Part shown: piece after piece, positions 1 to 41,465 of the stretch
How positions within the stretch are numbered: the stretch's first letter is position 1
Layout of the letters: each line of letters starts with the position of its first letter
NCBI GenBank assembly: GCA_020852815.1
Contig: JADZAN010000037.1
Coordinates: 1-41,465 of the forward strand
Length of the DNA: 41,465 nucleotides
Reading direction: 5' to 3'
Origin: Gemmatimonadaceae bacterium
Lineage (GTDB): Bacteria > Gemmatimonadota > Gemmatimonadetes > Gemmatimonadales > Gemmatimonadaceae
Made by a program: the position numbers and the translations under genes
Notes under the pieces: model-generated
The model's input: only the letters and a program-made list of their open reading frames with translations
What the model was told of the DNA's origin: nothing
Databases searched by the model: none

Positions 1-30
1 AGGTTTCGCCCTGCCGGTCTGCTCGCTCAT
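1..30 (-). CDS. 5' end of an outward-reading ORF, possibly a transposase (partial)
   Basis: Ten codons (MSEQTGRAKP) read from an ATG at 30 towards base 1 and off the window. An AGGGAGG ribosome binding site sits six bases upstream, and the same arrangement is present in the right-hand copy at 41436. Its place just inside an element terminus suggests the element's transposase or first gene. Ten residues are too few to assign a family, so that role is inferred. Confidence 0.4.
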   Translation of the reverse strand, partial: MSEQTGRAKP

Positions 31-127
31 GGCATGCCTCCCTTCGCGTCCCGGCCACTCGCCGGTCGAGGGAAGAGTGTCACTCGCTCAGATCGCCCGA
101 AAGTGCGATTTCCGGTGAACCACTACA
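1..127 (-). mobile_element. End of an insertion element / contig-terminal inverted repeat (left copy)
   Basis: These 127 bases are the exact reverse complement of 41339-41465; identity stops at 127/128. Read on the minus strand the element terminus begins TGTAGTGGTTCACC and contains a ribosome binding site and the first codons of a frame running off the window. This looks like one end of an insertion sequence. A perfect match of exactly 127 bases is also what an assembler using k=127 leaves when a contig stops at a repeat, so the true element probably continues outside. The family cannot be named from this end. Confidence 0.75.
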
Positions 128-900
128 GGAGGCGCATGGAGGCTTACGGAGGCGCACGAAGGCGCACGAAGGCGTACGAAGGCGCACGAAGGCGCACGGA
201 GGCTCACGGAGGCTCACGGAGACGACACGGTGGCAAACGAAGAAATGCCACGACGCGCCGAACCCAGCCCCCACGCCCACCTTCCCAGCGAAAGCTGGGA
301 TCCATTTGTCCTCGACGCACGCGCGAAGAGCTGCCTCGGGCGTCCGTGATCGCAACAGCAAAAGCTCGACACGGAGGTTCACGGAGGAGACACGGAGGTT
401 CACGGAGGAGACACGGAGGTTCACGGAGGAGACATGGAGGAGACCAGGAGGCGACACGGAGGAGACATGGAGGAGACCCGGAGGCTCACGGAGGAGACAC
501 GGTGGCAAACGAAGAAATGCCACGACGCGCCGAACCCAGCCCCCACGCCCACCTTCCCAGCGAAAGCTGGGATCCATTTGCCCTCGACACACGCGCGATC
601 GGCTGCCTCGGGCGTCCGTAATCGCAACAACACAAGCTCGACACGGAGGCTCACGGAGGAGACACGGAGGAGACACGGAGGAGACACGGTGGCACACGAA
701 GAAATGCCACGATGCGCCGAACCCAGCCCCCACGCCCATCTTCCCAGCGAAAGCTGGGATCCATTTGTCCTCGGCACACCTGCGATCGGCTGCCTCGGGC
801 GTCCGTGATCGCAACAACACAAATTCGTCACGGAGGAGACACGGAGGAGACACGGAGGCGCACGAAGGAGTGCCGCGACGCGCCCTGATCCTCAACGCAA
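128..900 (+). repeat. Mosaic repeat block, left (direct CACGGAGG repeats plus three GNRA hairpin units)
   Basis: The block is built from dozens of imperfect 8-11 base direct repeats of the CACGGAGG / ACACGGAGGAG type. They are interrupted by three copies of a longer unit that contains the hairpin TCCCAGC-GAAA-GCTGGGA (at 283-300, 555-572 and 742-759). Each hairpin is followed by a conserved stretch of about 80 bases running through CTGCCTCGGGCGTCCGT to CGCAACA. Units 2 and 3 are nearly identical. Open frames of 120-290 codons cross the block on both strands, but they are Arg/Gly/His-rich repeat artefacts with no recognisable domain. I see no gene here. Confidence 0.85.
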
Positions 901-1129
901 TGCTCAGGAGAGAGCAGCGATGGCAGTTCGACGTGGCCACCACCGCTTGGCTTTCAACACAGCTACTCCGTGTTCAAGGGTTTGAGTTGGTGAACCCCGT
1001 TGATCGATCGCCCGCATCCAGCGCTTTCGCGCGCACGTCTTGCCGGCCAGGTACAAAGCCATTTCACGATGACGCCCCGCATTCGTGGCAGTGGTTGCGA
1101 TGCTGGTAGTTCCAAAAGCTTTGAACACG
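901..1129. other. Non-repetitive spacer between repeat blocks, no gene recognised
   Basis: This stretch of about 230 bases separates two repeat blocks of opposite orientation. It has no CACGGAGG units and no hairpin unit. Frames pass through it on both strands, but none shows a start with a ribosome binding site or a recognisable domain. It may be the remnant of whatever originally separated the blocks. Confidence 0.4.
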
Positions 1130-1935
1130 GGGGACACACGGAGGAACGGAGGTACACGGGGAAGACCTCGGCACTGCCGTTCTCCGTGATGCACGGTGTC
1201 AAGCTTCTCCATCGCCGACCCCGGCGCCGCACGCGACCGATCGGGTGCAACGCGAGGACAAATGGGTCCCAGCTTGCGCTGGGACGGTGGGCGGCGGTTC
1301 TGGCACTCACTCGTGCCTCGGCGCTTCCTCCGTGATCGCTCAGCGAATCCTCTGTGATCCCTCCGTGATCGCTCCGCGAATCCTCCGTGATCCTCCGTGA
1401 ATCCTCCGCGATCCTCCGTGTCGTGCTTTTCCATCGCCAACCCCGGCGCCATACGCGACCGATCGGGTGCAACGCCACGGCAAATGGATCCCAGCTTCCG
1501 CTGGGACGGTGGGCGGCGGTTCTGGTCCTCGTTCGTGCCTCGGCGCTTCCTCCGTGATCGCTCCGCGAATCCGTGATCCCTCCGTGATCCTCCGTGAATC
1601 CTCCGCGATCCTCCGTGTCGTGCTTTTCCATCGCCAACCCCGGCGCCGCACGCGACCGGTCGGGTGCAACGCGAGGACAAATGGGTCCCAGCTTGCGCTG
1701 GGACGGTGGGCGGCGGTTCTGGCACTCATTCGCGCCTCGGCGCTTCCTCCGTGATCGCTCAGCGAATCCTCCGTGATCCTCCATGAATCCTCCGCGATCC
1801 TCCGTGTCGTGCTTTTCCATCGCCAACCCCGGCGCCGCACGCGACCGATCGGGTGCAACGCCACGGCAAATGGATCCCAGCTTCCGCTGGGACGGTGGGC
1901 GGCGGTTCTGCCAATCACTCGTGCCTTAGCTCTCG
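1130..1935 (-). repeat. Mosaic repeat block, middle (four inverted GNRA hairpin units, alternating A/B types)
   Basis: Here the repeat family lies in the opposite orientation to the left block. Four hairpins occur at 1267-1284, 1489-1506, 1686-1703 and 1875-1892. Copies 1 and 3 share one loop (GCAA on the minus strand) and copies 2 and 4 share another (GGAA), so the order is A-B-A-B, suggesting duplication of a two-unit segment. Each hairpin is followed (plus strand) by GACGGTGGGCGGCGGTTCTG and then by runs of CTCCGTGATC direct repeats. Long open frames on both strands are repeat artefacts. Confidence 0.85.
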
Positions 1936-2037
1936 AGATGGACGGCGCCGCTGACCCCTCTCCGGCACCGGAAGCGACGCCATGGCCGCCGCCCCACCGA
2001 CCGATTCGAGGACGTGGCGACGCGACACGGGTGACCT

Positions 2038-2062
2038 GCCCTCTCCGGAAAGGGGCGAGGGT
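2038..2062. repeat. Short hairpin upstream of argG
   Basis: CCCTCTCC and GGGGCGAGGG arms form an imperfect GC-rich stem-loop of the kind scattered between genes in many high-GC genomes. It may act as a terminator-like or mRNA-stabilising structure. No T-run follows, so intrinsic termination is unlikely. Confidence 0.4.
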
Positions 2063-2088
2063 ATGAATCGGTGGCCAGACGTAGGTAA

Positions 2089-3474
<1,386 letters not shown>

Positions 3475-3549
3475 ACTCGAGCGCGGCCAGGCGAAGGCAC
3501 CGCACGGCGCGATGGCGTGGTACGACAGCGAGGGTCGAAGGCGCGGGGA

Positions 3550-3708
3550 GGGCCGTGTGCCTTCCGCGACTACGAGCGCACCATCGCCCAGCAGCTGGGC
3601 GACATGTTTGCACCTGGCGGTTTCGACCCGCGGCGCGACGTCGCGGGGGTCATCCTCAACCGCTGGGGGCACGCCTACGTGAGTCCGCAGCCCGGCTTCT
3701 TCTTGGGC
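3550..3708 (+). pseudogene. C-terminal fragment of a spermidine-dehydrogenase-like flavoprotein
   Basis: About 53 codons resemble the C-terminal region of the SpdH-type FAD/NAD(P)-binding amine dehydrogenases: FRDYERTIAQQLGDMF, then GGFDPRRDVAGVILNRWGHAYV, then PQPGFF. The conserved NRWGHAY block is the clearest sign. The rest of the enzyme, including the FAD-binding N-terminus, is absent: argG ends only 75 bases upstream. Similarity stops at about 3708, exactly where the antisense BrnA fragment begins. It is therefore a remnant cut at a recombination junction and not expected to be functional. The family call is from memory of the motif and is moderately sure. Confidence 0.65.
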
Positions 3709-3941
3709 CCCGTCGCTCGGAAGAACGCGATCACGTCGCTGTCGAGCCGAATCGAGATGGCCTCCTTCGCCACCGGCACAACCACCCGCGCCTCCGACCA
3801 GAAATCGTCTGGCAGGTCCCGCAGTTCGACCGGCGCCGTGCGGGCAATCTCGGCGTCGGAGACACGGCGCAAACGCGCGAGGTCAGCGCGACCCTGTGTC
3901 GGCGTCGTCTTGCGGGCAGATCGCTTCGAGACTCTTGGCAT
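3675..3941 (-). pseudogene. brnA: BrnA-like antitoxin, C-terminally truncated
   Basis: The reading frame shows the BrnA core: a charged N-terminus, SDAEIARTAPVELRDLPDDF, then FWSEARVVVP and the ribbon-helix-helix start KEAISIRLDSDVIAFFRATG. A complete BrnA continues with a GYQTRIN-type segment and about 15 more residues. Here the frame switches after about 3707 into antisense flavoprotein sequence (PKKKPGCGLT) and stops, so the second helix of the DNA-binding fold is missing. The chosen ATG at 3941 overlaps the end of the brnT fragment, as in intact brnTA operons. In the family, BrnA neutralises BrnT and represses the operon; this copy probably does neither. Confidence 0.7.
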
Positions 3942-4143
3942 AACGCTGGCGCTCCTTGCGACTGCTGACTCGGGCACTGATCACGCGGCGCACAATGGAA
4001 CCGTCCGCGGCAATCCGATCGGTGAACACGACGGTGAGCGGGATGCCGTCAGCGAGGCCAAGGGCGATCACGCGATGCTCGCCATAGTCCTGCCGCGGCG
4101 ACGAATGCCCAGCCTGTTCACCGGCGGCTGCACCGGCACGCAC
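3883..4143 (-). pseudogene. brnT: BrnT-like ribonuclease toxin, N-terminally truncated
   Basis: From about 4107 downward the frame matches the C-terminal two thirds of BrnT (DUF497): GEHRVIALGLADG, LTVVFTDR, RRVISARVSSRKERQRYAKS. The family's N-terminal FEWDPxKxxxNxxKHGV segment is missing, and the residues before it here (MRAGAAAGEQAG) are unrelated. BrnT is a RelE-fold mRNA endonuclease; loss of the first strand and helix should inactivate it. It sits directly upstream of, and overlaps, the brnA fragment, and its 5' side abuts the end of the beta-lactamase-like gene at 4175. Together the two fragments mark a decayed toxin-antitoxin module. Confidence 0.72.
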
Positions 4144-4174
4144 CGCACCGCACGATCACTCGACCGCCGCCCCG

Positions 4175-5656
4175 CTACCTGATCCGCCGCATCATATAGT
4201 TTGTCCGCGCCCGGAACACCCTCCCGTCGCTCCCGCGGTCGAAGCGCATGATCTCGCCGCCCTCGCCGTCCTTCCGGATCTCCTGGAAGGCATCGTCGCC
4301 GATCTTCTTCCAACGGGTGATCCCCTTCACCGGCTCATCGCTCGGCACGTGCATCGTCGCCAGCCCGCCTTTCCAGCGAATCACCTCCATCTCGCCGCCA
4401 AAGCTCCAGTACGTCCCGATGTACGCGTCGAGTGATGCATCGGCCGCCTTGAGTGCGCGTGCCGTGTCGGCGAGTGCCTCCTTGAGCGCGGGGGCGAGGA
4501 ACTCGTACCCCTGTTGCGCGAGCGACGTCGCATTCGCGTCGCCGGCGTTGGTCATCACGATCGAGGCGATCTTGTCCTCGGGCTGCAGCGTGAGCTGGGT
4601 GCGGTAGCCGGGGCAGCTCCCGCCGTGCCCCACAAACGTCTTCTCCCCCTTGCGCCAGACCTCGAAGCCAAGTCCCCAGGTGGTTTCCCACGAGGGATCG
4701 GTGAAGTGCACGCGTTGCATCTCGCGGAGCGTGGGCTTGGACAGGATGGCGCTCCCGCCCGTGGCGCCATTTCCCGCGAGGACGCGGAACTGCCAGGCGG
4801 CGAACTTCGCGAGGTCGAGCGGCGTCGACGCGTAGCCCGCTGCCGCCGCCATCGCCTTGGTCTGGTAGGGGGGCATGACGTGACGGCTCCCGTCGCGCTC
4901 CGCGGCGCTGTAGCCGATGGCCAGCGTCTTGCCCCGCGCCGCCGCCGGGTACTCGGTGAAGGTGCTCGTTAGGCCCAGCGGGGCGTTGATGTGCGAGGTG
5001 ACATAGTCGCTCCACGGTTCGCCCGAGACCGCCGACACGACAGCGCCCAGCAGGGTGAAGCCCAGGTTCGAGTACTGGAAGTAGCGCTCGGGGCGATACT
5101 CGACCTCGCGGTCCTTCACCCCCTTTACCAGTTCGTCGAAGGAGGGAAACATCATCGCCGGCTCCAGCCACAGCGTGTCGGCGAGCTCGCGTTGCAGCCC
5201 CGAGGCGTGAGTGAGGAGCCCCTCGACGGTGATCGCCCCCTCGTCTGCATAACGAGACTTGGGCGTGAACCAGGGCAGGTGCTTGGAGACCGGGTCGTCG
5301 AGGCGGAGCTTTCCCGCATCTCGCAGCTGCAACGTGGCGATGCTGGTGAAGAGCTTGGAGATGGAGCAGATGCTGTACGCGGTGTTCGCCGTCGCCGGGA
5401 TCTTCCGCTCGGCGTCCATGTAGCCGCTTCCCCCCTGCCAGATCACGTCCTGGTCTACGACGAGCGCCGCCGACGCCCCCGGGATCCGCTTCCAGGCGCG
5501 CTGGGCATCGAGCCACTTCTCATAGGCCGTGAGTGCCTCCTGCACGCGCGGGTGCTGGGCGACGCCTTGCGCCTGCACGCCTGCGGCCGGGGCGGCGATG
5601 GAGAGGGCGATGACTGCGGCGAGGAGCGCGCGGCGCGCGCGGGTGCGATCCGTCAT
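4175..5656 (-). CDS. Exported class C beta-lactamase-family serine hydrolase
   Basis: A 493-residue protein with a signal peptide (cleavage near AAGVQAQ, residue 30) followed by a class C beta-lactamase/transpeptidase-like domain. The SxxK nucleophile motif is SISK (98-101), the YxN motif is Y195-S-N197, and the HGG that replaces KTG is at 344-346. These three motifs in this order define the family, which includes D-aminopeptidases, esterases and PBP4*-type enzymes. A C-terminal extension of about 120 residues (from about 375) resembles the lipocalin-like tail of such proteins. The substrate cannot be told. It is divergent from the Mo-oxidoreductase pair, with 214 bases between starts that probably hold both promoters. 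Confidence 0.88.
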   Translation of the reverse strand: MTDRTRARRALLAAVIALSIAAPAAGVQAQGVAQHPRVQEALTAYEKWLDAQRAWKRIPGASAALVVDQDVIWQGGSGYMDAERKIPATANTAYSICSISKLFTSIATLQLRDAGKLRLDDPVSKHLPWFTPKSRYADEGAITVEGLLTHASGLQRELADTLWLEPAMMFPSFDELVKGVKDREVEYRPERYFQYSNLGFTLLGAVVSAVSGEPWSDYVTSHINAPLGLTSTFTEYPAAARGKTLAIGYSAAERDGSRHVMPPYQTKAMAAAAGYASTPLDLAKFAAWQFRVLAGNGATGGSAILSKPTLREMQRVHFTDPSWETTWGLGFEVWRKGEKTFVGHGGSCPGYRTQLTLQPEDKIASIVMTNAGDANATSLAQQGYEFLAPALKEALADTARALKAADASLDAYIGTYWSFGGEMEVIRWKGGLATMHVPSDEPVKGITRWKKIGDDAFQEIRKDGEGGEIMRFDRGSDGRVFRARTNYMMRRIR

Positions 5657-5870
5657 GGGAGGCTCGTGATGGGTGAGGCTGGCGGCCTTAAGCTCCCGGT
5701 TATGGCGCGTGGCGCAAGGAGGGCTTCGTCGCGTCGCTGGCGCATCGCCCTGCCTGCAGGGGACTCGGCAATGGCGGCGCGCTTGACCGGTGCCGAGGCG
5801 TGCACGATGTTCGCAGGAGTCCCGCGGCCCACCAACAGCATCCGACTGTCGCTTTCATCCCGTTCCGGTC

Positions 5871-6323
5871 ATGGCGATCTACGACCTCACGATCAACGGC
5901 AAGTCCCAGAAGGTAGACGTGGCGCCCGACACGCCCGTGCTCTGGGTCCTTCGGGACCATGTGAAGCTGCTGGGGACCAAGTACGGATGCGGGATCGCCC
6001 AGTGTGGCGCCTGCACCATTCATTTGGGTAAGGTCGCCGTGCGCTCCTGCACGTTGCCGGTCTCCGCGGTGGGCAACCAGCCGATCACCACCATCGAGGG
6101 CTTGTCGGACGACGGCGACCATGCCGTGCAGAAGGCGTGGCTGGAGCACGATGTGGCACAGTGCGGCTACTGTCAGGCCGGACAGATCATGAGTGCCGTC
6201 GCACTGCTCAACAGCAATCCCACGCCGAGCGACGCGGATATCGAGTCCGCGATGAGCGGCAACATCTGTCGGTGCGCCACCTACCTGCGCATCAAGGCCG
6301 CCATCAAGTCGGCCGCGGAGTGA
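5871..6323 (+). CDS. Mo-hydroxylase small subunit, 2Fe-2S (isoquinoline 1-oxidoreductase alpha type)
   Basis: A 150-residue iron-sulfur subunit of the xanthine oxidase family. The plant-type 2Fe-2S cluster cysteines are C40, C45, C48 and C60; the second cluster uses C98, C101, C133 and C135 in the CGYCQAGQ and NICRCATY motifs. It passes electrons from the molybdenum centre in the next gene's product to an external acceptor; no FAD subunit is encoded here. The ATG at 5871 gives the usual N-terminus [11 protein letters not shown]; upstream in-frame codons are not conserved in character. The stop is three bases before the next start, so the two genes form an operon. Confidence 0.93.
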
Positions 6324-6326
6324 CGT

Positions 6327-8618
6327 ATGGATCGCGAGACGCCAGCCACGACTGACATGCCCATCGTCAGCACGACGTATAGCCGACGTTCATTCCTCAA
6401 GACCACGGCGCTGGCCGGCGGTGGTCTCGTCCTCAGCTTCAGCTGGTTGGCCGGTTGCACGCCGACCGACGAGGAGCTTCGGACCCTTCCGAAGGAATGG
6501 TTCGACTTCAACAGTTACCTGAAGATCGGGGAGAACGGCGTCGTCAGCATCATGTCGCCCAACCCGGAGTTCGGGCAGAACGTGATCACGTCGATGCCGA
6601 TGGTCGTGGCAGACGAACTCGATGTCGACTGGAAGGATGTCGTCGTGGAGCAGGCGCCGCACGATCCCGCGAAGTTTCCCGACGCCATGTTTGGGCAGTT
6701 CACCGGCGGGAGCCGCGGCGTCTCCAGCAAGTGGAAGGCGCTGCGCACGGCCGGCGCCTCCGCGCGCCAGATGCTGCGATCGGCCGCGGCACAGGCGTGG
6801 AACGTCCCGGTCGAGGAGATCACGACCGCCGCCGGTGTCCTGAAGCACGCCGCCAGCGGCAAGTCGGCGCGTTACGGAGAGATGGCCTCCGCCGCCGCCA
6901 AGCTCCCGGTGCCAAAGGACGTGCCGCTCAAGGCGGTCAAGGATTTCACGATCATCGGCACGTCGCGAAAGAACGTGGAAGGGCGAAAGATCGTGACAGG
7001 GAAGCCGCTCTTCGGGATGGACTATCAGGCGGAGGGGATGCTGATCGCCATGATCGTGCATCCGCCGGCGTTTGGCATGCGCCCCAAGTCGGTGGACGAC
7101 GCCGCCGTCAGGTCGATGCCCGGCATCACCGACGTCTTCACGATCAGCACGCTGCCCAACGATCAGGAGCGGGGCCCCTTCGACGTCAACGCCTTCCCGG
7201 AGCTGGTGGTGGTGGTGGGGCGCAGCACGTGGGAGGTGATGAAGGCTAAAAAGGCGCTGCAGGTGTCGTGGGAAACCGCGCCGAGCGCCTCCTTCGTCGT
7301 CGCCGGCTTCGGCAACAAGGCGACCGTGACCGTCCCCGCGGGATTGGAGGACACGGCCACGCACCAGGCGCGCATGGAGTCGCTGGCGGCCAGGCCGGGG
7401 CGTGTGGTGCGAAAGGACGGCGACCCCGCCGGCGCCTTCAAGCGCGCGGCCAAGGTCATCGAGCGCAGCTACACGGCGCCCTTCCTCGCGCACAACTGCA
7501 TGGAGCCCATGAACTTCTTCGCCCACGTGACCGCCGACCGCGTCAAGGTTGCCGGTCCGTTGCAGGCGCCGGGCTTCGTCGAGCCAACGCTCGCCGCGCG
7601 GCTGGGAGTCCCCGCGGACAAGATCGACATCGAGATGACGCGCATGGGGGGCGGCTTTGGACGGCGCGCCTATTCGCACTACCTCATCGAAGCGGCGCTC
7701 ATCTCGCAGCGGGTGAAGGCACCGGTCAAGTTGATCTACACGCGCGAAGACGACATGAGCACCGGGATCTATCGCCCGGCGTATCATGCCACCTACCGCG
7801 CCGCGCTCGACGCGGACAACACGCTCATCGCCCTGCACGTGAAGGCTGGTGGCGTCCCCGAGAGCCCGCTCTTCGCCAATCGCTTCCCGGCTGGGGCTGT
7901 CGACAACTACCTGGCCGAAGACTGGTCGATTCCGTCGAACATCACCGTCGGCGCCTTCAGGGCGCCGCGCTCCAACTTCATCGCGGGGGCCGAGCAGTCG
8001 TTCCTCGATGAGGTCGCCGAGGCAGCGGGGAAGGATCCCATCGAGTTCCGTCTCGACCTGCTCAAGCGCGCGATGGCGAAACCGGTGGGTACCGGCAACG
8101 AGTACGAAGCCGATCGCTACATCGGCGTGCTCGAGATGGTGCGCGACAAGTCAGCGTGGGCAACTCCTCCAGCCGGCGTGCACCGCGGCGTTGCGGCCTA
8201 CTTCTGCCACGAGAGCTATGCCGCGCACGTGCTGGACCTGACCATCGAGGATGGAAGGCCGGTCGTGCAGAAGGTGACCTCCGCCATCGACTGCGGCATC
8301 GTGGTCAATGCCGACGCCGCCACCAACATGGTCCAGGGTGCGGTCATCGACGGCATCGGCAACGCGCTGTTTGGCACGATGACGTTCAGGAACGGCGCGC
8401 CGGAGAAGACCAACTTCGACAGCTATCGCATGATTCGGATGCGCGAGGCGCCGAAGGCGATCGACGTCCATTTCGTGAAGAGCGAGGTCGACCCCACCGG
8501 ACTCGGTGAGCCGCCCTTCCCACCCATCTTCGGCGCGATTGCCAACGCCATGTACAAGGCGACGGGGAAGCGGTTGTACCAGCAGCCGTTCTTTGGGGAG
8601 AAACCGGTGCTCGGCTAG
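6327..8618 (+). CDS. Mo-hydroxylase large subunit, Tat-exported (isoquinoline 1-oxidoreductase beta type)
   Basis: A 763-residue molybdopterin-binding subunit. It starts with a twin-arginine signal SRRSFLK (19-25) followed by a hydrophobic stretch and LAGC (41-44), so it is likely exported folded and possibly lipid-anchored. The body has the aldehyde oxidase/xanthine dehydrogenase large-subunit layout: GGSRGVSSKW, the paired Mo-binding regions MGGGFGRRAY and VGAFRAPRSNF, and C-terminal GLGEPPFPPI with the conserved glutamate that acts as base in the family. IorB-type subunits fuse this domain to a signal, as here. The substrate is an aldehyde or N-heterocycle; the sequence does not show which. 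Translation is probably coupled to the small subunit (3-base gap). Confidence 0.92.
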   Translation: MDRETPATTDMPIVSTTYSRRSFLKTTALAGGGLVLSFSWLAGCTPTDEELRTLPKEWFDFNSYLKIGENGVVSIMSPNPEFGQNVITSMPMVVADELDVDWKDVVVEQAPHDPAKFPDAMFGQFTGGSRGVSSKWKALRTAGASARQMLRSAAAQAWNVPVEEITTAAGVLKHAASGKSARYGEMASAAAKLPVPKDVPLKAVKDFTIIGTSRKNVEGRKIVTGKPLFGMDYQAEGMLIAMIVHPPAFGMRPKSVDDAAVRSMPGITDVFTISTLPNDQERGPFDVNAFPELVVVVGRSTWEVMKAKKALQVSWETAPSASFVVAGFGNKATVTVPAGLEDTATHQARMESLAARPGRVVRKDGDPAGAFKRAAKVIERSYTAPFLAHNCMEPMNFFAHVTADRVKVAGPLQAPGFVEPTLAARLGVPADKIDIEMTRMGGGFGRRAYSHYLIEAALISQRVKAPVKLIYTREDDMSTGIYRPAYHATYRAALDADNTLIALHVKAGGVPESPLFANRFPAGAVDNYLAEDWSIPSNITVGAFRAPRSNFIAGAEQSFLDEVAEAAGKDPIEFRLDLLKRAMAKPVGTGNEYEADRYIGVLEMVRDKSAWATPPAGVHRGVAAYFCHESYAAHVLDLTIEDGRPVVQKVTSAIDCGIVVNADAATNMVQGAVIDGIGNALFGTMTFRNGAPEKTNFDSYRMIRMREAPKAIDVHFVKSEVDPTGLGEPPFPPIFGAIANAMYKATGKRLYQQPFFGEKPVLG

Positions 8619-8649
8619 CCTGCGACGCACGCAAGCGAACGCCCGGCGC

Positions 8650-9558
8650 TCACTTCAGCGAGCGCAGGAAGTCGAGCACCGCTGCGTTGAATGCCGCCGG
8701 GTTCTGTCGCGGCGATCCGTGGCCGGCCTGCGGGATCACCACGCGCGTCGCGCGCGGGAGTTGTTCCTTGAGCGCGTCGGAGAGGAAGAGGTTCACCGGG
8801 TTCGTCGACTGGCCGTGGATCAGGAGGATCGGCATGCCTAACGCGCGCACCGCCTCTTTCGACAGGTTGGGATAGGGATCTCTGGCGGCCGTGATCGCCC
8901 GGAAGTATCCCACGTTGTCCATCACCGTGCGCCGGCGCTCCGGGGGGAGGCGATCCAGCGTTCCCTCGCCATCGAACGCATCGATGAAGACCCGCATCCC
9001 GCCCTCGTCATCGCCACGCGCAAAGAGCGGCGCCGCGCGCTCGTGCGTGCGGGCCATGAAGTCGCGATAGAGGGGGGCGCCGGTCGGCGACGACGCGGCC
9101 CAGGCGAGGAGCGGCGCTTCGGCCAGCACCATCGAGCGCACGAGCTCGGGGTGCTTGAGCGACAGGACGAGCGCGGCGAAGGCTCCGATCGAAGTCCCCA
9201 CCAGGTGCACGCGTCCGAGCCCGAGCTGGTTGATGAAGCCCGCCAGGTCGTCGGCATCGAGGAGTGGCGAGTAGTCGGCACGCGGCGGGTTGTCGTTCGG
9301 GTAGTGATACCGGCGACTGTACGACAGGACGCGGTATTGCGGCGAGAACGCCGCCATCTGCGGTCCCCACATGCGGTAGTCGCCCTGCCCGCCGTGCAGC
9401 AGGATGAGCGGCTCGCCCTGGCCCTGTTCGATGTAGTGCAGCTCCGCGCCGTTGACGACGATGCGCGTGGGGGTGGGGGGTTGGGCGGGGGCCGCCGAGG
9501 GCACCGCCTGGAGGGCGGAGGCAAGTGCGATCGCTGATGTTACGGTGCGGAGATTCAT
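8650..9558 (-). CDS. Exported alpha/beta hydrolase
   Basis: A 302-residue alpha/beta-hydrolase fold protein with an N-terminal signal peptide (cut near SAAPAQ, residue 26). The oxyanion-hole motif HGGQG follows strand 3, the nucleophile elbow is GTSIG (S123), and the C-terminal histidine lies in QAGHGSP; an acid near IHGQS is expected. Family members hydrolyse esters, lactones or C-C bonds; the substrate is not deducible. I chose the ATG at 9558 because it gives a clean signal peptide; an in-frame start at 9636 would add 26 residues antisense to nothing useful and would overlap a degraded pRiA4b-type fragment. It converges on the Mo-oxidoreductase operon. Confidence 0.88.
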   Translation of the reverse strand: MNLRTVTSAIALASALQAVPSAAPAQPPTPTRIVVNGAELHYIEQGQGEPLILLHGGQGDYRMWGPQMAAFSPQYRVLSYSRRYHYPNDNPPRADYSPLLDADDLAGFINQLGLGRVHLVGTSIGAFAALVLSLKHPELVRSMVLAEAPLLAWAASSPTGAPLYRDFMARTHERAAPLFARGDDEGGMRVFIDAFDGEGTLDRLPPERRRTVMDNVGYFRAITAARDPYPNLSKEAVRALGMPILLIHGQSTNPVNLFLSDALKEQLPRATRVVIPQAGHGSPRQNPAAFNAAVLDFLRSLK

Positions 9559-9598
9559 GTGCTCGTCTGTGCCTCGGTTGAGAGGCGCTGCGACAGAT

Positions 9599-9730
9599 CC
9601 ACCCAAAGCACTCCTGCAGCACTCGATGAAGGACATCGAGCGAGAACACGTCGGGCACCACGACTTGTCGCCAGATCTCGGGCTCGACGTCCCGCAGCAC
9701 GATGCGGAGCTCGAGGGCTTGCGGCAGTGA
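9599..9730 (-). pseudogene. N-terminal fragment of a plasmid pRiA4b ORF-3-family protein
   Basis: About 44 codons read LELRIVLRDVEPEIWRQVVVP and then LDVLHRVLQECFGW, which is the N-terminal signature of the pRiA4b ORF-3 family (often annotated as an IS1096 passenger TnpR-like protein). The remaining 120 or more residues are missing; after FGW the frame runs into sequence overlapping the hydrolase's 5' end. No start codon with a ribosome binding site is evident. It looks like a remnant of a mobile-element passenger gene. Confidence 0.6.
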
Positions 9731-9776
9731 CTTGGTGCGCGGTGTGCCGAGCCACCCTCGATCGCGCGGGATCCAC

Positions 9777-10703
9777 TCAGGAGGGGCGCGCTCCTTTCGT
9801 GCGCTTCTCGAGGAAGACATCCCGCAGCTTCTTCTGCCCGGCGGCGTCTATCCCGAGCCCTTCCGCGAAGTAGTGCTCGATGGTCCCGTAGCGCTTCTGC
9901 ACCTCGTCGAACGCGGCCTCGAGGTACTCCGGCTCCACGCCGAAGATGGAGTTTGCCAGCGACCGGTCGCCGCCCGCCTCAACGAACGCATCGATCTGCG
10001 GCCTACTCGCGCGGAGCATGTTGTCGTTGCTGCGCAGGTAGTCCGCCATGACGGTCTCCCGAGGCACGCCGAGCAACGTGAGGAACGCCGCCGCCCCCCA
10101 GCCGGCGCGGTCCTTCCCCGCCGTGCAGTGAAAGAGGGCGGGAAGCTGGTCCGCGTGGCTGATCGACACGAACAGCTCTCGGTACGATTGCCTCGCGCTC
10201 GGCAGCGAGACCACGTCGCGGTATAGTTGCGTGTACGTCGCCTTCAACGTGCCGTTGCGCAGCACATCGTTGGCCTTCCTTGGCTCGCGCAGGAGAGCCG
10301 ACAGCTGCAAAATGGCAGTCATGTCGGCGTCGGCCAGCACGTTCACCTGATGATACACGACACCGAGCGGCAGTTGGTCCGGCCGGAGTCGGACTTCCTC
10401 GGACGTGCGCAGGTCGAAGTCGTTCTTGAGCCGCAACTGGGCGAGCTTGTCCCGGTCGTCGGGACTGATCGGATTGAGCTGATTGGAGCGATACAGCAGC
10501 CCGCGCCGCACCACGGCACCACTGGTGGTGGCATAACCGCCGACGTCCCGCAGGTTGGGGACAGAGGCAATGCCGAGTGCCTGTCCTGCGGCCAATCCCG
10601 CGGCGGGCGCCGCCGGTGCCGGCGTGATCGCGCGATGCGTGCAGCCGGCGAGGAACGCTGACGCGGCGATGGTGGTAGCGAGCGTACGGAAGGTCGATCG
10701 CAT
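9777..10703 (-). CDS. Lipoprotein tyrosine-protein phosphatase
   Basis: A 308-residue protein with a lipoprotein signal (lipobox LAGC, C21) and a low-complexity Ala/Pro linker, followed by a PtpB-type (Tyr_phosphatase3) domain. The domain starts with the typical NLRDVGGY segment (50-57) and RGLLYRSN (67-74), with FDLRTSEE (96-103). The active site is HCTAGKDRAG, giving the C-x5-R signature with C193 and R199. Such enzymes dephosphorylate tyrosine and sometimes phosphoinositides; here it would face the periplasm. The ATG at 10703 is chosen for the signal peptide; earlier in-frame starts add Pro/Arg-rich sequence unlike coding DNA. It is a single gene and shows no integron-type site on either side. 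Confidence 0.9.
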   Translation of the reverse strand: MRSTFRTLATTIAASAFLAGCTHRAITPAPAAPAAGLAAGQALGIASVPNLRDVGGYATTSGAVVRRGLLYRSNQLNPISPDDRDKLAQLRLKNDFDLRTSEEVRLRPDQLPLGVVYHQVNVLADADMTAILQLSALLREPRKANDVLRNGTLKATYTQLYRDVVSLPSARQSYRELFVSISHADQLPALFHCTAGKDRAGWGAAAFLTLLGVPRETVMADYLRSNDNMLRASRPQIDAFVEAGGDRSLANSIFGVEPEYLEAAFDEVQKRYGTIEHYFAEGLGIDAAGQKKLRDVFLEKRTKGARPS

Positions 10704-10988
10704 GGTGCGCGGAGCGGTGAGCACGGGAGGAAGGGAGTGCGCGTTGCGGACGGAGTTGGCGGGGGGGCGTGGTGACGTTGTCATGCGGCCTGGGGGCGTT
10801 GGGCCGCGATTGCATGAGAATGGCATTTGCGCGGGCGCGCCGTAAGGGCGTCGCCTCGGCTGATCGATTGTGACGGGGCGCAGGTCACCCGCACGCATCG
10901 CGCGCTCACTCGCGCGAAGAGTGGCCGTCGCGGGGTCGGACGTGGGAAGATCGGTGCGTGGTTTGTGGCTGACGGCTGGGTGAAGCAC

Positions 10989-11834
10989 CTATGGCAGCAA
11001 AGTCACGATCGGAGGCGCAGCTGCCCAGTTCTCTCCGAACACGCCACTGAAGCGATAGGTGCCCGGCGCAAGGTCGTAGTAGTGCGCGCCGCCGGCGTGC
11101 ACGCGGAAATCGAAGATGAAGCGCTTCACCTCAAACGGGGCAAAACGCACAACCTCAGGTACATCGGCTCGCAGGTCGTACCACTGGCTACCACCGTTGC
11201 CAACGAGCTTGAATCCCCAACTGCGTGGTGGCCCAGCGTCGCCGGACGGAGCGAGGTCGATGATCAGCGCCTGAGGCGTTTCGTTGCGGGCCTGAATGAT
11301 CATCATGAAATGACCATTCATGATCGCGCGTTGTGGTTGTGGCGGCGTCACCTCGACGCTGACGCGGAGCGAGTCGGAGGGTACATGAACTGCTGTCGGG
11401 TCCGGCGGCGGCGGACGGCCGCCCGCTACGATGCAGTCGTCGATGCACACCACCTCTGCCGCGCAGCGCCCAATGAACATCTCGCGCGGATGATCACCGT
11501 TGCGCATCAAGGCGTGCAGCATTTCGTGGCGTACGAGGGAACCGTGCAGCTGTGCATTGCCGGCGAGGACTATGCGGTTGGCCCCGTCGTCCCATCGCCC
11601 CGAGACTGGGTGTCCATCTGCCAAGGGAATCTCGGCGGCGCCAGGCACCACATAGAAGCTGACGTCGCGCATGGAGCCCGTCAGGCGGGAGCACGACTGC
11701 GTGAGCGTCCACCACCACTGGTATACCGCAGGCGGGTCGAATCGCACAGCGCCACGGGGGAGCGGCGCCGTGAGGCTGTCGCAGCTGCCGATGGAGAGGA
11801 GGAGGAGCGCGAGTGCAGGATGACGTCGGCTCAT
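10989..11834 (-). CDS. Lipoprotein with HExxH motif, paralog of the gene at 17406
   Basis: A 281-residue predicted lipoprotein (lipobox SIGSC, C18). Residues 30-65 hold a WWWTLTQSCS block, then HEMLHALMRNGDHP (103-116) gives HExxH with a further histidine eight residues on, and a four-cysteine cluster follows (C124, C130, C134). The C-terminal half (about 155-281) looks like a beta-sandwich resembling BsuPI-type inhibitor domains (GHFMMIIQARNETPQALIID, later APGTYRFSGVF). Together this suggests a small secreted zinc peptidase, but I know no named family. The second copy in this window shares motif order, cysteines and length. The start lies 23 bases after a GTTAGGT integron-type core at 11857, so it may have arrived as a cassette. 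Confidence 0.7.
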   Translation of the reverse strand: MSRRHPALALLLLSIGSCDSLTAPLPRGAVRFDPPAVYQWWWTLTQSCSRLTGSMRDVSFYVVPGAAEIPLADGHPVSGRWDDGANRIVLAGNAQLHGSLVRHEMLHALMRNGDHPREMFIGRCAAEVVCIDDCIVAGGRPPPPDPTAVHVPSDSLRVSVEVTPPQPQRAIMNGHFMMIIQARNETPQALIIDLAPSGDAGPPRSWGFKLVGNGGSQWYDLRADVPEVVRFAPFEVKRFIFDFRVHAGGAHYYDLAPGTYRFSGVFGENWAAAPPIVTLLP

Positions 11835-11850
11835 GAAGGTTGGGGAGGTT

Positions 11851-11917
11851 ACCTAACGCTTAGCGATCACCTGCAAGCCGCGTTGCACGCGGCGCGCGCG
11901 GAGTGAACTACTCTGGA
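11851..11917 (-). other. Possible degenerate attC core upstream of the lipoprotein gene
   Basis: ACCTAAC (11851-11857, GTTAGGT on the minus strand) fits the GTTRRRY core and is followed by GATCACCTGCAAG, which resembles the inner arm of the site at 26624. The partner arm is only weakly matched (GGAGTGAAC near 11905). Treat it as a candidate. The following 230 bases up to the TonB-like gene hold only a 72-codon frame without a known domain. Confidence 0.3.
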
Positions 11918-12150
11918 CGGTCACGCCGAGTCCATACGCTCTTGTCAGCGATGCGACCCACACTAGCGCGGCGAGTCGCGCAACATCCTGTCGAGCTTCG
12001 CGTGCTATGGGCTCGAGGTAGTCGCGCATCATGCTCGGCTCCGAGGCGTAACGTAGGCTGCAGCCGCACAATATCGATCGCGCGGAGCGGCGACGTCACG
12101 CGGCGGACTGCGCCCGGCGACGCTAATCTGCAAACTCTCCTGTCGCGCGT

Positions 12151-12546
12151 TCACGGCTCCAGCGGTGTCTGAACGAGCTGTGGAACAGCGCACCCGTGAA
12201 GGCGCGCGGGACGAAACCGCCATCGGGCGAGCACCGCGCGGCCCGTCGACACCAAGTCGCGATCGTTGGCGACAAGGACCTTGAAGCTCTGTGGATCGGG
12301 CACCCCGCTCGAGTCGACGACGAACTGCACGAGTGCGAGTTCGGCGGCGGCGGTCGCGGCCCGTCGTCGCGAAGGACGTGGCGACACGGTGGAGTCGGCG
12401 ATGAAGGTCGCGGGCTGGGCAACCTCAAACTCGAAGTAGGGTTTCGACGGCGCCGAACACCGCTGAGCAAACGCATGCGCGCCCGGCACTCCGGTCGCGA
12501 GGCCGAGCACAAGTGATGCGAACCGGACCCGCTTCACAGTCTTCAT
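12151..12546 (-). CDS. Secreted TonB C-terminal-domain-like protein
   Basis: A 131-residue product with a signal peptide (SLVLGLATGVPGAHAFAQ) and a domain that resembles the TonB C-terminal fold: ALVQFVVDSSGVPDPQSFKV followed by AVLARWRFRPARLHGCAV, the FVVDxxGxxxxxxxxV...WRFxPA pattern of such domains. There is no transmembrane anchor beyond the signal peptide, so it is not a classical energy transducer. Free periplasmic TonB-C domains of this kind are common in this type of genome and have no settled role. I chose the ATG at 12546, preceded by GAGGAGGACG; an in-frame ATG four codons upstream is also possible. The 3' end lies near degenerate DNA. Confidence 0.62.
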   Translation of the reverse strand: MKTVKRVRFASLVLGLATGVPGAHAFAQRCSAPSKPYFEFEVAQPATFIADSTVSPRPSRRRAATAAAELALVQFVVDSSGVPDPQSFKVLVANDRDLVSTGRAVLARWRFRPARLHGCAVPQLVQTPLEP

Positions 12547-12650
12547 CGTCCTCCTCATCCCTCCACCTCCAGAGTGCAGTAACTAAACAGTCTTACCCCA
12601 CCCAGCTCTTACCCGCAACACCGGCCGAGACGCAGCTTTCTCCTTCCCAC

Positions 12651-12921
12651 GATAACGCCCCTCCCCGCCCCCATCCACTCTGTTGCAACTCCAGCACACC
12701 CTCGTTTCTCTACCACCACCCCACGACCAACCCGTTCGAGGACCAAGGGGGAGAGCTTGCGGCCCCTCGCCCGTCAGCGGACCATCTCCCGGCTCACGCC
12801 CCTCGGAGATGGTGGTGGTCCCCGGCACCGCAGGCCGAACGAGATTGCGGGTGCGCGCATCGACGGCGGCGTTGAGCACGTCGCTCTCCGCCAGGAGGCG
12901 CGCCGGATGGCCCTTCGTCAT
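12651..12921 (-). pseudogene. Fragment of a paralogous unknown-function gene plus its 3' flank (copy 1)
   Basis: The minus-strand frame contains GHPARLLAESDVLNAAVDAR and then PGTTTISEGR, which aligns residue for residue with the copy at 30152-30816 (GHLARLLAGNEALNAAVDAR ... AGTTTISKGR). After that point, copy 1 jumps directly to sequence matching the 3' non-coding flank of copy 2 (CCGCTGA-GGGCGAGGGG, then CCCTTGG-CCTC, then TGTTGCA). So the C-terminal third of the gene has been deleted and the N-terminus is also missing. The intact family appears to be a Gemmatimonadota-type protein of about 170-200 residues without known function. Confidence 0.6.
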
Positions 12922-12941
12922 TCCTTCCGCCGCGAACTTTG

Positions 12942-13079
12942 TACGAACCGCTTCGCTTCGCAGAGGCCATCTACGTGCTGAAGTCAGTCAAGAAGTAGTC
13001 GCAGCAGGCGGCGCGGCTGGATCTGGAGCTGGGTGCGAAGCGGTATCGGGATCGTATCAGGAAGCGGGAGAACCGCTGA
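12942..13079 (+). pseudogene. HigB/Gp49-like toxin remnant with an in-frame stop
   Basis: The plus-strand frame reads YEPLRFAEAIYVLKSVKK, a TAG stop at 12996-12998, then SQQAARLDLELGAKRYRDR and a TGA at 13077. This is the C-terminal half of phage-derived Gp49-like/HigB toxins (RelE superfamily): the FAEAIYVLxxxxKK and Q-x-A-x-x-D-x-x-L-x-x-x-R-y motifs are typical. In intact members the position of the stop is normally a Thr or Ser. The N-terminal half is absent. The remnant is followed after 11 bases by an antitoxin start, preserving the usual toxin-antitoxin gene order. Confidence 0.6.
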
Positions 13080-13090
13080 AGAGACCGTTC

Positions 13091-13186
13091 ATGGCGACGA
13101 AGGTCCATCGCAGTACCGGCAACGTGCTGCTCGACAAGATGGGCGCCGAGGTCCGCGAGAGCACCCACGCCGGGTTCGTCGCCTAA
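13091..13186 (+). pseudogene. HigA-like antitoxin, N-terminal fragment only
   Basis: A 31-codon frame MATKVHRSTGNVLLDKMGAE begins 11 bases after the toxin remnant. The S-x-G-N-V-x-x-D segment matches the N-terminus of XRE antitoxins partnering Gp49-like toxins, which normally continue with a helix-turn-helix of about 70 residues. Here the frame diverges and stops at 13186, so the DNA-binding part is lost. Alone it would be unassignable; the call rests on the neighbouring toxin fragment. Confidence 0.45.
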
Positions 13187-13480
13187 CGGAGGTGGCGGCG
13201 CGCCATCGGGCGCCGCGCGAGGCCTGCCGCTCCGTGGGGAGCGCGCCATTCGTCGATCCGTCACCACTCCGAGGAGAACGTCGCGTATCGCGCGGTCGCC
13301 TGCCCCGGATACGGCGCATCCTACGTTCTCAACGTTCGATCTGAGCTGCCCGCGGAGGCAGCTGCAGTAGACCCGAGCTGCAATGATGCACCATGTGCCG
13401 CGGCCCGGGCTTACAGCGCCTGCCGTTGCGGGTCAGCTTGAGCGAGGGATAGGCTGCACGCGTCCGCGATGCGCTGCGAA
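13187..13480. other. Gene-poor interval with no recognised feature
   Basis: The interval begins with GCCTAACGG, an integron-like heptamer without matching arms. Its plus strand has a Cys-rich open frame (about 13258-13440) with no start codon that I can support. AGCTGC/GCAGCT inverted motifs around 13343-13382 look superficially like recombination-site arms, but the flanking cores do not fit. Nothing here is called as a gene. Confidence 0.4.
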
Positions 13481-14500
13481 CTACTTGACCCCTGTACGCA
13501 GCGTCCTTGTGAAAAAGGCGGCTACCGCTCGATTCATGGAAGCGTGCCAACTCTCGCGACTGACTCCGCTGGGATCCTCGCAGATCCTGCGAGCCTCTTT
13601 CCGAAGCTCCTCAGGACATGGCGCAAGAAAGACGAAGTGACCCGCCCCCTTAGCCATGTGGTACTCCGGAGGCGTAGGCAGCCATCGCTGAATCAACTGC
13701 GTATGCGCCAACGCTACACCGTCACCACCGAGCTCTGAAGCCCAGAGTTGCACAGGCGCCTTTACCCCCTTGAGACTCGACGCAGAGAACAGGTTCAAGG
13801 GGTCAACTGCAACGACTGCCTTGACGCGCGAATCGGCACGCGCCGTCAACCTCACAGCCTCGTTGCCGAGCTTGCGGCAGAATGGGATGAGAAACGATCG
13901 CCAAGAGCCGCAGAAGCGCTCGGCGCTGGCTGATCGGCTTGGCTCTGCACCAACGAGAGCCAAGGCGGTGTACCCGCCACGCGAGAAGCCGAATACACCG
14001 ATCGACTGCGCGTCTACGAGTTGACGATCCTTCCATTGCTCCAGCATGTGGGTAATCACGCGGGAAACATCGGCAGGGCGCGACTCGAATATTCCGACTT
14101 CGCTGGCTAAGGCGTCGTCACCGAAGGTGTCGCCAGGATGGTTGAAGCTTGCAACCAGGAAACCTGCGTCTGCCAAGGCGGTGGCAGTGTCGTGGTGCCC
14201 CAGGCGTGTGCCTCCCTGGCCGTGCGAGATAATGACTAAAGGAAGGGAGCGCCCCGCCACTGGACAGTCTTTGGTAGCGCGAACGAGATAAGGGCCCATC
14301 TGCAGCTCGGATGGGGCCGCCGCGCACGGGCTCCACACCAACACTTCAATAGACCGACCGCGTCCAGAAGCGGGTACGACGGTGGTTGACACCCCGGCGG
14401 CGCTTGCCAACTGCGCAATGGCGCTGATCGCAAGAATCGCTGCAAGTCCGCTGCATGCATACGCAGCGGGCCATCGGCGGTGCGGGGATCTCAGCTTCAT
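13481..14500 (-). CDS. Exported alpha/beta hydrolase (PAF-acetylhydrolase/dienelactone-hydrolase-like)
   Basis: A 339-residue protein with an N-terminal signal or anchor (about residues 13-36). The hydrolase core shows ISHGQGGTRLGH (91-102, oxyanion hole), the elbow VFGFSRGGYTAL with S173, an aspartate in AVVAVDPLNLF, and the histidine in KGAGHFVFLAPC. This is the layout of the PAF-acetylhydrolase-like, predicted dienelactone hydrolases. Extra cysteines (C59, C79, C194, C208 region, and near the C-terminus) suggest disulfides in the periplasm. The start is 35 bases downstream of the ABC ATPase stop, so the three genes 15557 to 13481 could be co-transcribed. Substrate unknown. Confidence 0.82.
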   Translation of the reverse strand: MKLRSPHRRWPAAYACSGLAAILAISAIAQLASAAGVSTTVVPASGRGRSIEVLVWSPCAAAPSELQMGPYLVRATKDCPVAGRSLPLVIISHGQGGTRLGHHDTATALADAGFLVASFNHPGDTFGDDALASEVGIFESRPADVSRVITHMLEQWKDRQLVDAQSIGVFGFSRGGYTALALVGAEPSRSASAERFCGSWRSFLIPFCRKLGNEAVRLTARADSRVKAVVAVDPLNLFSASSLKGVKAPVQLWASELGGDGVALAHTQLIQRWLPTPPEYHMAKGAGHFVFLAPCPEELRKEARRICEDPSGVSRESWHASMNRAVAAFFTRTLRTGVK

Positions 14501-14535
14501 GGCTTTAGTGCCTCACAGTTGCACTGCAACGATCG

Positions 14536-15252
14536 TCAGATGGCACGCGAGTGAAACCACGATCCGAGGTACTCTCTCCGAGACGCGGGATTCTGCACGG
14601 CAATAGCCGGCGGCCCAAGCTCATACGTGGTACCGCTGGTACACCAGCTGACATGATCCGCGGCGTCGAGCAGCGTCGGCACCTCATGACCGGTAATCAT
14701 CACCGCTACCCCGCTGACCGCGAGACCGGTGAACGTTCTCGTCAAATCTTCCGCGTCCTTCGGGGCGATGCCTCGGTAGGGCTCATCGGCAAGCAGGCAA
14801 ATCGGCCGCCGCACGAGCACCGCCGCAAGCTCGGCTCGCCGCAATTCGCCGCCAGACAACTCGAACGGACGCTTGTCCAGATGTGCCACGATGCCCATCC
14901 GCGTCGCCGCCTCCAACACGTCGCCTCCACCAAACTGGAGGCGGATCATCTCGAGCTGTCTCCGGACGGTAAACGCAGTCGAGAGGAAGTCATGGTCAGG
15001 AAGGTAGAACAGGCCGGCGGTGGCCAACTGCGCGAGACGGACCGACAGGTACACGCGCCCAGCAAAGTGAATCGCCCCGCTGTCTGGCGATACCCGGCCC
15101 GCGGCAATCTTGAGCAGCGTCGACTTGCCGATTCCGTTGCGGCCAAACAGAACACGCAATTCCCCGGGTACGACGCGGAGTGTCGCGGACGTGAGTACGC
15201 GGCGATCTCCGAACGATTTGACAACGGTTTCCGCCGCGAGGATGGGTTTCAT
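14536..15252 (-). CDS. ABC transporter ATP-binding protein
   Basis: A 238-residue stand-alone nucleotide-binding domain. Walker A is GRNGIGKST (37-45), the signature is LSGGE (132-136), Walker B is ICLLADEP (151-158) and the switch histidine is H189. Between Walker A and the signature it has a short helical domain without the usual Q-loop context, and the sequence is divergent, with weak similarity to branched-chain or lipid exporters. The ATG at 15252 overlaps the stop of the upstream membrane gene by four bases (ATGA), so translation is coupled. No full-size permease is nearby; the three-TM partner is unusually small. Confidence 0.85.
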   Translation of the reverse strand: MKPILAAETVVKSFGDRRVLTSATLRVVPGELRVLFGRNGIGKSTLLKIAAGRVSPDSGAIHFAGRVYLSVRLAQLATAGLFYLPDHDFLSTAFTVRRQLEMIRLQFGGGDVLEAATRMGIVAHLDKRPFELSGGELRRAELAAVLVRRPICLLADEPYRGIAPKDAEDLTRTFTGLAVSGVAVMITGHEVPTLLDAADHVSWCTSGTTYELGPPAIAVQNPASRREYLGSWFHSRAI

Positions 15253-15557
15253 CGAAAAGCCGCTCCCCCAAGATGCAACGCGATCTCGCCAAAGACGGCC
15301 GGCCAGGCGAAGCATGCACCGACGACGAGCGGACGAATGCCCAAGTTGGCAAGAAGTGCGCTTTCTCGACGTCGCCAAGTCTCGAGGAAGCTCAACACGA
15401 CGCTGAGTAGGCTGATTCCGACGACTGCGGCGCCGGAGAGCTGGAGCGGATCGGTTCCAGCGAGGAGGAAGACGCCAGACAGCGTCACCCGGGTGACCAG
15501 CCATAGCTGCGCGCCACGGGAGAGATATGCTTGAGCGATCAGGCGGTTGGGTAGCAT
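15249..15557 (-). CDS. Small three-TM membrane protein coupled to the ABC ATPase
   Basis: A 102-residue protein with hydrophobic segments at about 17-34, 40-61 and 72-96 and basic loops between (ETWRRRES). It overlaps the ABC ATPase start by four bases, so it is probably its membrane partner, perhaps as an oligomer; this is inferred from position. I recognise no family. I chose the ATG at 15557; an in-frame ATG at 15596 would start inside the attC-like core at 15595-15601. The 44 bases between core and start are typical for an integron cassette's first gene. Confidence 0.6.
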   Translation of the reverse strand: MLPNRLIAQAYLSRGAQLWLVTRVTLSGVFLLAGTDPLQLSGAAVVGISLLSVVLSFLETWRRRESALLANLGIRPLVVGACFAWPAVFGEIALHLGGAAFR

Positions 15558-15594
15558 ACGTCGGGAGCTTACCCGGCAACGAGCGCGTGGTGCC

Positions 15595-15669
15595 ATCTAA
15601 CGATGGTTGTCGGATAGGTCCGCGCTCCGTTGCCGACGTGACGTTCCCCATCCCGCAACGATTGCCGGC
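15595..15669 (-). other. attC-like recombination site (weak)
   Basis: ATCTAAC (15595-15601; GTTAGAT on the minus strand) is a good core. The inner arms GTTGTCGGAT and ATCCCGCAAC pair at 8 of 10 positions, but no extrahelical base is seen and the outer partner (GATTGCC) is poor. It lies where a site is expected, between the 142-residue membrane gene and the small ABC pair. Confidence 0.45.
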
Positions 15670-15921
15670 ACGACGATCGTCGATCCTGGGGCGAATGTGA
15701 GCGTCGAATTCTCGACAACGCACGGGGTGCATGCGACGGTCGACCTATCCTACATCCTCAACGCTGTAGCTCAGCCCACCGCAGGAACCCGAGCATGGTG
15801 CCGTCGCGAGGGTCACGCCGCGCCGTCGGGGGAACGTGCCGTGGTGAAGGTTCGGGCGCCTCAGCGGCTGCGACGCCGGACGTTGGGGGGCGCCGCCGTG
15901 GCGGGCCCGAGGACGACGGAA

Positions 15922-16350
15922 TCATCTGCGTTCTCGCGACGAGGGACGCGGCGTAACGGTGCGCGCCGGAAGCGGCTCGCTCTCTGGAGTCGCACGTGTC
16001 TCGGAGACGCGATAGCCAACTGGCTCATGCGCGCGCAGCCGCTTCCTCTCGTCCTCGGATCCGGCGGAAGCGGCGGGTGGGGACCCTGAATCATGCGCAC
16101 TATTCGTGCGCACGGTGACGTCTTCGACCGGTAGCGTCGTGGCATGGCGGCCCATCCAGGCGGCAGCCGCAAAACACCCTAACGCGACCGCGATCGCTCC
16201 GAGGCCATCGACGTGCGTCAGATCGAGTGCGGGGAGAATTGGAATCGTGATACGCTCGCCGAAGAGGAGCTTCCCCGCGCCGGCAACGGCCCACACGGCG
16301 CCGAGCGCAAAGCTGATCTGGCTTCCGAGACTCTCGGCCCGTTCGAACAT
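15922..16350 (-). CDS. Small two-TM membrane protein, unknown function
   Basis: A 142-residue protein with two predicted membrane helices (about 11-29 and 50-67) and a hydrophilic C-terminal half rich in Glu, Arg and Ser. No domain is recognised. The start is 61 bases downstream of the cassette boundary at 16411. Below its stop are 250 bases without a gene before the weak attC at 15595-15669, which would make this the single gene of a cassette of about 0.8 kb. The high Arg/Pro content at the C-terminus makes the exact stop of the functional protein uncertain. Confidence 0.5.
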   Translation of the reverse strand: MFERAESLGSQISFALGAVWAVAGAGKLLFGERITIPILPALDLTHVDGLGAIAVALGCFAAAAWMGRHATTLPVEDVTVRTNSAHDSGSPPAASAGSEDERKRLRAHEPVGYRVSETRATPESEPLPARTVTPRPSSRERR

Positions 16351-16404
16351 AGTCGCTCCGGCGAAATCACCCGTTTGTACGTGCCCATCATCGAAACAGT
16401 GTCA

Positions 16405-16464
16405 GCCCAACGCTCAGCATCAGCGGCGGCGCGTAGTGCCATCTGCTGCATGCGGTTGTTAGAC
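16405..16464 (-). other. attC integron recombination site
   Basis: A 60-base site. Ends are GCCCAAC (16405-16411) and GTTAGAC (16458-16464), both exact fits to RYYYAAC/GTTRRRY. The inner arms are GCATCAGC and GCTGCATGC, which pair as GCAT-CAGC with GCATGCAGC and leave one unpaired G on the right-hand side. On the minus strand it reads GTCTAACAACC at the start and GCGTTGGGC at the end, the classic appearance of an attC. It follows the stop of the methyltransferase gene by 18 bases. Confidence 0.82.
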
Positions 16465-16482
16465 GACGCACCGCACAACATA

Positions 16483-17286
16483 CTAAGGCTTCTGCGCGGT
16501 GACGAGCTGCGCCGACACATGGAACGCAGCTCGTCCATCGGCGGTCGCGTAGGAACTGAGCGCCTGCTCGGCGTCCTGGAGGATGCGGCCAATCAGGTCC
16601 TCGGTCAGGATGACCCCCATCACCGGCAACCAGCCCCTGAGGTCGGCTTCGACCATGGCCCGGATGCTGGGGAAGTGCGCTGTCCCGTGATGGGTGGTGA
16701 TGCCGGCTGTAGTCACGCCGGCTTCCAGGAACAACGCGGCCAGATCTTTCCGATTGCCGAGCACAAACGGCGCACGCAAGGCATCGGCCGCTTGCCGACC
16801 CGCCATCCGCTCCAGAAGCGCTACCTCGGACGCGTAGGCGGGTATGTTGTCGAGAGAGTCCCAGACCGCAACGGCTAACCGTCCTCCGGGAGTCAGGACG
16901 CGAAGCATCTCGCAAAGGGCCTTACGCCCGTCGGTGAAGAACATGAGCGCGAATTGGCTCACGACAGCCTCGAAGGATTGATCAGGGAACGGGAGTGACT
17001 CGGCGACTCCCTCTCGCCACTCGACGACTGGCGCGAGCTGTTTCGCTACCGCAAGCATTCCGGGACTCGGGTCAATTCCCACGACACGCCCCACTGATCC
17101 GATTCGCGATTCGATTTCACGCGCAAGGATCCCTGTGCCGCACCCAACATCCAATACTCGTTGAGCAGGCTCGATTTGCGCGGCGTCTGCGACTCTTGGA
17201 GCCCATTGCCCGAACAGCGCGGGCACGAACAGCGCTTCGTACGCGTGCGCCGCATCGATCTGAGCTTGTAGCGTCGGTTCGCTCAT
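16483..17286 (-). CDS. SAM-dependent methyltransferase (class I, UbiE/MenG-like)
   Basis: A 267-residue class I methyltransferase. SAM-binding motif I is VLDVGCGTG (44-52), the acidic post-I residue is in VVGIDPSPGML, and motif IV is in FEAVVSQFALMFF, followed by EMLRVLTPGGRLAVAVW; these are typical of the Methyltransf_11 group. The substrate cannot be read. The ATG at 17286 is 30 bases inside the cassette boundary at 17316, and an attC follows 18 bases after the stop, so it is a typical one-gene cassette. Methyltransferases are common cassette cargo. Confidence 0.88.
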   Translation of the reverse strand: MSEPTLQAQIDAAHAYEALFVPALFGQWAPRVADAAQIEPAQRVLDVGCGTGILAREIESRIGSVGRVVGIDPSPGMLAVAKQLAPVVEWREGVAESLPFPDQSFEAVVSQFALMFFTDGRKALCEMLRVLTPGGRLAVAVWDSLDNIPAYASEVALLERMAGRQAADALRAPFVLGNRKDLAALFLEAGVTTAGITTHHGTAHFPSIRAMVEADLRGWLPVMGVILTEDLIGRILQDAEQALSSYATADGRAAFHVSAQLVTAQKP

Positions 17287-17309
17287 GTTGCGCTCCTCCT
17301 CTCGGCGCC

Positions 17310-17401
17310 GACTAACGCAAATGTTGGACTGCGCCGGATGAAATAGAGCGAGGGGAGCGAGAGCACGATAGCCCGACCGTGTGCCCCAACTACCGTTCGG
17401 C
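17310..17401 (-). other. attC-like recombination site (moderate)
   Basis: A 92-base site with GACTAAC (17310-17316) and GTTCGGC (17395-17401) as outer ends; each misses the consensus at one position. The left inner arm TGTTGGACTGCG pairs imperfectly with GTGCCCCAAC on the right. It lies five bases after the stop of the lipoprotein gene and 24 bases before the methyltransferase start, exactly where a cassette junction is required. Confidence 0.55.
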
Positions 17402-17405
17402 GGAC

Positions 17406-18224
17406 CTACGGAGGAAGCGATACCACACGTGCAGCGCTCCAGTGGGTGCCAAATCTGACACGGACCTCGTAAACCCCTGCGGACAACTGGAGGCGCGGGC
17501 GAGGAACGTCGAGCGCCAGATCGAAGACCATTCGCTTCTGTTCGTTGGCCGCGAACTCCGCTAAGCGTGGATCGGCAGTTGGAACAGATCCGCCCAACCG
17601 CTCATCCCCGCGTAGGAGCTGTAGAGCAAAGCCGTCACCGGCCGTTGTCCGGATGGCCGTCGGCTGCGGATTGCGCACCGTCGCAATGACTCGAAAGTGG
17701 CCGCCATCGATTGCCCGACTCGGTAATGGCGGATCAAGCACGAGCTCAACAGCTAACGACTCGGGTGGAAGAACGGAAAGGTTCTGCCGCAGCGTCCGCT
17801 CGTTTGGTGCTTCGACGCACTCAATCGAGCAATCCACGACTCCCCCGCAGGAATCAAGGAACTCTCGCGCTGGATGCCCGGACCGTCCGCGAAGCGCATG
17901 GAGCATCTCATGGCGCACGACGCGGCCCGCGTACACGAAGTCCTTCCCGACAACGATGCGCCTCGCGACATAGTCATAGTACGCCAACGCCTGAGACCCG
18001 GCACGGGCTTGTACCGCCGCCAGCGGCGCCCGGTACAACTCGATGCGATCAAAGCTCCCCGATATCCCGCTACACGCCTCCGTCATATCCCACCAGGTCA
18101 CGTACACGGGCGGGACGTCAAAGCGCTCTGCGCTTGCTGGAAAGTCAACGCGCACCTTGCACGCACTTGCCACCAAGCAGACCACTGCGAGCATGCGTTC
18201 CACCCGTCCCATGCGAACCCCCAA
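17406..18224 (-). CDS. Lipoprotein with HExxH motif, paralog of the gene at 10989
   Basis: A 272-residue predicted lipoprotein (lipobox VASAC, C22). It has the same plan as the gene at 10989: a YVTWWDMTEACSG block, HEMLHALRGRSGHP (105-118), a cysteine cluster C-GGVVDC-SIEC, and a C-terminal beta-rich domain ending GVYEVRVRFGTHW. Both copies keep HExxH and a third histidine eight residues after the second, plausible zinc ligands, so a small secreted metallopeptidase is likely but unproven. The start is 36 bases inside the cassette boundary at 18260, and a site follows the stop immediately. GTG/ATG alternatives at 18212 and 18194 are possible. Confidence 0.7.
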   Translation of the reverse strand: MGVRMGRVERMLAVVCLVASACKVRVDFPASAERFDVPPVYVTWWDMTEACSGISGSFDRIELYRAPLAAVQARAGSQALAYYDYVARRIVVGKDFVYAGRVVRHEMLHALRGRSGHPAREFLDSCGGVVDCSIECVEAPNERTLRQNLSVLPPESLAVELVLDPPLPSRAIDGGHFRVIATVRNPQPTAIRTTAGDGFALQLLRGDERLGGSVPTADPRLAEFAANEQKRMVFDLALDVPRPRLQLSAGVYEVRVRFGTHWSAARVVSLPP

Positions 18225-18253
18225 ACTGTTCGTCGCTTCGGTCGTCTGGTTCC

Positions 18254-18317
18254 GCCTAACAACGCTACGGTTCAGCGGCGGGCCGCGCAGCGGACCGTCC
18301 GCTGCAACCGGTTGTGA
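18254..18317 (-). other. attC integron recombination site
   Basis: A 64-base site. GCCTAAC (18254-18260) is a perfect core (GTTAGGC on the minus strand). The inner arms GGTTCAGCGG and CCGCTGCAACC pair as GGTT-CAGCGG with GGTTGCAGCGG, leaving the single unpaired G on the right. The right outer end GTTGTGA is a weaker match. It closes the 8.4-kb restriction block. Confidence 0.82.
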
Positions 18318-18342
18318 TGGCGCGTTTCATCGCGTACCTGAT

Positions 18343-18576
18343 TCACTGACGACGCCTGCGGATACCGTTCACCCAGTTTTCGAGGGTCTCGATGTCGGCC
18401 TTGAGAGCACCAGGGTCAGGGATGTCCGCTCGCGCCGCAGCTGCCTGGTCATGGCCGGGAAGCCACCTGGAGCATTTCGTCATGGCCGCCTCTACGGTCC
18501 GGCAGTCTTCCGCTGTGATGTCCGCCATCTTGCCGATCTGCTGGGTCTGCACGCCAGGTCTATACCGCTCGACCAC
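18343..18576 (-). CDS. Small hypothetical protein after the RloC-like gene
   Basis: A 77-residue frame from a GTG at 18576 to a stop 23 bases before the attC. The C-terminal part, ADIETLENWVNGIRRRRQ, looks like a charged helix. The frame stays open for another 28 codons upstream (FYEREAWERGLEEVLLGGV) to a TGA at about 18662, just after the rloC stop, so the real gene may be longer and 5'-damaged. It has two cysteines and no known domain. Its position directly after the anticodon nuclease makes it a candidate regulator or immunity partner, but this is only positional. Confidence 0.4.
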   Translation of the reverse strand: MVERYRPGVQTQQIGKMADITAEDCRTVEAAMTKCSRWLPGHDQAAAARADIPDPGALKADIETLENWVNGIRRRRQ

Positions 18577-18671
18577 CCCACCAAGAAGGACTTCCTCGAG
18601 TCCGCGTTCCCATGCCTCACGCTCGTAGAATCTTCAATGCACGTCTCGGCTCCGCTTCTCGACGACAATGC

Positions 18672-20906
18672 TCACTCTTCACGCTCCGAGACGGATTCCT
18701 CTACGTACGCGTCTCCCATCATCATCCGATAATGTGCCCAGTGGTCCGATTTCCTGAAGATCTCCATGAAGACCTGTAAGTACACATCAACTGTCGCCTC
18801 AGCACTCGACACGAAGAGATCGTCCAGGGCATGATGAGAACCCGCGTTCACCCAAGAGAACAATGACTTGCAGATCAACTTCTCCTTCCCTTCGAACTTT
18901 GTGCAGATCTGGTCCGGATCAACCCCGCCCAGAATCTTGAAATAGTTCTCAAGAATTCGCCTGAGGGTATTCTGAATGGTCAGCGACGAGCGATTCGGAT
19001 TCCTCACTTCAGACCACAGCAATTCGTAGGAAGTCTTGATCGGATTGGTTGAATGACCGTCCAACATCGATACGGCTCCGGATTTTCTGGCTACCCAGAA
19101 GGTTTCCTCATTCATCGCCTGATCTTTGCTTCGCCTCGGGTTGAACGTGATTTCCCGGTGGAAATACACATTGTGGGTAAGAACGAAAACCTGCCTGACG
19201 TGCCCGGAGGCGCCACGGACTTCTTCGAACAGTCCTTTGATGAGGCTTCCCACAATGAACAGAATGTCGCTGTCGAGGCTCGACACGGGATCGTCGAACA
19301 CGACCACTCGATCGGCAGTCATGCCGCTTTCCTGGTGGCTCCCCTTCAACAGGTGGTAGAAATACAGGAAGGTGACGAAGTTCTTCTCGCCTTCGCTTAA
19401 CGTGGTCTTGGCATCGGTACCATCCTGACGAACCAGCTTGTAGGAGGTGCCGTTCGCTGCCTTGGCCAGCGCAAAGGCATGGAAGCCAAACGAGGACAAC
19501 AGAGCGTTGATTGCGTTGATCGTCGGCTGAACGCTTGTTGTCTGTTTCTCCAGGTTCTGTATCTCAGTGGTTTTCTGGCTCCTCTCTTGAGTTGCCGTCG
19601 CGATCTGGTCATTGAGGTTGGATATGGCTTTGCTCAGCCCATCTTTCGCCGTCTTGAACGCTGCGAGGTCGGTTTTCAGTTCTTCAAGCACGAACCTCCA
19701 TACCTGTGCTGTCAGCGATTTGCGCTCCGCCCCCAAGTTGGCAACCATTCTGTTATGGTCCGCAATACTGCTGTTTGCAGAGTCGATCAACGCTGTGACC
19801 GCCAATGCGACGCTGCCGAGCGGTTCCAACTCAACTACCTGACTTGCCTCCTTTTTCTTTCCCGCGAGGCGCTGATTATTGAGCGTGATCTTTGCATCAA
19901 GCAGCTCCTTTTCGGACTTCAGCTTCTCGACGTCGAGGAACCTGGATGGCGATCCGATAATTGCCGCAAGCTGTTGCTGAACACGTTCGGACTCGGTTGT
20001 ATAGTTGATTACGAGACCGTCAATCGCCTTGCTGTCCGCCGTGAACGTCTCGTCGAAGTACTCGTTCAGACTCCGAGCAAACGATTCGTCCGTGCTTTGC
20101 TGACAGAACGGGCACGTCCGATCATTGACTTCGTAGAACGAACGCCCTTGTTGGACCCAGTCGCTGTTTCCCAGTCTTGTGATCATTGCGGCGATATCGA
20201 CATCATCCTTGCCAATCACCCGCTTCTTCAGAATGGGATTCCCTTCATGGGCCAGGAGGTTGCTCGTGTCGATAGAGGCAATCGTAGGTTCGGTGGTGGG
20301 AGTTTGACCGAAGATGGTTTCGGCCTTCTTCTCCAGGTCCGCCAGCGGCTGGAGGGCGGCCTGATTGGAGCCTGATTCCTGGAGAACTTTAGTCTTGAAG
20401 TTCTCCGCTTTGTTCCGATACCCCTCGAAGGCACCCTGGAGTTTCGCATCGTGCTTCTGTTTCTGCGCCCAGCATTTGGCCTTGAAGCCATTTTCCAGGG
20501 TGGCAAGCTCACCCGTCTTGCCACCGGCGCCGTCATCCCCACGAAGGGTACGGGTCAGGTTTTCTATCGTTGCCGTGAGTTGATCACGCTCGGTTTTTGC
20601 CGCCGTGATCCTGGCAAGCGTTTCAGCTTGATCCTGGCCAAGCGTAAAGACGCCCTTCAGTTCGGTGGACTGATTGAAGTTCCGCTCCACGAAGTCGCTG
20701 TTGTACACCAACGCTTGCAGCTTCGTGCCGCCCTTCCACGTCGTTTGACAGGTCGGATAAGCGGTTTCATCGGCAATGATACGACTGATCGTCGTCTTTC
20801 CGGAACCATTTGAGCCGTATACGTAATTGAACTGCGATAGGCCGGCCATCTCTACTGGTGTGTCGCCATAGGTAGCGACTTGGGCGATGCGGATGGACTC
20901 GATCAT
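18672..20906 (-). CDS. rloC: RloC-like anticodon nuclease (ABC/SMC-type ATPase with zinc-hook motif)
   Basis: A 744-residue protein. Walker A is GSNGSGKTT (31-39), then a long coiled-coil region with a CPFC motif at 265-268 that resembles the zinc hook of RloC and Rad50, then the ABC signature LSEGEK (503-508), Walker B VVVFDDP (534-540) and H-loop LTHN (576-579). The C-terminal domain keeps R649-x3-E653 and H691/H692, matching the Arg-Glu-His triad spacing of PrrC/RloC anticodon nucleases. In studied members the ATPase senses DNA trouble and licenses cleavage of tRNA at the wobble position. The length fits RloC. It overlaps the hsdMS stop by four bases (ATGA), so it is co-translated with the restriction system it backs up. 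Its DNA is visibly more AT-rich than its neighbours. Confidence 0.85.
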   Translation of the reverse strand: MIESIRIAQVATYGDTPVEMAGLSQFNYVYGSNGSGKTTISRIIADETAYPTCQTTWKGGTKLQALVYNSDFVERNFNQSTELKGVFTLGQDQAETLARITAAKTERDQLTATIENLTRTLRGDDGAGGKTGELATLENGFKAKCWAQKQKHDAKLQGAFEGYRNKAENFKTKVLQESGSNQAALQPLADLEKKAETIFGQTPTTEPTIASIDTSNLLAHEGNPILKKRVIGKDDVDIAAMITRLGNSDWVQQGRSFYEVNDRTCPFCQQSTDESFARSLNEYFDETFTADSKAIDGLVINYTTESERVQQQLAAIIGSPSRFLDVEKLKSEKELLDAKITLNNQRLAGKKKEASQVVELEPLGSVALAVTALIDSANSSIADHNRMVANLGAERKSLTAQVWRFVLEELKTDLAAFKTAKDGLSKAISNLNDQIATATQERSQKTTEIQNLEKQTTSVQPTINAINALLSSFGFHAFALAKAANGTSYKLVRQDGTDAKTTLSEGEKNFVTFLYFYHLLKGSHQESGMTADRVVVFDDPVSSLDSDILFIVGSLIKGLFEEVRGASGHVRQVFVLTHNVYFHREITFNPRRSKDQAMNEETFWVARKSGAVSMLDGHSTNPIKTSYELLWSEVRNPNRSSLTIQNTLRRILENYFKILGGVDPDQICTKFEGKEKLICKSLFSWVNAGSHHALDDLFVSSAEATVDVYLQVFMEIFRKSDHWAHYRMMMGDAYVEESVSEREE

Positions 20907-23404
20907 TGCACGCTTCTCTCCGGCTCCTCGCCCCAGATGCGGGCGAGGGTGGCCTGGATCTTCTCCTCCATGCGGGCGACGAGGTCGCGGTTGGCGGCGA
21001 CTAGCACCTGCTCGGCCTCGATCTCCGCGACGATGGTTTGCTGCGTGGTAAGCGGTGGGAGGGGGATTTCAACGGTCTTTAGAATCTCAATGTTGATGTT
21101 CTTCTGTGCCGATTGCGGGGCAACATCGTTGAGGTGCTGCTTCTTGGTACGCATAACGACTTCCAAGTAGCGGACGTCTGTCCCCGGTTTCGGAATCAAG
21201 GCGACCACGCTGTCGGGAAAACAGGACGGAAAATCGAGAACGGCGGTGTCCCCGATGTTCGCAGCAATCGTGATGACAACGACGGGCGGCTGGAAGAGCT
21301 TGCTCACGGAGAGACCTTCTTGGTTCAAGGTCTGCGTGAATGTGATCTTTCCACCGTTCGCGGCGCGAACCACATCGCCCGTCTGGATGAATGGATACTC
21401 GCCGCCGTAGAAGCGGGGCTCGTTTCTTGGTCGGTGCGAGAACTTACCTCGTTGGATGTCGCACGCCGCTTCTAGCGGCACCATCGGCCAGTCGGAGTGG
21501 ATGGGGATGTGGGGGCGGTAGTTGTCGAGGACGGCGCGGGCGCCGTCGATGACCTTCTGGTAGCCCTCGATCTCCGCCACAATCTCCTTCTGCACATCCA
21601 GCGGCGGAATGGGAATGTGGAGGTCCGAAAGAAAGCTTCTCGTGACTCCGCGTACTCCGATGCCCTGGGCGCTTTTTTCAACGACCTGAGCAATGTGGTT
21701 GGCCGCGACAAACAAGAACGCAGGCGCAAGGCGCTGATCGTCTTGAGAAACAAGGGCCGTGAGGTCTTGGTTGATAGCATAGTAATCGTCAGCGAATGCA
21801 TACTTCCCGACGGACACGCGAGTGATGATGATCGTTGAGCCCTTGGGTGCGACTCGCGTCGAAGTCTCTTGAATTGCCGCGTTCGAAATCAGTTCGAAAG
21901 CAGTGATATTCCCACGGTCGTCAATGTGCTTTGACGAAATCCATTTCACAGAGCCGTTTGTCCAATAGCGTTCGTTTTGTTTGGATGGAGTCGCTCCACC
22001 GATTAGGTCACACAGCTCACCAAGCGGTGCGGTCGGGAACGATAAGAGTCGTGTCCCATTCTCCCGATACCGCTCCCCGCACAGGTTATAGTCGTCGTTC
22101 GCTGCAATCTTCTCCTTCGGCACTACGAGCCCGAGCGTCGGCGTGAAATCCTCCACCGATTCCCGCGCGCGCAGGCGGCGCAGGTACTCGGCAATCTCGG
22201 CGCGGATCTGGGGCAGGTCGTTCCTGTCGATGGGGCGACGCTGGGCGCCGAGGTTGAAGCCGTCGTTCTCGATCTTGAAGAAGCCGATGCGGTCTGTCTG
22301 TTTCGCCAGCGCCTTGTCGAGAATCAGGATCGAGGTCTTGACGCCGGAGTACGGGTTGAACACGCCCGCCGGCAGCGAGACGACGGCGACGAGGTAATCC
22401 TCCACCAGCATCTTGCGCAGTTGCGTGTACGCGGTCTGGCTCTGGAAGATGATGCCCTCCGGCACGATGATGCCGGCGCGGCCGCCGGGCGTGAGGTGCT
22501 CGGCCATGTAGTCCACGAACAGCACCTCGCTGCGCTTGCTCTGCACACTGAAGCGGTTGTGCGGCTTGATGCCGCCCTTCGGCGACATGAACGGGGGGTT
22601 GGCGAGGATGACGTCGGCGTACTCGTTCCAGCGGTCCTGGCTGGTGAGCGTGTCGTACTCGTAGATGTGCGGGTCGGTGAAGCCGTGCAGGTACAGGTTC
22701 ACCAGCGACAGGCGCACCATGTCGGGCGAGATGTCGTAGCCCTTGAAGTTGGCCGCCAGCCGCCCGCGCTCGTCGGGCGTGAGCGTGCTGTTGCCGTCCT
22801 GATCGGTGTTGTCCTTGAGGATGTGCTTGAAGGACGAGATCAGGAACCCGGCGGTGCCGCAGGCGGGGTCGAGCACGGCCTCGGACTTCTTCGGGTCCAC
22901 TACCGCGACGATGAAGTCAATGATGTGGCGCGGGGTGCGGAACTGGCCGGCGTCGCCCTGGCTGCCCAGCACCGAGAGCAGGTACTCGAAAGCGTCGCCC
23001 AGGCGCTCGGAGTGGTCGTACTCGAACTCGTCGATGATCTTGAGGAAGGCCCGCAGCGTCTCCGGGTCGCGGTAGGGCAGATAGGCGTTCTTGAAGATGT
23101 CGCGGAAGAGCGGCGGGATGCCGGGGTTCTCCGGCATCTTGGCGATGGCCTCGGCGTAGAGGTTCAGGGTCTCGTGGCCGCCGAGCCCCGAGCGCATCAG
23201 CTTCGCCCAGCCGTAGCGGGCGTAGCCGTTGGCGAAGAACTTGCGGCTGCCGCCCAGCTCCTCGGCCTCCAGGTCCATGTCGTCCATGAACTTGTAGATC
23301 AGCGCGATGGTGATCTGCTCGACCTGACTCTTGGGGTCGGGCACCTTGCCCACGAGGATGTCGCGGGCGGTGTCGATGCGGCGTTTGGTGTTGGTGTCGA
23401 GCAT
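20903..23404 (-). CDS. hsdMS: Fused type I restriction methylase-specificity protein (HsdM-HsdS)
   Basis: An 833-residue fusion. Residues 1 to about 450 are an HsdM N6-adenine methylase: an N-terminal helical domain, motif I DPACGTAGFL (179-188) and motif IV NPPF (269-272). From about 465 the protein continues as HsdS-like sequence with two target-recognition regions, the first starting APLGELCDLIGGATP, the second WPMVPLEAACDIQRGKFS, each ended by an IPIPPLDVQKEIVAEIE or IPLPPLTTQQTIVAEIE helix motif. Type I systems usually encode M and S separately. The two halves of the bipartite target and methylation of adenine are inferred. It overlaps rloC by four bases and starts next to the yhcG remnant. 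Confidence 0.92.
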   Translation of the reverse strand: MLDTNTKRRIDTARDILVGKVPDPKSQVEQITIALIYKFMDDMDLEAEELGGSRKFFANGYARYGWAKLMRSGLGGHETLNLYAEAIAKMPENPGIPPLFRDIFKNAYLPYRDPETLRAFLKIIDEFEYDHSERLGDAFEYLLSVLGSQGDAGQFRTPRHIIDFIVAVVDPKKSEAVLDPACGTAGFLISSFKHILKDNTDQDGNSTLTPDERGRLAANFKGYDISPDMVRLSLVNLYLHGFTDPHIYEYDTLTSQDRWNEYADVILANPPFMSPKGGIKPHNRFSVQSKRSEVLFVDYMAEHLTPGGRAGIIVPEGIIFQSQTAYTQLRKMLVEDYLVAVVSLPAGVFNPYSGVKTSILILDKALAKQTDRIGFFKIENDGFNLGAQRRPIDRNDLPQIRAEIAEYLRRLRARESVEDFTPTLGLVVPKEKIAANDDYNLCGERYRENGTRLLSFPTAPLGELCDLIGGATPSKQNERYWTNGSVKWISSKHIDDRGNITAFELISNAAIQETSTRVAPKGSTIIITRVSVGKYAFADDYYAINQDLTALVSQDDQRLAPAFLFVAANHIAQVVEKSAQGIGVRGVTRSFLSDLHIPIPPLDVQKEIVAEIEGYQKVIDGARAVLDNYRPHIPIHSDWPMVPLEAACDIQRGKFSHRPRNEPRFYGGEYPFIQTGDVVRAANGGKITFTQTLNQEGLSVSKLFQPPVVVITIAANIGDTAVLDFPSCFPDSVVALIPKPGTDVRYLEVVMRTKKQHLNDVAPQSAQKNINIEILKTVEIPLPPLTTQQTIVAEIEAEQVLVAANRDLVARMEEKIQATLARIWGEEPERSVQ

Positions 23405-24040
23405 CTATTTCAGCTTCTTTCGTGTCTTCGTTGAGCGTCCGCGTTCCGTGATTCCGCGGCGCTCCAGCATCGCCCGCGTCTTCTGCAGGTCAGCCGCGAT
23501 CAGCTTTTCGTCGGGCAGGAACGTACGGTACTCGGTAGCGAGGACCTTGTTCGGCAGGTTACCGAGCGCGTACCGGGCCAGGGCTTCGTCCTTCTGGGCG
23601 CAAAGGATCAGACCCACCGGCGGATTCTCTCCGTCGTGCATCCAGTGTTCTGTCGCGTAGGATCGCTGGGTTGCGGGCGCGCGCCCTTCGCGAGCATCGC
23701 CGACTTGTTCCGAGAGAGGGCCGTGCGTTCGTAGAACTGGGACTGGATCTGGCGGTCGAGCTGACGCACGGACCAGCCGGCGCGCAAGGCTTCGGTCTCA
23801 TAGAAGGTCCTGGCGTGCTCGTTGTCGAGTGCCAGAAGGCGAACGTACGCTGACCAAGGCAGTGGAAAGCTAGCGGCGATCGGGACCAGGTCGGATTCTG
23901 CAGACACCGTCTGCAGAGTCGGCCAGGCCAAGTAGAACGCCTTCATCTGCCAGACGTTGCGAACGGAGAAGCCACGGCCGGAGCGAGGGGATCGACGGCC
24001 TTCGCCTGCCTCACGGTGGCCTTGCGTTTCGCGCCCATGG
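23405..24040 (-). pseudogene. Broken YhcG/DUF1016 PDDEXK nuclease gene
   Basis: Two pieces of a YhcG-family (DUF1016) protein remain. The N-terminal piece (about 24005-23682) reads GRGFSVRNVWQMKAFYLAWP, FPLPWSAYVRLLAL and FYETEALRAGWSVRQLDRQI. The C-terminal piece (23641-23405), in another frame, reads GENPPVGLILCAQKDEALAR and ALGNLPNKVLATEYRTFLP. The roughly 100-residue middle with the PD-(D/E)XK catalytic core is missing at 23640-23682, and the first residues before GRGF are frameshifted. Such genes often accompany type I restriction operons, and this one sits between hsdR and hsdMS, where an intact copy was presumably once co-transcribed. It is not expected to make a functional nuclease. 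Confidence 0.85.
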
Positions 24041-24046
24041 ACCCTC

Positions 24047-26587
24047 TCACGTGGCGAACTGGTTGAGGGATACGTAGTCCTTGACGTACTCCGGCACGAG
24101 CGTGCGGAACGGCTCGGGCACGGCGCGGAAGTCGCGGGTCGAGAACACGGGGTTAGTGGCCAGATCGGTGAACTGGCGCTGGTCGATGATGTCGCGCACG
24201 CGCCCGCTGGTGACGTAAGCCTTGAAGTAATGCTTGATCGCCGGTATCGCCGACGGCGGCTCGGGCACGTGGTCGGCGACGAACTTGGCGAACTCCTCTT
24301 CGAGCAGCTCGTCCTTGCTCTTGAAACGCGGGATCAGGCCGAAGACCTTCTCCAGGATCTCGCGCAGCGCGATGCGTCGGTCCACGGCGGCGGCCTTGCG
24401 CAGCTTGTCGAGGCTGTAGAATTCCTCGGGCTTGTCGAAGACCTCGCGGTTGACGTAGTCGATGACGCGATCCCACTGGCCGGCCTCGACGGCGGCGGCA
24501 ATGATCGGATCTTCACGAACGGTGTCTTCGAAGCGCTCGAAGAACATGCGGTCGATCTTCATGCCTTCGTAGCCGATCGTCTCTTCCCGCACGGACGCGA
24601 GGATGTCGGCGCCGAGGTGTTCGTACGTGCCCTCGTACACGACAGGCCCGGTGCCACCATCCTCTTCGCGCGGCTTGTCCGTCGGGCGCGGCAGCTTCAG
24701 CACCTCGTCGTAGTTGAACTCGTCCTCGAAGTACTCGCAGTTGGCGAAGAAGTCGAAGAGCTTGAAGGCGGTCTTCTGCGGCTGAGCGATGCTCTCGCGC
24801 AGCGAATCGTCGAACAGTTGCTCCAGGAAGTTGTGCTTGCGCGTTCCGCGACCGTTGATCTGGATGAAATCCGTGGGCGAGAAGATAGGGCGGAACAGGC
24901 CGAGGTTGAGGAGGTCGGTGCAGTCGTAGCCGGTGGTCATCATGCCGACCGTCACGCAAACGCGCGCCTTACTGGTCTTGTAGGCCGGGATGAAGTTGCC
25001 GGAGCCGAGCAGGTTGTTGTTGGCGAAGTTGATGGTGAACTGTTGGGCATCGGGCACCAGTGACGTGACTTGCACGGCGAAGTCGGACTGATACTTGCCC
25101 GGAAACATGCGGTCCGCGATCAGGTTGAACATCTGCGCCAGCTTGGCCGCGTGGTTCTGGCTGACCGCAAAGACGATGGACTTGCCGATCTCGCTGCTGA
25201 CGGGATCACGCAGGGCGTTTTCGAGATAGGTCTTGCAGAAGACGGCATTGGTGGCGTCGGAGAAGAAGCGCTTCTCGAACTCGCGCTGCTTGAAGGCCTC
25301 CTGCTGGTCTTCGCCGGTGTCATCGGTGAAGGAGACGATGAAGCCCTCGTCGGAGAGCAGCTCGGTGGTGACTTCCGTTCGCGCGTCCACCACCGTCGGG
25401 TTAATCAGGTAGCCGTCCTTCACGCCGTCGAGCAGGGAATAGCGGAAAGTCGGCTGCCCGCTCTCGCAGCCGAAGGTGCGGTAGGTGTCGAGAAGCAGGC
25501 GGCGCTCGGCCTCACGCGGATCTCGGGTGCCAGGGTTGTTCGCGTCGAAGCGACGGAGATAATCGCGAGGCGTTGCGGTCAGGCCGAGCTTGTAGCCGAT
25601 GAAGTAGTCGAACGCCGCGCGCGCATTGCCGCCTATGGAGCGGTGAGCCTCGTCCGAGATCACGAGGTCGAAGTCGGTCGGCGAGAAGAGGCGCTGGTAC
25701 TTGTTGTTGAAGAGCAGTGACTGCACCGTCGTGACCACGATCTCGGCGCGACGCCAGTCGTCGCGGTTCTCCTTGTAGATCACGGTCTGGAAGTCGGCCG
25801 ACAACAGCGCCGCGAACGCCTTCTTGGCCTGGTCTTCCAGTTCGAGACGGTCCACAAGGAAGAGCACGCGCCGGGCGTTGCCGGTGCGCAGGAAGAGCTT
25901 CACCACGGCGGCGGCGGTGAGCGTCTTGCCGGTGCCCGTCGCCATCTCGAACAGGAAGCGGTCCTTCCCGTCGCGAATGGCTGCCTGGAGTCGATGGATG
26001 GCGTTGAGCTGATAGGGGCGGAGGAATCGCAGCTTGTTGGCCTGGACGTACGCGGACCGCTCCGCCTCGTTCTTCCATCCGGCCTCGGACTGGTACGTCG
26101 GGCGCTGGCTCAGCGCGATGTAGTCGTCGGCGACGTGCTCGGCGATCAGGCTTTCCGGATTCGGCGTTACCTGCTTGTAGCCGGTTACCGAGTCAGGCGT
26201 CGGGAACGAGGTGATGACGTAAGGATTGCCGCGCTCCAGGTCCCAGAAGTAGTGCAGGTTGCCGTTGGAGAGGATGACGAAGCGACAGTTCTGCGAACGG
26301 GCGTACTTGCGGGCCTGTTCCTTGCCGACGAGCGGGTCTTTGTCTTCGGCCTTGGCCTCCAGAACGATCAGCGGGAAGCCGCGGGCATCGAGCAGGAGAA
26401 AGTCGACGAATCCCCGCTCAGCCTTCTCGAAGTTCTCGCCGAGCGAGTCGAGGTCGGCGGCCTTGATGGCCACGGTGGGCTCAAGCCGGATATTGGCCGG
26501 GCCGCTGCCGTCCGGGAAGAAGCGCCAGCCCGCTGCTTCGAGCAGCTTGTTGATCCTGATGCGGGCGGTGGCTTCCTTCTCGGACAC
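24047..26587 (-). CDS. hsdR: Type I restriction endonuclease R subunit (EcoEI-like)
   Basis: An 846-residue motor-nuclease subunit. The nuclease core has FVDFLL (D62) and LEAK (E77-x-K79), a PD-(D/E)XK site. The translocase has Walker A ATGTGKT (216-222), DEAH (312-315), LTATPRD, and later helicase motifs including TTGYDCTDLLNLG and QINGRGTRK. The C-terminal region holds the HsdM-contact domain found in EcoEI-type subunits. It would translocate and cut unmethylated DNA in complex with HsdMS. The start is 37 bases inside the integron-type boundary at 26630, so the promoter of the whole operon should lie in or next to the attC or upstream cassette. Confidence 0.94.
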   Translation of the reverse strand: MSEKEATARIRINKLLEAAGWRFFPDGSGPANIRLEPTVAIKAADLDSLGENFEKAERGFVDFLLLDARGFPLIVLEAKAEDKDPLVGKEQARKYARSQNCRFVILSNGNLHYFWDLERGNPYVITSFPTPDSVTGYKQVTPNPESLIAEHVADDYIALSQRPTYQSEAGWKNEAERSAYVQANKLRFLRPYQLNAIHRLQAAIRDGKDRFLFEMATGTGKTLTAAAVVKLFLRTGNARRVLFLVDRLELEDQAKKAFAALLSADFQTVIYKENRDDWRRAEIVVTTVQSLLFNNKYQRLFSPTDFDLVISDEAHRSIGGNARAAFDYFIGYKLGLTATPRDYLRRFDANNPGTRDPREAERRLLLDTYRTFGCESGQPTFRYSLLDGVKDGYLINPTVVDARTEVTTELLSDEGFIVSFTDDTGEDQQEAFKQREFEKRFFSDATNAVFCKTYLENALRDPVSSEIGKSIVFAVSQNHAAKLAQMFNLIADRMFPGKYQSDFAVQVTSLVPDAQQFTINFANNNLLGSGNFIPAYKTSKARVCVTVGMMTTGYDCTDLLNLGLFRPIFSPTDFIQINGRGTRKHNFLEQLFDDSLRESIAQPQKTAFKLFDFFANCEYFEDEFNYDEVLKLPRPTDKPREEDGGTGPVVYEGTYEHLGADILASVREETIGYEGMKIDRMFFERFEDTVREDPIIAAAVEAGQWDRVIDYVNREVFDKPEEFYSLDKLRKAAAVDRRIALREILEKVFGLIPRFKSKDELLEEEFAKFVADHVPEPPSAIPAIKHYFKAYVTSGRVRDIIDQRQFTDLATNPVFSTRDFRAVPEPFRTLVPEYVKDYVSLNQFAT

Positions 26588-26623
26588 TCAGTCTCCTCGT
26601 TCAGCGATCATGGTAGTCAAGCG

Positions 26624-26723
26624 GCATAACGCCCGAGTTCACCTGCAAGGGAATCAGACAAAAGCGCGTGGCGAAGCCACGCGCAATCCTCAGTTCCCGT
26701 GTCAGGCGCAACGATCGTTATGC
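26624..26723 (-). other. attC integron recombination site
   Basis: A 100-base site with GCATAAC (26624-26630) and GTTATGC (26717-26723) outer ends. Inner arms GTTCACCTGCAAGGGAA and TTCCCGTGTCAGGCGCAAC pair as GTT-CACCTG with GTTGCGCCTG, with the extra G on the right. The centre folds on its own: GCGCGTGGC-GAA-GCCACGCGC (26664-26684). It separates hsdR from the GHKL-peptidase gene. Confidence 0.8.
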
Positions 26724-26795
26724 GGCTGGTCGCGATGATGATCTTCGATTACCCGCAAGTGGAAGCTGGTGCGGCGAGCAATCTGATGCTTGGGT

Positions 26796-28205
26796 CTACT
26801 TGCCTACCTTTGCAGTCGATACTCGGCCGATCGTTTCGGTGAGCGCAAGTTCAAACTCACGCGTAACGTCGCTCTCTCCTGACCGCGCGTGAGCGAATTC
26901 GTGCAGGAGGGTACCCGCGAATGAGCTCAGACTCCGGAGTTGCTCACGGCTGATGATGACGCGCCCCGTGTCCGGTTCCCAGACGCCAGCGGGATTCATC
27001 CCTTCCGTCACTGAAGGACGCATGGTTGCTGAAACAAGAACAGCCTTCACTTCGCGCGGAACGCCTCCGTCAAGCAATGCGATCTCGCCCCACTTTGAGA
27101 AAATGGCGCGCTCGCTCGCGGTGAGGTCGCGCTCCTCGATGAACTTGAACTCAAACGACTCGGACCACTCGCTCGCGAACTGTTCCAAAGACTGGAGCGG
27201 ATTGCCTTCTACATCTGCGGTAGCGGCTAACTTGCCTGCGACTGTTGCTGGAATCGTAATGACGTCGCGACCCTCACCGATTGCGAGATCAATCATATCT
27301 TTGTCGCGTAGGGCTTGCTCAGATGTGATAAAGACTACCGGGCGAGCCGCATTGAGAATCTGGCAAGCCCGGAGGCCGACGTCGGCCCATGACTGAACCT
27401 CGTCATGCGCTGTCCCCTCTGAAAGGCGCGCTAGGTCGTCTACTAATACCTCCGCCACTGTTGGGGACTCCGCAACGAGCAGCATGGACTTGACCCGATC
27501 GCTGTAAGCGGTGCGCCCAACATTCGTGCGTTCCCGGTTGAGTGCCTTCAGCATCGGTTTCGTCAATACCGTGATGTTATAACTGAAAGCAAAATTCTCC
27601 TCTTCGGCAACAACCAAGCCTTTCACATATATCCGGGCCGGCTTTCCGGGTCGCCTGCTGAGGACTTGGCCAATTCTAGTTGTCTCAAGAAGCGTCTCGC
27701 CGGAGAAAGCGAGAAAGAATGCCTGAGCCTCTGTGATATCTGAGTCAGCGATGTTCTGTAGGATTACTTCGGTGCCGGACACGCCGCTGTCCAGCGCCGG
27801 TTGGACAGCGGCGTGAATTGTTTCAATGTCGGCGAAGCCTGCTTTGGGGCGATGTGCAAGCGAGATGCATCCGTGGCGTGATCGAAGCTCCACACCAACG
27901 CCGCGTCGATCCAGCACTGCTAGCGCATCCTTGAGTCCGACGCCAAATCGACCAATGACTTCTCGTTCCCGCTCAGCCTTCTCAACGCTCTCGTTCTGCG
28001 TTAGATGGCTGTGGTGAAGACCGCGACCGTGATCTCGAATACGCCAACGGCCATTGGCAATCCGGTCGATTTCTACAGGCAAAGTATTGGTCAGGGTACG
28101 CTCGTCGATCGCATTCGCAATCAATTCGCGAATGGCGTGCCGAACTTCCCAGCCCTCCAGCACTTTCTCAATGTTGAGGTCAAAGTAGCGGACAGTATCA
28201 GCCAT
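26796..28205 (-). CDS. GHKL (HSP90/MutL-like) ATPase with C-terminal HEFAH zinc-peptidase motif
   Basis: A 469-residue protein. The N-terminal part has a complete GHKL nucleotide site: N-box E27-LIA-N31-AI-D34, G1 box DHGRG (58-62) and G2 GRFGVGLK (85-92), followed by an HSP90-middle-like region. Near the C-terminus HEFAHARSGESDVTREFE (435-452) gives HExxH and a glutamate (E450/E452) at a distance seen in small zinc peptidases. An ATP-driven clamp linked to a protease is therefore likely; I know no named family for this combination. The ATG at 28205 starts the conserved region; 40 upstream in-frame codons run into attC DNA. It is a one-gene cassette next to the restriction block, so a defence role is plausible but unproven. 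Confidence 0.75.
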   Translation of the reverse strand: MADTVRYFDLNIEKVLEGWEVRHAIRELIANAIDERTLTNTLPVEIDRIANGRWRIRDHGRGLHHSHLTQNESVEKAEREREVIGRFGVGLKDALAVLDRRGVGVELRSRHGCISLAHRPKAGFADIETIHAAVQPALDSGVSGTEVILQNIADSDITEAQAFFLAFSGETLLETTRIGQVLSRRPGKPARIYVKGLVVAEEENFAFSYNITVLTKPMLKALNRERTNVGRTAYSDRVKSMLLVAESPTVAEVLVDDLARLSEGTAHDEVQSWADVGLRACQILNAARPVVFITSEQALRDKDMIDLAIGEGRDVITIPATVAGKLAATADVEGNPLQSLEQFASEWSESFEFKFIEERDLTASERAIFSKWGEIALLDGGVPREVKAVLVSATMRPSVTEGMNPAGVWEPDTGRVIISREQLRSLSSFAGTLLHEFAHARSGESDVTREFELALTETIGRVSTAKVGK

Positions 28206-28239
28206 AAAGAGGGGGTGCCTAAAGTGAGCTCGTGTTGCC

Positions 28240-28337
28240 GTATAACGCTCAAGTTCAGCTGCATGCGAGCCAGATAGGTGCGCATGCGGAGCATGCGCAA
28301 TCGTCAAATCGCTTGCCGGCTGCAACGATCGTTACAT
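28240..28337 (-). other. attC integron recombination site
   Basis: A 98-base site with GTATAAC (28240-28246) and GTTACAT (28331-28337) ends. Inner arms GTTCAGCTGC and GCCGGCTGCAAC pair as GTT-CAGC with GTTGCAGC, with one extra G on the right. The centre is the hairpin GCGCATGC-GGA-GCATGCGC (28280-28298), followed by CAATC as in the site at 26624. It ends the zinc-ribbon/TM cassette. Confidence 0.8.
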
Positions 28338-28400
28338 GGCTTGCGCATCGTGACTGACGTACTTCGTAACGGACAGTCAGGTAGAGTACGGAGGCAATCG

Positions 28401-28883
28401 TCAGCTGAAAGGAAACAGGCTCCAAATTTCGGCCGCGACGACGTACAAGAAAACTCCAAATCCTGCCAGGAACGGTATGAGCGCTGCCCTCAGCCAGCGC
28501 CGTTTCGCCTCGCGTAGCGATCGGATGGCGCGCTCCTTGGCGGCCTCGGAGAATGCGACATACTCGCGAGGGTAGATGCCGAGAACCGTACAAACGATCG
28601 CCGCAAACCAGAGAAGCACCGGTGCGAAGAGCAAGGTCTGAGCGAGCGGCCGCGTCGCTACCGCAGGCAGCTTTACGTACTCTCGAAGGCTCGCAGAATA
28701 CATCGCGATGACGATGCCGCATGTTGTCGCGATGTACTTGAGAGAATCAATGAGAACATCGATCGTCTTCTTCTCGAGGTCTTCGAAGTCGGCGACGCGC
28801 GGTGGTGACTTGCTCGGTGGCTTGCCTTCAAGAACCACACTACCAGCCGAAGCGCTTTCGAGCTTGGTCGATTGCGGCGCCAT
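28401..28883 (-). CDS. Three-TM membrane protein, second gene of a two-gene cassette
   Basis: A 160-residue protein with an acidic N-terminal segment (VADFEDLEKKTIDVLIDSL) and three predicted helices at about 45-64, 81-103 and 133-155, with a basic stretch KERAIRSLREAKRRWLR between the last two. No family is recognised. The start overlaps the zinc-ribbon gene by 44 bases if the ATG at 28883 is used, or 92 bases from the ATG at 28931; either way translation is coupled. In defence loci, small TM proteins next to soluble sensors often act as membrane-damaging effectors; whether this is one is open. Confidence 0.6.
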   Translation of the reverse strand: MAPQSTKLESASAGSVVLEGKPPSKSPPRVADFEDLEKKTIDVLIDSLKYIATTCGIVIAMYSASLREYVKLPAVATRPLAQTLLFAPVLLWFAAIVCTVLGIYPREYVAFSEAAKERAIRSLREAKRRWLRAALIPFLAGFGVFLYVVAAEIWSLFPFS

Positions 28884-29139
28884 AGTCGCCGCGGCGTGCG
28901 TCTTCGATCGCTTTCGTGATCGCCGGGTCATCGGATGTTACACGCTCCAAGAGTTGCGAGATCATCTCCGTGGTCAGAGCGATCGCATTTGCGGCGCCGC
29001 ACCTATCACAGTAAAACGTTACCTCTCGAGACGCGTTGGGGTCGGGCAGCATCCGCTCTACCCGTACGCGACCCTCGGCCGTGAGATGCAGACCACTAAA
29101 CGTGTTGCATTTGAAGCAGCGGAAGCTCAGGTCGGGCAT
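28840..29139 (-). CDS. Small zinc-ribbon protein, first gene of a two-gene cassette
   Basis: A 99-residue protein with two CxxC knuckles, C8-FK-C11 and C44-DR-C47, spaced like a rubredoxin-fold zinc ribbon, and a helical C-terminal half (MISQLLERVTSDDPAITKAI). I recognise no named family. The ATG at 29139 gives the compact MPDLSFRCFKC start; an ATG at 29160 is also in frame. It begins 138 bases inside the cassette boundary at 29277, and its 3' end overlaps the membrane protein gene. A nucleic-acid or protein-binding sensor role would fit but is a guess. Confidence 0.6.
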   Translation of the reverse strand: MPDLSFRCFKCNTFSGLHLTAEGRVRVERMLPDPNASREVTFYCDRCGAANAIALTTEMISQLLERVTSDDPAITKAIEDARRGDYGAAIDQARKRFGW

Positions 29140-29243
29140 TGGGTGGCCTCCATAAGACACGTCCGGGAAATGGGTTTGAGCGAGCGGCCAACATGGATCG
29201 ATCGCCCGGGCGTCGCTACATGGTGGCCTAGATGTTCAGAGGG

Positions 29244-29735
29244 CTATAAGCGAAGCAACAGCGTGGAGCCATCCAACGTGTAAGGTTCACCTGCAGGCGA
29301 ACTCAATAGACGCGAGCGGAGCGAGCATCCGTCGCTCGCATGACAGGTGCAACCGATGTTGGGGCGAGCAGGGGTGGCGTGCGTTCGAGAGGAGGCCGGC
29401 CGAGGCGCGACCAACCACCCGAGCGCGGCGCCGAGCGCGGTCCCTCCGCCGACGAGCAGCGGAATACTGATGTACGGAGTAAAATCCTCGTCAGAAGGAC
29501 CGAGCGCGTGGCGATAGTATGCATAGCCGGTGATCCCACCGATGAGGGCGCCGACCACCACGAAGGCCGTCGCGCGTCGGTGTGATGACACGAGGAGCGC
29601 GGGAGGTGCGGGCGAACGCAGACGGGGCGCGGCGTTCCAAGGCGACGCAGCGACGCGCTGCGCCGACACGCCGTGCCAGGGCAACGCGAGTAGGGCGATG
29701 GCGATTCTCGAAGCGCGCCGGTGCCTTGAACGCAT
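29244..29735 (-). CDS. Secreted or membrane protein whose frame reads through its own attC
   Basis: A 163-residue frame. Residues 1-26 look like a signal peptide (IAIALLALPWHGVSAQ), and two glycine-rich hydrophobic segments (about 55-77 and 87-110) look like membrane helices of the glycine-zipper kind. From about residue 124 the frame runs through the attC at 29271-29364 (PNIGCTCHASDG onward) and stops 27 bases inside the next cassette. The last 40 residues are thus encoded by recombination-site and neighbour DNA, so the C-terminus would change if the array were shuffled. No domain is recognised. The start is 30 bases inside the boundary at 29765. Confidence 0.5.
   Translation of the reverse strand: MRSRHRRASRIAIALLALPWHGVSAQRVAASPWNAAPRLRSPAPPALLVSSHRRATAFVVVGALIGGITGYAYYRHALGPSDEDFTPYISIPLLVGGGTALGAALGWLVAPRPASSRTHATPARPNIGCTCHASDGCSLRSRLLSSPAGEPYTLDGSTLLLRL
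29271..29364 (-). other. attC integron recombination site
   Basis: A 94-base site with ATCCAAC (29271-29277) and GTTGGGG (29358-29364) as outer ends. The inner arms GGTTCACCTG and CAGGTGCAACC pair perfectly except for one unpaired G on the right (GGTT-CACCTG with GGTTGCACCTG), the clearest extrahelical base in the array. The centre has GCGAGCG/CGCTCGC inverted repeats. Confidence 0.85.
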
Positions 29736-29758
29736 CGTCTCATTCTCTCCCTGTGTCC

Positions 29759-29830
29759 GCCCAACGCAGATTCTCCAGTCCCCTCAGCCGCGCCGCTCCT
29801 ATGCAGCGCCGTTCCCGACTGGCTATACCT
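29759..29830 (-). other. attC-like recombination site (weak)
   Basis: GCCCAAC (29759-29765; GTTGGGC on the minus strand) is a perfect core in the expected place upstream of the 163-residue gene. The arms are poor: only CCAGTC (29775-29780) with GACTGG (29817-29822), and no GTTRRRY on the right. It may be the degenerate last site of the array. Confidence 0.35.
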
Positions 29831-30151
29831 CCACACCATAACGCCCCCGCTCGCCAACCTCCACACTGTTGCATCCCCAACACACTGCCACGTTTGATCA
29901 ATCGAAGTCGCCTCGACCGGTGGACTATCCTCGCGCCGATGACGGGCTAGCACCACTCCGCCGCAGTGTCCCCCGGAGGCCCAAGGAGGAAAGTCTGCAG
30001 CCCCTCCCCCTCGCCCCTCAGCGGCCCACCACTTCCCTCTCACACGCGGCGACCCCTACGCCGGCTTCGCCACCTCCCCCGCCCCCTGGGCGGCAGCGGC
30101 CTGCTCCCCAGACAACACGCCAATACGGCAACACCGGCTCCCCCGGCCCCA
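29831..30151. other. Conserved 3' flank of the paralogous gene remnant, no gene
   Basis: This C-rich interval lies downstream of the gene remnant at 30152-30816. Parts of it match the flank of the other copy near 12651-12790: ATAACGCCCC, CTGTTGCA, CCAAGG followed by a purine run, and CCCCTCGCCC-TCAGCGG. Its conservation outside the coding part suggests that gene and flank moved or duplicated together. No convincing frame is present. Confidence 0.45.
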
Positions 30152-30816
30152 CTACCGGCGCCGCCCCACCCTCCACCACCCCACTCTCCCCAACCGCTTC
30201 GCCACCAACCCCGCGTTGCGCTCCCCATCATTGGCGCGGATCAGCGGCATCACCAACGAGTCGAGCAGCTTGAGCAACCGCACGGCGCGCCGCCCTTTGG
30301 AGATGGTGGTGGTTCCCGCCGCCACCCACTGCACGACGTTGCGATCTCGCGCATCGACGGCAGCGTTGAGCGCTTCGTTCCCCGCCAGCAGGCGGGCCAG
30401 ATGACCCTTCGGCAATCCGGCCGCCACCAGCTTCTCCTCGAACGGTTTGGCGGTGTCGTGGAAGCCCCGCGCCGCGGTGACGAGCCCTGCAGGTTGTTGG
30501 ACCGCGGAAGCTTGAGCGACACCACGGCCGGAACTCCCGCGGTTTCCGCGAACGGCGCCACGGTCCTCACCGGGTGCACCACGGGGCGCTGCTGGTCGTT
30601 GCGCAACGCGCGCGCGCGCACGCGCATGCTGTCGGTCCCCATCAGCGCCTCGCGCGCGTGACGGTCCTGCTGCGTCGCCTCCTCGGTCATCCGCGCAATC
30701 GTCGACTCCAACTCGGCGAAGGCGGCGACGAGCGCCGGCTCCTCAGCCATGGGCGGAAGGAAGTCGCGGACGCGACGGAGTGCCTGCAGGCGGTTCTTCT
30801 CCGGCTCGGCCGCACC
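30152..30816 (-). pseudogene. Frameshifted unknown-function gene (copy 2 of a paralogous family)
   Basis: The N-terminal part (30816 to about 30500) reads EKNRLQALRRVRDFLPP, then ELESTIARMTEEATQQDR and LPRSNNLQG. The C-terminal part in another frame (about 30497-30152) reads LVTAARGFHDTAKPFEEKLV, GHLARLLAGNEALNAAVDAR and RAVRLLKLLDSLV. A one- or two-base shift near 30497-30505 joins them into one protein of about 215 residues that lacks a start codon after the stop at 30817-30819. The helical, repeat-free pattern matches a family I associate with Gemmatimonadota and with transposon-like expansion; no function is known. The second fragment at 12651-12921 is its paralog. Confidence 0.6.
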
Positions 30817-30836
30817 CTAACGCGACGGGCGCGCTC

Positions 30837-32819
30837 TCATCGGGCGGCTACCACGCGTATCGGCTGCACCCCGAAGACGCGCGCATCGGTCGGCGTCCCC
30901 ACGCGCACCTCGAGCTCCACTTCTCCCGGCTGGTCGATGCTGAACTCGTAGTCATACGTCTCGCCGATGGAAACGAGCTGCGCTACGGCGCGCGTGATCG
31001 CGAGCGCTGGCGCCACGTCGGCGCCGTCCTTGGCGACGAGCGTCCACGGCAGCACCACACCACCGCGCCGCAATGCCAGGCGCACCCCTGAGCGCCGCAG
31101 CGTCATGTTGATGAGACGCACGCGCACGCGCTCACCTGCGCGCACGACGATCGGCGCGGGCGACAACGCGCCATTCACGTAGACCACACGTGAGGCCTCG
31201 CCCTGGTCGGTGGGCGAGGTGATGAGGATGGGATGGTCGCGCGACGCATCGAACGGACGAGCGGGGTCACGCACGACGAGTGCACCGGCCAGCCCCGCTC
31301 CCTGCTGGCGGTCCTCATCGTAGTGGGTGTGGTAGATGAAGGTGCCGGCGCGCGGCGGGGTGAAGCGCACGACGAACGAGTCGCCAGGTGCAATGAGCGG
31401 CGTGGTCCTCGTCCCCATCCCGCTGAAGCCGGGGACGCCGTCGTAGTAGCTCTCCAGCTCGATGCCGTGCCAGTGCACGGCGGTGGGCTCGGCGAGGCGG
31501 TTGACGACGGTGATGCGCACCGGCTCGCCGCGCGTGACGACGAGCGTGGGCGATGCAACACGCCCGCTGTCGCGCGGCGGCTCGGCGCCCCCTTCATGGA
31601 TGGCGTAGGAGAAGAGCGGCTCGCGCGCGGTGCTCCCCGCGCTCTCGCGCACGAGGAGGCGCAGGCGACGGCGGCCAGCGTCGAGGTCGCGCGGCGGTGC
31701 CGCGATGGCCGCACCGGCCGCACCGCCCCGCTGCCTAACGGTGACGCCGAGTACGAGGCCGCTCATTCCGCCCTGCGCGTGCGACACCGCGCCGATTTGC
31801 GCTGCGTGCCCGGTGGTGTCGCGCGGGAGCCCCAGCGGCGCGCGCGGGCCGAAGTGCTCCGGGATGTGGCAGTGGTAGAGCCAGTTGCCGGCGCGCTCGG
31901 GGACCCACGTCATGGCATAGGTCGCCCCCATGGTCAACGCCTCGGTCACCTCGCCAGGTGCACGATCGGCGGTGAAGAGGGTGTCGGTGGCTCCGTCGCC
32001 GCGCGCCGTCACGCGGAAGTAGAAGCCGTGCAGGTGCATCGGGTGCAGGTCACCCGACGCGTTGATCACGCGCCAACGCACGGTATCGCCCACGGTGGCA
32101 GTAAGCGTTTCACTGTTAGGCCAGGAGCGACCGTTGACGACGCCCAGGACGCGATGGCGCGGGAGGAAGGAGCGAGCGACGGTGTCGGTCCACATCCCGA
32201 GGACGAAGATGCGATCGCGTGGAGGAGACGCGGCATCGCGCGGATCAACCACAATCGCCCCGGTGAGCTGCGCGTCGAGCCCGGTGCGAAAGCCCATTAC
32301 TCGGCGCGTCGTGGTTCCCCAGTAATAGAAGGTGCCGGGAGCGGTGAGGGTAAAGGTGAGCGTGCGGCGCTCGCCCGGGAGCAGGGTGATGGCCGCGGTG
32401 TCGGCAGGAGTCGTGAAGGGGCGCGGATGGAGCCCCTGCAGGCGCAGCGTGTCGTTTGGGAGTGCGTTGCGCACGGTGACGACGACGGTGCTCCCCTGTC
32501 GCACGCGCACGAGTGGGCCGGGGACGCTCGCGGTCCCTCCCTCCACGGCGAAGGCGGGAATGGTGACGCCTGGTGCGCGCGCGCCGTCGGGATGCCACTC
32601 GCCGAGCGTGGTGACGAGGGCCAGGCGCAGCGTGTCACCGCGCAGCCGGCCGGCGGGGCGGCGGTTGTCGTTAGGTGTGATGCGGGCGACCGGGGCGGCG
32701 GCGGCGCGCGACGCGACCGGCTGTGCGTTGACGCCGGTCGCCCGGGCCGAGCAGAGGACCGCGGTGAGCCACACGATGACGCGAGGCGACACGATCATGC
32801 GACTGGTGGCTCGGGGCAT
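30837..32819 (-). CDS. Multicopper oxidase with permuted domain order
   Basis: A 660-residue exported protein (signal peptide about 1-32). All four copper motifs of multicopper oxidases are present but in the reverse half order: HPMHLHG (259-265) and HCHIPEH (316-322) come first, HWHG (449-452) and HTH (497-499) second. In laccases and CueO the HWHG/HxH pair is N-terminal and the HPxHLHG/HCHxxxH pair C-terminal. An extra first cupredoxin-like region (about 95-195) has lost its histidines. With all ligands kept, a T1 centre and a trinuclear cluster can still form. It would oxidise a phenol, metal or other reductant with O2 in the periplasm. The start could also be the ATG at 32798. Confidence 0.87.
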   Translation of the reverse strand: MPRATSRMIVSPRVIVWLTAVLCSARATGVNAQPVASRAAAAPVARITPNDNRRPAGRLRGDTLRLALVTTLGEWHPDGARAPGVTIPAFAVEGGTASVPGPLVRVRQGSTVVVTVRNALPNDTLRLQGLHPRPFTTPADTAAITLLPGERRTLTFTLTAPGTFYYWGTTTRRVMGFRTGLDAQLTGAIVVDPRDAASPPRDRIFVLGMWTDTVARSFLPRHRVLGVVNGRSWPNSETLTATVGDTVRWRVINASGDLHPMHLHGFYFRVTARGDGATDTLFTADRAPGEVTEALTMGATYAMTWVPERAGNWLYHCHIPEHFGPRAPLGLPRDTTGHAAQIGAVSHAQGGMSGLVLGVTVRQRGGAAGAAIAAPPRDLDAGRRRLRLLVRESAGSTAREPLFSYAIHEGGAEPPRDSGRVASPTLVVTRGEPVRITVVNRLAEPTAVHWHGIELESYYDGVPGFSGMGTRTTPLIAPGDSFVVRFTPPRAGTFIYHTHYDEDRQQGAGLAGALVVRDPARPFDASRDHPILITSPTDQGEASRVVYVNGALSPAPIVVRAGERVRVRLINMTLRRSGVRLALRRGGVVLPWTLVAKDGADVAPALAITRAVAQLVSIGETYDYEFSIDQPGEVELEVRVGTPTDARVFGVQPIRVVAAR

Positions 32820-33069
32820 TGGGGGCGTTGATCGGAGAGCAACGCGATTCACGCGGCTCGAAGCTGCCGCTGGGCGCGTGGCCTCGACAAGCGTGCTCGG
32901 CCGTGCTCGCTCTTCTTCTACCATCGCCCACGCGCGTGTTTCGCGAAAGACGTCGCGCGCACGCCACACCCTTCCCGCCCGCCGTCACGCGCTGCATGAT
33001 GCCGCCGGCCACCTACACATCAGCAACGGGCGGCCGCCATCGTGTCGTCCAACCTCGCTGGAGTGTGTC

Positions 33070-35022
33070 ATGCCGGGGCGTACCCGTCGTTCGGGAAAGA
33101 AGAGGGAGGCGCCGCCCGCGTACACGCTCGGGCATCGCGTGGAGCGCGCCTGTCGCGTGAAGCCGTACGATCGCACCCCAGACGACCCCTTCTCCCGCCC
33201 GCTGCGGATCTTTGCCCTCGACCCCGCCGCGTCGCGACTGCACGGGAACGTGGCGTGCGTCGACGTGCCGTACGAGCCGCTCCTCCCCGGCCCCGAGGGG
33301 AAGATCTTCGTGGTCGACGCGCGCGAATACGACGAGCAAGGCAAGGTGGTGCGCGACAACCCGGCGCTCGATCTCGAGAACCACAAGCTCATCCTCTCGG
33401 CGGGGCTCGAGCCCTCACAGTCCGACCCGCGCTTCCACGCGCAGATGGTCTACGCGGTCTGCTCCACGCTGTACCGCCGCTTTCGCGAGGCGTTGGGGCG
33501 AAACGTGGCGTGGGGTTTCGTGCTCCCCAAGTCGGATGAAGCATGCGACTCGCCGGTGCGGCTGCGCATCAAGCCGCTCGCGCTCCCCGACCAGAACGCC
33601 TATTACGATCCCGACAAGGGGGAGCTGTCGTTCGGCTACTACCCCGCCGACAAGGACAAGACGTCCGGGCGCAACCTCCCGCTCGGCGTCGTCTACCTGA
33701 GCCTGGGGCACGACATCGTGGCGCACGAGTGCACACATGCGCTGCTGGACGGGCTGCGCGCGCACTTCACGACCACCACGCACATCGATGTGGCCGCCTT
33801 TCACGAAGGCTTTGCCGACATCGTCGCGCTGCTGCACCGCTTCTCGCACAAGGACGTGGTGCGCGAGGCGCTGCGCGCCTCACGCGGCCGGCTCGACACC
33901 GACCGCCTCACGGCCATCGGCCAGCAATTCGGCGAGACGCGAGGGGACTTCGGCCCCATCCGCAACGCCATCGACTACACCGTGAAAGCCGACGGGACGC
34001 GCCAGTACCTCTCCTACGCGTCGCAGAACGAGGCGCACAGCCGCGGTCGCATCTTCTGCGCGGCCATCTACGAGGCGTTCGTCACCATCTTTGACCGCAA
34101 GAAGGACCGCTACATCCGCCTTGCCACGGGTGGCACCGGCTACCGGAACGAACGCGAGCAACTCTCCACCGACCTGCTGGATGTGCTCACCGACCAGGCG
34201 CGCGTATTGGCCGAGCAGTTCCTCAACATCTGCATTCGCGCCATTGATTACTGCCCGCCGGTGGACATTCGCTTTGGCGACTTCCTGCGCGCGGTGATCA
34301 CGGCCGACCGCGACATGGTCCCCGAGGATCCCTACGGCTATCGCGAAGCGCTGATCGACGCCTTCCGCAAGCGGGGGATCTTTCCCGACGATGTCCCCAA
34401 CCTGGGCGAGGACGCGCTGCTCTGGCGCAAGCCGCAGGTGCAACTTCCGCGCGTGGAGGCGCTCTCGTTCGCCGAGCTGGCCTTTGATGGCGACCCCGGG
34501 CGCGCGCCGCGCGTGACGGAGCTGCGGCGCCAGGCCAACGAGGTGGGGAAGCTGATGACCAACCCGAAGTACATGCGGGAGTTCGGGCTGGTGGACCCCA
34601 CGTCGCCGTTGCCACCTGAGACAAAGAACGCCGTCACGGTCGACACGCCGATCGTGGAATCGGTGCGCGCCGCTCGCCGCGTTGGGCCTGACGGCAATGT
34701 CATCTTCGACCTCGTGGCCGAGGTGACGCAACGCGTGGAGCGGCGCTTATCGCGGGGAAGGCGCGTGGAGCTGTACGGCGGTGCGACGATCCTCATCGAC
34801 GCCTGGGGCGACGTGCGCTTCGTGATTCGCAAGCGCGTCCTGCGCGAGAAACAGGACGCGGAGGCGATCGACTTCCTCACTGGCGCGGGCGCCGACTACT
34901 GGCACCTCGACGGCCAGGTGCTTCACCCGGTGCGCTCGGCGTTCCGGTTGATTCACGAACGGCGGCGGCGAGAAGAGGCAAACAAGGCGAAGCGGACGCG
35001 GAAGGCGAAGGCCTCGCGCTAG
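33070..35022 (+). CDS. Gluzincin metallopeptidase related to M4/thermolysin-type enzymes
   Basis: A 650-residue protein. The zinc site is HECTH (219-223) with the third ligand in FHEGFAD (E246) and D250 after it, the HExxH-x(n)-ExxxD arrangement of thermolysin-like gluzincins, here with 23 residues between H223 and E246. A following YLSYASQNEAHSRGRIF region, then ATGGTGYRNERE and a long C-terminal domain complete the protein. There is no signal peptide; the N-terminus is basic. It is therefore cytoplasmic or released otherwise. The ATG at 33070 has GGAG six bases upstream; the frame is open far upstream but antisense to the oxidase. Its stop overlaps that of the convergent ankyrin gene. Confidence 0.75.
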   Translation: MPGRTRRSGKKREAPPAYTLGHRVERACRVKPYDRTPDDPFSRPLRIFALDPAASRLHGNVACVDVPYEPLLPGPEGKIFVVDAREYDEQGKVVRDNPALDLENHKLILSAGLEPSQSDPRFHAQMVYAVCSTLYRRFREALGRNVAWGFVLPKSDEACDSPVRLRIKPLALPDQNAYYDPDKGELSFGYYPADKDKTSGRNLPLGVVYLSLGHDIVAHECTHALLDGLRAHFTTTTHIDVAAFHEGFADIVALLHRFSHKDVVREALRASRGRLDTDRLTAIGQQFGETRGDFGPIRNAIDYTVKADGTRQYLSYASQNEAHSRGRIFCAAIYEAFVTIFDRKKDRYIRLATGGTGYRNEREQLSTDLLDVLTDQARVLAEQFLNICIRAIDYCPPVDIRFGDFLRAVITADRDMVPEDPYGYREALIDAFRKRGIFPDDVPNLGEDALLWRKPQVQLPRVEALSFAELAFDGDPGRAPRVTELRRQANEVGKLMTNPKYMREFGLVDPTSPLPPETKNAVTVDTPIVESVRAARRVGPDGNVIFDLVAEVTQRVERRLSRGRRVELYGGATILIDAWGDVRFVIRKRVLREKQDAEAIDFLTGAGADYWHLDGQVLHPVRSAFRLIHERRRREEANKAKRTRKAKASR

Positions 35023-36245
35023 CCCTCGCGCAGCGCGCGCTGGAAGAGGGGCCAGAGTTCCGCATCGCCGCGCAGCCGGTCGTCGTCGATCCATTCGCGC
35101 GTGACCGTTGCCCCCGCCTCGAGCAAGCGAAGGACAACAGCGCGATAGGGCTCGCCGGGGGTGCGATTCTCGACGAGCCAGGCGTGCAGTGCCCAGACTA
35201 CCGGCGGCGTGCCGTAGCGCCCGTCAGCCGAGTCGATCGGTGCGCCGCGCGCCAGGAGGAGGTCGACCAGCGCCTCGTCGCCGCGATGCGCCGCGATGTG
35301 GAGCGCGGACTCGCCATCGGTTGGGTGGCGCGTGTCGACGGCGAGGCCGTGATCGAGGAGCGCGGCAATCGCCGCGTGCCTTCCATACCAGCTGGCCATG
35401 AAGAGGGCGTGTACGATCTCCTTGTCATCGGCCGCGATGTTTCCCGCGGCGAGGTGGGCGCGGAGGAGGTCGACGCGCCCGATCCCCGCCGCGTCCTGCA
35501 GTCCCACCTCTCCCCCCTTGGCCGCCATGTGCGCCGCCGCTTCGGGACACCCGTTCATCAGCGCCGAGTGCACGATGCGAGGCTCGAGCGGTGCACCGCG
35601 CGCCATGAGGAGGTCGGCGAGTTGCAGCTGCACGCCTGCGCCTCGCGGATGGGCACTCGTCACCGTGAGGCCGAGCACCTTCGCTCCTCCGCCGTACATC
35701 TCACCCTCGGCGTTGACGTCGGCGCCGGCATCGAGCAGCCGCTCGGCGATGGCGAGGATTCCCGGCGGTGTGCGTTGTCGATAGTTCTCCACGCCGTTGG
35801 CGGCCACGTAGTGAAGGAGCGTGGCGCGATGCACGCGCGTGGAGCGCTGGTGCACGAGCGCGGGCGTGCGCGCGAGGAGGGCGTCGAGCGTGGCGAGATC
35901 ACCGCTGACGATGGCGTCGGCGGCCCGCTCGAAGTCGGCGACGGGAGAACCGTCGAGGCCGAGCGCGTCGAGGTGCGCGGTGAGCGCCTCCCAGTCGGCA
36001 AAGCCGTGCGCGAGGGCGAGGATGGCTTGCGACTGTGCGAGTGCGTCGTTCGACTCGGCGAGGCGTGCCTTCGCGTACGCCGCCAGCCGCACATCCCGTC
36101 CTGCGCCGACCCGCGACGTTGTCCAGGCAGCGAGCTCCTCGTCGCCGGTGCGCGCGGCCAGCACCAGCGCCGCGGCGTCGCGCTCGAACATCGCGACGTC
36201 GGCGCCGGCTGGAAGGGGGAGCACGTCCTGGGGGTTGGGATACAC
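35019..36245 (-). CDS. Ankyrin-repeat protein
   Basis: A 408-residue protein with several ankyrin repeats. Clear units read LLHYVAANG with LLDAGADVN (about 145-175), SALMNGCPEAAAHMAAKGGEV, FMASWYGRHAAIAALLDHG and ALHIAAHRGDEALVDLLLAR. The N-terminal 100 residues are helical and resemble regions preceding ankyrin repeats in bacterial stress-type proteins (HGFADWEALTAHL). There is no signal peptide, so a cytoplasmic protein-binding role is likely; the partner is unknown. Its stop overlaps that of the gluzincin gene by four bases, and its start is nine bases below the stop of the S9 peptidase gene, so those two may form an operon. Confidence 0.85.
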   Translation of the reverse strand: MYPNPQDVLPLPAGADVAMFERDAAALVLAARTGDEELAAWTTSRVGAGRDVRLAAYAKARLAESNDALAQSQAILALAHGFADWEALTAHLDALGLDGSPVADFERAADAIVSGDLATLDALLARTPALVHQRSTRVHRATLLHYVAANGVENYRQRTPPGILAIAERLLDAGADVNAEGEMYGGGAKVLGLTVTSAHPRGAGVQLQLADLLMARGAPLEPRIVHSALMNGCPEAAAHMAAKGGEVGLQDAAGIGRVDLLRAHLAAGNIAADDKEIVHALFMASWYGRHAAIAALLDHGLAVDTRHPTDGESALHIAAHRGDEALVDLLLARGAPIDSADGRYGTPPVVWALHAWLVENRTPGEPYRAVVLRLLEAGATVTREWIDDDRLRGDAELWPLFQRALREG

Positions 36246-36254
36246 CTGCGTTGC

Positions 36255-38612
36255 CTAACGTGGCATGCGGAAGACGTAGTCGGCCGGCGGCTCCTCGCGC
36301 CGCAGGTGGCGCACGAAGTAGTCCATGGTGAGCTGGATGGCGTACGGCTCGATGGCGTAGCCGTGGTTGCGGTTGGGAAAGACAAAGACATCGAACTTCT
36401 TGTTGGCCCGGATGAGCGCGTCGATCACGGCGAGCGTCATGTCGGGATGCACGTTGTCGTCCAGCGTGCCGTAGGACAGGAGGAGCTTCCCCTTGAGGTT
36501 GGCGGCAAGACTCTGGTTGGCCTGCGAGTCGTAGTTGCTCCCGCCGGTTTGGTTCTTCACCAGGAGGCCGTGATACTTCTCGCCCCACGGGAAGTGGTAG
36601 ACGCGCTGGTCATGATTGCCGGCCCCCGACACGGCCACCTTGTAGAAGTCGGGGTAGCGCAGGATGGCATCGGTCCCCGAGAAGCCGCCACCGGAGTGTC
36701 CATAGATCCCGACGCGGTCGAGGTCCATCGCGCGGTAGCGCACGCCGAGCGCCTTGATGGCCGAGATGTGATCCGGGATCCCGTTGTCGGTCATGTTGGC
36801 GTAGTACGCATCGTGGAACGCCTTGGAGCGTACGGGGGAGCCGAAGGCATCGACGGTGAAGACGATGAAGCCCAGCTCCGCCATCGACTGCGTGAAGCCA
36901 GCCGCGCTGGCGACAAACGATCGTGTGGCGACGGCGCCGATCTGCGGCCCGGGGTAGATGTAGTCGAGGACGGGATACGACTTGGTGGAGTCGTAGTCGC
37001 TGGGGAAGTAGAGATAGCCGTACACGTCGGTGACGCCGTCGCGCCCCTTGGCGGTGAAAGGCACGGGAGGCTTCCAGCCGACGGCAGCCAACGGGGCGAT
37101 GTCCCCCTTCTCGATCCCTTGCAGCACGCGACCGTCAGCTGCACGCAGGACGCCGGTGGGGGCCAGGTCGCGGCGCGAGTAGAGGTCGACGAAGTACTTC
37201 CCCGAGGGGGTGACGGTGACGGCGTGGTCGGCGTTCTCCGGGGTGAGGCGCGCGAGCCCGCTCCCGTCCAGCGCGACCTTGTAGAAGAGGCGATAGTAGG
37301 GATCGACGCCGCCCTCGCGCCCTACGCCAGCGAAGTGCACGGTGCCCAGCGTCTCGTCGACGGAGAGGAGGTCGAGGACGAGCCACGCCCCGCTCGTCAC
37401 CTGGTTGATCACCTTCCCCGTGGCGACATCGATGCGATAGAGGTGCCCCCACCCGTCTCGCTCCGACCACCAGAGCAGTTCCTTGCCGTTCTTGAGCGGG
37501 CGCCAGTTGGGGGCACCAAACTGGTTGAGTTCGCGATACGTCTTGCCCGAGTCGGTGAAGACGAGCCGCGCCTTGCCGCTGGCGGGATCGCCCTGCCACA
37601 CGTCGTACTTCTTGAAATCGCGCGAGCGCGCCGTGACAAAGAGCGACGCGCCGTCCCTGGTCCACTGCACGTCGTCGAACGACGAATCGGCGCTGGTGAA
37701 GAAGCCGGGGATGGGGGCGATCTCGAGCTTCACGCCACGCCTGGCCTCGACGTCGAAGACGTATGCCTCCCACGTGGGGATGACCGAGTCGCCCGGGAGC
37801 GCGTAATGGTAGCTGTGGAGCTTTGGGCGCCCGCCGGGAACAGTCTCGATGAGGTTGAGGAGCTCGACGCGACGCTCGTCGTAGCGGTGTGTCGCGATGC
37901 GCCTGGAGTCGGGCGACCAGCGCAGCACGGGCCACACCTTTCGCTTCGCGCGCCGGTTGGTGATCTCCTGGCAGCACCCCTCGGGGACAACGCCGTATCC
38001 CCAATTGGCCTCGCCATCGGTGGAGAGCTGCGTCTCCTCCCCGCTGGCGACGTTGCGGACCCACAGGTTCTCGTTGCGCGAGAAGGCGGCCCACTTCCCA
38101 TCCGGGGAGAGGATCTCGTCCTTGGCCGGTGCCGCGGCCTTCTCTCTCGCTGCGCACGTGTAGGCGACGATGTCGCAGGTGAAGCGCGCCGAGTCGGCCA
38201 CGTTGAACCGGATTGCCTGGCCGTTGCGGACGTACTCGAACTCGGTGAAGGGGAGCTTCCCGGCTGCATACGCCGTATCAGCGGCGAGGGAGAGGGCGGC
38301 GGCGAGACGCACGTGATCGAAGGCAGTGGCGCGCGTCCCGCGAACCGGGTCGACGACGATGAACTCACCGCCCAGCCCGCGCGATGCGCGGAACCAGAAG
38401 CGGTCGCCGTCGAGCCAGTGCGGGTCGATGGTGTTCCCGGAGACGAGCGACTGCGCATTCCAAGGCAGGAACGCGTCGGCGCGAGCGTAGCGCGCCGAGA
38501 GCGACTGCGCGGCGAGCTGGGAGGGCGTGGCGGCGAAGAGGAGAGCGGCGACGAGCGCGGCGAGAGACGCGCGAACGAAGGTAAAGGCGTCGCCGGCGGG
38601 ACGGATGTGCAC
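36255..38612 (-). CDS. Exported S9-family peptidase (DPP IV/prolyl oligopeptidase type)
   Basis: A 785-residue protein with a signal peptide (about 1-36), an N-terminal beta-propeller-like DPP IV domain, and a C-terminal alpha/beta-hydrolase domain. The catalytic serine is in YGHSGGG (about S640), the aspartate in LDDNVHP (about 718-719) and the histidine in RNHGY (about H750). Members remove dipeptides or cut after proline in short peptides. Location would be periplasm or outer surface. The stop of this gene and the start of the ankyrin gene are nine bases apart. Confidence 0.92.
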   Translation of the reverse strand: MHIRPAGDAFTFVRASLAALVAALLFAATPSQLAAQSLSARYARADAFLPWNAQSLVSGNTIDPHWLDGDRFWFRASRGLGGEFIVVDPVRGTRATAFDHVRLAAALSLAADTAYAAGKLPFTEFEYVRNGQAIRFNVADSARFTCDIVAYTCAAREKAAAPAKDEILSPDGKWAAFSRNENLWVRNVASGEETQLSTDGEANWGYGVVPEGCCQEITNRRAKRKVWPVLRWSPDSRRIATHRYDERRVELLNLIETVPGGRPKLHSYHYALPGDSVIPTWEAYVFDVEARRGVKLEIAPIPGFFTSADSSFDDVQWTRDGASLFVTARSRDFKKYDVWQGDPASGKARLVFTDSGKTYRELNQFGAPNWRPLKNGKELLWWSERDGWGHLYRIDVATGKVINQVTSGAWLVLDLLSVDETLGTVHFAGVGREGGVDPYYRLFYKVALDGSGLARLTPENADHAVTVTPSGKYFVDLYSRRDLAPTGVLRAADGRVLQGIEKGDIAPLAAVGWKPPVPFTAKGRDGVTDVYGYLYFPSDYDSTKSYPVLDYIYPGPQIGAVATRSFVASAAGFTQSMAELGFIVFTVDAFGSPVRSKAFHDAYYANMTDNGIPDHISAIKALGVRYRAMDLDRVGIYGHSGGGFSGTDAILRYPDFYKVAVSGAGNHDQRVYHFPWGEKYHGLLVKNQTGGSNYDSQANQSLAANLKGKLLLSYGTLDDNVHPDMTLAVIDALIRANKKFDVFVFPNRNHGYAIEPYAIQLTMDYFVRHLRREEPPADYVFRMPR

Positions 38613-38693
38613 GAAAGGGGCTCCGGAAGGGACGCTCGAAGAACGGCCTTCCGGAGCCCGCGGTCAAGGAGTGCGACGAGAACGCGCCGCCTT

Positions 38694-38739
38694 CGGAGCG
38701 CGCGTCGCGACGCCTACGGAGCGCGCGTCGCGACGCCTA
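38694..38739. repeat. 23-bp direct tandem repeat, two copies, at the end of a gene
   Basis: CGGAGCGCGCGTCGCGACGC followed by CTA is present twice in tandem (38694-38716 and 38717-38739). Each contains the palindrome GCGTCGCGACGC. The stop codon of the next gene lies in the second copy. It may be a slippage duplication; no function is evident. Confidence 0.6.
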
Positions 38740-39153
38740 CGGCACGTCCTCGTACAGCACGTCGGCGATGGCGCGATCGCGGTGCGAGGCCTCGTGCCAG
38801 ACGCGCACGCTGGCCAGCGACAGTCGCCCGTTGCCGTTTGGACGCCGCTCCCACGCCTCGGCGGCGACTTCCGCCGGGGTGCGTGCCGGCTCGGTGGCCG
38901 AGATCACGAGCGCATCGGCGCGCTGGATGTTCTCGGGCTCCGGGTCGTCGTAGCCGTGCTCGATGCGATCCCACGCCCAGACGAGCGACCCTTTCTCGGT
39001 GCGGAAGAGCCGGACGCGGGTGTCGGACTCGCCGTTCTCCTCGTCGAAGATCGTGTGGGCCGCGAGGAGGACGCCCGTCAGGCGCAATGGCTTGGCGTCG
39101 GTGCGGAAGATCAGGTGCTGCGACGGCGCAGTGCTGCTCGCGAAGGCGAACAT
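38737..39153 (-). CDS. Small conserved-looking protein, unknown function
   Basis: A 138-residue acidic protein without signal peptide or membrane segment. The sequence is well structured (RLTGVLLAAHTIFDEENGES, VRLFRTEKGSLVWAWDRI) and GC3-rich like its neighbours, so it is likely a real gene, but I recognise no domain. Its 3' end sits in a tandem repeat. It is divergent from the amidohydrolase gene, with about 280 bases between starts, where no other feature is visible except the likely promoters. Confidence 0.6.
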   Translation of the reverse strand: MFAFASSTAPSQHLIFRTDAKPLRLTGVLLAAHTIFDEENGESDTRVRLFRTEKGSLVWAWDRIEHGYDDPEPENIQRADALVISATEPARTPAEVAAEAWERRPNGNGRLSLASVRVWHEASHRDRAIADVLYEDVP

Positions 39154-39431
39154 GGAGACTCCTCGTTCACTGGGTGAGTGTCTGACTGCTCGATGGATCG
39201 GTGGACTGCGAACGTGCGCGCTGTTTTGCCGGCCGCGCGCGAGACCGGTCGGAACACCGTCCTCCGTAATTGGTGCCCTGGGGCGAGTCCGATGGTGGTG
39301 AGTATCGAGGCAGGAGGGGCGCGCGTCAACAGGGGCGCCTCATATTGCGCGACCGTCGAACGGTCCGCCAATTCCTTCTCGCCATCGACCTCGCCTCCAC
39401 CACCTTGCACATGGCCCAGGCAATCCATCGC

Positions 39432-40733
39432 ATGCATTCGCTGCCGGTGCCCGCGTTGTTCGCGTTCCCCGCGCTGCTCGCGCTGCTCGCGCTGTCGTCG
39501 CACTGGTTAGGCGCGCAGCCGCGCCCGACCCAACGACCGCGCATCGTCGTCGTCGACTCCGTCGCGGTCATCGACGTCAACGCCCGCAAGGCGACGCCGA
39601 TGCAGCGCATCGTGATGCGCGGCGACTCGATCGTCGCTGTGCAGTCGGTGAACGCGACGCCCCCCGACACGATCGATGAACGCGTGAATGCGCGCGGTGC
39701 CTTCGTGATTCCCGGGCTCACCGACCATCACGTGCACCTGACGCCGGGCATGACGGCGGCGCTCGAACGTGGCGCGCGCGGCGGCGTGACGATGGTGCAG
39801 GCCATGGCGGGGGACAACCGCACGGCCGGCGAGTACGCGCGCGCCTCGCACGCGCGGGAGATCATCGCACCGGAGATCGCCTACGCCTCGGTCATGGCGG
39901 GCCCCGCCTTCTTCGTGGACCCGCGCTTCATCGGGGCGAGCGATGGCTTCCCGATCGGGAAGGCGCCGTGGGCGCAGGCGGTCACCTCGGAACGGAGCGA
40001 CGCCGAGCTGGCGATCGCGGTCGCCGCGGCCCGCGGCTCGGGGGCGGAGGTGCTCAAGCTCTACGCGATGATGGACAGTGCGCTGGTGGCGCGCCTCACC
40101 GCCGAGGGACACCGGCAGGGGATGCGCGTCGTGGCGCACGGGACGGTCTTTCCCGCTCGACCGTTGCAACTGGCGACCGCCGGCGTCGACGTCCTGGCGC
40201 ACGCGCCGTATCTCTCGTGGCAGGGCGCGCGCGAGATCCGTCCCGAGGATTCGTGGAAGCGACGCGATGGCCCTTATGCGACCGTGCCCGTCGACGGCGC
40301 CGAGATGACCGCGCTGCTCTCGGCGATGAAGGCGCGGGGGACGTATCTCGAGCCGACGCTGTGGGTCTTTGGGCGCGAGGAGGTGCCGCCGGTGGTGGGG
40401 GCGTGGGGGGCAGCGCTCACCGTGCGGGCGATGGCGGCGGGGATCCCGATCCTGGCCGGGACCGACGGCTTCGTGGAGCGCGACACCACGGCGCTGCCGG
40501 TGATCCACCGCGAGCTGCAACGCCTGGTCGATGCCGGGCTCACCCCGGCCGCCGCGCTCGCCGCGGCGACCACGGTGCCGGCGCGCGAGATGCGCCGCGA
40601 GCGCACGCACGGCGCCGTCGCGCCGGGGCGTGTGGCCGACCTCGTCATCCTCGACGCCAACCCGCTCATCGACATCCGCAACACGACGCGCATCCGGGCG
40701 GTGGTGCTGCGGGGGCGGGTGTTGTCTCGTTAG
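39432..40733 (+). CDS. Exported amidohydrolase (imidazolonepropionase/Xaa-Pro dipeptidase-like family)
   Basis: A 433-residue protein with a signal peptide (residues 1-29, cut near LGAQ). The metal-dependent amidohydrolase fold shows GLTDHHVHL (H100-V-H102), a lysine candidate in EVLKLYA, histidines in VVAHGTVF and VLAHAPYL, and the catalytic aspartate in LAGTDGF. The C-terminus has the composite beta-sandwich end VAPGRVADLVILDANPL typical of family members. Substrate is uncertain: a cyclic amide or dipeptide is most likely. An in-frame ATG at 39411 would lengthen the signal by seven residues. The repeat block starts immediately after the stop. Confidence 0.88.
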   Translation: MHSLPVPALFAFPALLALLALSSHWLGAQPRPTQRPRIVVVDSVAVIDVNARKATPMQRIVMRGDSIVAVQSVNATPPDTIDERVNARGAFVIPGLTDHHVHLTPGMTAALERGARGGVTMVQAMAGDNRTAGEYARASHAREIIAPEIAYASVMAGPAFFVDPRFIGASDGFPIGKAPWAQAVTSERSDAELAIAVAAARGSGAEVLKLYAMMDSALVARLTAEGHRQGMRVVAHGTVFPARPLQLATAGVDVLAHAPYLSWQGAREIRPEDSWKRRDGPYATVPVDGAEMTALLSAMKARGTYLEPTLWVFGREEVPPVVGAWGAALTVRAMAAGIPILAGTDGFVERDTTALPVIHRELQRLVDAGLTPAAALAAATTVPAREMRRERTHGAVAPGRVADLVILDANPLIDIRNTTRIRAVVLRGRVLSR

Positions 40734-40737
40734 GGGT

Positions 40738-41338
40738 TCGTCGTTTCGAGAAGCTTGACACGGAGGTACGCGGAGGGCACACGGAGGTGCGCGGAGGAGA
40801 CGCGGCGCAGGCACAGCGGAGACACAGCGGAGGCACGGCGGAGGCACGGCGGCAACAACACAAGCACGACACGGAGGCTCACGGAGGAGACACGGAGAAG
40901 TCCAAGAGCACGACACGGAGGCTCACGGAGGAGACACGGAGGTAAACGGAGGAGTGCCGTGACGCGCCGAACCCAGCCCACACGCCCACCTTCCCAGCGC
41001 AAGCTGGGATCCATTTGTCCTCGACATACTCGCGATCGGCTGCCTCGGGCGTTAGTGATCGCAACAACACAAGCACGTCACGGAGTCTCACGGAGGAGAC
41101 ACGGAGAAGTCCAAGAGCACGACACGGAGGCTCACGGCGGATGCACACGGAGGAGACACGGAGGCGCACGAAGGAGTGCCGTGACGCGCCGAACCCAACC
41201 CCCACGCCCACCTTCCCAGCGAAAGCTGGGATCCATTTGTCCTCGGCATACTCGCGATCGACTGCCTCGGGCGTCCGTGATCGCAACAACACAAGCACGA
41301 CACGGAGGCTCACGGAGGAGACACGGAGAAGTCCAAGA
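40738..41338 (+). repeat. Mosaic repeat block, right (two GNRA hairpin units)
   Basis: Same family and orientation as the left block: CACGGAGG direct repeats and two hairpin units at 40992-41009 (loop GCAA) and 41214-41231 (loop GAAA), each followed by the conserved CTGCCTCGGGCG tail. A short GAAGTCCAAGA segment before the element boundary recurs three times in the block. Long open frames across it are repeat artefacts. The block ends abruptly at the mobile-element boundary at 41338/41339. Confidence 0.85.
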
Positions 41339-41465
41339 TGTAGTGGTTCACCGGAAATCGCACTTTCGGGCGATCTGAGCGAGTGACACTCTTCCCTCGA
41401 CCGGCGAGTGGCCGGGACGCGAAGGGAGGCATGCCATGAGCGAGCAGACCGGCAGGGCGAAACCT
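41339..41465 (+). mobile_element. End of an insertion element / contig-terminal inverted repeat (right copy)
   Basis: Exact reverse complement of 1-127. It begins TGTAGTGGTTCACC at the repeat-block border and leads into an outward-reading frame. The same end of the same element therefore faces both sides of this 41-kb segment, in divergent orientation. Confidence 0.75.
41436..41465 (+). CDS. 5' end of an outward-reading ORF, possibly a transposase (partial)
   Basis: ATG at 41436 preceded by AGGGAGG at a spacing of six bases; ten codons (MSEQTGRAKP) before the window ends. Identical to the left copy. Likely the first gene of the flanking element, family not determinable from ten residues. Confidence 0.4.
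   Translation, partial: MSEQTGRAKP

What the first reader, a model, noticed from the sequence alone, without database searches (positions are those of the whole stretch)
18261..26630. An 8.4-kb unit with a whole type I restriction operon between two attC sites
Between the strong sites at 18254 and 26624 there is no other site, yet the interval carries hsdR, a yhcG remnant, hsdMS, rloC and a small ORF. Integron cassettes are normally 0.5-1 kb. Either this is an exceptionally large multigene cassette whose 5' (37 bases before hsdR) and 3' (23 bases after the last ORF) edges fit cassette rules, or the operon invaded the array.
Basis: partly seen in the sequence, partly recalled or inferred. Interest (0 to 1): 0.75.

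Follow-up and report, generated by a model that had tools for sequence, protein, structure and literature searches.

The report
Giant integron cassette carrying defence operon
A complete four-gene anti-phage operon of 8.4 kb sits between two integron recombination sites as one very large gene cassette, and because the usual search rule only accepts cassettes shorter than 4 kb, such packages could be overlooked routinely.

Summary
An attC model trained without window sites finds six sites in the window (29270, 28239, 26623, 18256, 17309, 16404; minus strand) and none between 18256 and 26623. Genome-wide, hits at E<=1e-5 fall only beside intI on contig C18 and in this contig.

The interval holds hsdR, a yhcG remnant, a fused hsdM-S and an RloC/PrrC-like ATPase gene. 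The "small ORF" is the leftover tail of an older rloC.

(1) The operon's leader GTTATGCCGCTTGAC recurs in other genomes, and homology begins within a base of the G|TT crossover, with unrelated DNA upstream. (2) In another genus of the family, the same leader and an 84%-identical HsdR follow the fourth attC after intI. (3) The 3' attC matches, 54 of 59 bases, the attC behind a related operon in an Acidobacteria genome that has a different last gene, and that attC's R'' is the exact complement of the leader.

A related operon in a Deltaproteobacteria genome is a lone 8.16-kb leader-to-attC unit.

Excision was not tested. The window's 3' attC has two substitutions in R'', so present mobility is uncertain.

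The parts
18263..26629 (-). Complete 8,367-bp cassette: 42-nt leader, operon, 3' attC (crossover G|TT to G|TT)
   Evidence: Homology breakpoint at 26630/26629 shared with L022, L023, L020, L053, L094; 3' attC homologous to L021 attC
26623..26723 (-). attC of the preceding cassette; its R' (GTTATGC, 26630-26624) is the cassette's 5' junction
   Evidence: R2 69.9 bits, E=3.8e-16, model trained without window sites
26588..26629 (-). Cassette leader TTATGCCGCTTGACTACCATGATCGCTGAACGAGGAGACTGA with an AGGAG ribosome-binding site
   Evidence: Shared, with unrelated sequence upstream, by L094, L023, L053, L022 and partly L020
24047..26587 (-). hsdR, 846 aa, with PD-ExK-like (FVDF..LEAK), Walker A and DEAH motifs
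   Evidence: Pfam ResIII/HSDR_N; nearest solved structure 3H1T; motifs read from the translation
23608..23946 (-). Remnant of a YhcG/DUF1016 gene (N-terminal part and central/C-terminal region missing, frame broken)
   Evidence: DUF1016_N partial; open full-length homologue in L022
20903..23404 (-). Fused hsdM-hsdS, 833 aa, two target-recognition domains
   Evidence: Pfam N6_Mtase plus two Methylase_S stretches
18672..20906 (-). RloC/PrrC-like AAA_13 ATPase, 744 aa (PADLOC candidate PDC-S06)
   Evidence: Pfam AAA_13 E=1.5e-187, PADLOC PDC-S06 973 bits
18341..18600 (-).
   Evidence: 74% DNA identity to the end of the 869-aa RloC-like gene in L053
18256..18322 (-). 3' attC of the cassette (R'' CCATCAC in register, short 60-nt type)
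   Evidence: R2 E=6.3e-8; single-strand fold z=-4.6; 54/59 identical to L021 attC
17309..17401 (-). attC of the next (normal-sized) cassette, not in any training set
   Evidence: R1 E=2e-8, R2 E=1.1e-9
16404..16464 (-). Further attC downstream
   Evidence: R2 E=1.5e-7
28239..28337 (-). attC upstream in the array
   Evidence: R2 E=5.2e-15
29270..29364 (-). First detected attC of this array segment
   Evidence: R2 E=6.4e-18

Best explanation
The interval is a single, exceptionally large integron gene cassette. Its 5' end is the TT of a G|TT crossover 42 nt before hsdR, and its 3' end is its own attC behind the last gene. It carries a type I restriction-modification operon (hsdR, fused hsdM-S) with an RloC/PrrC-like ATPase. 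Shown here: both attC, the recurrent 5' breakpoint, the 3' attC shared with a homologous operon in another phylum, and the same leader and hsdR start inside an intI-proximal array of another genus. Inferred: an integron integrase moved the whole unit as one circle; transcription comes from outside the 42-nt leader; the system restricts unmodified phage DNA, with the RloC-like protein as a back-up. The second and last gene slots vary between copies, so cargo is exchanged inside a conserved frame (leader + hsdR + hsdM-S + attC).
For: Independent attC model finds both sites and nothing between; genome-wide, hits at E<=1e-5 fall only beside intI and in this contig. Window versus L094: CGTTATGCCGCTTGACTACC identical from R' onward while the attC bodies upstream differ. 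L094 has intI, four attC, then hsdR at 84% aa identity. Alignments of the window with L022, L023, L020 and L053 begin at -43, -43, -44 and -42 relative to the hsdR start, with the G of G|TT at -43. The window 3' attC and the L021 attC are 54/59 identical, the best of 465 attC pairs compared, while the genes between hsdMS and attC differ. L021 R'' GCATAAC is the exact complement of the leader GTTATGC. L020 is an 8,157-bp leader-to-attC unit whose R'' pairs 6/7 with its own leader. The window HsdR lies in a supported clade (SH-aLRT 97) of six, five of which carry an attC or the leader.
Against: No excision circle or empty site was seen. The window's own R'' has two substitutions (CCATCAC against GCATAAC), one in the AAC core, so it pairs only 5/7 with its leader and the site may be weak. 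In L094 the contig ends inside hsdM, so its 3' edge is not directly joined. L053 and L023 have the leader but no attC detected by these models. Most of the 80 homologous operons fetched show no attC, though the models are trained mainly on one bacterial family.
Confidence: 0.87

Rival explanations
1. The operon entered a pre-existing cassette or array by another route (homologous recombination, transposition, a defence-island mechanism), and the two attC merely flank it.
For: Homologous operons are common outside detectable arrays and on E. coli plasmids at 65.6% HsdR identity; the inner slots clearly recombine.
Against: The 5' breakpoint falls at the attC crossover in several genomes, and the 3' attC travels with the operon between phyla. 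No ends other than attC were seen; a targeted search for transposase genes was not made.
Confidence: 0.07
2. Two or more ordinary cassettes whose internal attC have decayed beyond recognition, so that the interval is not one mobile unit.
For: The C-terminal rloC scar and yhcG remnant show past internal rearrangement; in G039 the stretch after hsdMS also lacks a clear attC for 1.4 kb.
Against: Gene ends overlap or abut (rloC/hsdMS overlap by 4 bp), no attC-like hit lies inside, and L020 (8.16 kb) and L021 also have one attC behind several genes.
Confidence: 0.04
3. The leader is conserved because it is an ancestral regulatory region of the operon, not because it is a cassette edge.
For: Parts of the leader (CCGCTTGACCACC) persist in L076 and L053, where no attC is detected.
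Against: Conservation stops at the TT of the crossover and is replaced by unrelated DNA immediately upstream; the L021 attC R'' is its exact complement, as a cassette circle requires.
Confidence: 0.02

Closest known systems
Integron gene cassettes encoding anti-phage systems (V. cholerae and V. parahaemolyticus chromosomal integrons; mobile integrons), as reviewed in PMC12409362
   Same: attC-bounded units carrying defence genes in chromosomal arrays
   Different: Those cassettes typically hold one, occasionally more than one, ORF; here a whole type I RM operon plus a further ATPase gene is in one 8.4-kb unit. The largest annotated cassette in a standard source implies about 2 kb (4-kb spacing rule, PMC8352920)
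Restriction-modification genes in Xanthomonas integron cassettes (PMC12444791)
   Same: RM genes found as cassette cargo
   Different: The passage read names the system type only as restriction-modification and gives no multi-gene type I operon as one cassette
Type I RM operons with PrrC/RloC anticodon-nuclease-like partners (own knowledge)
   Same: hsdR, hsdM, hsdS with an AAA_13 ATPase gene in one operon
   Different: HsdM-HsdS fused; the operon lies between attC sites
Cassette insertion at attG genomic sites (Loot et al. 2024, cited in PMC12901181)
   Same: L020 looks like a lone cassette in a chromosomal intergenic site after G|TT
   Different: 8.16-kb multigene cassette; attG use is inferred, not shown

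Membership tests
Integron gene cassette | attC at the 3' end, same orientation as the genes | tested here: met
   18256-18317(-), E=6.3e-8 with a model free of window sites; genes on minus strand
Integron gene cassette | 5' edge at the G|TT of the preceding attC | tested here: met
   Homology breakpoint at -42 to -44 in L022, L023, L020, L053 and at the same GTTATGC in L094
Integron gene cassette | R'' of its own attC complementary to its own first bases (same site when circular) | tested here: inconclusive
   Window 5/7 because of two substitutions; L020 6/7; L021 R'' 7/7 against the conserved leader
Integron gene cassette | Integron integrase in the same genome | tested here: met
   IntI on C18, 393 bits, over cut-off, beside an array
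Integron gene cassette | Same unit found at another array position or genome | tested here: met
   L094: leader and hsdR after the fourth attC from intI; contig ends in hsdM, so only the 5' half is seen joined
Integron gene cassette | Size within the known range (about 0.5-2 kb) | tested here: not met
   8,367 bp; size is customary rather than defining (PMC8352920)
Integron gene cassette | IntI-dependent excision as a circle | not testable with these tools
   Needs PCR or sequencing
Type I restriction-modification system | R, M and S subunits with catalytic motifs | tested here: met
   ResIII/HSDR_N, N6_Mtase, two Methylase_S; PD-ExK-like, GTGKT, DEAH, NPPF motifs in the translations
RloC anticodon nuclease | AAA_13/SMC-like ATPase | tested here: met
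   AAA_13 E=1.5e-187; CXXC (CPFCQQ) read by eye
RloC anticodon nuclease | tRNA anticodon cleavage | not testable with these tools
   Catalytic residues not verified; NCBIfam gives no match above cut-off

The most novel reading that the evidence does not exclude
Integrons move complete multi-gene defence operons of 6-8 kb between phyla as single giant cassettes with a conserved frame (leader, hsdR, hsdM-S, attC) and exchangeable cargo slots, inserting both into arrays and at lone genomic sites; this class has been overlooked because detection pipelines break arrays at 4 kb.
Probability: 0.55. Interest if true: 0.8.

Novelty: new variant of a known kind. Interest (0 to 1): 0.68.

Why it matters
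Cassettes are usually thought of as one promoterless gene of 0.5-1 kb, and surveys require attC to lie within 4 kb of each other, a limit set as twice the largest annotated cassette (PMC8352920; PMC9668308). An 8.4-kb operon cassette extends the known cargo capacity about fourfold and means such surveys would split or drop such units. It also puts a multi-subunit restriction system on the integron's list of tradable defences and gives a concrete, testable substrate for the question of how large a cassette IntI can move.

Tried and rejected
Syntenic empty site in relatives: a contig-flank gene (multicopper oxidase) has only 42-44% matches in the two same-genus genomes, best 69% in another genus, so no clean empty array was available. 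HsdR search of the phylum added one genome, G203, with no attC detected in the 5.5-kb locus or genome-wide at E<=1e-5. Plasmid hits are 65.6%-identical E. coli homologues, not followed. R1/R2 attC hits in L028, L082 and L035 are too weak to use. A second long gap on C18 (156.4-163.3 kb) holds an ECF sigma factor, a TPR kinase and an RCC1-repeat protein and was not pursued. Paper searches found no report of a type I operon as a single cassette in the open library, which lacks most subscription papers.

Full report
Check of the observation. The window is the whole of contig C37 (41,465 bp) of a 5.38-Mb genome in 47 contigs. That genome has one integron integrase over the family cut-off, on contig C18, followed by an array of attC. 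I aligned eleven sites from the window and C18, built model R1, then built a second model, R2, from 35 attC with no window site among them. R2 finds six window sites, all on the minus strand: 29270-29364 (E=6.4e-18), 26623-26723 (3.8e-16), 28239-28337 (5.2e-15), 17309-17401 (1.1e-9), 18256-18317 (6.3e-8) and 16404-16464 (1.5e-7), and nothing between 18256 and 26623. One caveat: R2's training set was collected with R1, which had seen window sites, so R2 is independent of the window in sequence but not in design. Over the whole genome at E<=1e-5 every R2 hit lies on C18 or C37, so false positives are rare. The neighbouring cassettes are about 0.9-1.6 kb, and site-to-site spacing on C18 is mostly 0.4-1.5 kb, so 8.4 kb is a clear outlier.

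Gene content. On the minus strand: hsdR (846 aa), a DUF1016/YhcG fragment, a fused hsdM-hsdS (833 aa, two target-recognition domains) and an AAA_13 ATPase of the RloC/PrrC kind (744 aa; PADLOC candidate PDC-S06). The YhcG gene is open and full-length in L022 and degraded here.

The 5' edge. In the same bacterial family but another genus (G039), a contig carries intI, four attC, and then an hsdR 84% identical in protein. Aligned with the window, the attC bodies differ, but from CGTTATGCCGCTTGACTACC onward the two run together. The same leader precedes hsdR in L023, L053 and, with changes, L022 and L020. In an alignment of 400 bp upstream of hsdR from 68 operons, the window's homology begins at -43 with L022 and L023, -44 with L020 and -42 with L053; the G of G|TT is at -43. 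No alignment with the window runs further than -48 except that with L094, where it enters another attC. Unrelated DNA lies upstream in each case. This is what a cassette's 5' end predicts.

The 3' edge. The window's last attC is of the short, 60-nt type, unlike the 95-nt sites common in the host array. Among 465 pairs drawn from 31 attC (some C18 sites could not be loaded in that script), its match to the attC behind a homologous operon in an Acidobacteria genome (L021) scores highest, 54 of 59 bases identical, although the gene between hsdM-S and attC differs there. The L021 R'' is GCATAAC, the exact complement of the leader GTTATGC conserved in the other genomes; in a free circle these are the two arms of one site. 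L021 itself has lost the start of the leader (its homology with the window begins at -19), so this pairing is across genomes, not within one. The window's R'' in the same register is CCATCAC, two substitutions away, so its present activity is uncertain. L020 is a lone unit of 8,157 bp from leader to attC in a chromosomal intergenic region, with R'' and leader pairing in 6 of 7 positions; it resembles a cassette inserted at a genomic (attG-type) site, which is inference.

History. Close homologues of the operon occur in many phyla (80 loci kept of 578), mostly without detectable attC, and HsdR is rare in the host's own family (2 of 179 genomes). On an HsdR tree the window falls in a supported set of six rows, five with attC or leader; the label needs 4 changes against 7.8 in shuffles, none of 500 as low. 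L094 lies in a different part of the tree, so the leader is shared across at least two lineages. The operon family is therefore not integron-bound as a whole; one or more lineages travel as cassettes.

Mechanism. Most likely an integron integrase recombined the circle through its attC, as for any cassette, and transcription comes from outside the 42-nt leader, which has an AGGAG ribosome-binding site but little room for a promoter. Function as a type I restriction-modification defence is inferred from motifs and families, not tested.

Novelty. Integron cassettes as stores of anti-phage systems are known (PMC12409362), as are RM genes in cassettes (PMC12444791). I found no report in the open library of a complete type I operon as a single cassette, and the standard survey criterion of 4 kb between attC, described as twice the largest annotated cassette (PMC8352920; also PMC9668308), would split it. 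I call it a new variant of a known kind.

Noticed in passing
window 207-866 and 40916-41338: The same tandem-repeat family sits at both ends of the contig, so the contig either breaks in a dispersed repeat or is circular.
   Followed up: no
window 12797-12939 and 30291-30433: A 143-bp direct repeat (77% identical) lies on either side of the array region.
   Followed up: no
G000 C18:156341-163433 (L010, L011): A 7-kb interval between two attC on C18 holds an ECF sigma factor, a TPR-kinase and an RCC1-repeat gene; possibly another large unit or chromosomal DNA.
   Followed up: partly
G158 (same genus), several contigs: attC hits are scattered over at least six contigs rather than one array.
   Followed up: no
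L107:5996-6681: G039 contig C328 starts in the C-terminal half of HsdS and carries attC downstream, probably the other side of the operon in that array; the contigs are not joined.
   Followed up: partly
L053:3979-4812, L020:9165-9998, L023:3510-4343: The second operon slot holds a KilA-N/RhuM-type gene (PADLOC candidate PDC-S22 in L053) where the window has the yhcG remnant.
   Followed up: partly
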